From contig NZ_JAKZKW010000001.1 in NCBI RefSeq assembly GCF_022808695.1, positions 248,001-312,000 on the forward strand: a stretch of 64,000 bases of DNA, given 5' to 3'. Position 1 is the stretch's first letter, and the number at the start of each line of letters is the position of its first letter. Origin of the DNA: Fundidesulfovibrio soli (GTDB lineage: Bacteria > Desulfobacterota > Desulfovibrionia > Desulfovibrionales > Desulfovibrionaceae). Shown here piece after piece: positions 1 through 64,000 of this stretch. The notes under the pieces are model-generated. The model had not been told where the DNA came from, ran no database searches, and saw only the letters and a list, made by a program, of their open reading frames with translations. The position numbers and the translations under genes are program-made.

Positions 1-1369
<1,369 letters not shown>

Positions 1370-1494
1370 ATGTTGAAACTCATAGCAGCTTTGTCCGCTA
1401 TTGCAACAGGGAGCACCCGGCCTGAGCCGGAATGCACGGGCTTGACAAATGCCCGCACAGGGGAGCATTTCCCCTATCCCGAGGAGATGATATC

Positions 1495-2469
1495 ATGCGC
1501 ATACTTTTCGCGTCGCTGCTGTGCCTGTTTCTGGCGGCCTGCTCCGGCATCCCGCTGATGCCAGGCTCCGGCTCCGGCAACACGTTGACCGCCCAGGACG
1601 GCTCCTACTCCATAAAACTCGCTCCCGATTGGACCATCAAGGAAAAAGGGGCCGAACATGGCAGGCGCATCGCCGTGCTGGCCCACAAGGATGCGGTGGA
1701 TTCCGGCAAGGGCTACCCCACCGTGATCGTTCGCGAGGTCCACGAACCGACCCCGCCCGGCGTGCTCGAGCTCATGGCCCGGGACCGCAACCTGGACTTC
1801 GGCGAGCTCTGGAACGTCAGCAAGGACAAGTACCAGCAGAAGCAGGCCCTGCTCGACGGTTCGAGCAGGATGCTCTCCTACTGGCTGGCCCCGGTGGACG
1901 GCCAGGGCGTGGAGTACTACGCCGCCGTGGTGCTCACGGGTTTCGGGCGCATCGAGATGATCGGCGTGGCCCAGGCGGGCACCGTTCCCAAGTACATGAA
2001 GGACTTCAACGCCATGTTCACCTCGCTGGACGTGGACTCCAAGGCGCGCTTCAACCCGGCCCAGGCCGGGGACACGGCCGCATACCTGCAACGGACCTAC
2101 AGCGCCGCCCTGGCCCGCGAGCAGGAGGGGCTGCGCAGGCTCATGTCCGAGACGGCCGCCTGGGTGACGTCCGGCAACGGGCTCTCCGTGCAGGAGAAGG
2201 GCTTCCTCTCCGGGGCCTACGTGCGGGCCACCAGCAAGGCCCTTGAGGCATGCCTGGAGCTGGCCGAGGCCATCACCAAACCCCGCACCGGGGAGACCAA
2301 GCCGACCCTGCAGCACCTGGCGGACCGCCTGGACGGCGCCGCCACGGACCTGGAGACCATCCAGCTCAACCTCCGTGAGGACCAGGCCCGAAACGCCGTG
2401 GAGAAGAGCGCCACCCGCTCCCGGCGCATGGCAGGCCTTGCGCGTGAGGTGCTCAAGCTGCCTATGTAG
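1495..2469 (+). CDS. Predicted outer-envelope lipoprotein of unknown function
   Basis: The 324-residue product begins with a lipoprotein signal peptide (MRILFASLLCLFLAACSG, lipobox LAAC), so it should be lipid-anchored after cleavage before the Cys. I chose the ATG at 1495 because GAGGAG lies nine bases upstream and the signal peptide starts exactly there; the open frame extends back to 1432 without a ribosome site. The segment after the anchor (DGSYSIKLAPDWTIKE and onward) loosely recalls DcrB/PsbP-like folds, but this is only an impression. The C-terminal half, about 190-320, is predicted alpha-helical and rich in Ala, Arg and Glu. It stands alone, divergent from the sensor kinase and ending at a strong terminator. 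Function unknown. Confidence 0.8.
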   Translation: MRILFASLLCLFLAACSGIPLMPGSGSGNTLTAQDGSYSIKLAPDWTIKEKGAEHGRRIAVLAHKDAVDSGKGYPTVIVREVHEPTPPGVLELMARDRNLDFGELWNVSKDKYQQKQALLDGSSRMLSYWLAPVDGQGVEYYAAVVLTGFGRIEMIGVAQAGTVPKYMKDFNAMFTSLDVDSKARFNPAQAGDTAAYLQRTYSAALAREQEGLRRLMSETAAWVTSGNGLSVQEKGFLSGAYVRATSKALEACLELAEAITKPRTGETKPTLQHLADRLDGAATDLETIQLNLREDQARNAVEKSATRSRRMAGLAREVLKLPM

Positions 2470-2491
2470 GCGCGAGCCACTGAAACAAATT

Positions 2492-2527
2492 AAGGCCCGG
2501 CCGCCCATTCAGGGCGGCCGGGCCTTT
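2492..2527. terminator. Bidirectional intrinsic terminator
   Basis: A perfect 15-bp GC-rich stem (2492-2506 with 2512-2526) closes a five-base loop. It lies between two convergent genes, the lipoprotein and the pseudouridine synthase, and has A residues on the left arm and TTT on the right, so it can serve both. Confidence 0.85.
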
Positions 2528-2553
2528 CACGTCGATGAAACACGGACTGCGAT

Positions 2554-3330
2554 CTACAAGCCCACGCTGGCCTTGAGCGCGGCCACCTCCGGCCCGGTGA
2601 GCGCCCTGTGCGCGCCCGGGGCCAGTTCGCCCAGTTTGACCGGCCCCTGGGACACACGCACCAGACGCAGGATGGTCAGGTTCAGGTCGCGGCACATGCG
2701 CCTGATCTGGCGGTTGATCCCTTGGACCAGCTCCATCTCCAGGACGCTGCGGCCGGGCTGAGCCCCCTCCAGCAGGCGGACTTTCACCGGGGCGAGGCGT
2801 TCGCCCTCGGCCAGGCGCATCCCGGAGCGCACGGTCTCAAGGGCCGGGGCAGGAACGTCGCCCCGCACGGTGACGTGGTAGAGCTTGGGCTGGTGCCATC
2901 TGGGGTGCATGAGCCTGTTGGCCAGCTCGCCGTCCGTGGTCAAGAGCAGCAGACCCTCGGAGAAATAGTCCAGCCTGCCCACGGGGAACAGCCTGCGCTC
3001 CCCGGCGGCATTGGCCATGAGTTCGATCACGGTGCGTCTGCCTTCGGGGTCCTTGGCGGTGGTCACCACCTCCACGGGCTTGTTGAGCATGAAATAGAGG
3101 TGCTCCTCGCCCTGCGTGAAGGCCACGGGCCTGCCTTCCACGCGCACGTCGTCCACACCGGGGCGGACCGGGGTTCCGAGGTCGGCTGGATGGCCGTTGA
3201 CCGTGACCTTGCCGGAGCGGATCAATTCGTCGGCGGCGCGGCGGGAGCACACGCCCGCCTGGGCCAGGGCCTTGTTCAAGCGGATGGGGGCTGCCTCCAC
3301 GGGAGGGGAGGGGGGCTGACTGCGGGGCAT
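2554..3330 (-). CDS. RsuA/RluB-family pseudouridine synthase
   Basis: 258 residues. An N-terminal S4 RNA-binding domain (LNKALAQAGVCSRRAADELI, then VTVNGHPADLG) precedes the catalytic domain, which contains the family signature GRLDYFSEGLLLLTTDG with the catalytic Asp. NRQIRRMCRDLNL near the end is the second conserved block. These enzymes isomerise a single uridine in rRNA; the closest named types are RluB (23S helix 89) and RsuA (16S), and the sequence alone does not let me choose firmly, though RluB is favoured by the linker after the S4 domain. The N-terminus is short and Pro-rich. It is transcribed alone, ending at the shared terminator. Confidence 0.88.
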   Translation of the reverse strand: MPRSQPPSPPVEAAPIRLNKALAQAGVCSRRAADELIRSGKVTVNGHPADLGTPVRPGVDDVRVEGRPVAFTQGEEHLYFMLNKPVEVVTTAKDPEGRRTVIELMANAAGERRLFPVGRLDYFSEGLLLLTTDGELANRLMHPRWHQPKLYHVTVRGDVPAPALETVRSGMRLAEGERLAPVKVRLLEGAQPGRSVLEMELVQGINRQIRRMCRDLNLTILRLVRVSQGPVKLGELAPGAHRALTGPEVAALKASVGL

Positions 3331-3413
3331 GGGGCGTCCTGTGGATGAAATGGAAACGGCGGCTCCCGGGGCATGTGCCCGGAAACCGCCGAAAGAGTAT
3401 CATGGGAAACGGC

Positions 3414-4031
3414 TCAGATGTCGATGACTTTCGACGCCAGCTGCAGGCTGGTGACCACATCGAGCATGTTGGTGGTCTGGCCCACGGCCCTCTGCTGCAT
3501 CAGGCCATAGAATTCGAGGCAGGTGCCGCAGACCAGGATGGTCACTCCGGCGGCCTCCAGGGCGCGCAGGGTCTCGATGTGGGGGCTGCCCTCGGCGGCC
3601 AGCTTCACAGCCGCGTTGACCATGACGATGCGCCACAGGTCCGGCCCCAACTCGGGCAGGGTCTTGATGAAGTTGAGCATCAGCTTGGCCCCGAGGCCGT
3701 CGTCGCCGCGCCCCACCACGTCGGAGGTCAGGAACACGGCGATGCGCTGCCCCTCCCCCGAACCCGGGACAGGGCAGGGGAAGTCCGCCGGGTCCGCCGG
3801 TGTGGCCTGTCCGCCCTGGCGCTTTGCATGGATGGCCCAACGTGCGCCCTCTTTGCCCGAGGCGACGCTGTAGCCGCTGGACGTGAGGTAGCGGCTCACA
3901 TTTTCCAGGGCGGCCTCGTCGTCAACAAGCACGTCGAGAGCGTCCGGGGCCTCGGCTTCAAGGCATTTCCTGCATTCCATGAGTGGCTGCGGGCACGTCA
4001 TGCCCTTGCAATCGAGAGTCTTTACGTTCAT
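3414..4031 (-). CDS. yedF: Sulfurtransferase-like selenium metabolism protein YedF
   Basis: 205 residues from the ATG at 4031, which is preceded by a purine-rich GGAAGGAAGGCG. A much longer open frame upstream in the same phase overlaps the divergent adenine deaminase and is not coding. Residues 1-70 are a TusA/SirA-like domain (VKTLDCKGMTCPQPL, with the Cys of the CPxP motif). Residues about 95-205 are a DsrE-like domain (IAVFLTSDVVGRGDDGLGAKLM and a conserved VCGTCLEFYG cysteine pair). In Desulfovibrio and other selenium users this two-domain protein is proposed to handle selenium or sulfur in a persulfide or perselenide form; the exact reaction is not settled. Transcribed alone, divergent from adenine deaminase. 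Confidence 0.9.
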   Translation of the reverse strand: MNVKTLDCKGMTCPQPLMECRKCLEAEAPDALDVLVDDEAALENVSRYLTSSGYSVASGKEGARWAIHAKRQGGQATPADPADFPCPVPGSGEGQRIAVFLTSDVVGRGDDGLGAKLMLNFIKTLPELGPDLWRIVMVNAAVKLAAEGSPHIETLRALEAAGVTILVCGTCLEFYGLMQQRAVGQTTNMLDVVTSLQLASKVIDI

Positions 4032-4083
4032 TTTCGCCTTCCTTCCGCGACCCAGTAACATAGACAGGGGCGGATGGGTCAAA

Positions 4084-4101
4084 TAGTATACGCCTATACA
4101 T
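4084..4101. promoter_or_regulatory. Small inverted repeat in the yedF/ade divergent region
   Basis: GTATA and TATAC (4086-4090, 4095-4099) form an inverted repeat separated by CGCC, lying 44 bases before the adenine deaminase start. It is AT-rich compared with its surroundings and could be part of a promoter or operator; nothing identifies a regulator. Confidence 0.25.
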
Positions 4102-4142
4102 ACCGGCTGCCGGACTCGCGGTGGTCGATGACGGAGGGCAGC

Positions 4143-5879
4143 ATGGTTTTCGAGGTCCACGATGGGGTCGAACACAGGATAGACTTGGCTCTGGGCAACG
4201 CCCCGGCCGACCTTTTGCTCAAGAACGCACGCCTGGTCAACGTGCTCTCCGGAGACATCCACCCTGCGGACATAGCGGTGGCGGACGGCATGATCGTCGG
4301 TTTCGGCGATTATCAGGCCAAGCAGGTGATCGATTGCCAGGGGCGCTACGTCTGCCCGGGGCTCATCGACGGCCACATCCACATCGAATCCACGCTGCTC
4401 ACGCCGTGGGAGTTCGCCCGGGCGGCCGCTCCCCGAGGCACCTGCGCCGTGGTCTGGGACCCGCACGAGATCGGCAACGTGCTGGGCAGGGCGGGCATCG
4501 AGGCCCTGCTGGAGCTGACCCGGGACTGCCCTTTGGATTTCTTCATCATGATCCCCAGCTGCGTGCCCGCCACCAGCATGGAGACGTCCGGCGCGGTGCT
4601 GGACGCCGAAGACGTGGCCTATCTGGCCGGACGCTACCCTGAGCGCGTGCTGGGCCTGGCCGAATTGATGAACTATCCCGGCGTGCTGGCCAAGGACCCA
4701 GCCATCATCGCCAAGATCGCGGCCTGCCAGTGCAAGATCATCGACGGCCACGCGCCGCTGCTTTCGGGCAAGCAGCTCAACGCCTACGTCGCGGCAGGCC
4801 CAAGCTCCGACCACGAGTGCACCGACCCGCAGGAGGCCGTGGAGAAGCTGCGCGCCGGCATGCACCTGCTGATGCGCGAAGGCAGCGACGAGCGCAACCT
4901 CACAGACTTGGTGGGCGTGGTCAACGAGTTCAACGCGGCCAACATCTCCCTGGTCTGCGACGACCGCGAGCCCATCGACCTGACCACCAACGGCCACATG
5001 GACCACAACGTGCGCATGGCCATCGGCCTGGGGCTCGAACCCATCCGCGCCATCCAGATGGCCAGCATCAACACCGCGCGCCATTACGGCCTGCGCGGGC
5101 GGGGTGCGGTGGCCCCGGGTTACAGGGCGGACCTGCTGGTGCTGGACGACCTCCAGGGCTTCAAGGTCTGGAAGGCCTTCCTGAAGGGCCGCGACGTGTC
5201 GGAGACGAAGTTCGGTCCCAGCGGCCAAGTTCCGCAGGAAAATACCGTCCATTTGAGCTGTTCCGGTGGAAAGCTGCAGGCTGCAGACTTCGCAATACCT
5301 CAAGTGTCACATGAGGTTCGCTGCATCGGGGCCATCCCGGGGCAGATCATCAGCAAGAGCCTGAAGATAGCTCCCAGGTTTGTGGACGGTTTCGCCGTTG
5401 CCGACCCGGCGAGAGACATCGCCAAGGTCGCGGTGGTAGAGAGGCACGGGCGCAACGGCAACATCGGGCTCGCGTTCGTGAACGGGCTTTCCCTGGCGCG
5501 CGGCGCCGTGGCCGGGACAGTGGCGCACGATGCCCACAACCTTATCGTGGCCGGGATGGACGACGCGGACATGGCGCTGGCCGGCAACGTGCTGGCCGAG
5601 TGCGGCGGCGGATATGTGGTTGTGGCGGGCGGCAAGGTGCTGGCCAAGTTGGAGCTGCGGTTCGCCGGGCTCATGAGCCTCAGGCCGTTTGAGGAGGTGG
5701 TCGCCGCGCAGAAGGCGCTGCACGCCGCCTATGAATCCATCGCGGTCGATCCCGCCGCGGGGGCGAGACCGTTCATGGCCTTGTCGTTCATGTCTCTGGC
5801 GGTGATTCCCGAACTGAAACTGACCGACCAGGGGCTTGTTGACGTCACGCGGTTCGAGAAGGTCGGGCTTTGGCTCTGA
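4143..5879 (+). CDS. ade: Adenine deaminase
   Basis: 578 residues from the ATG at 4143, chosen because GGAGGG stands five bases upstream; two earlier in-frame ATGs (4074, 4128) lack a good site. The enzyme converts adenine to hypoxanthine and ammonia, feeding purine salvage. It shows the amidohydrolase metal-binding block PGLIDGHIHIESTLL, the family segment WDPHEIGNVLG, GHAPLLSG, and the C-terminal adenine deaminase domain (LAGNVLAECGGGYVVV, MSLAVIPELKLTDQGLVDV). Length matches the AdeC family. It is monocistronic here; a second purine salvage cluster with apt lies 50 kb away. Divergent from yedF, with a 110-bp shared upstream region. Confidence 0.92.
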   Translation: MVFEVHDGVEHRIDLALGNAPADLLLKNARLVNVLSGDIHPADIAVADGMIVGFGDYQAKQVIDCQGRYVCPGLIDGHIHIESTLLTPWEFARAAAPRGTCAVVWDPHEIGNVLGRAGIEALLELTRDCPLDFFIMIPSCVPATSMETSGAVLDAEDVAYLAGRYPERVLGLAELMNYPGVLAKDPAIIAKIAACQCKIIDGHAPLLSGKQLNAYVAAGPSSDHECTDPQEAVEKLRAGMHLLMREGSDERNLTDLVGVVNEFNAANISLVCDDREPIDLTTNGHMDHNVRMAIGLGLEPIRAIQMASINTARHYGLRGRGAVAPGYRADLLVLDDLQGFKVWKAFLKGRDVSETKFGPSGQVPQENTVHLSCSGGKLQAADFAIPQVSHEVRCIGAIPGQIISKSLKIAPRFVDGFAVADPARDIAKVAVVERHGRNGNIGLAFVNGLSLARGAVAGTVAHDAHNLIVAGMDDADMALAGNVLAECGGGYVVVAGGKVLAKLELRFAGLMSLRPFEEVVAAQKALHAAYESIAVDPAAGARPFMALSFMSLAVIPELKLTDQGLVDVTRFEKVGLWL

Positions 5880-6100
5880 GCCGCAATGAGGCCCGACACG
5901 ACCCATGGACCGGATTTTTACTCAGGATCGATCTGAGAGCGTCATTCTGCAGCCCGATTTCGGGCCAGGCATGCCAAGGGAGAACGCGATGCGGCCAAAG
6001 GCATTTTCAGCCGATGTGTGACGTCGTGACGCTGCCTCGGTGATCCGAGTAAGCCTGACAAGGGAAAGTGGGTGGGCCGCTGCCCAGGAGAAGAGCTGAC
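5880..6100. other. Intergenic stretch with several hairpins, no gene seen
   Basis: I find no coding frame with a ribosome site between adenine deaminase and the terminator at 6101. Short hairpins are visible, for example GCCCGATTTCGGGC (5953-5966) and CTCGGTGATCCGAG at about 6038-6051. Together with the terminator this could be a small structured RNA on the plus strand, but I cannot match it to a known riboswitch or RNA family. Confidence 0.3.
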
Positions 6101-6143
6101 AAAGCGCCCGTGACCGGAATCCCGGTTGCGGGCGCTTTTTTGC
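6101..6143 (+). terminator. Intrinsic terminator
   Basis: AAGCGCCCG pairs with CGGGCGCTT across an inner ACCGG/CCGGT helix, followed directly by TTTTTTGC. The nearest upstream gene stop (adenine deaminase) is more than 220 bases away, so it may instead terminate a non-coding transcript. Confidence 0.75.
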
Positions 6144-6149
6144 TTATTG

Positions 6150-6360
6150 GGGGGGGCATACCTGGGTCAGACCAGTTTCTAAAGTTTACATAATTTACAT
6201 TATGAGACAATGGTACGGGCTGCGAGAGGGGGCTTTTGAACGATTCCGCTGGGTTCTCGATCCACCGGTATCGTTGAGCTGCCTCGCCCCATTACCCAAA
6301 GGGACAGCTGGCCTACGTCACCCGTTGCAATCCATCCAAAAACACCGGATACTGCCCCAG
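6150..6360. mobile_element. Possible remnant of an IS200-like/RAYT element
   Basis: The stretch beginning TACCTGGGTCAGACCAG and continuing with AT-rich TTTACATAATTTACATT resembles the end motif (GGGTCAGACC followed by TTTACA-like repeats) found beside many REP-associated or IS200-like tyrosine transposases. Base composition is more AT-rich than the neighbourhood for the first 60 bases. No intact transposase frame remains; a frame containing PRPITQR is only faintly like a transposase N-terminus. Recognised from memory of the motif, so low confidence. Confidence 0.25.
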
Positions 6361-6409
6361 TCAAACCAACCTTGGTGAGCCTTCGGCCGCCTTCAAGGAA
6401 TCCGCCTCT

Positions 6410-7309
6410 ATGAACCCCGGCGCCATCTTCCGTTCCCTTGTCAACGCCCCGGAGCTGCTCATGCTCCCCGTGGCCCATGACGGCCTTTCCGCCCTGGCCA
6501 TCGCCCAGGCCGGTTTCAAGGCCCTGGCCGTAGCCGGGTTCGGCAGCTCCGGCAGCGTTCTCGGCTTGCCCGACTTCGGGTTGATGAGCTCCACGGAGAT
6601 GATCACGCACTACGCGCACATCATCGAGCGCGTGGAAATCCCTGTCCTGGTGGACATCGACACCGGCTTCGGCGACGTCAACAACGTCATCCGCACCGTG
6701 CGCCAGGTTGAGGCCATGGGCGCGGCCGCGCTCTTCATAGAGGACCAGACCTTCCCCAAACGCTGCGGCCACATGTCCGGCAAGGCCGTGGTGTCCGTCG
6801 ACGATTACCTGCCCAAGCTCAAGGCCGCGCTCTGGGCCAGGCGCAACCCGGACTTCGTGATCATGGCCAGGACCGACGCCGTGGCCTTGCACGGCCTGGA
6901 CGAAGGCATCCGCCGGGCCAGGATCTACGCCGAGGCCGGTGCGGACATGGTCTTCGTGGAGGCCGTGACCTCCATAGAGGACATGCGCACAGTGAACAGC
7001 GCCCTGAGCGTGCCCAGCATGGCCAATATGATCGAGGGCGGCAAATCACCCTTCCTGAGCGCCGCCGAACTCCAGGACGTGGGCTACACCCTGGCGGCCT
7101 ACCCCTGCGCCTCGGTGTTCACGGCCGTCCGGGCCTTGCAGCGCTGGGCGCAGCACCTCAAGCAACATGGAACCAGCCAGGGCTTCGCCGGGCCGGAGAC
7201 CATGCTGAACTTCGACGAATACTTCCGCTTCATCGGCGCGGAAGACATCCGTCGCAGGGAGGCCCTGTTCTCAGGCGGCGCACCCCTTGATGGAGATGCA
7301 ATAAAATGA
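6410..7309 (+). CDS. Isocitrate lyase/PEP mutase superfamily protein
   Basis: 299 residues, a TIM-barrel enzyme of the isocitrate lyase/phosphoenolpyruvate mutase superfamily. The metal-binding segment VDIDTGFGD, the downstream acid IEDQ and the active-site loop KRCGHMSGK are all present, so it should be catalytically competent. Members include 2-methylisocitrate lyase, oxaloacetate decarboxylase and carboxyphosphonoenolpyruvate mutase. The Cys in the KRCGH loop points to a lyase rather than a mutase. No methylcitrate cycle genes are nearby. The ribosome site (AAGGA, 6396-6400) is modest. Its stop overlaps the start of carbonic anhydrase by four bases (ATGA), so the two are translationally coupled. 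Confidence 0.85.
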   Translation: MNPGAIFRSLVNAPELLMLPVAHDGLSALAIAQAGFKALAVAGFGSSGSVLGLPDFGLMSSTEMITHYAHIIERVEIPVLVDIDTGFGDVNNVIRTVRQVEAMGAAALFIEDQTFPKRCGHMSGKAVVSVDDYLPKLKAALWARRNPDFVIMARTDAVALHGLDEGIRRARIYAEAGADMVFVEAVTSIEDMRTVNSALSVPSMANMIEGGKSPFLSAAELQDVGYTLAAYPCASVFTAVRALQRWAQHLKQHGTSQGFAGPETMLNFDEYFRFIGAEDIRRREALFSGGAPLDGDAIK

Positions 7310-7965
7310 AAGATATCGCCCGCTTCCTTTCTGGATTCAAGGAATTCCAGCGCACCTACTTCTGTTCGGAGAGCGACTTCTACAACAACCTGCAGAAGGA
7401 ACAGAGCCCCAAGGTGCTGGTCATCGCCTGTTCCGACTCCCGGGTGGACCCGGCCATCCTCACGGGCTGCGAGCCAGGCGACATGTTCGTGGTGCGCAAC
7501 GTTGCCAACCTGGTGCCGCCCTACGAGAACGCCGAAGGCCGCCACGGCGTGAGCGCGGCCCTTGAATACGCGGTCAAGAACCTCGAGGTGGAGCACGTGA
7601 TCATCCTGGGGCATTCGTGCTGCGGCGGCATCTCGGCGCTGCTGGCCCCCAACCGGGAGGACCTGGGCGAGTTCATCGCGCCCTGGGTCAAGATCGCTGA
7701 ACCCGCGCTCATGGAAGTGGAACGGGAGCTACCGGGCAAGCCCGAACATCTGCGGCGCAGAGCCTGCGAGCAGGCTTCGGTGCTCGTCTCGCTGGACAAT
7801 CTGCTCACCTTCCCCTGGGTCTGGCAACGCGTGGTGCAAGGCAAGCTGCACCTGCATGGCTGGTATTTCGACATGGACTCCGGCGAGTTGTACAGCTACC
7901 TGCCCGAAACGGGCACCTTCGAGGCTCTGGTGCCCCGCTGCACCCGGGAACGCGCGAAGGCATAG
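7306..7965 (+). CDS. Beta-class carbonic anhydrase
   Basis: 219 residues. Interconverts CO2 and bicarbonate in the cytoplasm. Zinc ligands are visible as Cys42 (ACSDSR, with the Asp44-Arg46 dyad), His103 and Cys106 (HSCCGG). The conserved blocks CEPGDMFVVRNVANLVPP and HGVSAALEYAV complete the beta-class signature, and the length is normal for the family. It starts inside the stop codon of the preceding lyase-family gene, so the pair forms a two-gene operon. A role in handling CO2 made or used by the partner enzyme is a reasonable inference but unproved. Confidence 0.93.
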   Translation: MKDIARFLSGFKEFQRTYFCSESDFYNNLQKEQSPKVLVIACSDSRVDPAILTGCEPGDMFVVRNVANLVPPYENAEGRHGVSAALEYAVKNLEVEHVIILGHSCCGGISALLAPNREDLGEFIAPWVKIAEPALMEVERELPGKPEHLRRRACEQASVLVSLDNLLTFPWVWQRVVQGKLHLHGWYFDMDSGELYSYLPETGTFEALVPRCTRERAKA

Positions 7966-8150
7966 CCCTCGTTCAGAGGATGAGGTCAGCTGGTTGGGCG
8001 CTTCACTTGCTGTTCAGGAGCCACCGGGCTCCCGTACATCCGGCACGGATGCCCTACCCCAAGGCATCTCCTCCCCGCTCTCCAGACGGGGCGGGACGAT
8101 GAGCCCTGCGGGCGATGCCAGCAGGACCTGATACCCGGCCTTTCCACAAG

Positions 8151-8187
8151 AAAACGCCCGGTGAGGGATTCCTCTCCGGGCGTTTCA
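8151..8187 (-). terminator. Intrinsic terminator, probably for the CopZ-like gene
   Basis: AAACGCCCGG (8152-8161) pairs with CCGGGCGTTT (8176-8185), with an inner GAGG/CCTC helix. Read on the minus strand the stem is followed by TTTTCTTG, as expected for the gene ending at 8232; it may also stop convergent transcription from carbonic anhydrase. Confidence 0.75.
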
Positions 8188-8231
8188 ATGCTCTCGGGCA
8201 TGGGCCCCATCAATGAAAACGGATTGGCCGT

Positions 8232-8444
8232 CTATTTGAAATTCCCGGCGGTGAACCCGATGCGCTCGATGGCGGCCTTGACCTCTTCCTCGGAGACGGG
8301 CTTCTCCTCTTGGAAGGAGGCGGTGCCGAAGGCAAGGTCCACCTTCACGTTGGCCAGGCCATCAATGCTCGAAAGGGCCTCCGTGACGGAGTTGACGCAG
8401 TTGCCGCAGCTCATGCCTTTGACTTCTATGGTCTTGGTGCTCAT
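8232..8444 (-). CDS. CopZ-like heavy-metal-associated metallochaperone
   Basis: 70 residues making a single HMA (ferredoxin-like) domain. The metal-binding loop GMSCGNC near residues 10-16 provides the two cysteines that typically carry Cu(I). It has the family ending IERIGFTAG. AGGAGG stands six bases before the ATG. Such stand-alone domains deliver copper to P-type ATPases or regulators, but no copper ATPase gene lies in this window, so the partner is unknown. Transcribed alone with its own terminator. Confidence 0.88.
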   Translation of the reverse strand: MSTKTIEVKGMSCGNCVNSVTEALSSIDGLANVKVDLAFGTASFQEEKPVSEEEVKAAIERIGFTAGNFK

Positions 8445-8538
8445 TGAATCCTCCTGTGCGGTGTCGGCGGAAAGCTCTGCAACCCTACTCCAGCTTGGGT
8501 GGAAAGCCTAGCCCCGCCTCACTTGAACAGCCCGGGAC

Positions 8539-9822
8539 CTATTTCGCCTCCATACCCACGGCGCGCATGCCCTCCGCGATAGGGACGAAGAAGTTGAGCC
8601 CTGTACTCCTGTTGTTGCTGTCCGTGTCGATTCGCTTCCAGGAAGTCAATCCTACAACCCTGCCCTGACCGTCCACCAAGGGGCCTCCGCTGTTGCCTCC
8701 ATTGATCATTGCATCGCTCTGGATCCACTGGCTGCCGTCATCTCTAGGGCGGTAGGCGCTTACGATGCCCTTTGTGACCGTCCCGTGGAATGTCACTTCA
8801 AGCGGCGCACCCACGGCGAACACCTCCGTGCCCGTGGCGACCCTTTCAGGCCGCACGGCAAGGCCTTTGACAGGTGGATTCACAATCTTGACCAACCCTA
8901 CATCCTGGACCGGGTCGGAGCGAATGACGATTCCCTCGGTCGACGTTCCGTTCTCGAAGATTACCTTCATGCGCTTGAGGCCTTTGACAACATGGTCGTT
9001 GGTGAGGATGTAGCCTTCGTCGCCCACGAGCACGCCTGATCCGTGCATGCCGCCCATCTGGAGCACCACCACGCGCTTCTTGACCTCTTCCAGGGAGTAG
9101 GTCTGTTTGGGATTGGCCGAGACCTTGATGCTGGCCGGCGGCGCGGCTTGGGCTGCAGCGTCGGAAGCTTCCGCGTTCTTCTCTGGTTCAAGAAGCAGCT
9201 TGTTGAACTTGGGGTCGGCCAGCAGCCCCTGTACCGCGCTGGAAAACGCCAGGAACAGGGCTTCGTTGAAGTTGCCGTTTTCAAATTTGAACTCGGCCTC
9301 GCCCGAAGCCGTGGATTTCATCAGGACTTTTTTCTGGTAGTTCGAGTAGACCTGCCATTCCACGGATACAGTGGCCTTTGAGGTGCCCTTGCGCACATTG
9401 CCCCAGCCAAACCACGGGAAGCAGGCTTCCACGTACAGATCGGTTATCAGCCCCCCAACGGTGATCTCCGTGGCGGGGGGTTCACGATTGAAGAGGTCAG
9501 TAGGATCGCCCTTGACGTTGTAGTTGTTGCGGCGAAGCTCCTCATAGAAAATCGAGGTGAATTCCTCCACCTTGGGCGACCTGGAGCCAGCCCCCCACAC
9601 CAGTTGGGTATTGGGCAGGCAAAGCGCTCCGGATTTCAGGTCGCCGTAGACCTGCCCCCGTGGGAGCTTGACCACCACCCTGCCGAGACCGATTGTCTTG
9701 GTCTCCCTACCGTCGGGCACCTCGATGACGGGATGGTCCTTGACCGTGGCGGTCTGAGAGCTGACACAAGCGCTGAGGCAGCAGGCGATCACGACAAGAA
9801 CGAAATACTTCAACTGGCGCAT
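8539..9822 (-). CDS. Lipoprotein with trypsin-like serine protease domain
   Basis: 427 residues. The signal peptide ends in a lipobox (CLSAC, Cys19). Residues 25-215 form an unrecognised domain that recalls YajG/DUF4410-type lipoproteins (a beta-rich region ending LADPKFNKLL). An Ala/Pro linker follows, and residues 245-427 are a DegP/HtrA-like trypsin fold with His277 (TNDHVV), Asp307 (QDVGLVK) and Ser378 (GGNSGGPL). No PDZ domain follows the protease, which sets it apart from DegP. It is likely anchored in the periplasm, perhaps in envelope quality control, but substrate is unknown. A good promoter lies 35-60 bases upstream. Confidence 0.87.
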   Translation of the reverse strand: MRQLKYFVLVVIACCLSACVSSQTATVKDHPVIEVPDGRETKTIGLGRVVVKLPRGQVYGDLKSGALCLPNTQLVWGAGSRSPKVEEFTSIFYEELRRNNYNVKGDPTDLFNREPPATEITVGGLITDLYVEACFPWFGWGNVRKGTSKATVSVEWQVYSNYQKKVLMKSTASGEAEFKFENGNFNEALFLAFSSAVQGLLADPKFNKLLLEPEKNAEASDAAAQAAPPASIKVSANPKQTYSLEEVKKRVVVLQMGGMHGSGVLVGDEGYILTNDHVVKGLKRMKVIFENGTSTEGIVIRSDPVQDVGLVKIVNPPVKGLAVRPERVATGTEVFAVGAPLEVTFHGTVTKGIVSAYRPRDDGSQWIQSDAMINGGNSGGPLVDGQGRVVGLTSWKRIDTDSNNRSTGLNFFVPIAEGMRAVGMEAK

Positions 9823-9856
9823 GAGGTACTCCTGTAAGGCGGGACAGCGTTAAAAA

Positions 9857-9885
9857 AATGTACCCTGTGCGATATCGCGTGTCAA
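9857..9885 (-). promoter_or_regulatory. Sigma70-type promoter of the protease lipoprotein
   Basis: On the minus strand TTGACA (9880-9885) is a perfect -35 box, separated by 17 bases from TACATT (9857-9862). It points at the protease gene starting at 9822. Confidence 0.7.
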
Positions 9886-10038
9886 TATAGTAGGTTATGG
9901 GTTCGATATCCACGTTCATGCAGGTGAAGTTCGACACTTCGGCCGCAAACCCGGCATCCGGAAGGTTTACATGCCAGCCTCCGCCAGCGGCGATGATCAC
10001 CGGATGGCGCCGCCGGAGTCCAAAAGGTCCCAGAAAGC

Positions 10039-10073
10039 AGAAGGCCGAAGGGTTTCACCCTCCGGCCTTCTTT
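10039..10073 (-). terminator. Terminator of the liv-gua-his run
   Basis: GAAGGCCG-A-AGGG (10040-10052) pairs with CCCT-C-CGGCCTTC (10058-10070) around a TTTCA loop, just past the hisA stop at 10095. The poly-T tail on the minus strand is weak. Confidence 0.65.
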
Positions 10074-10094
10074 CAATCCATTGAAGCGCAGCAG

Positions 10095-10829
10095 CTAGGC
10101 GGCTTGCTGCCCAAGCCAAGCCATTGCCTCGGTAAAATCCAGTGTGCCGGTGTAGATGGCGCGTCCGCTGATGACCCCGGCCAGGCCCTTCGAGGCCAGG
10201 GGAGCCAGAGCCTTGAGGTCGTCCAGGGTGGCCACGCCGCCGGCCGCTATCACCGGCAGGCGGGTCTTTGACAGAAGCGCCTCCATGGCCTGGAGGTTCA
10301 CCCCGCTCTGCATGCCGTCGCGGCTGATGTCGGTATAGACCAGGAACGCCGTGCCCTGGGCCTCAAGCCTGGGGATCACGTCGTCCACGGTGAGGCCCGA
10401 GTCCTCCACCCAGCCCTTGGTCTTGAGCCTGCCGCCGTCGGCGTCCAGGGAGACGCCCACCTTGCCGGGCAGCTCGGCGCACATGGCCCCGAAGGTATCC
10501 GGGTCGGCAAGGGCCAGGGTGCCGATCAGCAGTCGCGAGACGCCCGCCGAAACGTAGGCCTTGGCCGTGGCGATGTCGCGGATGCCGCCGCCCAGTTGCA
10601 CGGGCACGCCGGAGGAGCGGCAGATCTTTTCGACGATCTTCATGTTCACGGGCTCGCCGTCGAATGCGCCGTCAAGGTCCACCACGTGGAGGGCCTTGGC
10701 GCCAAGGCCGAGCCAGTGCCCGGCGGCGGACACCGGGTCGGGGTCGAATACGGTCACCTGGTCGGCAAGCCCCTGCTTGAGGCGGACGCACTTGCCGTCC
10801 TTGATATCGATGGCCGGGTACAGGATCAC
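10095..10829 (-). CDS. hisA: Phosphoribosylformimino-AICAR phosphate isomerase
   Basis: 244 residues from a GTG at 10829. HisA opens the ribose ring of ProFAR to PRFAR, the fourth step of histidine synthesis. The start is fixed by the family N-terminus [17 protein letters not shown], giving the catalytic Asp8; the second acid sits in [10 protein letters not shown]. The phosphate-binding loops QLGGGIRD and [11 protein letters not shown] are present. The GTG overlaps the stop of the upstream lipoprotein gene by four bases (GTGA), so translation is coupled. It is the last gene of a run starting with livH. The partner synthase HisHF is encoded 27 kb away. Confidence 0.95.
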
Positions 10830-11476
10830 AGACCAAGCTCCTTGAGCCCCTTCTCGATGCCTTCCCTGGAGAGGTCGGCGGCGGTGACCCACTGGCCTTT
10901 GCGCTTGAGGAACTTGTCGGCCTCCAGGATGTTATCCGTGAGGGCCTTCTGCTGGTAGTCGTAGCGGAAATGGTTGACCAGGCCGCCGGTCTTCACGTTG
11001 ACCAGATACAGGTCCAGGATGACCCAGGCCGGGCTGGTGGAGCCCGCGGCGGAACCCTGGCGCTCCTTCCAGTGCACGGCCACGGGCACCAGCAGGTACT
11101 GGGCCTCCATGCACTTGCCCACCTCCTGCCAGTACTTGATGGTGCTCATGCGGGTGGCGTCGGCGGGCTTGCGCACGGACTGCATGCAGCCGGCGACCTT
11201 GTTGCCGGCCACGACGTTGCGATCGGGGCCAATCTTGAGCGACTTGATCAGGATGGCGTCCAGTTCGTCCAGGGCGTCCGCCTTTGGCGGAACGGTATGG
11301 TCGGGCAGATAGCCGGAGATCAGTTCCCACGGCTCGGTGGCCACGGTGAAGGGGGCGACGGCCACGGTGAACTGGGGATTGATCTTGTTGTCCACCTGGG
11401 TGGGCTTGCGCTGGCAAGCCACACTGACGCACAGCGCCAACACCAGAAGAACGATCAACGAACGGTTGGTTCTCAT
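10826..11476 (-). CDS. Predicted lipoprotein embedded between hisB and hisA
   Basis: 216 residues with an N-terminal export signal ending SVACQRK; the lipobox is imperfect (Ser at -3), so lipid attachment is likely but not certain. The mature part includes [21 protein letters not shown] and [27 protein letters not shown], the kind of pattern seen in small envelope proteins that assess a partner complex, but I recognise no family. The ATG at 11476 overlaps the hisB stop by one base (TGATG), and its own stop overlaps the hisA start. Despite this tight coupling, nothing suggests a role in histidine synthesis, which is cytoplasmic. Confidence 0.82.
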
Positions 11477-12057
11477 CAGCCAAGGCTCCCTTTGGTACTT
11501 GGCACCCCTGCCCCCTCGCGGCGCACCGCGTGCTTGAGGGCCACGCCGAGGGCCTTGAAGGCCGCTTCCAGCAGGTGGTGTCCGTTCTTGCCGTAGATCA
11601 TGCGCACATGTAGGTTCATCTGGCATTTGTTCGCGAAGGACTTGAAGAATTCACGCCAGATGTCTTTCTCCTCACCGGCGACTATCGCCGGGAGGGGGGT
11701 ATCGTCGTACACCAGGTAGGGCCTTCCCGAGAGGTCCACCACGGCTTCGCACAGGGCTTCGTCCAGCGGGAACCGGCTGAAGCCCACCCGGTTGATACCG
11801 GCCTTGTCGCCCAGGGCCTCGGCCACGGCCTGGCCCAGGCAGAGCCCCACATCCTCGATGGTGTGGTGGGCGTCCACCTGCAGGTCACCCTTGCAGAAGA
11901 TCTTCAGGTCGAAGCCTGACCAGAAGCTCAGCAGGGTGAGCATGTGGTCCGCGAAACCGACGCCGGTGGAGATTTCGGCCGAGCCGGAACCGTCCAGGTC
12001 GATTTCCAGTTCTATGGAGGTCTCCTTGGTGGTGCGAACCACCTGTGCCTTACGCAT
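11476..12057 (-). CDS. hisB: Imidazoleglycerol-phosphate dehydratase
   Basis: 193 residues, the monofunctional dehydratase without the phosphatase domain found in enterobacteria. It removes water from imidazoleglycerol phosphate to give imidazole acetol phosphate. The two manganese-binding repeats are clear: [22 protein letters not shown] and later [13 protein letters not shown]. Length fits the family. The start overlaps the end of tatB by eight bases, and the stop overlaps the next lipoprotein start, placing it inside the guaBA-tatB-his run. Confidence 0.95.
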
Positions 12058-12547
12058 GGGACTTCTCCTTGGATTCCTTGGACTCGGCCTGCGCCTCGGC
12101 TACAGCGGCCTTGGGGGCCTCGGTCTGCGATTGAGCCTCATCGGCCTTGGGGGCCTCGGCCAGTGGGGTCTTGTCTTCCGGGGCCGGTTCGGACGCGGCG
12201 GCCTGTTCACCCTGGACCGGTTCGGACGCGGCTGTTTCCTGCGGAACTTCAGGCTGCTCTTGCGGGGCCTGGGCCTGCTCCAGCTCGGCCTGCGTCTTCT
12301 CCACCTGGGCAGATACGTCGTTGACCACGTTCTCGATATCCCCGAAGTACTCCTTCTTGGCCTCTTCGATGCGCTTGGCCGCGTCGATCTTCTCGACTTC
12401 CTGCTGCAGCGTGGACTTGACCTCCAGGCTGAGCCGCCGGATCTCGGACAGCCCCTTGGCCGCCATCTTCATGATCTCGGGCAGCTTGGAAGGCCCGATA
12501 AGCACCAGCGCCACGATCAGGATGAGGATCATCTCCGAGGAGAACAT
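12050..12547 (-). CDS. tatB: Twin-arginine translocase subunit TatB
   Basis: 165 residues. A short N-terminal membrane helix (about 4-20, [21 protein letters not shown]) is followed by the GPxxLPE hinge and a long amphipathic helix ([19 protein letters not shown]). This architecture is shared by TatA and TatB; the acidic residue near position 5 and the long second helix favour TatB, which binds signal peptides together with TatC. The tail from about residue 90 is a low-complexity Ala/Glu/Pro/Gln region. No tatC is next to it; hisB follows with an eight-base overlap and guaA precedes with a three-base gap. Confidence 0.85.
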
Positions 12548-12550
12548 GCT

Positions 12551-14103
12551 CTACTCCCACTCGATGGTCGCGGGCGGCTTGGAGGAGATGTCCAGGACGA
12601 CCCTGTTGATGCCCTTGACCTCGTTGATGATACGGTTGGAGATGCGCGCCAGGATGTCCGTGGGCACGCGGGACCAGTCGGCGGTCATTGCGTCCAGCGA
12701 ATCCACGATGCGCAGGGCGCAGACGTTCTCGTAGGTGCGGTCGTCGCCCATGACGCCCACGGTCTTGAGCGGCAGGAGCACGGCGAAACCCTGCCAGACC
12801 TTGCGGTACCAGTCGGCGGCGTGCAGCTCGGCCTGAACGATCTTGTCGGCCTTGCGCAGGATGTCCAGGCGCTCGCGGGTGACGTCCCCGATGATGCGGA
12901 TGGCAAGGCCTGGCCCCGGGAAGGGATGGCGCCAGATGATCGAGTCGGGCATGCCCAGCTCGAGGGCCACCTTGCGAACCTCGTCCTTGAAGAGCTCGCG
13001 CAGCGGCTCCACCAGCTTGAGGTCCATCTTCTCGGGCAGGCCGCCCACGTTGTGGTGGCTTTTGATGACCACGGAGGGCCCGCCCCGGAAGCTCACCGAC
13101 TCGATGACGTCCGGGTAGAGGGTGCCCTGAGCCAGCCACTTCACGCCCGGGATGGCCTTGGCCTCGCGCTCGAAGACCTCGATGAAGGTGTGGCCGATGA
13201 TCTTGCGTTTCTTTTCGGGGTCTTCCACGCCGTCCAGGCGGTCCAGGAACAGGTCTTGCGCCTGCACATACTTCAAGTTCAGCTTGAAGTGTTCCGTAAG
13301 GAAGGAGACGACCTCCTCCCCTTCTCCCTGGCGCAGAACGCCGTTGTTCACGAAGATGCAGTGCAGCCTGTCGCCGATGGCCTTGTGCAAGAGCACCGCC
13401 ACCACCGTGGAGTCCACGCCGCCGGAAAGGGCGCAGACCACATGGTCGTCCCCGAGCTTTTCGCGCAGGGCCGCCACTTCGGATTCGACAAAGCTGGCCA
13501 TGGTCCAGCCGGTCTTCACCTTGGCGATCTTGAACAGGAAGTTGCGCAGGATGGTCTCGCCGTCTTCGGTGTGGGCCACCTCGGGGTGGAACTGCAGAGC
13601 GTAGATGTTGCGGGAGGGGTCGGCCATGGCCGCCGCCTCGACGCTGGAGGTCCTTGCGATGATGCTGAATCCCTTGGGGATGGCCACAACGTGGTCGCCG
13701 TGGGACATCCACACCGTGCGCGGGGTGGTGGCGTCCACGCCTTCCCACAGGGCGCTCCCTGCGGAGAGGGTCAGCTCGGCGCGCCCGTATTCCCGCTCCT
13801 TGGAGGAGGCGACCTTGCCCCCGTCCAGGGTGTGGGCCAGCAGCTGCATGCCGTAGCAGATGCCCAGCACCGGCACGCCCAGCTCCAGCACGGTCTTGTC
13901 GAGCTGGGGGGCGTCCTCGTCGCTGACGCTGCAGGGCCCGCCGGAGAGGATGATCGCCTTGGGCTTGATGGCCTTGAGCGCCTCAGAGGAGAGCGTGCAG
14001 GGATGGATTTCGGAATAGACTCCCGCCTCGCGCACCCGGCGCGCGATGAGCTGGGTGTACTGGGAGCCGTAGTCCAGGATGACGACGGTTTCTTCGTGTT
14101 GCA

Positions 14104-14104
<1 letters not shown>
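12551..14104 (-). CDS. guaA: GMP synthase (glutamine-hydrolysing)
   Basis: 517 residues. Converts XMP to GMP using glutamine and ATP. The N-terminal class I glutamine amidotransferase has the nucleophile in [11 protein letters not shown] and the His/Glu pair in [11 protein letters not shown]. The ATP-pyrophosphatase domain carries the P-loop [12 protein letters not shown], and the C-terminal dimerisation domain ends in the typical KPPATIEWE. Length is standard. Its start overlaps the guaB stop by one base (TGATG), so the two last steps of GMP synthesis are translationally coupled. Confidence 0.97.
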
Positions 14105-16280
<2,176 letters not shown>

Positions 16281-16288
<8 letters not shown>

Positions 16289-17066
16289 GGGCCGCTCCCC
16301 TGCCCAGGTAGGCCTCGATGACCTCCGGGTTTTCCCTAATCTCGCGCGGCCCGCCCTCCGCGATCTTCACTCCGTGGTCCAGCACCACGAGGTGTTCGCA
16401 GATGCTCATGACCAGCTTCATGTCGTGCTCGATGAGCACCACGGTGATGTCCTTGTGCATGATGGCGTGGATGAGGTCCACCAGGGAGGCGGTCTCCTGG
16501 GGGTTCATGCCCGCCGCGGGCTCGTCCAGCAGCAGCAGCTTGGGCTGGCTGGCCAGGGCCCGTGCGATCTCCAGGCGGCGCTGGTCGCCGTAGGAGAGCG
16601 AACTGGAAAGGTCCAGGGCCTTGCTCTTGAGGCCCACGAAATCGAGGTACTCCATGCTCTGCTCCACCAGCATGCTCTCCTCGGCCTTCTGGGCCTTGGA
16701 GCGCAGCACCGCGCCCCAGAAGCCCTGGGTGGCGCGGCAGTGGCGGCCGATGCGCACGTTGTCCAGCACGGGAAGCGAGCCGAAGAGCCGGATGTTCTGG
16801 AAGGTGCGGGCCACGCCCATTTGCGTCATCTGTTCAGGGCGGGAGCCGCCCACGTCCACCGGGCCGGTCTCCTTGTCGAAGAGGATGCGGCCTTCCGTGG
16901 GCTTGTAGATGCCTGCGATGCAGTTGAACATGGTGGTCTTGCCCGCGCCGTTGGGGCCGATGAGGCCCAGGATGCGGCCCTTCTTCACCTCGAAGCTCAC
17001 GTCGGCCAGGGCCATCAGGCCGCCGAAGCGTTTGCTCACGCCGTCAATCTTGAGAATGGTGTCCAT
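16281..17066 (-). CDS. livG: Branched-chain amino acid ABC transporter ATPase LivG
   Basis: 261 residues. Walker A is GPNGAGKTTMFNCI, signature LSYGDQRRLEIARALA, Walker B LLLDEPAAGMNPQE. The LSYGDQRRLE form and the short C-terminal tail (EVIEAYLGRG) are typical of LivG, the partner of LivF. It follows livM after three bases. Confidence 0.95.
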
Positions 17067-17069
17067 GCC

Positions 17070-18098
17070 CTACCCCGCCCTCTCGGCCTCGAGCCTGGCC
17101 TTGAGGTCCAAAATGAGCCTGCTCTTCTTGCTGGTGGCGGCGATGGCCGGGAAGAAGCCGCCGGGCTTGAAGCGCATGATGAGAATCATGATGAGGCCGT
17201 AGACCAGAAACCGCGTCTCGGCCGGGAGCCCGAACTTGGGCAGCACCACGCGCAGGATCTCGCCCAGGGCGATGAGCACCACGGCGCCCACGATGGCCCC
17301 GTTGATGTTGCCCAGGCCGCCCAGCACGATCATGCACAGCACCAGGAACGACTCCCAGAACTTGAACACGTCCGGGGCCAGGAACATGGACCACTGGGCC
17401 ATGAAGCAGCCGGCCAGCGCGCCAACGCCCGCGGAAAAGGCGAAGGCCACGGTCTTGTAGGCCATCAGGTTGATGCCGCAGCTGGCGGCCGCCAGGGGGT
17501 CCTCCTTGATGGCGAGCCAGGCGCGGCCCAGGCGCGAATCCTCGATGCGGCACATAACCACGTAGACAGCCGCCACCATGGCCAGGCCCAGGTAATAATA
17601 CGGGACCTCGCTCAGGAAGTCGTAGCGCCAGTCGATGCCCAGGAACTCCAGGCTCAGCGCGATGGGCGGGATGCCCGGCAGGCCCAGGGGGCCGCGCGTG
17701 AGCCAGATCTCGTTGGTCAGGAAGAGCACCACCAGCTCGGTGAAGCCGAAGGTCACGATGGCGAAGTAGTCGCCCGAGAGGCGCAACGTGGGCGCTCCGC
17801 GCAGTATGCCGCAGAGCGCGCCCAGGGCCACCGCCCCGGGAACGATGAGCCAGAAGCTCACGTTGTGGTTGTAAGCCAGGATGCCCGCCGTGTACGCGCC
17901 GATGCCGTAAAAGCCCACGTAGCCCAGGTCCAGCAGGTTGCAGAAACCGGGCAGGACGTTCAGGCCCATGGCCAGCACGGCGTAGACCATGATGAGCACG
18001 GCCACGTGCATCACGTACTCGCTGCTGATGGGCAGGACGGGGAAAGCCAGCAGTGCGGCCAGCCCGAGCAGTTTGAGAGCGGTCTTGTTGCCAGTCAT
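17070..18098 (-). CDS. livM: Branched-chain amino acid ABC transporter permease LivM
   Basis: 342 residues from the ATG at 18098, chosen because AGGGGGAA lies six bases before it; an ATG 27 bases earlier has no such site. A polytopic inner-membrane permease: the conserved LivM segment AMGLNVLPGFCNLLDLGYVGFYGIGAY sits near residue 50, and SGDYFAIVTFGFTEL and GLGNINGAIVGA are further family landmarks. It forms the channel together with LivH. Ten bases separate it from livH. Confidence 0.94.
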   Translation of the reverse strand: MTGNKTALKLLGLAALLAFPVLPISSEYVMHVAVLIMVYAVLAMGLNVLPGFCNLLDLGYVGFYGIGAYTAGILAYNHNVSFWLIVPGAVALGALCGILRGAPTLRLSGDYFAIVTFGFTELVVLFLTNEIWLTRGPLGLPGIPPIALSLEFLGIDWRYDFLSEVPYYYLGLAMVAAVYVVMCRIEDSRLGRAWLAIKEDPLAAASCGINLMAYKTVAFAFSAGVGALAGCFMAQWSMFLAPDVFKFWESFLVLCMIVLGGLGNINGAIVGAVVLIALGEILRVVLPKFGLPAETRFLVYGLIMILIMRFKPGGFFPAIAATSKKSRLILDLKARLEAERAG

Positions 18099-18108
18099 GT
18101 GTTTCCCC

Positions 18109-18996
18109 CTATGCCTTCTGGCCAACGCTCTTGCCGAGCAGGCCCGAGGGCCGCAGCAGGATGACCGCGATCATGACCGCGTAGCCCAGACCGTCGCGGT
18201 ACTGTGAGGAAACGTAGCCAGCGCCCAGGGTTTCGGCCACACCGAGCACCACCCCGCCGAGCATGGCGCCGGGCACCGATCCGATGCCGCCCAGCACCGC
18301 GGCTGCGAAGGCCTTGACGCCTGCGTTGTAGCCCATGGTCGCGGAGAGGGTGTTGTAATACATGCCCACCAGGATGCCCGCCACCGCGCCCAGGCCCGAG
18401 CCCAGCGCGAAGGTGAAGGAGATGACCCTGTTGACGTTGATGCCCATGAGCGCGGCCGCGGTGGCGTTCTGGGCCAGGGCGCGCATGGCCGTGCCGACCT
18501 TGGTCTTGTTGATGATGAGCGTGAGCCCGATCATCATGGCGATGGTCAGCGCGTAGATGAACACCTGCAGCCCGGAGACGTTCACGGACCCGAGGGTGAA
18601 GGCCGTCTCGCTGAAGGCGGCGGGCACGGCCGAGCGGGTGAAGGGCACCGGGCGCGAGCCCCAGATGATCATGGCGATGTTCTGCAGAAAGATGGAGACG
18701 CCGATGGCCGTGATGAGCGCGGCTAGGCGTGGGGCTTTGCGCAGGGGCTTGTACGCTATCTGATCAATGAGCACCCCTATGCCCGCGCAGAAGGCCATGG
18801 CCAGGGCCATGGCCGGAAACAGCGGGACGCCCAGGGCCTGGATGAAGGTGATGCAAAGGAACGCCCCGAGCATGTACACCTCGCCGTGGGCGAAGTTGAT
18901 CAGCTCGATGACGCCGTAGACCATGGTGTAGCCCACGGCGATCAGGGCGTAGATGAGCCCCAGGGTCAAGCCATTGAAAAGTTGTTGTTCGAACAC
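18109..18996 (-). CDS. livH: Branched-chain amino acid ABC transporter permease LivH
   Basis: 295 residues from a GTG at 18996. I chose this start because GGAGAAGG lies immediately upstream and the product then begins VFEQQLFNGLTLGLIYALIA, the normal LivH N-terminus; the longer frame to 19137 would read through the terminator region. About eight membrane helices are expected. Family motifs include NFAHGEVYMLGAF, QNIAMIIWGS, and GVKAFAAAVLGGIGSVPGA. It is the first gene after the livK terminator, so livHMGF probably depends on readthrough or its own promoter. Confidence 0.93.
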   Translation of the reverse strand: MFEQQLFNGLTLGLIYALIAVGYTMVYGVIELINFAHGEVYMLGAFLCITFIQALGVPLFPAMALAMAFCAGIGVLIDQIAYKPLRKAPRLAALITAIGVSIFLQNIAMIIWGSRPVPFTRSAVPAAFSETAFTLGSVNVSGLQVFIYALTIAMMIGLTLIINKTKVGTAMRALAQNATAAALMGINVNRVISFTFALGSGLGAVAGILVGMYYNTLSATMGYNAGVKAFAAAVLGGIGSVPGAMLGGVVLGVAETLGAGYVSSQYRDGLGYAVMIAVILLRPSGLLGKSVGQKA

Positions 18997-19114
18997 TGCC
19001 TTCTCCGAACCGATGGTGTTGACTGCAGGGCCCCGGCGGCGATGCGCCGACCCTTCAGAGGGGTGTACCGCGCCCCTGCGCGCGATCCGCGTGCTATATG
19101 CGGATTTCTTATGA

Positions 19115-19155
19115 AAAGAAACAGGCTGGATGGTCATCCAGCCTGTTTCGATTCA
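19115..19155 (-). terminator. Terminator between livK and livH
   Basis: GAAACAGGCTGGATG (19118-19132) pairs with its complement at 19135-19149, and on the minus strand the stem runs into TTTTCAT. It lies just downstream of livK, so it should lower expression of the permease and ATPase genes relative to the binding protein. Confidence 0.8.
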
Positions 19156-19172
19156 TTTCAAGCCGGTGTCGG

Positions 19173-20333
19173 CTAGTTCGTCATCTGCTTCGGGGCGGGC
19201 ACGAACTGGCCCCCCTTGACCATCTTCACGTAGGCGGGCTTCACGCAGTCACCCTTCTCGTTGAAGTAGGTCAGGCCGGTGATGCCCTTGAAGGCCTTTT
19301 CCTTGGTGTTGATGGAGGCCAGGTACTCGCGGATCTTGGCGCGGTCCGGGCCGACCTTGGAAATGGCCTCGATGATCATACCGGCGGCGTCATACGCATT
19401 CGCGCTCATCCAGTCAACATCGCGCTTGAACTTGGCCTTGTAGGCTTCAATGAAGGCCTTGGCGTCCGGGCCGGCGGTCTCGGCCAGGAAGGGGGTGGTC
19501 AGGTAGGTGTCGTCGGCGGCGGGACCGGCCAGCTTGATGTAGTCGGCGTTGTCCAGGCCGTCGGCGCCGAACTTGGGCACGTTGATGCCCAGCTTCTTGG
19601 CTTGGTCGGCGATGAGGGCGCCTTCGGCGTAGTAGCCGGCGATGAACAGGGCTTCGGGGGCGGCGCCCTTGAGCTTGGTCAGCTGGGGGGTGAAGTCGGT
19701 GGCGCCCTTCATGTAGGCTTCCTCGCCCACGACCTGCAGGCCGTTGGCCTTGGCCTGCTTCACGAAGGCGTCCTTGAGGCCGATGCCGTAGTCGTTGTTC
19801 TCGTAGAACACGGCGACCTTCTTCAGGTTCAGCTGCTTGAGCATGTAGTCGGCCAGGAAGGTGCCCTGGAAGTCGTCAAGGTAGACGTTGCGGAAGCTCC
19901 AGTACTGGCCCTTGGCGTCCTTGCCCTTGTCGGAGATGGTCACGTTGGTGGCGGTGGGGGAGAGAGCGGCAACGCCGACGCGCACGTAGTTGGGCAGAGC
20001 GGCCAGGTGGGCGCCGGAGCACAGGTGGCCGACGATGGCCACGAGGTCCTTGTCGCCGGCGATCTTGGTGCCGACGGTGGCGGCTTCCTTGGGATCGCAC
20101 TGCTCGTCGAAGTAGACGGCCTCGATCTTCTTGCCGTTGACGCCGCCCTTGGCGTTGACCTCTTCAACCTTCATGACCACGCCGGCCTTCACGTTGTCGC
20201 CGTAACCGGCGGCGGAGCCGGTGAAGGGCGAGGGGACGGCGATCTTGATCACGTCGGCCGCCAGGGCGAGGCTGCCCATTGCCAGAACCGCGGCCATGGC
20301 GCACGCCATAACCAGTGCACGTTTGAACTTCAT
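19173..20333 (-). CDS. livK: Branched-chain amino acid periplasmic binding protein
   Basis: 386 residues from the ATG at 20333, preceded by GGAGGTAAAG. The signal peptide MKFKRALVMACAMAAVLA is cleaved after ALA, giving a periplasmic protein. It is a type I binding fold of the Leu/Ile/Val/Thr/Ala family: IKIAVPSPFTGSAAGYGDNVKAG at the N-terminus of the mature protein, VGHLCSGAHLAA, and AYDAAGMIIEAISK near the end. It captures ligand for LivHMGF. A terminator separates it from livH, the usual arrangement when the binding protein is needed in excess. The region upstream to 20596 should hold its promoter, but no convincing box stands out. Confidence 0.95.
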   Translation of the reverse strand: MKFKRALVMACAMAAVLAMGSLALAADVIKIAVPSPFTGSAAGYGDNVKAGVVMKVEEVNAKGGVNGKKIEAVYFDEQCDPKEAATVGTKIAGDKDLVAIVGHLCSGAHLAALPNYVRVGVAALSPTATNVTISDKGKDAKGQYWSFRNVYLDDFQGTFLADYMLKQLNLKKVAVFYENNDYGIGLKDAFVKQAKANGLQVVGEEAYMKGATDFTPQLTKLKGAAPEALFIAGYYAEGALIADQAKKLGINVPKFGADGLDNADYIKLAGPAADDTYLTTPFLAETAGPDAKAFIEAYKAKFKRDVDWMSANAYDAAGMIIEAISKVGPDRAKIREYLASINTKEKAFKGITGLTYFNEKGDCVKPAYVKMVKGGQFVPAPKQMTN

Positions 20334-20596
20334 GCCTGCTTTACCTCCGAAAATGAATTGAACCATGCCGCGCACCAGGGCGCGTCGCCCAAGACACCTG
20401 CCAGGACCGGACCTCGCGGCACCGCGCAATCCGGTGATGTAACTCCGGTTTTCACTACCCGAGATTGCCAAAAATGCAACGCTTTCGTAACCATGCGGAC
20501 ATAGGGACGCTCCGCGCCTACCGAGTTGAAAGCTTGATCTGGCGCGGCACCGGGGCCTTTCTACGCGGGCCCTGCGCGTGAACATTTCGTGTGCCG

Positions 20597-21181
20597 TCAG
20601 GAACCGGAGCGCAACTCGTCCTCAGCCTGGTGGCGGGTCAGCGGGTCCGCGCCGGGGTTGGCCAGCACGGCCTCGAAGAGTGCCTTGGCCTTGGCCGGCT
20701 CGCTGAGCCCATGCTTGTAGACGGCAGCCAGGTTGTACTGTGCGCGGTAGTTGCCGGGATCAAGCTCGAGCATCCTCTGGAACTTGGCGGCCGCGTCCTT
20801 GGGGCGCTCCAACCTGAACAGGGCCACGCCCTGAAGATTGAGGATCTCGGGGTTGTCGGGGGCCTTGGCGGCTGCCCTTTCCAGCAGTTGCAGGGCCTTG
20901 TCCCAGATCTCGGCGGCGGCGAAGGCCTCGGCGGCCTCGGTCACGGCTTCGAGATCGTCCGGGTTCTTCTGCAGCTTGGACATGGCCGCCATCACGGTGT
21001 TCATGGCGTTGCCGCCCTGCATGCCCATCTCCGGCGGAGGGCCGGAGCTTTGCTGCACCGTGGCGATGAGCGACGGATTGGCCGCCCGATAAGCGAAGGA
21101 CCAGGCGAACATGGCAAGCAGGGCCGCGAACATGACGACGAGGACGGCCTTGGAGGCCAGGGGTGAGGTGCTGCTAGTCAT
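20597..21181 (-). CDS. TPR protein at the end of the ccm operon
   Basis: 194 residues. An N-terminal membrane anchor (about 10-30, AVLVVMFAALLAMFAWSFAYR) precedes a Gly/Met-rich linker and at least three tetratricopeptide repeats (LQLLERAAAKAPDNPEIL, GVALFRLERPKDAAAKFQRM, YNLAAVYKHG). The arrangement resembles the periplasmic TPR part of CcmI/CycH, which in other bacteria presents apocytochromes for haem attachment. Its start overlaps the ccmD stop by eight bases, which supports a role in cytochrome c maturation. It may stand in for part of the missing CcmH module, which is an inference. Confidence 0.85.
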   Translation of the reverse strand: MTSSTSPLASKAVLVVMFAALLAMFAWSFAYRAANPSLIATVQQSSGPPPEMGMQGGNAMNTVMAAMSKLQKNPDDLEAVTEAAEAFAAAEIWDKALQLLERAAAKAPDNPEILNLQGVALFRLERPKDAAAKFQRMLELDPGNYRAQYNLAAVYKHGLSEPAKAKALFEAVLANPGADPLTRHQAEDELRSGS

Positions 21182-21311
21182 CTTGGAGCGTTTCCAGTTG
21201 TTTCAGGCGGCGTTCCAGGCGCTTCTGACGCGAGGCCACAAAGGCCAAATAGCCGCACAGGCCGAGCCAGACCACGACGTTGGCCGCCAACAGATAGTTT
21301 TCTTTGCCCAT
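21174..21311 (-). CDS. ccmD: CcmD-like small membrane protein
   Basis: 45 residues: a short start (MGKENYLLAANVVVWLGLCG), one membrane helix to about residue 25, then a strongly basic, charged helix (SRQKRLERRLKQLETLQDD). This is the size and shape of CcmD, which helps release holo-CcmE from the CcmABC complex. It lies nine bases after ccmC, exactly where ccmD is expected, and overlaps the next TPR gene by eight bases. Confidence 0.85.
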   Translation of the reverse strand: MGKENYLLAANVVVWLGLCGYLAFVASRQKRLERRLKQLETLQDD

Positions 21312-21320
21312 GTGTCCAAC

Positions 21321-21983
21321 CTACCTCGTCTGATGCAGGAATATGTTTCGCACAGCCGCCGTTTGCGCCAACTGGCGGGAACGCAGCGTCACCAGGGCCG
21401 CCCAGAACAGCCCCACCGCCACGATGCTCACGATGAGCGTGGAGAGCATCTCGGGCTCCAGCCCGCCGCCCTGCTGCCCGAACACCGTGGGATGGATGGA
21501 GCGCCACTTCCTGGCCGAAAAGAACACCAGGGGCACATCCAGGAAAGCCACGATGCCAAGCGCCGCCCGGACCACGGCCCCCCGCTCCCCGCCGATGCCG
21601 GCCTGGCGCAGGATGAGGTAGGCGGCGTAGACGAACCACATGATGAGCGTGGTGGTGAGCCTGGGGTCCCAGGTCCACCAGACGTTCCAGATGGGCTTGC
21701 CCCACAGCGAGCCCGTGACGAGCGCCAGGCCGGAGAAGAGCACGCCTGCCTCGCAGGCCGCGCCCGCGATCCTGTCCCAGCGCTGGTCCTTGCGCCAGAT
21801 GACCATCACCGAGGCCCCGAAGACCAGCAGGAAGCTCATCATGGCCCACCAGGCCAGGGGCAGGTGGATGTAGAAGATCTTCTGCACCACGCCCATGGTC
21901 TCCTCAACGGGCGCGTGCACCCAGATGAACCACTGGGCCACGGACAAAGCCAGCGCGGCTGCGAGGGCCAGCACGGAGATCAT
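21321..21983 (-). CDS. ccmC: Haem handling protein CcmC
   Basis: 220 residues from the ATG at 21983, with GGAGGAG six bases upstream. A six-helix inner-membrane protein of the haem-handling family. The tryptophan-rich haem-binding loop reads WNVWWTWDPRLTTTLIMWFVY, and the flanking histidines are in FYIHLPLAWW and RSIHPTVF. CcmC loads haem onto CcmE. It begins one base after the ccmB stop. Confidence 0.94.
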   Translation of the reverse strand: MISVLALAAALALSVAQWFIWVHAPVEETMGVVQKIFYIHLPLAWWAMMSFLLVFGASVMVIWRKDQRWDRIAGAACEAGVLFSGLALVTGSLWGKPIWNVWWTWDPRLTTTLIMWFVYAAYLILRQAGIGGERGAVVRAALGIVAFLDVPLVFFSARKWRSIHPTVFGQQGGGLEPEMLSTLIVSIVAVGLFWAALVTLRSRQLAQTAAVRNIFLHQTR

Positions 21984-21984
21984 G

Positions 21985-22659
21985 TCACTCCTCCCCGGTG
22001 TAAAGATGCGGAAACAGCACGATGGCCGCTGCCGAAAACACCGCCGCAAAGGCGGCGGCCATGCCCAGCCAGTCCAGGGAGGCGCCCTCCCCCGCCGTCA
22101 ACACCCCCTCGAGGAGGCGGATACCGGCCAGGAGCACGGGGATGATGAGCGGGAAGAAGACCACCGTCAAGAGCGACTCCCGGGAGGACTTGCCCGAGGC
22201 CAGCGCCCCCATGAGCGAGCCCAGCGCGGCCAGCCCCACGTCCACCGTGACCACGGTCGCCGCGCCAATCAGCGGCGAGCCCTCGACGGACTGGCCCAGG
22301 AAGGCGGCCACGGCCAGGGCGAACACGCACTGGCAGATCAGCAGCAGCGTGATACCTGCCAGGGCCTTGCCCAGCCAGACCGCCTGGGGAGGCATGGGGG
22401 CCATGGCCAGGCCCAGGCGCGCGCCATTGTTCTCCTCCAGGGAATAGAGCCCGTTGAAGACCAGCACCTGGGCGAACAGCGAGGAGAGCCAGAAGATGGC
22501 GGCCGCGGCCAGGGCGGGCACTGGGTCGCCCGGCTTGCGCGACAAGCTGAACACGAATATCAGCAGCAGGCCCAGCAGGGCCGTCTGGGCCAGGCCCTGG
22601 GCACCGCGCAGGCTCAGGCGCAGGTCCTTGGAGGCGATGCGCAGGGCCGGGGTCAGCAT
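21985..22659 (-). CDS. ccmB: Haem exporter subunit CcmB
   Basis: 224 residues from the ATG at 22659; the same frame is open much further upstream but overlaps ccmA and is not coding there. Six hydrophobic helices are visible. The start MLTPALRIASKDLRLSLRG and the segments LFAQVLVFNGLYSLEENNGARL and VVFFPLIIPVLL are typical CcmB. It forms the membrane half of the CcmAB ABC transporter that drives haem release from CcmC-CcmE. It overlaps ccmA by seven bases. Confidence 0.93.
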   Translation of the reverse strand: MLTPALRIASKDLRLSLRGAQGLAQTALLGLLLIFVFSLSRKPGDPVPALAAAAIFWLSSLFAQVLVFNGLYSLEENNGARLGLAMAPMPPQAVWLGKALAGITLLLICQCVFALAVAAFLGQSVEGSPLIGAATVVTVDVGLAALGSLMGALASGKSSRESLLTVVFFPLIIPVLLAGIRLLEGVLTAGEGASLDWLGMAAAFAAVFSAAAIVLFPHLYTGEE

Positions 22660-23312
22660 GTGGCGGCTCCTGCCATCACGGAGGCGTCGAACCCGGCCAC
22701 GGGGCCGAGGTAAGCCACGCGCCCGCGCTCCAGGTGCAGCACGTCGTCCGCCTTGACCAGGTCGCGCTCCAGGTGATGGCTGACCCAGACCACGGAGCGC
22801 TCGCCATGCCCGGCGCGCTCGATCTCCTGGTGGAGGATGGCGCGGGAGGCCTCGTCCAACCCGGTGTCGGGCTCGTCCAGGAAAAGCAGCCGGGGCGCGA
22901 TGCAGAACACCCGGGCAAGGTTGAGGCGCTGGGCCATGCCGCGGGAAAAGTGCCCCGCGCGCTCCTGCGAGAATTTCTTCAGGCCCACCCGCTCCAGGGC
23001 GGCTACGAGGGCCTCGTCGTCCAGGCCCAGGCCGTACAGCCCGGTCCAGAAGCGCAGGTTCTCCAGGGCGGTGTCCTCGGGGTAGATGAAGGTCTGGTGG
23101 CCCAGGTAGGCCATCTCGCCCTTCTCCAGCCCGCACTCGATGTTGCCGGCCGATGGGCGCGAGAGCCCGGCCATGACCCGCAGCAGCGTGGACTTGCCCG
23201 CTCCGTTGGCCCCGACCACCATGAGCACGCGGCCCGGGCTCAGCTCCAGGTCCACGCCCTTGAACACCAGGCGCTCGCCGTAGAACTTGGCCACGGACTT
23301 GAGCCGCAGCAC
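22653..23312 (-). CDS. ccmA: Haem exporter ATPase CcmA
   Basis: 219 residues from a GTG at 23312, with GAGAGGAA upstream; this gives the family N-terminus LRLKSVAKFYGERLVFKGVD. Walker A is GANGAGKSTLLRVM, the signature FSRGMAQRLNLARV, Walker B LLFLDEPDTGLDE. It hydrolyses ATP for the CcmABCD complex. Four bases separate it from the ccmF stop. Confidence 0.93.
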   Translation of the reverse strand: MLRLKSVAKFYGERLVFKGVDLELSPGRVLMVVGANGAGKSTLLRVMAGLSRPSAGNIECGLEKGEMAYLGHQTFIYPEDTALENLRFWTGLYGLGLDDEALVAALERVGLKKFSQERAGHFSRGMAQRLNLARVFCIAPRLLFLDEPDTGLDEASRAILHQEIERAGHGERSVVWVSHHLERDLVKADDVLHLERGRVAYLGPVAGFDASVMAGAATC

Positions 23313-23316
23313 GCGT

Positions 23317-25203
<1,887 letters not shown>

Positions 25204-25240
25204 ACAGTCTTCCTCCGGGCGTTGGGCTTGGCGGCTGGAA

Positions 25241-25666
25241 TCAGCCCCGGCTATCCTTGCGGTTTTCCTTCTGGTACTTGGAGGGGCATTTGGTCATCAG
25301 GCTGTTGGCGGCAAAGCTGTCGCCGCCGGGGGCCACGCCGCCCTCCACGATGACCTCGACACCGGCCTTGAACGTGTCCGGCACGGCGCCGGTGTAGACC
25401 ACCTGCATGGTCTTCTGCGCGTCGTCCTTGTCGATGAGCGTAAAACTGACGCCCAGGCCGCCCGGAGCCGGGACGATGCCCTGCTCGGCCACGGTACCGA
25501 ACAGGCGGGCCTGCTTGAGCTGCTCCGGCTTCATGGCCAGGGCCTCGCGCACGTTGAGGAAGTACACCGCCCCCTCATCCAGCCCGGAGGCGATCAGCCA
25601 GCCGAGCCCTCCCAGGAAGAGCACAGCCGCCACCGCGTAAAGGGACTTCTTATTGTTGCCGGCCAT
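25241..25666 (-). CDS. ccmE: Haem chaperone CcmE, CxxxY variant
   Basis: 141 residues from the ATG at 25666, with AAGGAG upstream inside the end of the preceding gene; a GTG two codons earlier is the less likely alternative. An N-terminal membrane anchor (about 8-28) is followed by an OB-fold (YFLNVREALAM, ARLFGTVAEQGI, VSFTLIDKDD). Where the common protein binds haem through His in HxxxY, this one has Cys127 and Tyr131 (KCPSKY). This CxxxY form is known from Desulfovibrio and archaea, in Ccm systems that also lack CcmG and CcmH; none of those genes is visible here. Confidence 0.94.
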   Translation of the reverse strand: MAGNNKKSLYAVAAVLFLGGLGWLIASGLDEGAVYFLNVREALAMKPEQLKQARLFGTVAEQGIVPAPGGLGVSFTLIDKDDAQKTMQVVYTGAVPDTFKAGVEVIVEGGVAPGGDSFAANSLMTKCPSKYQKENRKDSRG

Positions 25667-25668
25667 AA

Positions 25669-26718
25669 TCACTCCTTGGCGGGGCCGTGGCTGCGGAGAA
25701 GTTTCTCGCGCCGGACCCTGGCGAGCTGTCTCATATCGGCCACCTCGTCGGTCTCGTCAACGATTTCCTTGCCCAAAATTTCCTCGAAAACGTCCTCGAG
25801 GGTGATGACGCCGCCCACCCCGCCGTATTCGTCCAGCACCACGAACAGGTGCATGCGCGACTCGATGAATTTGCCCAGCACCTTGTCCAGGGTGATCGTG
25901 TCCAGCACGAACTGCACGGGCTTCATGATCTCGGAGAGCTTGAGCCCGTGCTGGTCGTTGGCCAGGGCGTCGAAAACCTGCCTGCGGAAGACGATGCCCA
26001 CCACGTTCTCGGGGTCGTCGTCCTCGTAGACGGGCACGCGGCTGTGCGGCCAGATGCCCCCCTCCTCCTTGGCCTCGGCCACGGTCATCCCGGCTGAGAG
26101 GGAGAACACCACCGTGCGCGGGGTCATGACGTCGTGTACGATCTTGGTGTCCAGGGCCAGGATGTTGGCGATGGAGCTTTCCTCCAGGGCGTTGATCTTG
26201 CCCGCCCTGCTGGAGAGGCTGACCACGGCGCGGATGTCGTCCTCGGAGGCTTCGGGCCCCCTGCTCTTGGGCTTGATCAGGTTCACGATCAGGCCGCTGG
26301 TCCAGATCACCGGGGTGAGCATGTAGACCATGATTTGAAGGGGCCGGGCGATATAAGGACCGAGCTGCTTGGCGTAGACCACGCCCAGGGTCTTGGGGAC
26401 GATCTCGCCCACCAGCAGGATCACCGCCGAGAACAGCGCGGTGAAGAAGACCAGCCGGTCCTCGCCGAGCACGCCCACCGCCAGCGCGCCCGCCACGGTG
26501 GCTCCTGCTGAACAGGCCACGGTGTTCACGGTCAGGATGGCCGTGATGGGCTTCTCGATGTTCATGCGCATCTGGTACATGATCTCGCCCGAAGGCTTGC
26601 CCTCGGAGCGCATCTTTTCGATCCAGCTCCAGCGCAGGGAATAGAGTACGGCTTCGCTCGTGGAGCAAAAGAAGCTCATGGCCACGGCGATGGCAATGGC
26701 AAGAATGAGTTCAAACAT
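25669..26718 (-). CDS. CNNM/CorC-type membrane protein with CBS pair
   Basis: 349 residues. Residues 1-180 form a DUF21/CNNM membrane domain with three to four helices (ILAIAIAVAMSFFCSTSEAVLYS, LVGEIVPKTLGVVYAK). Residues about 200-330 hold two CBS domains (VMTPRTVVFSLSAGMTVAEA; HLFVVLDEYGGVGGVITLEDV), and the end is short and basic with no CorC_HlyC domain. Family members are linked to magnesium or cobalt efflux, others are of unknown role. Its stop lies two bases before the ccmE start, so it leads the ccm operon and may be cotranscribed with it. Confidence 0.88.
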   Translation of the reverse strand: MFELILAIAIAVAMSFFCSTSEAVLYSLRWSWIEKMRSEGKPSGEIMYQMRMNIEKPITAILTVNTVACSAGATVAGALAVGVLGEDRLVFFTALFSAVILLVGEIVPKTLGVVYAKQLGPYIARPLQIMVYMLTPVIWTSGLIVNLIKPKSRGPEASEDDIRAVVSLSSRAGKINALEESSIANILALDTKIVHDVMTPRTVVFSLSAGMTVAEAKEEGGIWPHSRVPVYEDDDPENVVGIVFRRQVFDALANDQHGLKLSEIMKPVQFVLDTITLDKVLGKFIESRMHLFVVLDEYGGVGGVITLEDVFEEILGKEIVDETDEVADMRQLARVRREKLLRSHGPAKE

Positions 26719-26792
26719 GGGGATGAGGGGCTGAGGGGAACCCGGGTGTTCGGGGAGGGGGCACGTTGTGGTCCGTCACGTTTCTTCGTCTG

Positions 26793-26820
26793 ATTCTAAG
26801 GTTTTTCCCGGCGTTGTAAA
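26793..26820 (-). promoter_or_regulatory. Probable promoter of the CNNM-ccm operon
   Basis: On the minus strand TTTACA (26815-26820) and TAGAAT (26793-26798) are separated by 16 bases, about 75 bases before the CNNM gene start. Both boxes fit sigma70 with one mismatch each, in an AT-richer patch. Confidence 0.55.
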
Positions 26821-26838
26821 GAGTCGGCACGGGCTGTT

Positions 26839-27492
26839 TCAGGCCCAGGTTCTGTTCAGCTCCGCCCGGCGCAGCTCCAGCTCGCGCTCCACGGGCAGGG
26901 GCACGAGGCAGCGCAGGCTGCGCCTCGCCAGGAAGCGTTTCCTGACGGAGGAGGCGCTGATGTCGAGCCGGGGCACGTCCACCAGCCGCAGTTCGTTGCC
27001 AGAGGGCATCCGCCAGCAGCCGCCCCCGTCCGGTGAGCAGCGCATCTCGCCGTGCCGGGACAGGTAGTCCTCCACTTCGGCGCGCCCGAGGCTGTCGCGG
27101 GTGGCCACGGCCAGGTTGGCCAGCTCCCCCAGCCGCTCACCGCGGTTCCAGAGGTGCAGGTTCATCAGGTCGCTGGCGCCCATGATGAAGTAGAAGCTGT
27201 CGCCGGGGCTCGAGCGGCGCAGCTCCGTAAGTGTGTCCCAGGTATAGGAAGGCCCCGGGCGGCTTGCCTCCATGCGGTTGACACTCACTCCGGGCAGGCC
27301 CTCCACGGCCAGCTCCACCAGGGCGGCGCGCAGCTCGAAGGGCAGCACGCCTTCCCCCTGTTTGTGCGGTGGACGGGCCGAGGGGATCATCTCCACCCCG
27401 TCCAGGCCGAGAGCCTCGCCCACTTCCAGAGCCAAGCGCACATGCCCGGCGTGAACGGGGTTGAAGGTGCCGCCGAGGACGCCCAGGCGCAT
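26839..27492 (-). CDS. nadD: Nicotinate-nucleotide adenylyltransferase
   Basis: 217 residues. Adenylates nicotinate mononucleotide to deamido-NAD in NAD synthesis. The nucleotidyltransferase signature GGTFNPVHAGHVRLA opens the protein, SARPPHKQG follows, and the ATP-binding end motif ISASSVRKRF is present near residue 190. The gene starts two bases after the proA stop, so nadD is the second gene of a proA-nadD pair. No ribosome silencing factor rsfS, a frequent neighbour, is seen. Confidence 0.93.
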   Translation of the reverse strand: MRLGVLGGTFNPVHAGHVRLALEVGEALGLDGVEMIPSARPPHKQGEGVLPFELRAALVELAVEGLPGVSVNRMEASRPGPSYTWDTLTELRRSSPGDSFYFIMGASDLMNLHLWNRGERLGELANLAVATRDSLGRAEVEDYLSRHGEMRCSPDGGGCWRMPSGNELRLVDVPRLDISASSVRKRFLARRSLRCLVPLPVERELELRRAELNRTWA

Positions 27493-27493
27493 C

Positions 27494-28753
27494 TCAGCCC
27501 CGGACCTGCCCCTGCCCGAAGACCACGAACTTCTGGCTGGTCAGCTCCGTGACGCCCATGGGGCCGTAGGCGTGCAGCTTGGAGGTGCTGATGCCGATCT
27601 CCGCGCCCAGGCCCAGCTCGCCGCCGTCGTTGAAGCGCGTGGAGCAGTTGATGCCCACCATGGAGGCGTCGGCCTCGCGCAGGAAGCGCATGGCCCGGGC
27701 GTGGTCCGAAGTCAGGATGCACTCGGTGTGGTGCGAGGAGTAGGCCGCGATGTGCTCAAGGGCCTCGTCCATGTCCGCCACCACGCGCACGGCCAGGATG
27801 TAATCCAGGAATTCGTAGCCCCAGTCGGCCTCGGTAGCGGGCTTGGCCGTGGGGCCGAGCAGCGGCAGGGATTCGGGGCAGGCCCGGAACTCCACGCCCT
27901 TGCCGCCCAGGGCCTTCGCCACCTTGGGAAGGAACGCGGAGGCCACGTCCCTGTGCACCAGCAGGCACTCCAGCGCGTTGCACACGCCCGGGCGCTGGCA
28001 TTTGCCGTTGTCCGCGACCACCACGGCGTTCTCCAGGTCGGCCCCTTCGTCAACGAAGAGATGGCACACGCCTTTGTAGTGCTTGAGCACGGGCATGGTG
28101 GCGGCCTCGACCACGGAGCGGATCAGGCCCTCGCCGCCACGGGGGATCATCACGTCGATGTATTCGTCGAGCTTGCACAGCGCGGGCACGGCGGCTCGGT
28201 CCGTGGTGGGCACCAGCTGCACCGCGGCTCCGGGCAGGCCCGCCTGCTCCAGCGCTTCGCTCAAAAGCCCGGCCAGGGCCATGTTGGACTCGAACGCCTC
28301 CGACCCGCCGCGCAGCACCACGGCGTTGCCAGCCTTGAGGCAGAGGATGGCGGAATCCACGGTAACGTTGGGCCGGGACTCGTAGATCATGCAGACCACG
28401 CCCAGGGGGATGCGCATGCGCCCAACCATGAGCCCGTTGGGGCGCTGCTTAACGGATTCGATCTCACCGATAGGGTCGCTCAAGCCGGCCACATGGTGGC
28501 AGGCCTGGGCCATGGAGGCCAGAACCTTGGGGGTCAGGCGCAGGCGGTCGAGCTTGGCGGAGTCCATCCCGGCTGCCTCGGCCTTGGCGATGTCGCGGGC
28601 GTTGGCCGCGGCGATGGCGTCCTGGCGGGTCTCCAGCAGCCCGGCCAGGGCCGCGAGGGCGTCATTCTTGGCCGCCGGGGAGGCCTTGGCCATCAGGCGG
28701 GAGGCCGCCTGGGCCTTGGCGGCAAGCTGCGTCATCTGATCCTGTATATTCAT
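27494..28753 (-). CDS. proA: Gamma-glutamyl phosphate reductase
   Basis: 419 residues, normal for ProA. Reduces gamma-glutamyl phosphate to glutamate semialdehyde with NADPH, the second step of proline synthesis. The aldehyde-dehydrogenase-like fold shows IPLGVVCMIYESRPNVTVD and the catalytic Cys in CQRPGVCNALECLLVH. AGGAAGC sits just before the ATG. No proB is adjacent; nadD follows with two bases between. Confidence 0.96.
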   Translation of the reverse strand: MNIQDQMTQLAAKAQAASRLMAKASPAAKNDALAALAGLLETRQDAIAAANARDIAKAEAAGMDSAKLDRLRLTPKVLASMAQACHHVAGLSDPIGEIESVKQRPNGLMVGRMRIPLGVVCMIYESRPNVTVDSAILCLKAGNAVVLRGGSEAFESNMALAGLLSEALEQAGLPGAAVQLVPTTDRAAVPALCKLDEYIDVMIPRGGEGLIRSVVEAATMPVLKHYKGVCHLFVDEGADLENAVVVADNGKCQRPGVCNALECLLVHRDVASAFLPKVAKALGGKGVEFRACPESLPLLGPTAKPATEADWGYEFLDYILAVRVVADMDEALEHIAAYSSHHTECILTSDHARAMRFLREADASMVGINCSTRFNDGGELGLGAEIGISTSKLHAYGPMGVTELTSQKFVVFGQGQVRG

Positions 28754-28818
28754 GCTTCCTCCGGTTCTGTTCGTAGAAGCTGATAGCTCCGCGAAAGCGG
28801 CCCGTCAACGAGAGCCTT

Positions 28819-28847
28819 TTGACACGGCCTCTGTTTGGGTATAGATG
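28819..28847 (+). promoter_or_regulatory. Probable promoter of the TPR-iorAB run
   Basis: TTGACA (28819-28824) is a perfect -35 box; TATAGA (28840, 15 bases away) or TAGATG (28842, 17 bases) may be the -10. It directs transcription toward the TPR gene at 28921. Confidence 0.5.
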
Positions 28848-28920
28848 GACCTCCTTTCGGCGGCCCACCGTGAAAGCGCCCGGGCCAACACCTTAACCAC
28901 CCCACGAAAAACGACACACC

Positions 28921-29550
28921 ATGGCAGACATTACTTTCGATCGCCCCGAGCAGATGAGTCCCCTGGCACGGTTCTTCAACAACCACTGGCGCACCATGGC
29001 TGTGATGGTCATCGCCGCAGTCGTGGCCTCGGCCGGCTACGCCTGGTACACCGCCAACATCAAACAGGCGAAGATCAAGGCCGAGAACGAACTCGGGGCC
29101 ATCATCGCCTCCAAGACCGGCCCAGAGCGCCTCACCGCCCTCGAAGCCTACCTCAAGGGCGCGCCCGCCTCCACCAAGGGCGCCGCGCTGCTCGAACTCG
29201 CCAACACCGCCCAGGAGCAGGGCCAGTTCGACAAGGCCGCCGACGCCTGGAACCAGCTGTACCTGTCCGCTCCCGAAGGCATGCGCGAGATCGCCGGCAT
29301 GGGCTACGCCACCGCCATCTCCCAGAAGGGCGACAAGCAGGCTGCCGTGAAGTTCCTGGTGGACATGCTGCCCAAGGCCCCCAAGCCCTTCCAGCCCGTC
29401 ATCGCCCGCCAGCTGGCCTCCCTGGCCGAGGAAGCCAAGGCCTGGACCGAGGCCATCAGCGCCTACGAGCGCATGAAGGACCTGGGCATGGGCGGCAACA
29501 AGGCCTTCTACGAGGCCAAGATCGCCGAACTCAAAGCCAAGATGCAATAA
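28921..29550 (+). CDS. Membrane-anchored TPR protein (YfgM-like)
   Basis: 209 residues. A cytoplasmic start of about 24 residues is followed by one membrane helix (TMAVMVIAAVVASAGYAWYT) and a periplasmic helical domain with TPR-like repeats (ALLELANTAQEQGQFDKAADAW, then REIAGMGYATAISQKG). The architecture matches the YfgM/TPR_21 family, thought to act with periplasmic chaperones at the Sec translocon. It precedes iorA by 32 bases and may share a promoter with it, but a functional link is not evident. Confidence 0.82.
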   Translation: MADITFDRPEQMSPLARFFNNHWRTMAVMVIAAVVASAGYAWYTANIKQAKIKAENELGAIIASKTGPERLTALEAYLKGAPASTKGAALLELANTAQEQGQFDKAADAWNQLYLSAPEGMREIAGMGYATAISQKGDKQAAVKFLVDMLPKAPKPFQPVIARQLASLAEEAKAWTEAISAYERMKDLGMGGNKAFYEAKIAELKAKMQ

Positions 29551-29582
29551 GCACGCATATCTAGGGAAGGATCAGTACCGTC

Positions 29583-31424
29583 ATGGCCAATCCCCTTCTT
29601 GCCGATACCCCCGGAGAAGTCCTTCTGCTCCTGGGCAACGAGGCCATCGTGCGCGGCGCCCTCGAGGGCGGCGTCGGCTTCGTGAGCTGCTACCCCGGCA
29701 CTCCCTCCTCCGAGGTTCCCGATACGTTCTACCGTCTGAGCCCCCAGGGCGACTACATCTTCGAGTACTCCACCAACGAGAAGGTGGCGCTCGAGGTGGG
29801 CGCGGGCGCGGCCCTGGCCGGCCTGCCCACCCTGGTGACCATGAAGCACGTGGGCGTGAACGTGGCGGCGGACCCGCTGCTCACGCTCTCCTACATCACG
29901 GCCCCCGGCGGCCTGGTGCTGCTCTCGGCGGACGACCCGGGCTGCCACTCCAGCCAGAACGAGCAGGACAACCGCTACTACGCCCGCCTGGCCGGGCTGC
30001 CCTGCTTCGAACCCGCCACCGCCCAGGAATGCAAGGACATGGCCCGCGACGCCCTGCATCTGGCCATGCGCACCGGTCAGCCGGTACTCCTGCGCACCAC
30101 CACCCGCGTCAACCACGTGCGCGGCCCGGTGAAGCTCGGCGGCCTTCCCAAAGAGAAGCAGCGCAAGCCCTTTGAGCGCAAGCTGCAACAGTATGTGCCC
30201 ATCCCGGCGCACTCAAGGGTGCAGCACCGCCAACTGCTGGACAGGCTGGCCATGTTCGCCCAGGAGGCCGCCCGCTCCCCCTGGAACAAGCTCTCCGGCG
30301 AGGGCGAGGTCGGCGTGCTGGCTTCGGGCATCGCGCGCTGCTACCTGAGCGACGCCCTGCTCGAAGAAGGGTTGCACGGTTCGGTCAAAGTCCTGGAGTT
30401 GGGCTTCACCTACCCCATGCCCGACGAGCTGCTGCTCGAATTCGTGCGGGGTCTCAAGAAGGTGCTGGTGCTCGAAGAGCTGGAGCCGCTGATGGAGAAC
30501 CATCTGCGCCAGCTGTTGCAGCGCAGCGGCATCGAACTTGAGGTCATCGGCAAGGGCGACACCCTTCCCCTGTGGGGCGAATACTCCACGGAGATGGTCC
30601 GCCAGGCCCTGCGCCTGACCATGGGCCGCCAGGCTCGCGCCCCGGAGCACTGCGCCCCGGAGACCGACCTGGCCAACCGCCCGCCCAACCTCTGCGCCGG
30701 GTGCTCGCACCGTGCCTCCTACGCCACCGTGCGCGAGGTCTTCGGCTCCGAAGCCTATTACTCCTCCGACATCGGCTGCTACACCCTTGGCCTGCTGCCC
30801 CCGCTCTCCGCGGCGGACTTCCTGGTCTGCATGGGTTCGAGCATCTCCACGGGGTCCGGCTTCGCCACCGCCAGCGGCAAGCCCACCGTGGCCTTCATCG
30901 GAGACTCCACGTTCTTCCACTCCGGCATCACCGGGCTCGTCAACGCTGTCTACAACAAGCACAACATCCTTGTGGTCGTGCTGGACAACCGCACCACGGC
31001 CATGACCGGCCACCAGCCCCACCCCGGCGTGGACCACACCGTGCTCGGCCCCAACGAGCGCCCCATCGAGATCGAACCGCTGGTGCGCGCCTGCGGCGTG
31101 TCCAACGTGGTCACCGTCAACCCGCTCAACCACAAGGCATCGAAAAAGGCCCTGGAGTCCATGAAGGACGCGGCGGGCCCCCGGGTGATCATTTTCCAGG
31201 CTCCGTGCGTCATCCACGAGCGCCGCACCTCCGGCAAGGGCAAGCCCCAGGTGGCCGTGGTCGAAGGCACCGGCGCCGGCTGCCTGGACGTGCTCAACTC
31301 CCTGGCCTGCCCGGCCTTCGTCAAAGAGGGCGGGGCCATGCGCGTTGACGAGGAGATGTGCTCGGGCTGCATGTTCTGCCTGCAGTTGGACAAGTCGTTC
31401 AAGGCAAAGAAAAGGGGCGCATAG
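29583..31424 (+). CDS. iorA: Indolepyruvate:ferredoxin oxidoreductase alpha subunit
   Basis: 613 residues. Oxidatively decarboxylates aryl pyruvates (from Trp, Phe, Tyr) to aryl-acetyl-CoA with ferredoxin. The N-terminal pyrimidine-binding domain has GNEAIVRGALEGGVGFVSCYPGTPS; the C-terminal thiamine diphosphate domain has NLCAGCSHR, GCYTLGLLPP and the GDSTFFHSGITGLVNAVYN motif. The terminal ferredoxin module is reduced: only one CSGCMFC group is present, without the fourth Cys and without the second 4Fe-4S motif usual for IorA. The stop is directly followed by the iorB ATG. Confidence 0.92.
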   Translation: MANPLLADTPGEVLLLLGNEAIVRGALEGGVGFVSCYPGTPSSEVPDTFYRLSPQGDYIFEYSTNEKVALEVGAGAALAGLPTLVTMKHVGVNVAADPLLTLSYITAPGGLVLLSADDPGCHSSQNEQDNRYYARLAGLPCFEPATAQECKDMARDALHLAMRTGQPVLLRTTTRVNHVRGPVKLGGLPKEKQRKPFERKLQQYVPIPAHSRVQHRQLLDRLAMFAQEAARSPWNKLSGEGEVGVLASGIARCYLSDALLEEGLHGSVKVLELGFTYPMPDELLLEFVRGLKKVLVLEELEPLMENHLRQLLQRSGIELEVIGKGDTLPLWGEYSTEMVRQALRLTMGRQARAPEHCAPETDLANRPPNLCAGCSHRASYATVREVFGSEAYYSSDIGCYTLGLLPPLSAADFLVCMGSSISTGSGFATASGKPTVAFIGDSTFFHSGITGLVNAVYNKHNILVVVLDNRTTAMTGHQPHPGVDHTVLGPNERPIEIEPLVRACGVSNVVTVNPLNHKASKKALESMKDAAGPRVIIFQAPCVIHERRTSGKGKPQVAVVEGTGAGCLDVLNSLACPAFVKEGGAMRVDEEMCSGCMFCLQLDKSFKAKKRGA

Positions 31425-32012
31425 ATGCAGCGTACACGCATATTCCTCACCGGCGTCGGCGGCCAGGGCACCCTGACCGCCACCAAACTCGTCTCCCTCA
31501 CCGCCCTGGACGAGGGCCTGCCCGTCACTTCGGGCGAGATCCACGGCATGGCCCAGCGCGGCGGCGTGGTGGAGTCCACGGTGCTCATCGGCTACCTGAG
31601 CCCCAAGATCACCCACGGCGAAGCCGACGTGCTCCTTGGCTTCGAGCTGCTGGAAGGGCTGCGCGCCCTGTGCTACCTCAAGCCGGGCGGCCGCTTCATA
31701 ACCAACTCGGAAGCCCTTCCCCCGCTCTCCGTGGCCACGGGCAAAGCCGACTACCCCACGTTGGAAGCGGTGCGCGCCAAGGCCCAGGCCGTGACCTCCC
31801 AGGCGCTGTTCCTGCCCTGCCGCACCCTGGCGGAGCAGGCGGGCAAGGCCCAGAGCGCCAACACCGTGCTGCTCGGCGCCGCCTGCGCCGTCAAGGCGCT
31901 GCCTTTCGGCATGGATGCCCTGGAGCGCTCCGTGCGCAAATACCTGAAACCTGCCCTTGCCGATGTGAACCTCAAGGCCCTGGAGCTCGGCGCCAAGGCC
32001 GCCCTGGGCTGA
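31425..32012 (+). CDS. iorB: Indolepyruvate:ferredoxin oxidoreductase beta subunit
   Basis: 195 residues of the pyruvate:ferredoxin oxidoreductase gamma-domain type, with IFLTGVGGQGTLTATKL at the start (binding CoA or supporting the active site) and GEIHGMAQRGGVVESTVLIG. Pairs with IorA. The ATG immediately abuts the iorA stop, and the regulator-like gene begins 13 bases after it, so the three are one operon. Confidence 0.92.
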   Translation: MQRTRIFLTGVGGQGTLTATKLVSLTALDEGLPVTSGEIHGMAQRGGVVESTVLIGYLSPKITHGEADVLLGFELLEGLRALCYLKPGGRFITNSEALPPLSVATGKADYPTLEAVRAKAQAVTSQALFLPCRTLAEQAGKAQSANTVLLGAACAVKALPFGMDALERSVRKYLKPALADVNLKALELGAKAALG

Positions 32013-32025
32013 ACGGGAGCGGAAC

Positions 32026-33591
32026 ATGGACGTTTTTGCCTCCAGCGAGAGCCTTTCCCAGAAGTTCCTGAACGCCTTGCGGGCTTTGCTGAACGAATCC
32101 TACCCTGGCCGGCCCGCACGCGACTGCCTGGAAGGCATGCTCAACCGCCTTGTGGAGGCCATGGGCTATCACAGGACGTACCTGGAGCTCCTTGACCTGC
32201 CGCTCAAGAACCAGCGTCTCTCGCTCTCGCGCGGGCGTGAGGCGGTGTTCGGCACCCCGCTCGGACCCGGACCCATCGCCACCGGGCAGACCCTGGCCAC
32301 TCGGCAATCGCTGATCATCGACAACATGGCCGACCACCCCGACTTCTACGGCCGCCCCGCGCAGGACCTGGAGAAGCTGGCCTTCGTCTGCGTCCCCGTG
32401 CTGGTTCCTGGCCAGGCCCCGGCCACGCAGCGCCTGGCCATGGGCGTGCTCTGCGCCGACATCCCCAAGGCTCCGCCCGTGTTCATGGAGCGCCACCGCG
32501 ACTTCATGCTGGTGGCCGCCTCCGTGGTGGCCAACGCGGCCCTGCGCCTGCAGGACGAGCTCAACCGGGCCAAGGCCAAGCCCAAGCTCGACTCCGAACC
32601 CGAAACCAGCTCCGAGACGGTGAACACCCGCCAGAGGGTCATCGCGGTCTCCAAGGGGATGCGGCTCGTGCTGCGCCAGATCGACCAGGCCGCCGGAAAC
32701 GACTCCCCCGTCCTCTTCCGGGGCGAAGAAGGCACCGGAAAGGAGTGCCTGGCCCGTTCGCTGCACGCCCACAGCCCCAGGCGCAAGCGGCCCTTCGTCA
32801 GCTTCGTCTGCTCCGCGGAGTCCAGCGAGAGCATGGACCGTACGCTCTTCGGCATCCAGAAGGGCGAGGCCTCCAAGTCCACGCAGTCCAAGCGGGGCCT
32901 GCTGGAGCTGGCCCAGGGCGGCACCCTGTTTATGGAGGACGTGGAGGAGCTGACTCCCGAGGCCCAGCAGGGCCTGCTGCGCTACCTCCAGGAGGGCACC
33001 ATCCTGCGCTACGGCAGCGACCAGCCCATCCCCCTGGACGTGCGCATCATTGCGGCCAGCCGCGTGAACCTGGAGGACATCGTCAACACCGGCGGTTTCC
33101 TGGAGGACCTCTACTACGCGCTCTCCGTGGTGCCCATCTACGTGCCGCCCCTGCGGGACCGCACCGGCGACGTGCTGCCCCTGGCCGAGTACTTCCTTCA
33201 GGAGTTCGCCCAGGCCTCCGGCAAGCCGTTCAAGCGCATCTCCACCCCGGCCATCGACCTCATCAGCCAGTACCACTGGCCCGACAACGTCCAGGAGTTG
33301 CGCTCCTGCATGGAGCGGGCCCTGGAGCAGTCCGAGGAGGGCGTTATCCGGGCCTACCACCTGCCCCCCACCCTGCAGACGGCCGAAAGCTCCAACACGG
33401 AGGCCACGCTGTCCTTCGGCGAGGCTGTGGACCAGTTCGAGAAGGAGCTGCTCATCGAGGCCCTGAAGAAGGCCAAGGGCAACATGTTCCAGGCCGCCAA
33501 GGACCTTCGGGAGAGCTACCGGATCATCAACTACAAGGTCAAAAAGCATAACATCGACCCCAAACGCTTCACCCCGGGCAAGCGCAAGTAG
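32026..33591 (+). CDS. Degenerate sigma54 enhancer-binding-protein-like regulator
   Basis: 521 residues: a GAF domain (about 15-180), an AAA+ domain (about 205-440) and a Fis-type helix-turn-helix (GNMFQAAKDLRESYRIINYKV). The architecture is that of a NtrC-family activator, but key residues are changed. The sigma54-contacting GAFTGA loop reads GEASKS, Walker B reads LFMEDVEEL instead of LFLDEIGEL, and the arginine-finger segment reads FLEDLYYALSVV instead of FREDLxxRLNVV. Walker A (GEEGTGKE) remains. It probably binds DNA and perhaps nucleotide without activating sigma54 polymerase. It lies 13 bases after iorB and may regulate the operon. Confidence 0.88.
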   Translation: MDVFASSESLSQKFLNALRALLNESYPGRPARDCLEGMLNRLVEAMGYHRTYLELLDLPLKNQRLSLSRGREAVFGTPLGPGPIATGQTLATRQSLIIDNMADHPDFYGRPAQDLEKLAFVCVPVLVPGQAPATQRLAMGVLCADIPKAPPVFMERHRDFMLVAASVVANAALRLQDELNRAKAKPKLDSEPETSSETVNTRQRVIAVSKGMRLVLRQIDQAAGNDSPVLFRGEEGTGKECLARSLHAHSPRRKRPFVSFVCSAESSESMDRTLFGIQKGEASKSTQSKRGLLELAQGGTLFMEDVEELTPEAQQGLLRYLQEGTILRYGSDQPIPLDVRIIAASRVNLEDIVNTGGFLEDLYYALSVVPIYVPPLRDRTGDVLPLAEYFLQEFAQASGKPFKRISTPAIDLISQYHWPDNVQELRSCMERALEQSEEGVIRAYHLPPTLQTAESSNTEATLSFGEAVDQFEKELLIEALKKAKGNMFQAAKDLRESYRIINYKVKKHNIDPKRFTPGKRK

Positions 33592-33641
33592 CGCCGCCCC
33601 TTGAGCGTTTTCAGGCACAGGCCGAGACGGGCACGACGCTT

Positions 33642-33687
33642 GGCCGGTGCTGGCGCGTTCCCGTAACGGGCCGCGCCAGCACCGGCC
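33642..33687. terminator. Very stable hairpin between the regulator and the SMR gene
   Basis: A perfect 16-bp stem (33642-33657 with 33672-33687) encloses a second small helix CCCG/CGGG with a TAA loop. No T-run follows, so it may be a terminator of weak type, an RNA-stabilising element or a leader structure for the SMR gene at 33727. Confidence 0.5.
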
Positions 33688-33726
33688 TGCGCCCAGGCCG
33701 GATGGGACGCGGAGGATTGAGAGACG

Positions 33727-34059
33727 ATGCTGACGACGCAAGCAGCCTGGACGTACCTGATTCTTGCCGGATTGTTCGAGATCGGCTGGCCCGTGGGCCT
33801 GAAGATGACGCACTCTCCCGGCAAGGTGGTGCTCGGGGTGGCCGTGGCCGTCGTCTGCATGGGCCTCAGCGGCTGGCTGCTCTTCCAGGCCCAAAAGGCA
33901 ATTCCCATGGGTACGGCCTACGCCGTATGGACGGGTATTGGCGCGGCCGGGACGTTTCTGGTGGGGCTCATGTTTTACGGCGACCCGGCAGGGTTGATGC
34001 GCATCCTTGGCGTCGCCCTGATAATCGCCGGCGTCGCGACGCTCAAACTTGCATCCTAG
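33727..34059 (+). CDS. SMR-family exporter, SugE/Gdx-like
   Basis: 110 residues with four membrane helices, a small multidrug resistance protein working as an antiparallel dimer. The conserved Glu is Glu18 in LAGLFEIGWPVGLKMT; this pattern, with Trp and Gly-Leu-Lys, resembles the SugE/Gdx guanidinium exporters more than EmrE. The segments FQAQKAIPMGTAYAVWTGIGAAGT are the family core. AGGATTGAGAG precedes the ATG. I looked for a guanidine riboswitch upstream and did not see one. It stands alone. Confidence 0.88.
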   Translation: MLTTQAAWTYLILAGLFEIGWPVGLKMTHSPGKVVLGVAVAVVCMGLSGWLLFQAQKAIPMGTAYAVWTGIGAAGTFLVGLMFYGDPAGLMRILGVALIIAGVATLKLAS

Positions 34060-34455
34060 CGTTGCGCGCGCTAACCTAAGGAACGCCGGTCTTGATTGTA
34101 ACTTTCTAAATCAATTCTATTTATCCATAATCACTTCCCCGTGCCCCTCAAGGGGCCACAGGTGGTCAGCCCGCTGGGTCGTCTTCTCGGCCGTTAACGC
34201 CCGCTGTTTGAGTATCCAGGCAGTTCCGTCCACTCATTTTGCTGCATGCACGCCCAGAGGGCAGGGACACATTGTCCGTTGCATTCATGGCCGCAAACGA
34301 TCGTTGTCCGCCGGTCAACGCGGGAGAGTGGGCGTCTGGGCGCCGCTGGAAACAGGGTCGGGGGCGCAAGCACGACCAACCGCGCGCGGTCCGGTGTGGT
34401 TGGGGCCATGCAGGATGAATGCAGGCGCGTTCGGGCCAGAATTAACCGGGAATCG
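34060..34455. other. Intergenic stretch without a recognisable gene
   Basis: About 400 bases between convergent genes. It begins with an AT-rich patch (34094-34135) unlike the rest of the window and continues with mixed sequence. No frame has a ribosome site or plausible composition, and I see no tRNA-like fold or terminator. Confidence 0.4.
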
Positions 34456-35463
34456 TTAGAACTTGTGGATCTTGACCATGATGATGGCGACCATAGCGAG
34501 CAGCATCATGACCCAGATGATGATCGCTTTGATGGTCATTTTCCGGGCGCGCTTCACATCCCACCAGCTCATGGGCTGGATGCCGTGGGCCAGATAAGTG
34601 GCAACGCTGGCCAGGTTGAGGCCGATGATGTTCACCATGAAGATAATCCCAGCGTTCAGCCCCGCCGCCCAGTGTCCGTGCGCAAGAAGAATGGCCGACG
34701 CGACCAGGGGCGGCAGGATCGCCAGGGAGACCATCACCCCAACCAGGGCCGAGGCCGCTCCGCTGGTGAAGGAGACCACTCCGGCGGAACCCGACGCCAG
34801 GGCCAGGACCACCACGAAGAAGTCCAGGCGCGTCCTGCTTTCGATGGCCGAATTGCCGGTATCCACCGGGATCAGAAGTCCAAGCGCAAGGGCCACCGCC
34901 ACCGCGAGAGATATCCCCTTCACGGCCGACAAGACGGATTTTCGCGCGAGATCCTTGTCGCCGAGGGTGGTGGCGAGGGCGAGGGCCATGTGCGGTCCCA
35001 TGAGCGGCGCGATAATCATGGCCGCGAGGGTTATCACCTCGCTGTTCATGCGCAGGCCGATGAAGGCAACGATGGCGGAAAGCACCACCAGCGCGGCTAT
35101 GGGCCTGGTGAACTGGCACATGTCCTGGGCCTTGGAGTACAGCTCCTCGCGGCTCAGGCGCGCGGAGTTGTTCTGTCGCTTCTTCTTGGCCCCGGTTGGT
35201 TCAGGCTCCACCGGCCTCGGCAGCACCGCCTCAACCGGGTGTATGATGATTCGATAACCTTCCGAGACGTGGAACCGCTTCTCCAGCTTGTCGGTATACG
35301 ATTCGATCTCGTCCATGTCCATGATCGTCTTCACGGACACTTTGCCGTCCTTGAGGATGCTCACCCAGGTGAGGTCGTCCTCGGATGCGGCCGTCTCGAT
35401 GGTCTCCATGGCTTTGTCGTACTCATCCCGGGCGACGATCATCTCGATTTGCCGCAAAGCCAT
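34456..35463 (-). CDS. DUF389 (TIGR00341-like) membrane protein
   Basis: 335 residues. The first 115 or so are soluble, with a ferredoxin-like pattern (MALRQIEMIVARDEYDKAME, VSVKTIMDMDEIE). Residues 120-335 have about six membrane helices and the conserved DUF389 core (ALVVLSAIVAFIGLRMNSEV, ITLAAMIIAPLMGPHMALAL, GSAGVVSFTSGAASALVGVM). Function of the family is unknown. An AGGACGAG lies before the ATG. It is followed by an empty stretch and seems monocistronic. Confidence 0.88.
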   Translation of the reverse strand: MALRQIEMIVARDEYDKAMETIETAASEDDLTWVSILKDGKVSVKTIMDMDEIESYTDKLEKRFHVSEGYRIIIHPVEAVLPRPVEPEPTGAKKKRQNNSARLSREELYSKAQDMCQFTRPIAALVVLSAIVAFIGLRMNSEVITLAAMIIAPLMGPHMALALATTLGDKDLARKSVLSAVKGISLAVAVALALGLLIPVDTGNSAIESRTRLDFFVVVLALASGSAGVVSFTSGAASALVGVMVSLAILPPLVASAILLAHGHWAAGLNAGIIFMVNIIGLNLASVATYLAHGIQPMSWWDVKRARKMTIKAIIIWVMMLLAMVAIIMVKIHKF

Positions 35464-35557
35464 GTGCTCGTCCTTTTGCTGATTCCTGGCCGACGCCGGA
35501 GTCCATGCCCCGATTGGTCACAGCCATCCACGGGGCGGGTGCCCGGCCGGCTCCGTT

Positions 35558-36235
35558 TCAGCGCAACAGCCTGAGCATTTCACGCGCCACCCCCGCCGAC
35601 GAGGCCGGGTTCTGCCCGGTGACCAGCTTGCCCGAGACCACCACGTAGGGCTGGAAGTTCTCTCCGTGCTCGAAGAGGCCGCCCTTGGCCTTGAGCGCAT
35701 CCTCCAGGCTGAAGGGCACCACGGCCGTGAGCCCCACGGCCTGCTCCTCTGCGTTGGTGAAGCCCGTCAGCTTGAGCCCCGCAACCAGAGGCTCGCCGTC
35801 GGCCTTGCGGGCGTCGCGCAGCACCGCGGGGCCGTGGCACACCGCGGCCACCACCTTTCCGGAGTCGAAAAGCTCCTCGATCAACGCGATGGAGTCGTCG
35901 TCTTGGGCCAGGTCCCACAGGGGCCCGTGCCCCCCGGGATAGAATACGGCGTCGTAGTCCGAGGCTCGCACGGCGGCCAGAGGGAGTGTGTCGGCAAGAG
36001 CAGCCTGGGCCTCGCGGTCCTTGAGGAACCTGCGGCATGCCGGGGTCAGGGAGGACTCCTCGGTGCTCCTGGGGTCCACGGGGGGGTTGCCGCCCATGGG
36101 GGAAGCCAGCACGATCTCGGCGCCAGCCTCCTTGAAGGCCATGTAGGGCGCGGCCAGTTCCTCCAGCCAGTAGCCGGTCTTGTGGCCGGTTTCTCCGAGG
36201 GTGCCGTGCGACGTGATGACGATGAGGATGACCAT
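35558..36235 (-). CDS. DJ-1/PfpI family protein, Hsp31/GLO3-like
   Basis: 225 residues from the ATG at 36235, with GGAGG seven bases upstream. A class I glutamine amidotransferase-like fold of the DJ-1 superfamily. The nucleophile elbow is AAVCHGPAVL (Cys133, His134); the acidic partner in GYWLEELAAPY and the loop FYPGGHGPLWDL are conserved. The length and motif layout match type 1 GLO3/Hsp31 proteins that convert methylglyoxal to lactate without glutathione or act on glycated groups. That activity is inferred from family similarity. Confidence 0.88.
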   Translation of the reverse strand: MVILIVITSHGTLGETGHKTGYWLEELAAPYMAFKEAGAEIVLASPMGGNPPVDPRSTEESSLTPACRRFLKDREAQAALADTLPLAAVRASDYDAVFYPGGHGPLWDLAQDDDSIALIEELFDSGKVVAAVCHGPAVLRDARKADGEPLVAGLKLTGFTNAEEQAVGLTAVVPFSLEDALKAKGGLFEHGENFQPYVVVSGKLVTGQNPASSAGVAREMLRLLR

Positions 36236-36444
36236 GCGCGCCTCCTGGCGGGTTCCGATTCCTTCCCTCTCTAGCACGCCGTTCAGGCCCGTTCAACCTC
36301 AAGCCGTCGGGTACGGCAGCCCATGCGGTGTTTCATCCGGCTGCCTGGCGTTGGCGCATCGTCAAACGCCGGGCAGCGCCCGCAACAGGACGTGCGGCAC
36401 GCTCATCGCCGTACGCCCGTAAACGCAAGCCCAGGCCCCGGGAA

Positions 36445-36765
36445 TTACTGGCAGTACCCCATGCTCCTGCAGATGCTCTCCACGCTCTCGCCCTTGGCGC
36501 GCCTGCTCTTGAGGGCGTTTATGAACTTGGGGCCCATTGTGGAGTAGAACTTCACGCAGGCCTCGCGGTCCGCCGCGGGAAGCAGGGAGCACTGGCGAGA
36601 GGCGTCCACGCTGATATCCTTGGCGTCCGCCGCTGAAGCCTCCACCAGGCGCAGCACCATCTGGCAGGCGACGCACTCCATGTAGTCGCCTGTCTGGGCT
36701 AGGGCCTGGGAAACCATCGTGCCTGTGATCAAAGCCGAAAAAACGGCCAAACGGATGCATTTCAT
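36445..36765 (-). CDS. Small secreted protein with saposin B-type cysteine pattern
   Basis: 106 residues. A cleavable signal peptide (MKCIRLAVFSALITGTMVSQ, cleavage after ALA at about 23) releases an 83-residue domain with six cysteines at 31, 34, 59, 70, 99 and 105. The spacing C-2-C-24-C-10-C-28-C-5-C and the context (YMECVACQMVLRLV, QCSLLP, CVKFYSTMGPKFI, ICRSMGYC) match saposin B-type domains, which fold as five helices held by three disulphides and bind or perturb lipids. Saposin domains are mostly eukaryotic, so this is notable. It stands alone upstream of and divergent from hisH. Function unknown. Confidence 0.8.
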   Translation of the reverse strand: MKCIRLAVFSALITGTMVSQALAQTGDYMECVACQMVLRLVEASAADAKDISVDASRQCSLLPAADREACVKFYSTMGPKFINALKSRRAKGESVESICRSMGYCQ

Positions 36766-36961
36766 GCTGTTTGTCTCCAATTCGCGGCCCAGCGTCGGCG
36801 CGGGATTGTTCCAATGCGCCCAAATGACGCCGGGACAGCCGCGTATACGGCTCTTTGCCCGGCGCATCAACCGGCTGGACAGTGCGGCCCCCCGGGAGGA
36901 GCGGGACGGGGGCCTTGCCTCCAGACGGAAATTCTACTAGCAACCGCCCACGGAGGACACC

Positions 36962-37603
36962 ATGCTCGCCATTCTCGACTACAAGGCCGGCAACCAGACC
37001 AGCGTGCGCCGCGCCCTCGACAACCTGGGCATACCCTGCGCCATCACCGCCGACCCCGAGACCCTGCGCGCCGCCGCGGGGGTCATCTTCCCCGGCGTGG
37101 GCGCCGCGGGCCAGGCCATGGAGGAGCTCACCAGCACCGGCCTGGACGCAGTGCTGCGCGACATCGTCCGTTCGGGCAAGCCCATGCTGGGCATCTGCGT
37201 TGGCTGCCAAATACTGCTGGACTACTCCGCCGAGAACGACACCCAGGCCCTGGGCATCGTCCCCGGCGAGTGCGCCATGTTCAACCGCGCACTCACCGAG
37301 GAGGACGGCCAGCCCATCCGCGTGCCCCACATGGGCTGGAACAGCGTGAAGCTCGTCAAGGAGTGCGTGCTCTTCGACGGCATCGACCCCTCCGCGGAGT
37401 TCTATTTCGTGCACAGCTACTACCCGGTGCCCAGCCCCGAGTTCGTGCTCGGCACCACCTTCTACGGCTTGGAGTTCTGCTCCCTGCATGGCCGCCCCGG
37501 GTTGTGGGCCGTCCAGTTCCACCCGGAGAAGTCCGGCCGCCCGGGCCTCAAGCTGCTCTCCAACTTCGCGGCCTTCTGCGGGGAGGTTTCCAATGCTCAG
37601 TAA
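36962..37603 (+). CDS. hisH: Imidazole glycerol phosphate synthase, glutaminase subunit
   Basis: 213 residues. Supplies ammonia from glutamine to HisF. Class I amidotransferase triad: Cys in [13 protein letters not shown], His and Glu in [11 protein letters not shown]. The start [19 protein letters not shown] is typical and GGAGG sits six bases upstream. It overlaps hisF by 11 bases. Confidence 0.95.
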
Positions 37604-38372
37604 GCGCGTCATCCCCTGCCTGGACGTCCGCGACGGCAAGCTGACCAAGGGCGTGAAGTTCCTTGGCAACGTGGACATCGGCGACCCCGTGGAGACCGCC
37701 CAGGCCTACTACGAGCAGGGCGCTGACGAGATCGTCTTCTACGACATCACCGCATCCTCCGAGGGCCGGGGCATCATGCTCAAGGTAGTGGAGAAGGTCG
37801 CCTCGCGCATCTTCATCCCCTTCTCCGTTGGCGGCGGCATCTCCACCGTGGACGACATGCGGGCCGTGCTGCTGGCGGGCGCCGAGAAGGTCTCGGTGAA
37901 CTCGGCTGCGGTGAAGACCCCGGACATCATCAGCCAGGGCGCGGCGGCCTTCGGGTCGCAGTGCGTGGTGGTCGGCATGGACGTTCTGCGCGTGGGCGTG
38001 AGCGAACAGATTCCCTCCGGCTATGAGATCGTGATCCACGGCGGGCGCAAGAAGATGGGCCTGGACGCCATCGAATGGGCCAAGACCGTGGAGGCCCTGG
38101 GCGCGGGCGAGCTCTGCGTGAACTCCATCGACGCCGACGGCACCAAGGAAGGCTATGAGCTGAACCTGACCAGGCTCATCAGCGAGGCCGTGTCCATACC
38201 CGTTATCGCCTCGGGCGGAGCGGGATCGCCCAAGCACATGCTGGACGCCCTCACCGAGGGCAAGGCCAGCGCCGCGCTCATCGCCTCCATCGTGCACTAC
38301 GGCGAATACACGGTGAGCCAGCTCAAGGAGTACCTCCACGGGGAGGGAGTGAAGACGCGCATGGTCTGGTAG
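37593..38372 (+). CDS. hisF: Imidazole glycerol phosphate synthase, cyclase subunit
   Basis: 259 residues from the ATG at 37593, with GGGGAGG upstream inside hisH. A TIM barrel that cyclises PRFAR with ammonia to imidazole glycerol phosphate and AICAR. Catalytic Asp11 is in [11 protein letters not shown] and the second acid in [10 protein letters not shown]; phosphate loops FSVGGGIST and [12 protein letters not shown] are intact. Translationally coupled to hisH. Its product AICAR links to purine synthesis. Confidence 0.96.
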
Positions 38373-38442
38373 GCCGAGCCCCAGACCATCCCATATGAAT
38401 CACAGGCCCGGCACGACCGGGCCTTCGCATCACGGAAACATC

Positions 38443-38784
38443 ATGAGCAACGCCATAGACACGGTCACCGAGCTGCTCTCCCCGCTCGGGCTCAAGGTCA
38501 CGCATTCCTTCGACGACATCTACTTCGTGGAGCACAACCTGTTCCTGGTCATCCAGTCCAAGGATGACAACCTCTTCCTGCTCTGCTTCAACCGGGAGTG
38601 CCCGCCGGACAAGGCGGCGCTCGCCGCCCTGACGCTCTACGCCAAGGCCGAGGACATGGGCCTGGACCTGGGGTTGTCCGGCACCTACGACATGGAGGAG
38701 CTGCCCGGGCAGGAGATCAAGCTTCACTTCCACCCGCAGCAGACCGTAAAGGAAAGCGTTCCCGGGAACTCCCGGACCCACTGA
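38443..38784 (+). CDS. Small hypothetical protein downstream of hisF
   Basis: 113 residues from the ATG at 38443. It is acidic, lacks a signal or membrane segment, and reads like a compact alpha-beta domain (TELLSPLGLKVTHSFDDIYFVEHNLFLV..., YAKAEDMGLDLGLSG). No family recognised. The gap to hisF is 70 bases with no terminator visible, so it could be cotranscribed. Real coding is supported by length, a start site with CGGAAACATC before it, and codon bias like its neighbours. Confidence 0.65.
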   Translation: MSNAIDTVTELLSPLGLKVTHSFDDIYFVEHNLFLVIQSKDDNLFLLCFNRECPPDKAALAALTLYAKAEDMGLDLGLSGTYDMEELPGQEIKLHFHPQQTVKESVPGNSRTH

Positions 38785-38806
38785 CCGGGCAGGCCTGCAC
38801 CGGGGC

Positions 38807-39169
38807 TCACCTGCCCGGGATGAATGCGGGCGTGCCCAGCTCCTTGTCGATGGCGTCGGGATCGTCGGAGTGGTAGCGCACCAGGTTGCGCAGGTGGAAG
38901 AAAGCCTCCTCGTCCATGCCCACGAAGTCGAGCGCCATTCCCCCCTCATCGTTGCGGATCACGCGCGCCTCGATGGCCACCTGGAGCGTGTCCGTCAGAT
39001 GCAGCACGAACACGCAGTCTCCCGCGGCGCTTAAACTTGGCTCCTGTTCGCACAGCACGCCCTTGAGGCTGATGTTGCGGACCTGCACCCGGTGTCTTTC
39101 CCGGCCGCCGCAGCCCGCCGAGGCCTCTATGGCCGTCTGGACCCTGGTCCGCTTCCGATTGTCGGGCAT
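38807..39169 (-). CDS. PilZ domain protein
   Basis: 120 residues making a single PilZ domain. The two c-di-GMP-binding motifs are recognisable: the N-terminal RKRTRVQ (RxxxR) and VRNISLKGVLC (N-x-S-x-x-G). Such stand-alone domains bind c-di-GMP and relay it to flagellar, pilus or polysaccharide machinery. No partner lies alongside. It is convergent with the small hypothetical gene and separated from it by 22 bases. Confidence 0.85.
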   Translation of the reverse strand: MPDNRKRTRVQTAIEASAGCGGRERHRVQVRNISLKGVLCEQEPSLSAAGDCVFVLHLTDTLQVAIEARVIRNDEGGMALDFVGMDEEAFFHLRNLVRYHSDDPDAIDKELGTPAFIPGR

Positions 39170-39368
39170 GTTCCCCCCGTGGAGTGAGATTCACGGTAAC
39201 GCCGTGGATTCAATGAACGACATAGATCACGGCGGGCGGCGCAGGCAACAGGAATCCCGGCCGGATCCTGGGCCAACGCCACACTTCCCGGCTTGCTCCC
39301 GCCCGCGAAAGCACTCATAGAGTGTTCATCGGCTGGCCATAGGCCACCGAACAGGAGGAACCATCATC

Positions 39369-39965
39369 ATGCTCAAGCGCAGACACGTGCTCGGCCTGGC
39401 CGCCGCCCTGCCCGCCCTGGCCGCGGGCAAGGCCCTGGCGCAGGATCAGAAGAAAGGCATGGACGCCCTGGAGTGCATCCACACCCGCCGCTCCATCCGC
39501 AAATACCAGGACAAGCCTATTTCAGACGAGGTCATCAAACAGCTGCTGGAGGCCGCTATGACCGCACCCTCGGCCTACAACCAACAACCCTGGCGCTTCC
39601 TTGTCGTCAAGGACAAGGAGAAGCTCAGGGCCGTGGGCTCCGCAGGCCCCGCCCCCGCCTCCAACGCGGCCGCGGCCATCCTGGTCTGTGGCGACCCCTC
39701 CCTGGCCAAGGAGAAGGACATGTGGCCCCTGGACTGCTCCAACGCAACCATGAACATCCTGCTGGCCGCCAACGCCCTGGGCCTGGGCTCGGTCTGGACG
39801 GCGTCCTACCCGGTGCAGGCCCGCCTGGACATGTACCGCAAGATGTTCAACATCCCTGAGAAGATCGTACCTTTCGCCTTCGTCTGCCTGGGCTGGCCCG
39901 AAAAGCCCGGCGGCCGCGAGAACCGCTTCAAGCCCGACAGGATCGTCAACGAGACCTGGAGCTGA
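39369..39965 (+). CDS. Nitroreductase family protein with a Tat-type signal
   Basis: 198 residues. The N-terminus MLKRRHVLGLAAALPALAAG has a twin-arginine pattern (RRHVLGL) and hydrophobic stretch, ending ALA, so the enzyme is likely exported folded with its cofactor. The mature domain shows HTRRSIRKYQDKPISDEVIKQLLEAA, PSAYNQQPWRFLVV (FMN binding) and ANALGLGSVW, all nitroreductase landmarks. Substrate unknown; FMN-dependent reduction of nitro or quinone compounds is the family norm. GGAGG lies upstream of the start. A terminator shared with ugd follows. Confidence 0.85.
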   Translation: MLKRRHVLGLAAALPALAAGKALAQDQKKGMDALECIHTRRSIRKYQDKPISDEVIKQLLEAAMTAPSAYNQQPWRFLVVKDKEKLRAVGSAGPAPASNAAAAILVCGDPSLAKEKDMWPLDCSNATMNILLAANALGLGSVWTASYPVQARLDMYRKMFNIPEKIVPFAFVCLGWPEKPGGRENRFKPDRIVNETWS

Positions 39966-39984
39966 GGCCCCAGGCCGCACGGCA

Positions 39985-40026
39985 CAAAAAAAGCGCCGTC
40001 CTCCCATGCGGGGGGGACGGCGCTTC
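39985..40026. terminator. Shared terminator of nitroreductase and ugd
   Basis: AAGCGCCGTCC (39991-40001) pairs with GGACGGCGCTT (40015-40025). Seven A residues precede the stem, giving a T-run on the minus strand for ugd. Confidence 0.85.
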
Positions 40027-40051
40027 GTCGTCGAGGCTGTTCGCCTAGGGG

Positions 40052-41389
40052 TTAGGCGGGGTCCTTGCGGCCGATGCAGAAGTAGGCGAAGCCCATTTCG
40101 CCCAGCAGCGAGGGGGAGTACAGGTTGCGGCCGTCGAACACCAGGGGGGCCTTCAGGCTCTTCTTGATGCGGTCGAAGTCCGGGTTGCGGAACTGGTTCC
40201 ACTCCGTGACGATGGCCAGGGCCGAGGCGCCGTCCAGCACGGCGTACTGCTCGTCGACCACCTCGACCATGTCGTTGTCGGCGAACTCCTTGCGGGTGTT
40301 GGGGCCGGCCACGGGGTCGAAGCAGCGGACCTTCATGCCCTTGGCGGTGAGGTCGCGGATCAGCTCGAAGGCGGCGGCTTCGCGCACGTCGTCGGTGTTG
40401 GCCTTGAAGGCCAGGCCCCAGATGGCCAGGGTCTTGCCCTTCACGCCGCCCTGCGGCTCGAAGTACCTGAGGATCTTGCCCGAAAGCACGTGCTTCTGAC
40501 GGTTGTTGACCTCATCCACGGAGGCGAGCAGCTGGGGCTCGAACTCGTACTGGCGGGAGGTGTCGATCAGCGCCTTGACGTCCTTGGGGAAGCAGGAGCC
40601 GCCGTAGCCCATGCCGGGGTAGATGAACTGGTAGCCGATGCGGCTGTCGCTGCCGATGCCCATGCGCACGTCGCGCACGTCGGCGCCCACGCGCTCGCAG
40701 ATGTTGGAGATCTCGTTGATGAAGGAGATCTTGGTGGCCAGCATGCAGTTGGCGGCATACTTGGTCATCTCAGCGGAGCGGACGCCCATGACGATGACCT
40801 TGTCGCGGCTGCGGGCGAAGGGGCCGTACAGGGCCTTGAGCAGCTCGCCGGTGCGCACGTTCTCGGTGCCCACCACCACGCGGTCGGGCTTGAGGAAGTC
40901 GTTGACGGCGTCGCCTTCCTTGAGGAACTCGGGGTTGGAGACCACGTCGAACTCGATGTTCAGGCCGCGCTTGGTCAGCTCTTCGGAGATCAGGCTGCGG
41001 ACCTTGTCGGCCGTGCCGACGGGCACGGTGGATTTGTCCACCACGATCTTGTAATCTTTCATGTTCTGGCCGACTTCGCGGGCGACCTGGTGCACGAAGC
41101 TCAGGTCGCAGGAGCCGTCGGGGCGCGAGGGGGTGCCCACGCAGACGAAGACGAACAGCGCGTTCTCCATACCCTCGGCGATGGAGGTGGTGAACTTCAG
41201 TCGGCCCTGCTCGGTGTTGCGCTTGACGATCTCGTCAAGACCGGGTTCGTAAATGTGAACCTTGCCCTTGCGAAGGTTCTCCACGACAGTGGGGTTGATA
41301 TCCACGCAGCAGACATCGTTGCCCATTTCGGCGAAGCAAGCGGCGCTCACCAAGCCGACATAACCGGTTCCGACAATGCACAGGTTCAT
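40052..41389 (-). CDS. ugd: UDP-glucose 6-dehydrogenase
   Basis: 445 residues from the ATG at 41389. Oxidises UDP-glucose to UDP-glucuronate with NAD for polysaccharide or lipid A modification. The Rossmann start MNLCIVGTGYVGLVSAACFAEMG, KSTVPVGTADKV, VVSNPEFLKEGDAVNDF and the catalytic Cys in GMGYGGSCFPKDVKALI are all present. Length is typical. A good promoter with a 55-base leader precedes it. No glycan cluster is adjacent. Confidence 0.95.
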   Translation of the reverse strand: MNLCIVGTGYVGLVSAACFAEMGNDVCCVDINPTVVENLRKGKVHIYEPGLDEIVKRNTEQGRLKFTTSIAEGMENALFVFVCVGTPSRPDGSCDLSFVHQVAREVGQNMKDYKIVVDKSTVPVGTADKVRSLISEELTKRGLNIEFDVVSNPEFLKEGDAVNDFLKPDRVVVGTENVRTGELLKALYGPFARSRDKVIVMGVRSAEMTKYAANCMLATKISFINEISNICERVGADVRDVRMGIGSDSRIGYQFIYPGMGYGGSCFPKDVKALIDTSRQYEFEPQLLASVDEVNNRQKHVLSGKILRYFEPQGGVKGKTLAIWGLAFKANTDDVREAAAFELIRDLTAKGMKVRCFDPVAGPNTRKEFADNDMVEVVDEQYAVLDGASALAIVTEWNQFRNPDFDRIKKSLKAPLVFDGRNLYSPSLLGEMGFAYFCIGRKDPA

Positions 41390-41444
41390 GTTCCGCGCAT
41401 CTCCATTGTAGTAAAGTTGATAGGCCCCTCCCGAGGGGCAGACT

Positions 41445-41473
41445 CCGATACGAGCGACTGGTTGGTTTGTCAA
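41445..41473 (-). promoter_or_regulatory. Probable ugd promoter
   Basis: Minus-strand TTGACA (41468-41473) is perfect for -35; TATCGG (41445-41450) follows after 17 bases as a weak -10. A small GCCCCT/AGGGGC hairpin (41423-41438) lies in the leader. Confidence 0.55.
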
Positions 41474-41481
41474 CAGATACC

Positions 41482-41510
41482 TTGAGACTGGTAAACATTT
41501 CCACTATAAT
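41482..41510 (+). promoter_or_regulatory. Strong sigma70-type promoter of the pdxJ operon
   Basis: TTGAGA (41482-41487), a 17-base spacer and a perfect TATAAT (41505-41510), 34 bases before the pdxJ start. Confidence 0.75.
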
Positions 41511-41543
41511 GTAGGTTTGATCCGGAGATCAAGGAGTTATTCC

Positions 41544-42275
41544 ATGCCCATACTGGCAGTAAACGTAGACCATATCGCCACCTTGCGCCAGGCTCGCCTG
41601 GCACAGGAGCCCGACCCCGTCACCGCCGCCCATATGGCGGAGATCGCCGGGGCCCGCGCCATCATCGTCCACCTGCGCGAGGACCGCCGCCACATACAGG
41701 ACCGCGACGTGGCCCTGCTGCGCCAGCTCATCAAGACGCGCCTGCACCTGGAAATGGCCGCCACCAAGGAGATGCACCGCCTGGCCCTGGGCATCAAGCC
41801 CGACATGGTCTGCCTGGTGCCCGAGAAGCGCCAGGAGCTCACCACCGAGGGCGGGCTGGCCGTGGCCGGCCGCGAGAAGGAGATCGCCTCCTTCCTGGAG
41901 CCGCTGCACGCGGCGGGCATCGGCTCCAGCCTGTTCATCGACCCGGACCCGGCCCAGATCGAGGCCGCCAAGGCCGCCGGAACCCACTACATCGAGATCC
42001 ACACCGGCGCCTACGCCGACGCCCCCACGCCCCAGGCCCGCCAGGCCGAGCTGGCCAAGGTGCTGGCCGGCATCCGCCTGGGCCGCGAACTTGGCCTCAA
42101 GGTGAACCTGGGCCACGGCCTGAACTACGACAACATCTGGGCCTTCGCCAAGGTGGAGGGCGTGAGCGAGTACTCCATCGGCCACAGCATCATCTCCCGC
42201 GCCGTGCTCACGGGCATGAACGAGGCCGTTTCGCGCATGGCCGCGATCGTCGGCTCCTTCCCGGACCCGGCATGA
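41544..42275 (+). CDS. pdxJ: Pyridoxine 5-phosphate synthase
   Basis: 243 residues from the ATG at 41544 with AAGGAG seven bases upstream. Condenses 1-deoxyxylulose 5-phosphate with 3-amino-2-oxopropyl phosphate to pyridoxine phosphate. Family motifs: [15 protein letters not shown] at the start, [30 protein letters not shown], and the C-terminal [26 protein letters not shown]. First gene of the pdxJ-acpS-nnr operon, overlapping acpS by four bases. Confidence 0.96.
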
Positions 42276-42655
42276 TCGTCGGGCTGGGCATCGACGTGGC
42301 GGAGCTGGACCGCATCGAACGCGCCCTGGCCCGCCACGGCGACCGTTTCCTGGCGAAGGTGCTCACCGGGGACGAGATCAGCGGCCTGCCCGCCCTGTCC
42401 CGCAACCGGGCGTCTTACGTGGCCGCGCGCTTCGCCGCCAAGGAGGCCGCGTCCAAGGCGCTGGGCACCGGGTTTTCCGGCGGCATAACCATCAAGGATT
42501 TCGACGTGGCCTCGGACGAAAGCGGCAAGCCCCTGATCCGCTTCTTCCGCAAGGCCGAGGACCGCGCCATGCAGCTGGGCGTCACCCGCGCCCACCTGAG
42601 CATCACCCACGGCCGGGATGTGGCCGCCGCCGTGGTGGTGCTGGAGGCCCCATGA
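42272..42655 (+). CDS. acpS: Holo-(acyl-carrier-protein) synthase
   Basis: 127 residues. Transfers the phosphopantetheine arm from CoA to ACP. The magnesium ligands are in [13 protein letters not shown] (Asp8) and [12 protein letters not shown] (Glu). [15 protein letters not shown] completes the family signature. ATGA overlaps with both pdxJ and nnr couple the three genes. Confidence 0.94.
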
Positions 42656-44205
42656 TCGACACCATGTTCTGCTCCCCCCTGCTCACCCCGGCTGAGATGA
42701 ACGCCTGGGACCGGGTTTCCGCCTCCATGGGCCTCAAGACGGAGATCCTCATGGAGAACGCCAGCCGAGAGGCCCTGCACGCCCTCAAGGCCAAGCTGGG
42801 CGACCTGCGCGGCAAGACCGCCGTGTGTTTCGCCGGCTCCGGCAACAACGGGGGCGACGCCATCGCCCTGGCCCGCCACCTGGACGACGCCGGGGCGGAC
42901 GTCATCCTGCTGCTGGCCAAGCCCGTGCGGCAGTATTCCGGCGCTTCGGGGCTGCACCTGCGCATCGCCCGGCAGGCCGGCCTGGCCATCCGCCAGCTCA
43001 ACCAGACGGACCTGAACGCCTTTCCCCAGCCGGACATCGTGGTGGACGGGCTGCTCGGCACCGGGCTGGCCGGGCCGCCTCGCCCCGATTACGCCGCCTG
43101 GATCGAGGCCGCGAACCGCATGGGCGAGCGGGCCTTCACCCTGGCGCTGGACATCCCCTCCGGGCTTTCGGGCCTCACGGGCGATCCGGCCAAGCCAACC
43201 GTCATCGCGGACCTGACCGTCACCTTCGAGGCCGCCAAGATCGGGCTGTGCCTGCCCCAGGCCTCGCCCTACGTGGGCGAACTGGAGGTGCGCCCCATCG
43301 GCGTGCCGCGCGCCGTGCGCGAGGCCCATCCCCCCGCGCACTACCTGCTGGGGCCGGAGCTGGCCTTGATGCTTCCCGGCCTGGACGCGGCCATGCACAA
43401 GGGCCAAGCAGGCAGGCTGCTCATCATCGGCGGCTCGCCCGGGCTCACGGGCGCCCCTGTGCTGGCGGCCATGGGCGCGCTGCGCGCCGGGGCCGGGCTG
43501 GTGACAGTGGCCTGCCCCCGTGGCATCGAGCCGACGCTCAAGTCCGGCTACCCGGACGTGATGACCCTGCCCCTGGGCGACTCCGACGCCTGGACAGAGG
43601 CCATGGCCGAGGAACTCCTGGCGCGCATGGACGCCTACGACGCGGTCGTCATCGGTCCCGGCATCGGCCGCGAGGAACGCACCGGCCGTTTCCTGGAGAT
43701 CCTCGCCGGGGGCACCCCTCCGGCCGTCTGGGACGCGGACGCCCTTTTCTGGCTGGCCGGAGCGCCGCGCAGGCTCCCCGGCTCGGTTCTCACGCCCCAC
43801 CCCGGGGAGGCGGCCCGCATCCTGGGCTGCTCCATCCAGCAGGTGGAGGCGGACAGGCAGGCCTCCGTGCGCGAACTGGCAAGAGTGACGGGCGGCACGG
43901 TGGTGCTCAAGGGACCGGCCTCCGCCCTCGCGGACGGGGCCGACCCGCACGGGCGGGTCTTCCTCTCCCCCTTCGCGGAGCCGAACCTGGCGGTGGGCGG
44001 CTCCGGGGACGTGCTGGCGGGCGTGACCGGCAGCCTGCTGGCCAGGGGGCTTTCCCCCCTGCTGGCCGCCTGCCTGGGAGTGTACTGGCACGGACTTGCG
44101 GGGCGTCTGGTGTCCGGCGAATTCCCCTACCGGGGCAACCTTGCCTCCGAGATCGTACAGGCCCTGCCCCGCGCCCTTACGGAGTGGCTCGATGCGGACG
44201 GCTGA
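42652..44205 (+). CDS. nnr: Bifunctional NAD(P)H-hydrate epimerase/dehydratase
   Basis: 517 residues. Repairs damaged NAD(P)H hydrates. Residues 1-220 are the YjeF_N epimerase (SGNNGGDAIALARHL, DGLLGTGLAGPP, ALDIPSGLSG). Residues 230-517 are the ADP- or ATP-dependent dehydratase (GGSPGLTGAPVLAAMGAL, LTPHPGEAARILG, GGSGDVLAGVTGSLLARG). The fused layout matches Escherichia coli YjeF/Nnr. Overlaps acpS by four bases, the frequent acpS-nnr pairing. Confidence 0.94.
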   Translation: MIDTMFCSPLLTPAEMNAWDRVSASMGLKTEILMENASREALHALKAKLGDLRGKTAVCFAGSGNNGGDAIALARHLDDAGADVILLLAKPVRQYSGASGLHLRIARQAGLAIRQLNQTDLNAFPQPDIVVDGLLGTGLAGPPRPDYAAWIEAANRMGERAFTLALDIPSGLSGLTGDPAKPTVIADLTVTFEAAKIGLCLPQASPYVGELEVRPIGVPRAVREAHPPAHYLLGPELALMLPGLDAAMHKGQAGRLLIIGGSPGLTGAPVLAAMGALRAGAGLVTVACPRGIEPTLKSGYPDVMTLPLGDSDAWTEAMAEELLARMDAYDAVVIGPGIGREERTGRFLEILAGGTPPAVWDADALFWLAGAPRRLPGSVLTPHPGEAARILGCSIQQVEADRQASVRELARVTGGTVVLKGPASALADGADPHGRVFLSPFAEPNLAVGGSGDVLAGVTGSLLARGLSPLLAACLGVYWHGLAGRLVSGEFPYRGNLASEIVQALPRALTEWLDADG

Positions 44206-44250
44206 CCGTCTGGCGCATTGACCCGTTCACCATAAGACTTTGCAACAGCC

Positions 44251-44289
44251 GCGAGCCCCCCGCATATCCTGGATATGCGGGGGGCTCGC
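44251..44289. terminator. Perfect 19-bp palindromic terminator
   Basis: GCGAGCCCCCCGCATATCC (44251-44269) is repeated inverted at 44271-44289 with a single base between. It lies 45 bases past nnr and 62 before the convergent SGNH gene stop. No strong T-run follows either way. Confidence 0.65.
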
Positions 44290-44351
44290 ATTATCGGCAA
44301 CATTGCCGGGGGCTGTTCAGGGGCCGAGAGGCGTGGCTGCGCTCCCGCCCG

Positions 44352-46034
44352 TCAGTCCCCCTGGGGATTTTCAAACAGCAGCTCGCCCTCCCGCGACCAG
44401 AGCTGCGCCAACCCGTGCAACTCGATCTCCATGATGCCGCTCCCGGTGCCAGGGTCGGGAATGTGCAAGCCGTAGCGTTCCGAGATGGGCGACCACCCCG
44501 CGCCGCCGGGGTGGTTGATCTGGGTGGAGGTTCCATCCCAGAAGCGGATGATCGCGGCTTCCTGCGGGTTGGAGAACCGGACGTAGATGATGGCGTTGAA
44601 GTCGTTGGCGCGCTTGAAGGCGGCTGATTTCCCCACCTGCACCCTCAAGGTGCCTTTGCCCGCGCCGGGCGACGGGGAATAGACCTTCCAGGGCGGCATG
44701 TCTGCCTCCGGCGATACCTGAATGTCGCGCATATCCACAATGCGAGCGTCCAGAGGCTTTTCCGTTGGCTTGGGGAAGATCGCCCCGCCCGCATAGTGGG
44801 GGTGGATGTCCATGGCCCGCATGGTCTCCAGAACCCTGGTTTCCGGTTCTTTCAGGGGGTATTCCCCGAGATAGTTTTTCAAGGGGGCGTACTGCTGGAG
44901 GATGTTGAATGCTGTGGCGGCGATGTAGAAATTGCCGAGATGGGTGAAGTGGACCGTATCGCAAAAAATCCTGCGGACATTCCTGTCGGTTTTGAGCGAA
45001 TCGTCGATGATGGGCTGCGGATCAGCAACCAGCGCCCCGAGCGACTTGCCCAGATCAGCATTGACCTTTGAGATGTACTCCCTTCCAGCCTGGAAATAGG
45101 GGAAATAGTTGCGGTCCAACTTGTAGGGAATGCGATTCGAGAGCTGCTCGAAGTTTTCGTCCGGGCGCACGACCCAGGGATAGTTCACGAGCATGACGCC
45201 GACGCCCTTCTCCTGGGCGCGCTGGATGAACGTGGACATGTTCTTTTCGTAGCCGAACGAGGCGATCTTCCGGGCCGCCTCTCCCTTGTTTTCGAGCCGC
45301 GCGGTCTTGATCGAATCGCTCCAGCGCCGCATCAGCCTGTACAGCGCGGATTTACGCAGCACGCCATCCAGACGGGACACCCAGGATGTTCTGCCGGTTA
45401 TACCGACGTTCACCTGGGCGGTGAGCCGCTCCATCTGATCCTGGGTGTCGGGCGAAGCACTCATGGAGGTTATCACGTCGTTGAGGCCGTCCATGAGCAG
45501 GTACATATCCGGCTGCATGGCGTCGAGCTCCTGGGCGGCGCGGAGCATGCTGTGCCAGCTGTTGTAGCCCATGGTCCCCGCGTTGACGACCTCGAACCTG
45601 CGCGGGGATTCACCCAGGGATTTGTTGAAGAGCGACTCCAGCAGGGCCGGATAGGTCGTCCGCGGATCGGCGCACGTGCCATAGGTGGTGGAGCCGCCCA
45701 GGCAGATGATCCTGAAGACGCCCTCTGGCTTCTTGCGCGTGTAGTTCTGCCCCCACTGGTCCTGGAACATGGGGTCGTCCAGTTTGTTGTTGGCGAGGCG
45801 GTAGCCGAGGACGGGGTCTTTGACGAACTGCATCAGCGGGGCTTCCCCCCCCATCATCATCAGCTTGTTGATGCCCCCCACATCCACGTTCACGGGACCC
45901 ACCACCAGATAGGCGCCAGCCTCCAGCAAGCCGATCAGCAGGACGCCAGCGACGAGCGCGAACAATGCGTCACGGAACCTCGCCGCCCGTGCGGACCGGT
46001 CTGGCGTATCCTTGCTCTCCGGTTGTGTCTGCAT
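44352..46034 (-). CDS. Membrane-anchored SGNH/GDSL hydrolase-like protein
   Basis: 560 residues. A cytoplasmic N-terminus and one membrane helix (about 23-45) place the rest outside. The SGNH blocks are visible: GGSTTYGT with Ser115, MGYNSW, GLNDVI with Asn185, and CDTVHFTHLGN with Asp359 and His362. Residues about 460-560 form a separate beta-rich domain (GTLRVQVGKSAAF, NAIIYVRFSNPQEAAIIRFWDGT). Related SGNH proteins remove or transfer acyl groups on envelope polysaccharides; the substrate here is unknown. It stands alone with a long empty upstream region. Confidence 0.82.
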   Translation of the reverse strand: MQTQPESKDTPDRSARAARFRDALFALVAGVLLIGLLEAGAYLVVGPVNVDVGGINKLMMMGGEAPLMQFVKDPVLGYRLANNKLDDPMFQDQWGQNYTRKKPEGVFRIICLGGSTTYGTCADPRTTYPALLESLFNKSLGESPRRFEVVNAGTMGYNSWHSMLRAAQELDAMQPDMYLLMDGLNDVITSMSASPDTQDQMERLTAQVNVGITGRTSWVSRLDGVLRKSALYRLMRRWSDSIKTARLENKGEAARKIASFGYEKNMSTFIQRAQEKGVGVMLVNYPWVVRPDENFEQLSNRIPYKLDRNYFPYFQAGREYISKVNADLGKSLGALVADPQPIIDDSLKTDRNVRRIFCDTVHFTHLGNFYIAATAFNILQQYAPLKNYLGEYPLKEPETRVLETMRAMDIHPHYAGGAIFPKPTEKPLDARIVDMRDIQVSPEADMPPWKVYSPSPGAGKGTLRVQVGKSAAFKRANDFNAIIYVRFSNPQEAAIIRFWDGTSTQINHPGGAGWSPISERYGLHIPDPGTGSGIMEIELHGLAQLWSREGELLFENPQGD

Positions 46035-46557
46035 GCTGATGTATCAACCCTTGAAATGCGTTATGTGAAGCATGTCGAAGAGATACCCAAAGGCGTTCGG
46101 CAAGCGCATTGGGCCGGGCCCCCCAGTGCGCCTTCAAGGGGGAGCCACCCGGGATAGCCAGGGGACAAGCCTCTGACACATGCCGGTTCGGGCGCCCGCC
46201 AGCCCGGAAAAGCCCCTGGCGAACCAAGGTTTTCGTTGACTCCTCCAAGTGGATGCGCCTAACCAGGGAGTTCCTGACACAACCACAATGTGGATGCAAC
46301 GGTTGGCAGGGAGCACGCAGGCCCCCGGGGATGCGGAAGCGCCATACGAGGCCCCTGCGGGACACCGCGCCCCCGGGTTCTCACGGCAGTCATCAGAAGG
46401 GGGGCAAGGGGTCGTTTACACCCTGAATCCCTGCCAGCTCCGTCATCCCCCGGCAAAGCAGGACGTGGTCGACCCACTACCGCACTGAGCTGCAACGCGC
46501 TTGCGGAATTGCTTTACCAAAACGAACCGTCTCAAACGAGTGAGGTCAAGAATTCCG
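46035..46557. other. Divergent intergenic region, no gene seen
   Basis: About 520 bases between the SGNH hydrolase and the CBS protein. Short frames exist on both strands but none has a convincing start or composition. Promoters for both divergent genes must lie here; no clear -10/-35 pair stands out. A TTGACT at 46237 is the best -35-like element. Confidence 0.4.
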
Positions 46558-47010
46558 ATGTTATCAGCAAAAGACATAATGACCCGCGACGTCATCACCT
46601 TCTCGCCGGACACCCCCATCAGCGAGGCGGCCGCCACGCTGCTGGACAAGCACATCAACGGCTGCCCCGTGGTGGACGCCGGCGGCGCCCTGGTGGGCAT
46701 CCTCTGCCAGTCCGACCTGGTGGCCCAGCAGAAGAAGCTGGCCCTGCCCACGGTGTTCACCCTGCTCGACGGCCTGTTGCCCATGACCTCCATGGCCGAC
46801 CTGGACCGCGAGATGGAAAAGATCGCGGCCATCAAGGTCTCGCAGGCCATGAGCGCGGACCCGGAGTCCGTCGGGCCGGAGACCCCCCTGGAGGATCTGG
46901 CGTCCCTGATGGTTGAACGCGGCTTCCACACCCTGCCGGTCGTGGACGGCGGCAAGGTGGTGGGCGTGATCGGCATGGAGGACATCCTGCGCACGCTCAG
47001 CGGCAAATAG
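46558..47010 (+). CDS. CBS-domain pair protein
   Basis: 150 residues from the ATG at 46558 consisting almost entirely of two CBS domains (AKDIMTRDVITFSPDTPISEAA ... CPVVDAGGALVGILCQSDLV; VSQAMSADPESVGPETPLEDLAS ... LPVVDGGKVVGVIGMEDILR). Such modules bind adenosyl nucleotides and sense energy state. It is four bases before tsaE and so heads a CBS-tsaE-lysC operon. No enzyme domain attached. The ribosome site is weak. Confidence 0.88.
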   Translation: MLSAKDIMTRDVITFSPDTPISEAAATLLDKHINGCPVVDAGGALVGILCQSDLVAQQKKLALPTVFTLLDGLLPMTSMADLDREMEKIAAIKVSQAMSADPESVGPETPLEDLASLMVERGFHTLPVVDGGKVVGVIGMEDILRTLSGK

Positions 47011-47014
47011 CACG

Positions 47015-47515
47015 GTGGAGCTCTTTCTGCCCGACGAGGACGCCACCCTGGCCCTTGGCCGGGCGCTGGCCCTGAGCCTCCCCGAAGGGTGGGAGACCCC
47101 CTCCGCCCTCTTGCGGGCGGAGCTGGGATCGGGCAAAACCACCCTGGCCCGGGGCTTCGTGGCCGCCCTGCCCGGCTGCGAGCAGGCCGAGGTGGCCAGC
47201 CCCAGCTTCAACCTGGCCAACATCTATCCCACCCGGCCCCAGGTCCTCCACCTGGACCTCTACCGTCTGGGCGAAGGCCTGACGGGCGACGGACTGGAGG
47301 AGCTGCTGGAGGCTGGCCCGGCGGACGCCTGCCGCGTCCTCCTGGTGGAGTGGGCGCAGTTCATGCCCGAGGGGAGCCTGCCCGACGACTGGCTCTCCAT
47401 CCTATTGAGCGAGGAAGGCGAAGGGCGTAGGGCGGTGCTCGAAGCCCATGGCCCCAAAGCCGCACTCTGGCTCGAAAGGACAACTAGAACCTACTTAAAA
47501 AGCGACCTGTCATGA
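47015..47515 (+). CDS. tsaE: tRNA threonylcarbamoyladenosine ATPase TsaE
   Basis: 166 residues from a GTG at 47015. TsaE drives the TsaBD complex that makes t6A37 in tRNA. The P-loop LGSGKTTLARGF, the segment VASPSFNLANIYP and Walker B-like HLDLYRL are the family blocks; VEWAQFMP corresponds to the conserved WxE-type motif. It is somewhat longer than average and variant in the C-terminal part. It overlaps lysC by four bases. Confidence 0.9.
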   Translation: MELFLPDEDATLALGRALALSLPEGWETPSALLRAELGSGKTTLARGFVAALPGCEQAEVASPSFNLANIYPTRPQVLHLDLYRLGEGLTGDGLEELLEAGPADACRVLLVEWAQFMPEGSLPDDWLSILLSEEGEGRRAVLEAHGPKAALWLERTTRTYLKSDLS

Positions 47516-48744
47516 AAATCATGGTGCAAAAGTACGGCGGCACCTCCGTTGCGGGACTCGAACGGATGAAGAAGGTGCTGTCGCGGGTGTCCAAGGGCGT
47601 TGAGGAAGGCTTCAAAGTCGTGGTGGTTCTCTCGGCCATGTCCGGCGAAACCAACAAACTCATCGGCCTGGCCAAGGAGTTCTCATCCGAACCGGACTCC
47701 GAGGAGATGGACGCCCTGGTGGCCACGGGCGAAAACGTCTCCGTCGCCCTGTTCTCCATCCTCGCCAAGGATAACGGCATCAAGGCCAAGTCCCTGCAGG
47801 GCTGGCAGGTGCCCATCCTGACCACCGACGCATACAAGAAGGCGCGCATCGTCAGCATCGACGCCCAGAAGATGCGAGCCATGCTCGAAGACATCGACGT
47901 GCTCGTGGTGGCCGGGTTCCAGGGCGTGGACTGCCACGGCCGCGTGACTACCCTGGGCCGGGGCGGCTCCGACACCACGGGCGTGGCCCTGGCCGCGGCC
48001 CTCAAGGCCGACGTGTGCGAGATCTACACCGACGTGGACGGCGTGTTCACCACGGACCCACGCGTATGCTCGGCGGCCCGCAAGCTCGACGTGGTCTCCT
48101 ACGACGAGATGCTGGAGCTGGCCAGTTCCGGCTCCAAGGTGCTCCAGATCCGCTCCGTGGAATTCGCCAAGAAATACAACGTGCCCGTCAGGGTCCGTTC
48201 CACCTTTACTGATGACCCGGGGACATTGGTCACCCAGGAGGACGCCATGATGGAAGATCTCGTGATTTCCGGCATTGCCTTTGACCGCGACCAGTGCCGG
48301 ATCACCGTGGCCAAGGTCAAGGACAAGCCCGGCGTTGCCGCCGCCATTTTCGGAGCCATCGCCAAGCAGCGCATCCTGGTGGACATGATCATCCAGAACA
48401 CCAGCAGCGACGGCTACACCGACATGACCTTCACCATCTCCCGCGCCGACCTGGACCAGACCATGGCCATCCTCGAGGGCGTCTGCAAGGAGATCGGGGC
48501 CGAGGGCGTCCAGCACGACCTCAACGTGGCCAAGGTCTCCGTGGTGGGCGTGGGCATGCGCAACCACTCCGGCGTGGCCTCCACCATGTTCCAGGCCCTG
48601 CAGGAGGAGAACATCAACATCAAGCTGATCGCCACCTCCGAGATCAAGATCACCTGCCTGATCGACGAGAAATACATCGAGCTGGCCGTGCGCGCGCTGC
48701 ACACCGCCTTCGGCCTGGACAAGAAGGCGGTACAGGCCTGCTAG
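47512..48744 (+). CDS. lysC: Aspartate kinase
   Basis: 410 residues. Phosphorylates aspartate, opening lysine, threonine and methionine synthesis. The kinase domain has MVQKYGGTSVAGLERMK, FQGVDCHGRVTTLGRGGSDTTG and EIYTDVDGVFTTDPR. Two ACT domains follow from about residue 265 (ITVAKVKDKPGVAAAIFGAIA; VSVVGVGMRNHSGVASTMFQAL), implying feedback by lysine and/or threonine. The length fits the monofunctional type. ATGA overlap with tsaE; a terminator-like stem follows. Confidence 0.96.
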   Translation: MKIMVQKYGGTSVAGLERMKKVLSRVSKGVEEGFKVVVVLSAMSGETNKLIGLAKEFSSEPDSEEMDALVATGENVSVALFSILAKDNGIKAKSLQGWQVPILTTDAYKKARIVSIDAQKMRAMLEDIDVLVVAGFQGVDCHGRVTTLGRGGSDTTGVALAAALKADVCEIYTDVDGVFTTDPRVCSAARKLDVVSYDEMLELASSGSKVLQIRSVEFAKKYNVPVRVRSTFTDDPGTLVTQEDAMMEDLVISGIAFDRDQCRITVAKVKDKPGVAAAIFGAIAKQRILVDMIIQNTSSDGYTDMTFTISRADLDQTMAILEGVCKEIGAEGVQHDLNVAKVSVVGVGMRNHSGVASTMFQALQEENINIKLIATSEIKITCLIDEKYIELAVRALHTAFGLDKKAVQAC

Positions 48745-48767
48745 CCGCCTTCACGCCCTGTCGACTA

Positions 48768-48797
48768 ACGGACGGGGGGCGCTTGCCCCCCGTCCGT
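48768..48797 (+). terminator. Terminator-like stem between lysC and cimA
   Basis: ACGGACGGGGGGC (48768-48780) pairs with its complement at 48785-48797 around GCTT. There is no T-run, so it may only partly separate lysC and cimA. Confidence 0.65.
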
Positions 48798-48850
48798 CAA
48801 CCTTCCTAACACTTTCCGGAGCGGCCCGGCGTTCCGGCCATGGCACACCA

Positions 48851-50449
48851 ATGGTCAAGGTCCAGATATACGACACCACGCTGCGCGACGGAGCCCAGGC
48901 CGTAGACATCAACCTCACCGCCGAAGACAAGATGCGCATCGCGCTCAAGCTCGACGAGCTTGGTGTGGACTACATCGAAGGCGGGTGGCCCGGCTCCAAC
49001 CCCACGGACAAACGCTTCTTCGAGGACGTGCAGGGCCACCGCCTCAAGCACGCCCGCATCGCGGCGTTCGGCTCCACGCACAACCCGAAGAACACCGCCG
49101 AGACCGACCCCAACCTCAAGGGGCTGGTGGCCAGCCGCGCACCGGTGCTGACCATCTTCGGCAAAACGTGGGACCAGCACGTCACCGAGGCCCTGCGCGT
49201 GGACCTGCCGCGCAACCTGGAGCTCATCGAGAACTCCCTGGCCTGGCTCAAGCCTCAGTGCGAGGAGCTGTTCTTCGACGCCGAGCACTTCTTCGACGGC
49301 TTCCGCATCAACCGCGAATACGCCCTGGAGTGCCTCAAGCGCGCCCACCAGGGCGGGGCCGAGGTGCTCGTGCTCTGCGACACCAACGGCGGCACCCTGC
49401 CCTGCGACATCCGCAAGATCTGCGACGCGGTGATGAAGGCCCTGCCCCTGGCCAAGATCGGCATCCACGCCCACAACGACACGGACATGGCCGTGGCCAA
49501 CTCGCTCATGGCCGTGCAGGCGGGCGTGGTGCAGGTGCAGGGCACCATGAACGGTTTCGGCGAGCGCTGCGGCAACGCCAACCTGTGCTCCATCATCCCC
49601 ACCATGGAGCTCAAGCTGAAAAAGCCCGTGCTGCCCAAGGGCAACCTGGCCCTGCTCACGGCCGTGTCGCGTTTCGTGGACGAGGTGGCCAACAGGGTGC
49701 CCTTCTCCCGCCAGCCCTACGTGGGCGAGGCCGCCTTCGCGCACAAGGGCGGCATCCACGTTTCGGCCGTGGCCAAAAACTCCATGCTCTACGAGCACAT
49801 CCAGCCGGAGAAGGTGGGCAACGTCCAGCGCGTGGTCCTTTCGGACATGTCCGGCCAGTCCAACATCCTGTTCAAGGCCAAGGAATACGGCATCATGCTG
49901 GAAAAGGGCTCGCCCGAGGTCCTGGACATCCTCCAGCAGGTCAAGGACAAGGAAGCCCACGGCTACGAGTATTCCGCCGCGGAGGCATCCTTCGAACTGC
50001 TCATGCGCCGGGCCCTGGGCCTCTCGCGCCGCTACTTCACGCTCATCAAATACCGCATGTTGGACTGGAAGCAGGCCGACTGCGAAAACCCCCTGGCCGA
50101 GGCCACGGTGATGGTCCAGGTGGGGGGCAACGTGGAGCACACGGCCGCCTCGGGCCTGGGCCCCGTGAACGCCTTGGACACCGCCCTGCGCAAGGCCCTC
50201 TCCCGCTTCTATCCGCGCATCGCGGAGATCAGGCTCCTGGACTTCAAGGTCAGGGTGCTCAACTCCAAATCGAAGACCGACACGGGCACCGCCTCCAACG
50301 TGCGCGTCCTGATATCATCAGGCGACCATCACGACACCTGGACCACCGTGGGCGTTTCCCACAACATCATCCAGGCCAGCTGGCAGGCTCTGGAGGATTC
50401 GGTGAACTACAAGCTCCTTCTTGAAGACCGGAAAAAACTGATCAGATGA
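48851..50449 (+). CDS. cimA: Citramalate synthase
   Basis: 532 residues. Condenses pyruvate and acetyl-CoA to citramalate, the pyruvate route to isoleucine. The start MVKVQIYDTTLRDGAQAVD and motifs YIEGGWPGSNPTD, DTNGGTLP, GIHAHNDTDMAVANSL and GAFGERCGN-like GFGERCGNANLCS are typical; GGIHVSA is the HxH-type metal segment. The C-terminal LeuA dimerisation domain (LDFKVRVLNS, TGTASNVRVLISSGD) should bind isoleucine for feedback. The YxxGGWPGSNPxD form distinguishes CimA from LeuA. A terminator follows. Confidence 0.93.
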   Translation: MVKVQIYDTTLRDGAQAVDINLTAEDKMRIALKLDELGVDYIEGGWPGSNPTDKRFFEDVQGHRLKHARIAAFGSTHNPKNTAETDPNLKGLVASRAPVLTIFGKTWDQHVTEALRVDLPRNLELIENSLAWLKPQCEELFFDAEHFFDGFRINREYALECLKRAHQGGAEVLVLCDTNGGTLPCDIRKICDAVMKALPLAKIGIHAHNDTDMAVANSLMAVQAGVVQVQGTMNGFGERCGNANLCSIIPTMELKLKKPVLPKGNLALLTAVSRFVDEVANRVPFSRQPYVGEAAFAHKGGIHVSAVAKNSMLYEHIQPEKVGNVQRVVLSDMSGQSNILFKAKEYGIMLEKGSPEVLDILQQVKDKEAHGYEYSAAEASFELLMRRALGLSRRYFTLIKYRMLDWKQADCENPLAEATVMVQVGGNVEHTAASGLGPVNALDTALRKALSRFYPRIAEIRLLDFKVRVLNSKSKTDTGTASNVRVLISSGDHHDTWTTVGVSHNIIQASWQALEDSVNYKLLLEDRKKLIR

Positions 50450-50455
50450 TGTCCC

Positions 50456-50482
50456 GGGGCGGCGCAAGCCGCCCCTTCCAGT
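50456..50482 (+). terminator. Terminator after cimA
   Basis: GGGGCGGC (50456-50463), loop GCAA, GCCGCCCC (50468-50475), then TTCCAGTTTTC. Confidence 0.75.
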
Positions 50483-50831
50483 TTTCATCTTTCCTCCCCT
50501 GAGATCATGATGTTGGCTGCCGTGCCCGGCAGCCCCATGCGGGCGTCATGCACGTCCCTAGATGAATTCCGGAAAAATGTTGAGTAAGTTGTCTCATTCG
50601 GGCAAGCATGAGAGAAGCGAACCCGGGTCACTGGAAGGTCAGGCCCTCACCAACGGGGCAACGGAACGGTCCATGGCGAAACGCACGACACATTCCTCCG
50701 GACGAACGGAGAAAGAACCAAATGGCGCGAACGTCGCCCAAGGTGTATCATTGGAAGACGCAACGGATGAAATCCCTTCCACCCCCGGTACCGGAATCAA
50801 GAACCCGCATCCAGGCAGGGGAGCACGCTCC
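50483..50831. other. Leader region before the hybrid kinase
   Basis: About 350 bases. The kinase frame stays open back to an ATG at 50562, adding 90 low-complexity residues that lack a ribosome site; I regard it as probably untranslated, but the extended start cannot be excluded. No other gene seen. Confidence 0.4.
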
Positions 50832-52445
50832 ATGGCCCGAACGGAGCGCTGCCCGTCCTGCAACAGCGTCTGCCCCAGCACGGGGGACCGCTGCTGCGAA
50901 GCCCTCTTCTCCGGCCAGCTCCTCTATCTTGAGGATTTCCCCACCCCGGTCTGGCGCACCGACGCCAACGGCCGCCTGGACTACTGCAACCACACCTGGA
51001 ATGATTTCACCGGACGCACCCTGAGCGATGAGCTCGAGTCCGGCCCACTGGCCAACATCCACCCCGACGACCGGGACCTCTACCAGGAGAACTTCAATCG
51101 TTCCCTGACCGATAGAGAACCGCTGGAGGTTCAGTACCGCCTGAGCTGCCGGGGGCAGTGGCGCTGGGTGGCGGACAGGGGGCGGCCCTACCATGACGCC
51201 CAGGGCCGTTTCGCGGGACTCATCGGCAGCTGCTTCGACATCACCGACAGCATCCGCCAGGAGGTCGAACTGCGCCGGGCCAATGCTGCCTCACAGGAGG
51301 CCATCAAGGCCAAGGCCGAATTCCTGGCCAACATCAGCCACGAGATACGCACCCCCCTCAACGGAATCATGGGCATGCTCTCCGCCTTGGAGGACACTCC
51401 CATGACCGAGGAACAGTCCGAGCTGCTCTCCATCGCGGGCTATTCCGCCAGGCAGCTGCTCGGGGTGCTCAACGACGTGCTGGACGCCGCACGCATCGAG
51501 GCCGGCAACCTGCACCTTCACGAGGCTCCGCTGCATCTTGGGGAGCTGTTGCGCAAGGGAATGGGCGTCTACGAGGTGGAGGCCGCGAACCTCGAGTTGC
51601 AATTGGAGACCTCGATAGGCAAGGAACTGGAGCGCGAGCTGGTCCTGCTGGACGAGGTGCGCGTCAGGCAACTTCTCTTCAACCTGACGGGCAACGCGAT
51701 CAAGTTCACCAGGCCGGGCGGAACCGTCTCGACCACCGCCTGGCTGGCGGGCAGTCAGGGCAGGCGGCGGCTCGTGCTGATTGTTTCGGATACGGGCATA
51801 GGCATCCCGTTGGACAAGCTCCCCCATATCTTCGAGCCTTTCGTGCAGGCGGATGGCGGCCTCACCCGCCAGTACGGCGGCGTGGGCCTGGGGCTTTCCA
51901 TCGTGCGCAAGCTGGTGGCGGCCATGGGCGGCAGCCTCTGCGTCTCCAGTTCGCCTGGGGAAGGCGCGGATTTCGTGATCAGCCTTCCGGTGCAAACGAA
52001 GCCCCTGCGGCGGCCCGCTTCAGGGAAGCAGCGGCATCCTTCTCCCGACCTGCCTCCTCCCATGAAGGCCCTGCTGGCCGAAGACGACACCATAGGCAGG
52101 CTCACGGGCACGCGCATGCTGGAGAAACTGGGCATGGAGGTGGCCTGCGCCCAGAACGGGCACCAGGCCGTGGAGATGTTCCGCTCCAGCCAATACGACA
52201 TCGTGTTCATGGACGTGCAGATGCCCGTCATGGACGGGCTGGCGGCCACCCGCGCCATCCGCGAGGCGGAGACGGCTGCGTCCTCCAAGAGCCGGACGCC
52301 CATCGTGGCCATGACGGCCCACGCCATGGACGGCGACAGGGACATCTGCCTGCAGGCGGGCATGGACGGCTACGTGGCCAAGCCCCTGGACAAGGACAAG
52401 CTGGTGGAAGCGGTCAAGCTGGCCCTCGCCAGCTGCGGGAAATGA
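50832..52445 (+). CDS. Hybrid sensor histidine kinase with PAS and receiver domains
   Basis: 537 residues from the ATG at 50832, chosen because GGGGAG lies eight bases before it; an in-frame ATG at 50562 would add 90 residues. The start is cysteine-rich ([17 protein letters not shown]). A PAS domain (about 35-160; [21 protein letters not shown], then a PAC-like segment) is followed by HisKA ([16 protein letters not shown]), HATPase ([28 protein letters not shown]) and a receiver with phospho-acceptor Asp in [14 protein letters not shown]. No membrane helix is present. It is a soluble sensor; the cysteines could bind metal or sense redox, which is inference. Monocistronic. Confidence 0.9.
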
Positions 52446-52448
52446 AGC

Positions 52449-53195
52449 TCAGCCCCCTGCGGACACGAACCGGGCGCAGAGCCTGTTCACCACCGGCCCC
52501 GCCTCCCGGTGGGTGGTCAGCATGTGGTGGCTGGTCACTCGCTCCTCAATCTCCAGAAGAACCGCGCGCCTGAGCGGCGAGCGCACCCCCCTCACGATCT
52601 CCCACAGATTCCCCGCGGGCACCTGCTTGTCGCCCGGGGCGTGCATGGCCAGAAGCGGCGCGGTGATCTGCCCCAGGTTGCAGCGCAGCTCCCTGAGCCC
52701 GTGGATCAGGCTGTACAGAGGCTCCAGGGCCACCACGCCCTCGTAGCCACGCCAGGGGGCGATGGCGCGTGACTCGGGCCGCCCCGGCGTTGTGGGCCAG
52801 ATGGGGCGCAGTCGACGCAGCAGCCCGGTGAAGGGGATGCGCCAGTCCGAGCTGGAAGGGGGCAGGAACCGGTACAGATAGACTGGGGAGGCGACGGTGA
52901 CCACCCCGGCCAGGCGGTGCCTGCGCGCAAGGTCCAGGCAGAGGCTGCCGCCCATGGAGAGACCAAGCGCGAAGACCCGCTCGTGGTCCGCCGCCAGGCG
53001 CAGATATTCGTCCTCGACGCACCCCTGCCAATCCGCCCAGCGGGTGGCTGCCCACCGCTCCACGCTGGCGGCGTGGCCGGGGAGCGCAGGCGTGCTCACG
53101 CGCGCCCCGGCCGCCTCAAGTGTGTCGGCCAGGGGCCGCATCTCGAAGGGTGTGCCTGCGAAGCCGTGGATCAGCAGGCAGGCGGTGTCGTTCAT
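52449..53195 (-). CDS. Alpha/beta hydrolase, carboxylesterase-like
   Basis: 248 residues. The nucleophile elbow is GLSMGGSL with Ser; the oxyanion region is LIHGFAGTPFEMRPLADTL, and the acid and base are likely in HAPGDKQVP and TSHHMLTTHRE. The form resembles Geobacillus Est30-type carboxylesterases and monoacylglycerol lipases. It overlaps mtnP by four bases as the third gene of an apt-mtnP operon. A link to methylthioadenosine salvage is not evident from its family. Confidence 0.86.
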   Translation of the reverse strand: MNDTACLLIHGFAGTPFEMRPLADTLEAAGARVSTPALPGHAASVERWAATRWADWQGCVEDEYLRLAADHERVFALGLSMGGSLCLDLARRHRLAGVVTVASPVYLYRFLPPSSSDWRIPFTGLLRRLRPIWPTTPGRPESRAIAPWRGYEGVVALEPLYSLIHGLRELRCNLGQITAPLLAMHAPGDKQVPAGNLWEIVRGVRSPLRRAVLLEIEERVTSHHMLTTHREAGPVVNRLCARFVSAGG

Positions 53196-53941
53196 GAATC
53201 CAGGCCGGAGATGACCTCGATGAGCACGTCCGTGACCTTCTTCGCGTTCTGCTGGAAGATGTGCAGGATGTCCTCCCAGGTGACGGGGGCTTCATCCGTT
53301 TTCCAGCAGTCGTAATCGGTGGACATGGCCACCGCCGCATAGGGTACGCCCGCCTCGGCCGCCAGGATGGCCTCTGTCGCCACGCTCATGTTGATCACGT
53401 CCGCGCCCCAGGAGCGGAACATGTGCGATTCCGCCCTGGTGGAGAAGCGCGGCCCCTCGATGGTGACCACCGTCCCCCGGGGATGGTGCGCGTAGCCGAA
53501 GCGGGCGCAGGCCGCCACAAGGCGCTGGCGCAGCCCCTCGTCGAAGGGGTCGGCCATGGGCGTATGCACGGGGCAGTGGGGCTCGAAGCGCTCGTGGAAG
53601 GTGATGGCGCGCTGGCGGGTGAAGTCGATGAACTGGTCCAGGATCACCAGGTCGCCGCGTTTGATCTCCTCCTTGAGGGACCCCACGGCCGTGGTGGAGA
53701 GGATGTGCGTGCACCCGGCGTTCTTCAGCGCCCAGACGTTGGCCCGGTAGTTCACCCAGGTGGGCGGGCAGGTGTGAGAGCGGCCGTGCCGCGCCAGCAG
53801 GACCACATCCCTGCCATTTATGGTGCCGTGACGCAGGGTGGAGTTGGGCTTGCCGTAGGGGGTGTCAAACTCCTCGTCACGAGGCGATTCAAGGATGTCC
53901 GGGTTGTCCAGGCCGCTGCCGCCGATGATGGCAATTTTCAT
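53192..53941 (-). CDS. mtnP: 5'-methylthioadenosine phosphorylase
   Basis: 249 residues. Splits 5'-methylthioadenosine (MTA) with phosphate to adenine and methylthioribose 1-phosphate. The PNP/MTAP family is shown by AIIGGSGLDNPDIL, LARHGRSHTCPPTWVNYRAN, STTAVGSLKEEIKRGDLVILDQFIDFT, and the substrate site INMSVATEAILA with STDYDCWKTDE. The Asp-Tyr-Asp-Cys-Trp stretch favours MTA over inosine. Two bases separate it from apt, whose enzyme uses the adenine it releases. Confidence 0.92.
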   Translation of the reverse strand: MKIAIIGGSGLDNPDILESPRDEEFDTPYGKPNSTLRHGTINGRDVVLLARHGRSHTCPPTWVNYRANVWALKNAGCTHILSTTAVGSLKEEIKRGDLVILDQFIDFTRQRAITFHERFEPHCPVHTPMADPFDEGLRQRLVAACARFGYAHHPRGTVVTIEGPRFSTRAESHMFRSWGADVINMSVATEAILAAEAGVPYAAVAMSTDYDCWKTDEAPVTWEDILHIFQQNAKKVTDVLIEVISGLDS

Positions 53942-53943
53942 GG

Positions 53944-54459
<516 letters not shown>

Positions 54460-54494
54460 GAGAACTCTCCTGAAGTGGTGTCAAATCCTTCAGC

Positions 54495-54523
54495 CAACTA
54501 CGCGTAAACCCCCAGCGCGTCAA
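54495..54523 (-). promoter_or_regulatory. Possible apt operon promoter
   Basis: Minus-strand TTGACG (54518-54523) and TAGTTG (54495-54500) spaced by 17 bases, about 35 bases before apt. The -10 is weak. Confidence 0.35.
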
Positions 54524-54632
54524 GCCGGAGCGTGGGGCCATCATCCTGAAAACATTAGCTGAATGCAGCGCTTACGTTCACCCCCGGATAGCCGGGGCTT
54601 GACTTCCGCGCCCATGCTGGCATCACCCGCCG

Positions 54633-55955
54633 ATGAAAGCCGCCCCCCTCCCCCCCTGCGACACGCTCATCCGCGCCGGAACCCTCGTCACCCAGGACGG
54701 GCAACGGCAGGTGCTCACGGACGCCGCACTCGCCGTGCGGGACGGCCTCGTTGCCGCCGTGGGCCCCTGGTCCGAGCTGTCCGCCACGCCCGCCAAACGC
54801 ACGCTGGACCTCTCGGCGGACATCGTGCTGCCGGGGCTGGTCAACGCCCACACCCACGCCCCCATGACGGTTTTCCGGGGCATGGAGGACGACCTGCCCC
54901 TCATGGAGTGGCTCACCAGGCACATCTGGCCCGCGGAAGCCCGCCTCAGCGAAGAGATCGTGGCCATCGGCACCGCCCTGGCCTGCGCCGAGATGCTGGC
55001 ATCCGGCACCACGGCCTTCTGCGACATGTACCTTTTCGAGAAAACCGTGGCCGCCACCGCCTCGGATATCGGCATCCGGGCCGTGCTGGGCGAGGGCGTT
55101 TTCGACACTCCCACGCCCTCCACCCCCAGCCAGGAGCGCGCCTTCGAAAAGGTGGACGAGCTGATTGCCTTCTGCGCCTCCCGGCCGCTGCTGCGCCCCT
55201 GCCTGGTGGCCCACTCGGTGTACGCCACCAACCACCCCGCCCTGCTGCGCCTGGACGGCATCGCCAGGGACAACGGCTTGATCCTGACCCTGCACGCGGC
55301 AGAGACAGCCTCCGAGACGGCCTTGTGCCTGGAGCGGTTCGGCAAGCGGCCCGTGGACGTACTGGAGGAGTTGGGGCTGATGCGCCCTGGCCTGCTGGTG
55401 GCCCACGCCGTGGACGTGACGCAAGAGGAGATAGAACTCATGGCCGCCAAGGGCGTGGCCGTGGCCCACAACCCGCGCAGCAACATGAAGCTGGCCTCGG
55501 GCATGGCCCCGGTGCTGGCCTTGCGCTCCGCCGGGGTGACCGTGGGCCTGGGCACCGACGGCGCGGCCAGCAACAACGCGCTGAACATGTTCGCGGAGAT
55601 GGGCGCGGCGGCGCTCCTGGGCAAGGTGCGCGAGATGGACCCCACCGCCCTGCCCGCCCATGCCGTGCTGGACATGGCCACAGTGGATTCGGCCCGGGCC
55701 GTGGGCTGGCCGGAGCTTGGCTCGTTGGCCCCGGGCTCCCCGGCGGACCTGACCGCCCTGCGCGGCGGACTGCCGCACCTGCAGCCGCTCAACAACCCAG
55801 TGTCGCACCTGGCCTACGCGGCCAACGGGGGCGACGTCCGGCTGACCATGGTGGCGGGCGACGTGCTCTACGATGACGGGCGGTTCACAAGCTTCGATTA
55901 CCCCGCCCTGCTGCGCGAGATGAATTCGGTGCGAAAATGGCTCGCAGGCGCTTGA
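54633..55955 (+). CDS. mtaD: MTA/SAH deaminase-like amidohydrolase
   Basis: 440 residues. Amidohydrolase of the 5'-methylthioadenosine/S-adenosylhomocysteine deaminase family (TrzN/AtzB subgroup). Metal ligands: VNAHTHAPM, the helix Glu/His in LHAAETASE, and the distal Asp in GLGTDGAASNN. VAHNPRSNMKLASG is the family loop. It would convert MTA or SAH to the inosine form. It is divergent from apt-mtnP, 173 bases away, so both branches of MTA use sit together. A short stretch before the ATG lacks a strong ribosome site. Confidence 0.88.
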   Translation: MKAAPLPPCDTLIRAGTLVTQDGQRQVLTDAALAVRDGLVAAVGPWSELSATPAKRTLDLSADIVLPGLVNAHTHAPMTVFRGMEDDLPLMEWLTRHIWPAEARLSEEIVAIGTALACAEMLASGTTAFCDMYLFEKTVAATASDIGIRAVLGEGVFDTPTPSTPSQERAFEKVDELIAFCASRPLLRPCLVAHSVYATNHPALLRLDGIARDNGLILTLHAAETASETALCLERFGKRPVDVLEELGLMRPGLLVAHAVDVTQEEIELMAAKGVAVAHNPRSNMKLASGMAPVLALRSAGVTVGLGTDGAASNNALNMFAEMGAAALLGKVREMDPTALPAHAVLDMATVDSARAVGWPELGSLAPGSPADLTALRGGLPHLQPLNNPVSHLAYAANGGDVRLTMVAGDVLYDDGRFTSFDYPALLREMNSVRKWLAGA

Positions 55956-56010
55956 CATCGCCCGGTTAATGATGAAAAAGGTCTGGTTTCCGAACGGCAA
56001 GTATCATTCC

Positions 56011-56079
56011 GCCTGCGGGCGTGAACGCGTGCTCCCTGCCGGGATGAACGCATATCGCCTGCGGGCGTGAACGGAGGAT
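56011..56079 (+). repeat. Three tandem 23-bp repeats before the PxxKW gene
   Basis: Copies start at 56011, 56034 and 56057, exactly 23 bases apart. Copies 1 and 3 share GCCTGCGGGCGTGAACG identically; copy 2 reads CCCTGCCGGGATGAACG (13 of 17 match). The last copy contains the ribosome site GGAGG, so the repeats end just 8 bases before the start codon. Confidence 0.8.
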
Positions 56080-56086
56080 AAAGTCA

Positions 56087-56323
56087 ATGAGCTATGCGGT
56101 GAACGGCATCGAGTGCCATCCCATTGTCGAGAAGTGCGACGGTTGCGACCGCACCAAGGAAGTCGAGGGCGTCAAGTACTGCACCAGCTACCCCCTGCCG
56201 GAGCGCAAGTGGGCCAAGAACGTCTGCAACTTCGCCACCCACGTCAAGGCTGAGAAGGACACCGGCGGCAAGGTCAAGGTGAACCCGCTGAAGGCATCCA
56301 AGCGCGCCGCGCGCGGCCGTTAG
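56087..56323 (+). CDS. PxxKW family cysteine-rich small protein
   Basis: 78 residues. The protein has six cysteines or so in its first half (IECHPIVEKCDGCDRTKEV, KYCTSYPLPERKW, VCNFATHV) and the PERKW motif that names the family, common in sulfate reducers. A basic tail (KASKRAARGR) follows. The cysteines suggest a bound metal, but function is unknown. GGAGG lies seven bases upstream, inside the third 23-bp repeat. A strong terminator follows, so it is monocistronic. Confidence 0.9.
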   Translation: MSYAVNGIECHPIVEKCDGCDRTKEVEGVKYCTSYPLPERKWAKNVCNFATHVKAEKDTGGKVKVNPLKASKRAARGR

Positions 56324-56342
56324 GCTCCCATTCGCGTATTGC

Positions 56343-56375
56343 GGGCGGGGATGTGCGCATCCCCGCCCTTTTTCT
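56343..56375 (+). terminator. Intrinsic terminator of the PxxKW gene
   Basis: GGGCGGGGATG (56343-56353), loop TGCG, CATCCCCGCCC (56358-56368), then TTTTTCTTT. Confidence 0.88.
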
Positions 56376-56471
56376 TTGCGCCCGCCTTGCCATCGCCCCC
56401 TTCGCCGGGCTACACCGACGCATCATGAACCAGCAACGACGCGCCGAAGCCTCAGCCCCGGAGCCCACGAC

Positions 56472-57704
56472 ATGCTAGCCGGCATTCTTGAACATATCGC
56501 CAAACAGCGCGAAACCGTCATAGACCTGCAGCGCACCCTCGTCTCCATCCCGGCCATCGGCCCAGACAACGGCGGCCAGGGCGAACGCGTGAAGACCGAC
56601 GCCATGATCGCCTGGATGGAATCCATCGGCATCACGGGCATCCGCGAGTACCGCGCGCCCGACACCCGCGTGCCCTGCGGCCACAGGCCCAGCGTGGCGG
56701 CGATCATCCCCGGCGAGGACGAATCCCGCACCTTCTGGGTCATCTCCCACCTGGACGTGGTGCCTCCCGGCGATCTTGAGCTGTGGACCTCCGACCCCTT
56801 CGAACTCAAGATCGAAGACGAGACGCTCGTGGGCCGCGGCGTGGAGGACAACCACCAGGGCGTGGTCTCCTCCCTGCTGGTGGCCAAGGCCATCATGGAG
56901 CTTGGCGCCAAGCCCCCCGTGAATTTCGGCATCCTGCTGGTCGCCGACGAGGAGAACGGCTCCAAATACGGGCTGGACTACCTGCTCAAGAACCACAAGG
57001 ACATGTTCGGGCCCAAGGACCTCTTCCTCATCCCCGATTTCGGCGTGCCCTCCTCCGAGATGGTGGAGATCGCCGAGAAGAGCATGCTCTGGCTCAAGAT
57101 CACGGTCATCGGCAAGCAGTGCCACGCTTCCTCGCCCGAGGAAGGCGTGAACACCCTGGTGGCCTCCTCGGCCATGATCCTGCGGCTCACCCGCCTGCAC
57201 GACCGGTTCCCGGCCGTGAACCCGCTGTTCAAGCCCTCCAACTCCACGTTCCAGCCCACCAAGAAGGAGGCCAACGTGGAGAACGTCAACACCATCCCGG
57301 GGCGCGACGTCTTCTACGTGGACTGCCGCGTGCTGCCCCAGTACGAGCTCGACGACGTGCTGGAGGCCATCTACGAGATGGGCCGGGAGATCTGCTCCAC
57401 ATACGGCGTCGAGATGCGTTACGACGTGGTCCAGAAGGAGCAGGCCGCGCCAGCCACCCCCGTGGAGGCCGAGATCGTGGGCCGCATGGTGGACGCCGTG
57501 CGCGCCGTGTACGGCGGCAACCCCACCCCCAAGGGAGTCGGCGGCGGCACCGTGGGCGCCTACCTGCGCCGCGCCGGATTCGACGCCGTGGTCTGGGCCA
57601 CCTGGGTGCCCAACGCCCACCAGCCCAACGAGCGCTCCCAGATCAAGCACAACATCGGCGACGCCCAGGTGATGGCCAGGGCCCTGTTCGCCGGGGGTTC
57701 CTGA
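56472..57704 (+). CDS. M20 family metallopeptidase/deacylase
   Basis: 410 residues from the ATG at 56472. A zinc aminoacylase/dipeptidase fold: the first ligand pair is [13 protein letters not shown], then [11 protein letters not shown], the catalytic Glu in [13 protein letters not shown], and a dimerisation domain beginning [15 protein letters not shown]. The substrate is not determinable; family members act on dipeptides, succinyl-diaminopimelate or acylated amino acids, and no dapE-context gene lies nearby. It precedes mnmG by seven bases. Confidence 0.88.
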
Positions 57705-57711
57705 CCGCACC

Positions 57712-59592
57712 ATGCCCAAACCGCCTTTCCCCGACCGCTTCGACCTGATCGTTGTGGGCGCGGGCCACGCAGGGTGCGAAGCGGCCATGGCTTCGGCGCG
57801 CCTGGGCCTGGCCACGCTGCTGCTGACCATCAACGCCGACCGCATCGGGCACCTCTCCTGCAATCCGGCCATCGGGGGCCTGGCCAAGGGCCACATGGTC
57901 CGCGAGATCGACGCGCTCGGCGGCATGATGGGCCTCTGGGCGGACGCCGCCGGCATCCAGTTCCGCCAGCTCAACACACGCAAGGGCCCCGCCGTGCGGG
58001 CCACGCGCGCCCAGATCGACCGCGACGCCTACCTGCGCGTGGTCAAGCGCGACATCTTCTCCCAGGCGAACCTCTGGGTCCGCCAGGACACCGCCGTGGC
58101 GGTCCTCTCAGAGGGCGGGCGCGCTTCCGGCGTGGCCACCAGCCTAGGTGAGACGCATCCGGCCCGGGCCGTGCTCATCACGGCGGGCACCTTCCTGCGC
58201 GGGCTCATCCACGTAGGCCTGACCAACTTTCCCGGCGGGCGCCTGGGCGACCCCGCCGCTCAGGGCCTCTCCGAAAGCCTCACCGGGTACGGCATCGCCC
58301 TGGACAGGCTCAAGACGGGCACCACCCCGCGCCTGCTCAAGGACTCGGTCGATTTCGAGCAGATGACCATCCAGCCCGGCGACGACCCGCCCACGCCCTT
58401 CAGCTTCCGCTCGCCTGGCGTGGTCCTGCCGCAGCTGCCCTGCTGGCTGACCTACACCAACGAGCGCACCCACGAGGCCATCCGGGCCGGGTTCGACCGC
58501 TCTCCCATGTTCACCGGGGTCATCAAGGGCACCGGGGCGCGCTACTGCCCCTCCATCGAGGACAAGGTGGCCCGCTTCCCCGAGAAGGAGCGCCACCAGA
58601 TCTTCGTGGAGCCAGAAGGCATCGAGAGCCCGGAGATGTACCCCAACGGCATCCCCACCAGCCTGCCGCTATCGGTGCAGAAGGCCATGCTGGCCACCAT
58701 CCCGGGCCTGGAGAGGGCGCAGATCGTGCGGCCCGGCTACGCCATCGAATACGACTACGCCAACCCCACGCAACTTAAAGCGACACTTGAAACAAAAACC
58801 CTGCCCGGGCTCTACCTGGCCGGGCAGGTCAACGGCACCTCCGGCTACGAGGAGGCCGCGGCCCAGGGGCTCTGGGCCGCCCTGAACGCAGCCTGCGCCC
58901 TGCGGGGCATGCCCCCCTTCCTGCCCAGGCGCGACCAGGCCTACATGGCCGTGCTGGTGGACGACCTGGTGACCAAGGGCACCACCGAGCCCTACCGCAT
59001 GTTCACCTCCCGCGCGGAGCACCGCCTGCTGCTGCGCGAGGGCAACGCCGACGAGCGCATGACCCCTTTCGGCCGCGAACTCGGCCTCGTTGACGACGCG
59101 CACTGGCGCCTCTTCAGCGCCAAACGGGAGCAGCTGGGCGCGGTGCTTGAGGGGCTGGAGTCCGTGCGCGTGCGCCCCGATGCGGCCACACGCGACACTT
59201 TGGCCGCCATCGGGGCCAGCGTGCCCGGCAAGGCCGTGAGCCTGGCCGACCTGCTGCGCCAGCCGCAGCTCGAAATCAGGAGTCTGGCTCCGCTCTGGCC
59301 CGGCCTGGATGCCTACGGCGACGAAGTGCTCCAGGAGGCAGAAACCCGCGTGAAGTACGACGGCTACCTCAAGCGCCAGATGGAGCTCGTCGAATCCATG
59401 GAGCATCTGGAATCCCTGGAACTTCCGGTCGAATTGGAGTATGCGGTAGTTGCCGGGCTCTCCCGGGAGGTCATGGAGAAGCTGTCGGCGGTTCGGCCGG
59501 CAACCGTCGGGCAGGCGTCGCGCATATCTGGCGTCACGCCTGCGGCCCTGGCCTGCCTGGAAATACACCTCAAAAAAACCGGCCGGACCTAG
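57712..59592 (+). CDS. mnmG: tRNA uridine-34 modification enzyme MnmG (GidA)
   Basis: 626 residues. With MnmE it installs carboxymethylaminomethyl groups at wobble U34. FAD-binding start [44 protein letters not shown], the conserved [18 protein letters not shown]-like [17 protein letters not shown], and the C-terminal helical tRNA-binding domain ([17 protein letters not shown]) are present. Length is standard. It follows the M20 gene by seven bases. Confidence 0.97.
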
Positions 59593-59604
59593 CAGGAAAC
59601 CGCC

Positions 59605-60678
59605 ATGGACATTCTCCCGTCACCACTGCAAAACCAGGCGGCGCTGGAGGATTTTTTCTCCCGGATGTTTCAGGACATCCTTGCGGGCAGGGTCACCCTG
59701 GAGTCGGTGCTCCTGGTGGGCGGCTTTTTCGGCGCGTTCTTCCTGCTGGCCGCCCTCTCCATCGTCTTCGGCAAGAAGCCCACGGGCTTCCTGCCCAAAC
59801 ACCCCGTCACCTGGCTCACGACTCCCAGTCGCATCTCGCAGCTCCTGGATGCGGCGGTATCCCAGCGCAGCAAGGTCCGCGTCAGCTTCCACCACCAGGA
59901 CAAGCCCACCCGCTCCACGGACGGCGTCCTTCTGGAGGCCGGGCCGCGCACCCTGAAGCTGGAGCTTTCCTCCGTGAGGAACGCCAACCAGGCCTGGGTG
60001 GGCCGCACGCTGGAGCTGGCCTTCCGCCTGCGCCTGCCCGAGCAGCCTGAGGTCCAGTCCACTTTCGGCTTCATGTCCGGTATCGAGCACGTCTCCAAGG
60101 ACGCCGACGGCGTGGTGCGGCTGACGATCTCCCGGCCGCAGCGCCTGGAGCTCAACCAGAACCGCCAGCACCTGCGCGTGGAGGTGCCCGACAAGTACGT
60201 CAGGAGCCTCCAGCTCTGGACCGAGGACGAGGTGCGCCGCCGGGGCGACCCCAACGACCCGGACACCTGGGGCGACCCGAGCTTCTCGCTGGACCACGAC
60301 GGCTCGCAGGATCTGCTGCTGGAAAACCTCTCCGGCGGCGGCGCGCGCGTGCAGTTGACGCCCGAGACCCTGCACCGGCGTCACCTGCCCATCCGGCTCG
60401 GCCAGCAATATTTCATGCGCATCACCCTCGCGGATGTGGACTTCGGCGGCCATAGGACGCACTATCTGCTGTCGCGCCTGGTGAAGTGCTACGACGACTG
60501 CGCCTCCCGCCTGGACCTTTCCCTCGGGCTGGGCTTCGTCGCCCAGGGCGCCCCGGTGCAGGCCCCCCTCACGGGGCTCAACTGGACCCTGGTGAACCGT
60601 GATTTCGGTGTGCCCGTCATCGACGACTGGGTTTTCGGGCTGCACCTGGAACTGTATCGTAACAAGGGCATCGCATAA
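59605..60678 (+). CDS. Membrane-anchored PilZ-like protein
   Basis: 357 residues. A membrane helix at about 33-55 (SVLLVGGFFGAFFLLAALSIVFG) anchors it. The middle (about 75-170) resembles a YcgR-N-type domain and the end (about 180-345) has PilZ-like motifs: NRQHLRVEVP (RxxxR) and LLENLSGGGARV (N-x-S-x-x-G). It may sense c-di-GMP at the membrane. It lies 12 bases after mnmG and before corC, in a mnmG-pilZ-corC-lnt string. Confidence 0.78.
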   Translation: MDILPSPLQNQAALEDFFSRMFQDILAGRVTLESVLLVGGFFGAFFLLAALSIVFGKKPTGFLPKHPVTWLTTPSRISQLLDAAVSQRSKVRVSFHHQDKPTRSTDGVLLEAGPRTLKLELSSVRNANQAWVGRTLELAFRLRLPEQPEVQSTFGFMSGIEHVSKDADGVVRLTISRPQRLELNQNRQHLRVEVPDKYVRSLQLWTEDEVRRRGDPNDPDTWGDPSFSLDHDGSQDLLLENLSGGGARVQLTPETLHRRHLPIRLGQQYFMRITLADVDFGGHRTHYLLSRLVKCYDDCASRLDLSLGLGFVAQGAPVQAPLTGLNWTLVNRDFGVPVIDDWVFGLHLELYRNKGIA

Positions 60679-60723
60679 TGCGCCGCGCCTTGACTGTTTA
60701 ACATTTCGCAACGGAGGACCGAG

Positions 60724-61575
60724 TTGGACGACGGATCGGAAGGACGATTTTGGAATTTGGTGAACAAATTCTTCAGGGGGCGCCAGGAGCATCCCCTGAA
60801 TGAGCTGATCCAGGCCGCCCAGGAGGAAGGCGAGATCAACGCCGAGGACGCCTCGGTTCTGCTCAAGGTGCTTTCCCTGGGGAAGAAGCTGGCGGCCGAC
60901 GTCATGATTCCCCGCACGGACATGATCTGCGCCGACGAGGAGGACGGCATCCAGGAAGTCTGCCGCTTGATCACCGAGCACGGCCACTCCCGCATTCCCA
61001 TCTACCGCCAGAACCGCGACCACATCATCGGCGTGGTGCACGCCAAGGACCTGCTGAAGTTCGTCGTCGGCCCCCACGGCGAGACGCCGCCCCTCTCCCA
61101 GGTGATGCGCACCCCCCTCTACATCCCAGAGACCAAGAATCTCAAGGACATGCTCGCCGAGTTCCGCAAGCGCCGCATCCACATCGCCATCGCCCTGGAC
61201 GAATACGGCGGCACGTCCGGCCTGGTGACCCTGGAGGACGTGCTGGAGGAAATCGTGGGCGAAATCGAAGACGAGCATGATCCCACCAGGCCACCGGAAT
61301 TCCAGGAGATGGGCGAAGGCCGCCTGCGCCTGAGCGGGCGCTTCCCCCTGGAGGAGCTGGACGAGCGCTTCGGCATCAACCTGGAGTCCGAGCAGATGGA
61401 GACCCTCGGGGGCTACCTGAGCGACCTGGGCGGACGCGTCCCCAGACAGGGCGACACCTTCGAGGCGGCGGGCTATCGCTTCACCGTTACCGAAGCCAAC
61501 AAGAGGGCCGTCAGCTGGGTCCTAGCGGAACCCTTGCCGGAACAGAGCCAGGATGAGACCGATTTCCCGGCCTGA
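60724..61575 (+). CDS. corC: CorC/YbeX-type CBS protein
   Basis: 283 residues from a TTG at 60724, preceded by GGAGG seven bases upstream. A soluble CBS pair (MIPRTDMICADEEDGIQEVC; HIAIALDEYGGTSGLVTLEDV) and a C-terminal CorC_HlyC domain (GEGRLRLSGRFPLEELDERFG). In E. coli this protein (YbeX/CorC) sits beside lnt and ybeY and is linked to ribosome maturation and Mg2+ or Co2+. Here it overlaps lnt by 23 bases, keeping the pair. Confidence 0.9.
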   Translation: MDDGSEGRFWNLVNKFFRGRQEHPLNELIQAAQEEGEINAEDASVLLKVLSLGKKLAADVMIPRTDMICADEEDGIQEVCRLITEHGHSRIPIYRQNRDHIIGVVHAKDLLKFVVGPHGETPPLSQVMRTPLYIPETKNLKDMLAEFRKRRIHIAIALDEYGGTSGLVTLEDVLEEIVGEIEDEHDPTRPPEFQEMGEGRLRLSGRFPLEELDERFGINLESEQMETLGGYLSDLGGRVPRQGDTFEAAGYRFTVTEANKRAVSWVLAEPLPEQSQDETDFPA

Positions 61576-63076
61576 CGCGGGCTGGGCTCTGGTGCTTCTT
61601 GTCGCGGCGGCGGGCTTTTTCGCCTTCGCCAACCCGTGGGGCAGGTTCCCGGCGCTGGTGCTGCTGGTGCCGCTGGGGCTGGTCTGCCTCGCGCGCCAGG
61701 CCCCGACTCCGGGCAAAGCCGCCAAATCGGGCTGGCTGGCCGGCTCCCTGGGCGCGGCGGCAAGCCTGTACTGGACGGCCATCCCCGGGCACGATTTCGG
61801 CTCCCTGCCGTGGGTTCTGGCCGTGCCCTGTCCCCTGCTCCTCGGGGCGGTGCTGGGCCTCTACACGGCCCTGTTCTGCTGGATGCTGCGCGTGGCCCGG
61901 CGGGGCCTCGGGCCGCTGGCCCTCGGCGTGCTGGCGGGCCTGGCCTGGACCGGCATCGAGGCGTTGCGCGGCTGGATGTTCTCGGGCTTTCCCTGGCTGC
62001 CCCTGGCCGTGGCCTTTTCCCCCTGGCCCGCGGCCATCCAGGCGGCGGGCGTGGTGGGCGCCTACGGGCTCTCCGGCCTGCTGGCCGCCTGCGGCGTCTG
62101 GGCCGCGGGGCCTGGCGCGGCCCCCAGGGTGGCCGCCTGCGCGCTGGCCATGGCCGTGTTCGGCTACGGCTTATGGGCCCTGGAACGCCCCGTGTCCTCC
62201 ACCAGCGCCGCCTCCGCGGTGTTGGTCCAGGGCAACATCGACCAGGCCGCCAAATGGAACGAGGAGCTGCTGCCCCGCGCGGTGCAGACCTATATTGACC
62301 TGACCACGCCCTTGCTGGCCTCCCCTCCCGACATCGTCATCTGGCCGGAGACCTCCCTGACCTTCTTCGTGCAGGACCGCAGCCGCGAATCAGACATGGT
62401 CCGGGCCTTCGTGCGCAAGGCCGGCGTACCGCTGCTGGCCGGGGCCCCGGGTTACGAGCGCACGTCGCGCGAGGCGGACATCTTCAACCGCGCCTACCTC
62501 TTCGGCCCCGGCGGCGAGGAAAGCTATTACGAGAAACAGCACCTGGTGCCCTTCGGCGAATACGCTCCCTTCGGGCGCGACGTCCCTGTTCTGTCCTTCC
62601 TGCTGCAAGGCGTCGGGGCCTTCACGCCCGGGGTCCGGGTCGGGCCGCTCAGGAGCGGCCGCCTTGCAATGGGAATGCTGATATGTTATGAGGTAATCTT
62701 TCCAGAATTGGCCCAACAACGGGTCGAGGACGGGGCCAACATCCTGGTGAGCATCTCCAACGACGCCTGGTTCGGCCTCTCGGCCGCCCCGAGGCAGCAC
62801 CTGGAGCTTGCAACCTTGCGCTGTGTGGAGCAGAATCGCTCCATGTTGCGGGCGACCAATACGGGCATTACGGCCCTGATCGATCCCAAGGGGCGCATCC
62901 TCTCCGAAACGGCGTTGTTCACGCAGACGGCCACGGCCGTATCCGGCGTGCCCCTCGTATCGGAGACTTCCCCCTACCACCGCCTGCACGGCTGGATCGA
63001 GGCCGGGGCTGCATTGGCGGCTCTGGCGTTGTTCCTCCGTTCGGCGATCACGACCAAACGCGAGCGCGACACGTAA
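61553..63076 (+). CDS. lnt: Apolipoprotein N-acyltransferase
   Basis: 507 residues. Adds the third acyl chain to lipoproteins in the inner membrane. Six or so N-terminal membrane helices precede a nitrilase-like periplasmic domain with the Glu (VIWPETSLTFF), Lys (YYEKQHLVPFGEY) and Cys (MLICYEVIFPE, near residue 377) of the catalytic triad. Family segments GFPWLPLAVAF and VLVQGNIDQ are also present. It overlaps corC by 23 bases; prfB starts five bases after its stop. Confidence 0.95.
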   Translation: MRPISRPDAGWALVLLVAAAGFFAFANPWGRFPALVLLVPLGLVCLARQAPTPGKAAKSGWLAGSLGAAASLYWTAIPGHDFGSLPWVLAVPCPLLLGAVLGLYTALFCWMLRVARRGLGPLALGVLAGLAWTGIEALRGWMFSGFPWLPLAVAFSPWPAAIQAAGVVGAYGLSGLLAACGVWAAGPGAAPRVAACALAMAVFGYGLWALERPVSSTSAASAVLVQGNIDQAAKWNEELLPRAVQTYIDLTTPLLASPPDIVIWPETSLTFFVQDRSRESDMVRAFVRKAGVPLLAGAPGYERTSREADIFNRAYLFGPGGEESYYEKQHLVPFGEYAPFGRDVPVLSFLLQGVGAFTPGVRVGPLRSGRLAMGMLICYEVIFPELAQQRVEDGANILVSISNDAWFGLSAAPRQHLELATLRCVEQNRSMLRATNTGITALIDPKGRILSETALFTQTATAVSGVPLVSETSPYHRLHGWIEAGAALAALALFLRSAITTKRERDT

Positions 63077-63081
63077 CACAT

Positions 63082-64000
63082 ATGGCACTGCTGCAGTATC
63101 CCGATCTCAAAGGCCAGGCCAAGGACCTTCAGGACCAGTTCGACTCCCTCTGGGGGCGGCTTTGACCTGGAAGGCAAGGCCAAGCGCCTCGAAGCTATTG
63201 AGGCCGAACTCTCCAAGCCCGAGGCTTGGCAGAACCCCGAGCGCCTCACCCCATTCCTGCGCGAAAAAAGCGACCTGACCGGCAAGATCGCCCAGTTCGA
63301 GACCCTGCGCACCTCCCGGGAAGACCTGGACGAATGGCTCTCCATGGCCCAGGACGACGCCAGCCAGGAGGTGCTCCTGGCCCTGCAGGACCAGCTTGGC
63401 GTGCTCGCCGGACAGGTGCGCGCGGCCGAGCTGGCCACGCTCCTTTCCGGCCCGGAGGACGCCTCCGGGGCCATCCTGGAGATCCACCCCGGCGCGGGCG
63501 GCACCGAGGCGCAGGACTGGGCCGAGATGCTCCTTCGGATGTACCGCCGCTGGTGCGAGCGCCACGAGTTCGGCGTGGACATGCTGGACTTCCTGCCCGG
63601 CGACGAGGCCGGCGTGAAGTCCGTGACGCTCCAGATCAACGGGGCCTACGCCTACGGCTTCCTCAAGGCGGAAAAGGGCATCCACAGGCTGATCCGCATC
63701 TCGCCCTTCGACTCCTCCGGGCGTCGCCACACGTCCTTTGCTTCGGTGGACGTCTATCCCGACGCGGGCGCCGACATCCAGATCGACATCCGCGAGGAGG
63801 ACGTTCGCGTCGACGTGTTCAGGGCCAGCGGACCCGGCGGGCAGCACGTCAACAAGACCAGCTCGGCCATCCGTCTGACGCACCTGCCCACAGGCATAGT
63901 TGTGCAGTGCCAGAACGAGAAATCCCAGCACCGCAACAAGGAATCTGCCTACAAGGTGCTCAAGGCGCGCCTGTACGACCTGGAGATCAAGAAACAGCAG
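63082..64000 (+). CDS. prfB: Peptide chain release factor 2, with programmed +1 frameshift, partial
   Basis: RF2 releases peptides at UGA and UAA. Frame one runs 27 codons from ATG 63082 ([19 protein letters not shown]...) to a UGA at 63163-63165 (CTT TGA C). Translation slips +1 there and continues [18 protein letters not shown] to the window edge. The shift signal has the standard spacing: TGGGGG (63151-63156), CGG, CTTTGAC. The [10 protein letters not shown] segment contains the RF2 stop-codon-recognition SPF motif, and [11 protein letters not shown] the GGQ catalytic loop. The C-terminus lies beyond the window. Confidence 0.95.
63151..63166 (+). promoter_or_regulatory. RF2 autoregulatory frameshift site
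   Basis: Internal Shine-Dalgarno-like TGGGGG followed after three bases by CTT-TGA-C. When RF2 is scarce, UGA is read slowly and the ribosome slips +1 into the RF2 frame. Confidence 0.92.

What the first reader, a model, noticed from the sequence alone, without database searches (positions are those of the whole stretch)
36445..36765. Bacterial secreted protein with a saposin B-type six-cysteine signature
The mature domain shows the exact saposin spacing (C-2-C, 24, C, 10, C, 28, C-5-C) with the hydrophobic pattern between cysteines, after a signal peptide. Saposins are lipid-binding or membrane-perturbing domains found mainly in eukaryotes, and a stand-alone bacterial secreted form could be a lipid carrier, toxin or competition factor. 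The flanking genes (hisH, DJ-1) give no clue.
Basis: partly seen in the sequence, partly recalled or inferred. Interest (0 to 1): 0.7.

Follow-up and report, generated by a model that had tools for sequence, protein, structure and literature searches.

The report
Bacterial secreted saposin-fold protein
A sulfate-reducing bacterium and all its sampled genus mates carry a small exported protein with the six-cysteine pattern and predicted fold of saposins, lipid-binding proteins known mainly from animals, plants and protists; its job in bacteria is not yet known.

Summary
Window 36445-36765 (-) encodes a 106-residue protein: a signal peptide, then six cysteines spaced C2C-24-C-10-C-28-C5C. It is a real gene: it has a ribosome-binding site, it is in 7 of 7 sampled Fundidesulfovibrio genomes and one other genus of the family, its cysteines are invariant, and selection is purifying (dN/dS 0.06 for the closest pair). 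The saposin reading is well supported, though each single score is weak. The family profile finds almost only saposin domains in the PDB (E 0.02-0.09); three controls with cysteines fixed and other columns shuffled find none. The mature domain folds with pLDDT 91.7, and its first 15 PDB matches are all saposin-fold proteins (TM-score up to 0.58, no E <= 0.001). Pfam SapB_1/SapB_2 do not reach their cut-offs. It is a single chromosomal gene at a fixed locus in the genus, without a plausible immunity or enzyme partner, and its net charge is near neutral. I favour a periplasmic lipid- or hydrophobe-binding protein over a toxin. The fold is likely; the function is inference.

The parts
36445..36765 (-). 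gene for a 106-residue exported six-cysteine saposin-fold protein
   Evidence: translation; orthologues in 8 genomes; dN/dS 0.06 for the closest pair
36697..36765 (-). signal peptide, residues 1-23 (MKCIRLAVFSALITGTMVSQALA), cleavage most likely after ALA
   Evidence: read from the sequence by eye; all orthologues have a hydrophobic N-terminus, and nearly all an AQ junction
36448..36696 (-). mature domain, residues 24-106, with six cysteines C2C-24-C-10-C-28-C5C
36775..36778 (-). ribosome-binding site (GGAG)
   Evidence: read from the sequence; a similar site precedes most orthologues
36430..36442 (-). weak terminator-like hairpin just after the stop codon
   Evidence: one found against 0.5 expected by chance, so not significant

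Best explanation
This is a stand-alone bacterial saposin-fold protein. It is made with a Sec signal peptide, cleaved after residue 23, and oxidised in the cell envelope to three disulphides, most likely C31-C105, C34-C99 and C59-C70. It then acts as a small soluble helical clamp that binds lipid or another hydrophobic molecule, or touches the membrane surface, in the periplasm, as a housekeeping function of the genus. Shown: the gene, the conserved cysteines, the fold prediction and the genus-wide conservation at one locus. Inferred: secretion, disulphide pairing, lipid binding and the role.
For: Spacing and invariant cysteines. The family profile against 177,635 PDB sequences gives saposin D entries and the acyloxyacyl hydrolase small subunit as the first six hits, E 0.02-0.09; three shuffled controls with cysteines fixed gave no saposin. 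Pfam 'Saposin' PF20825 matches two orthologues across all six cysteines, E 0.002-0.003, below its cut-off. Mature-domain model pLDDT 91.7, helices 2-21, 32-35, 40-66, 71-77. Fold search: ranks 1-15 are all saposins, SP-B or Na-SLP-1; with the full-length model, ranks 1-42 are all saposin-fold. The top viral match is a 'Pro saposin-like type B' protein. The genome encodes a membrane-anchored DsbA-type protein with a CPGC motif. Purifying selection. Mature net charge at pH 7 from -2.3 to +0.8 across orthologues.
Against: No single match is significant by the usual standard: no Foldseek E <= 0.001, TM-scores 0.39-0.58, PDB profile E about 0.02. SapB_1 and SapB_2 do not pass. No lipid enzyme is a conserved neighbour. 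Lipid binding cannot be shown from sequence, and helix amphipathicity is modest.
Confidence: 0.55

Rival explanations
1. A membrane-permeabilising antibacterial or anti-protist protein, working like amoebapore or NK-lysin.
For: Saposin-fold proteins include pore formers (PMC5890168, title and abstract), and some bacteriocins adopt a saposin-like fold (PMC6072434).
Against: Saposin-fold bacteriocins lack cysteines (PMC6072434). This protein is near neutral, sits in one copy at one locus in every genus member, shows purifying selection, and has no conserved neighbour that looks like immunity or export.
Confidence: 0.12
2. A cofactor that presents lipid to a periplasmic or outer-membrane hydrolase encoded elsewhere, as saposins do for lysosomal enzymes or the small subunit does for acyloxyacyl hydrolase.
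For: The acyloxyacyl hydrolase small subunit is the only single-sequence PDB match and covers the whole domain. Invariant residues such as PKF and KGE suggest a specific contact.
Against: No hydrolase of lipids is next to the gene in the genus. A metallophosphatase is a neighbour only in the more distant genome G015.
Confidence: 0.18
3. A disulphide-stapled helical protein that reached the saposin pattern independently and has another job, such as a periplasmic adaptor or stress protein.
For: Individual scores are weak; relatives are restricted to one bacterial family in what was searched; SapB Pfam models fail.
Against: Cysteine-fixed shuffled controls lose the saposin matches, so the likeness goes beyond the cysteines.
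Confidence: 0.15

Closest known systems
Saposins A-D (prosaposin)
   Same: Six-cysteine spacing, helical order, size of about 80 residues; saposin D tops the profile search and saposins B and C the fold searches.
   Different: Bacterial, single domain with its own signal peptide instead of a four-domain precursor; Pfam SapB models miss it.
Acyloxyacyl hydrolase small subunit (saposin domain)
   Same: Alignment over the complete domain, all six cysteines in register.
   Different: Not fused to or beside a hydrolase.
Surfactant protein B and hookworm Na-SLP-1
   Same: Fold matches with TM-score 0.43-0.50.
   Different: Sequence identity only about 16-21%.
Circular and leaderless bacteriocins with saposin-like fold (AS-48, lacticin Q)
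   Same: Bacterial, compact helical, saposin-like arrangement (PMC6072434).
   Different: Those have no cysteines (PMC6072434) and no Sec signal peptide (own knowledge); this has six invariant cysteines and a signal peptide.

Membership tests
saposin-fold (SAPLIP) proteins | six cysteines with saposin spacing | tested here: met
   2-24-10-28-5, cysteines invariant in eight orthologues
saposin-fold (SAPLIP) proteins | four to five helix saposin fold | tested here: met
   by prediction only: model pLDDT 91.7 with four helices; the first 15 PDB matches are all saposin-fold, though E > 0.04 and TM-score at most 0.58
saposin-fold (SAPLIP) proteins | sequence similarity to saposins beyond the cysteines | tested here: met
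   PDB profile hits almost all saposin domains, lost in 3 of 3 cysteine-fixed shuffles; E-values only about 0.02
saposin-fold (SAPLIP) proteins | disulphides C1-C6, C2-C5, C3-C4 | not testable with these tools
   model coordinates are not returned; needs mass spectrometry or a structure
saposin-fold (SAPLIP) proteins | binding of lipid or membranes | not testable with these tools
   needs purified protein
Pfam SapB_1 (PF05184) and SapB_2 (PF03489) | score over the curated cut-off | tested here: not met
   no match in any of the eight proteins; SapB_1 finds none in genus members. These are detection models of half-domains, not a structural definition.
Pfam Saposin (PF20825) | score over the curated cut-off of 27 bits | tested here: not met
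   18.5 and 18.0 bits in two orthologues, E 0.002-0.003
saposin-like bacteriocins | leaderless or circular, cysteine-free | tested here: not met
   signal peptide and six cysteines present; the definition is from PMC6072434

The most novel reading that the evidence does not exclude
A true homologue of eukaryotic saposins, fixed in a free-living anaerobic bacterial genus, that carries lipids or hydrophobic molecules across or within the periplasm.
Probability: 0.35. Interest if true: 0.7.

Novelty: new member of a known kind. Interest (0 to 1): 0.5.

Why it matters
Six-cysteine saposins are described almost wholly from eukaryotes, and the known saposin-like bacteriocins lack the cysteines. A conserved, exported bacterial version that the Pfam SapB models miss would widen the range of the fold, offer a small system for testing lipid handling in the envelope of sulfate reducers, and give a seed profile for finding others. 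I could not check how many bacterial saposin-domain entries protein databases already hold.

Tried and rejected
Relatives on plasmids, phages and viral contigs: none. Weak profile hits elsewhere in the order and phylum were rejected as chance: three are part of the reading frame of the ATP synthase gamma subunit, one runs antisense to ATP synthase genes, and one is a frame with a stop on the other strand of a transporter-like gene. Sub-threshold PF05184 hits in two other genomes lie in a TPR-like protein and in a 38-residue frame, rejected. PADLOC and PHROGs: nothing useful. VKOR and DsbB Pfam models do not ring in this genome, which at first spoke against disulphides, but a membrane-anchored DsbA-type protein was then found. 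Pfam's weak UBA_9 and RPAP1_N hits on the protein are below cut-off and implausible for an exported protein. Searching papers for 'bacterial saposin', and for saposin with Desulfovibrio or Deltaproteobacteria, gave nothing relevant.

Full report
The observation. The minus strand at 36445-36765 encodes a protein of 106 residues. The ATG is preceded by a ribosome-binding site, as in most orthologues. The N-terminus has the form of a Sec signal peptide with a likely cleavage after ALA, judged by eye. With composition held, 48 of 200,000 shuffles fit even a loose saposin pattern.

It is a gene. A protein search finds one copy in the window's genome and relatives in 8 of 288 genomes of the family, the window's own included. 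A profile search finds it in 7 of 7 genomes of the genus and in one further genus, G015, at 45-48% identity. All six cysteines and 22 other positions are invariant. Nucleotide comparison gives dN/dS of 0.06 for the closest pair and 0.1-0.3 for most pairs within the genus, with higher and less reliable values for the most distant ones.

Surroundings. In all seven genus genomes the gene lies between the same two blocks: a 2-oxoacid oxidoreductase pair with a sigma-54 type regulator (the latter named by eye) on one side, and hisH-hisF, read divergently, on the other. A DJ-1 family gene is next to it in four. In G015 the context differs: a hemerythrin follows on the same strand and a metallophosphatase is on the other side. 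So the gene is kept vertically in the genus, on its own, without a fixed functional partner.

Is it a saposin? Single-sequence search of the PDB gave one match at E up to 1, the small subunit of acyloxyacyl hydrolase, a saposin domain, E 0.16, with all six cysteines in register. The family profile gave saposin D entries and that subunit, E 0.02-0.09, followed only by one unrelated hit at E 1.1. As a control I kept the cysteine columns and permuted the rest, three times: no saposin was matched. The likeness therefore includes more than the cysteines, for instance the C-S-[LF]-L-P stretch at the third cysteine. Pfam's Saposin model PF20825 matches two orthologues over the whole domain at E 0.002-0.003, below its cut-off. 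SapB_1 and SapB_2 do not match.

Structure. The full-length model is poor (pLDDT 70, signal peptide included), but the mature domain alone gives pLDDT 91.7 and four helices. The top viral match is a protein annotated as saposin-like in Orpheovirus. No single E-value reaches 0.001, so the case rests on the consistency of several weak results.

Disulphides. The genome lacks Pfam-detectable DsbB and VKOR but has a membrane-anchored protein with a DsbA-type domain (Thioredoxin_4, E 1.6e-33; motif CPGC). Its N-terminal membrane part looks like VKOR to the eye, which Pfam does not confirm. Oxidation of the six cysteines in the envelope is plausible, not shown.

Function. Saposin-fold proteins bind membranes or lipids peripherally (PMC8878781). 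Within that kind, one may ask whether this one carries or presents lipid, or kills. Net charge at pH 7 runs from -2.3 to +0.8 across orthologues, whereas many killing members are strongly cationic (own knowledge; amoebapores are an exception). There is no plausible immunity gene, no mobile context, and the gene is in every genus member. I favour a periplasmic lipid or hydrophobe binder. The published bacterial saposin-like bacteriocins lack cysteines (PMC6072434). The only other bacterial saposin domain I found mentioned in the paper library is in surface proteins of Vampirococcus lugosii (PMC8080830).

Limits. Only genomes of the window's phylum could be sampled broadly; the single scan of all bacterial and archaeal species used one sequence and exact peptide patterns, and would miss distant relatives. 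The Pfam-based searches of genomes had no positive control. Hence the restriction to one family is a statement about what was searched. Common descent with eukaryotic saposins is not proven, and origin by horizontal transfer was not tested; the gene's GC (62% against 66% for the window, third positions 85%) gives no sign of recent arrival.

Noticed in passing
window 38395-38784 (+): 129-residue ORF after hisF with no Pfam match; among the compared genomes it is found only at the same place in the closest relative.
   Followed up: partly
window 33727-35463: A small multidrug resistance (SMR) family transporter gene (33727-34059, +) and a DUF389 membrane protein (34456-35463, -); the stretch between the regulator and the saposin-like gene varies between species.
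   Followed up: partly
L032:766-1839 (+) (G000:C1, about 11 kb before the window): Membrane protein fused to a DsbA-type thioredoxin domain; the N-terminal half looks like VKOR by eye, but Pfam's VKOR model does not match it.
   Followed up: partly
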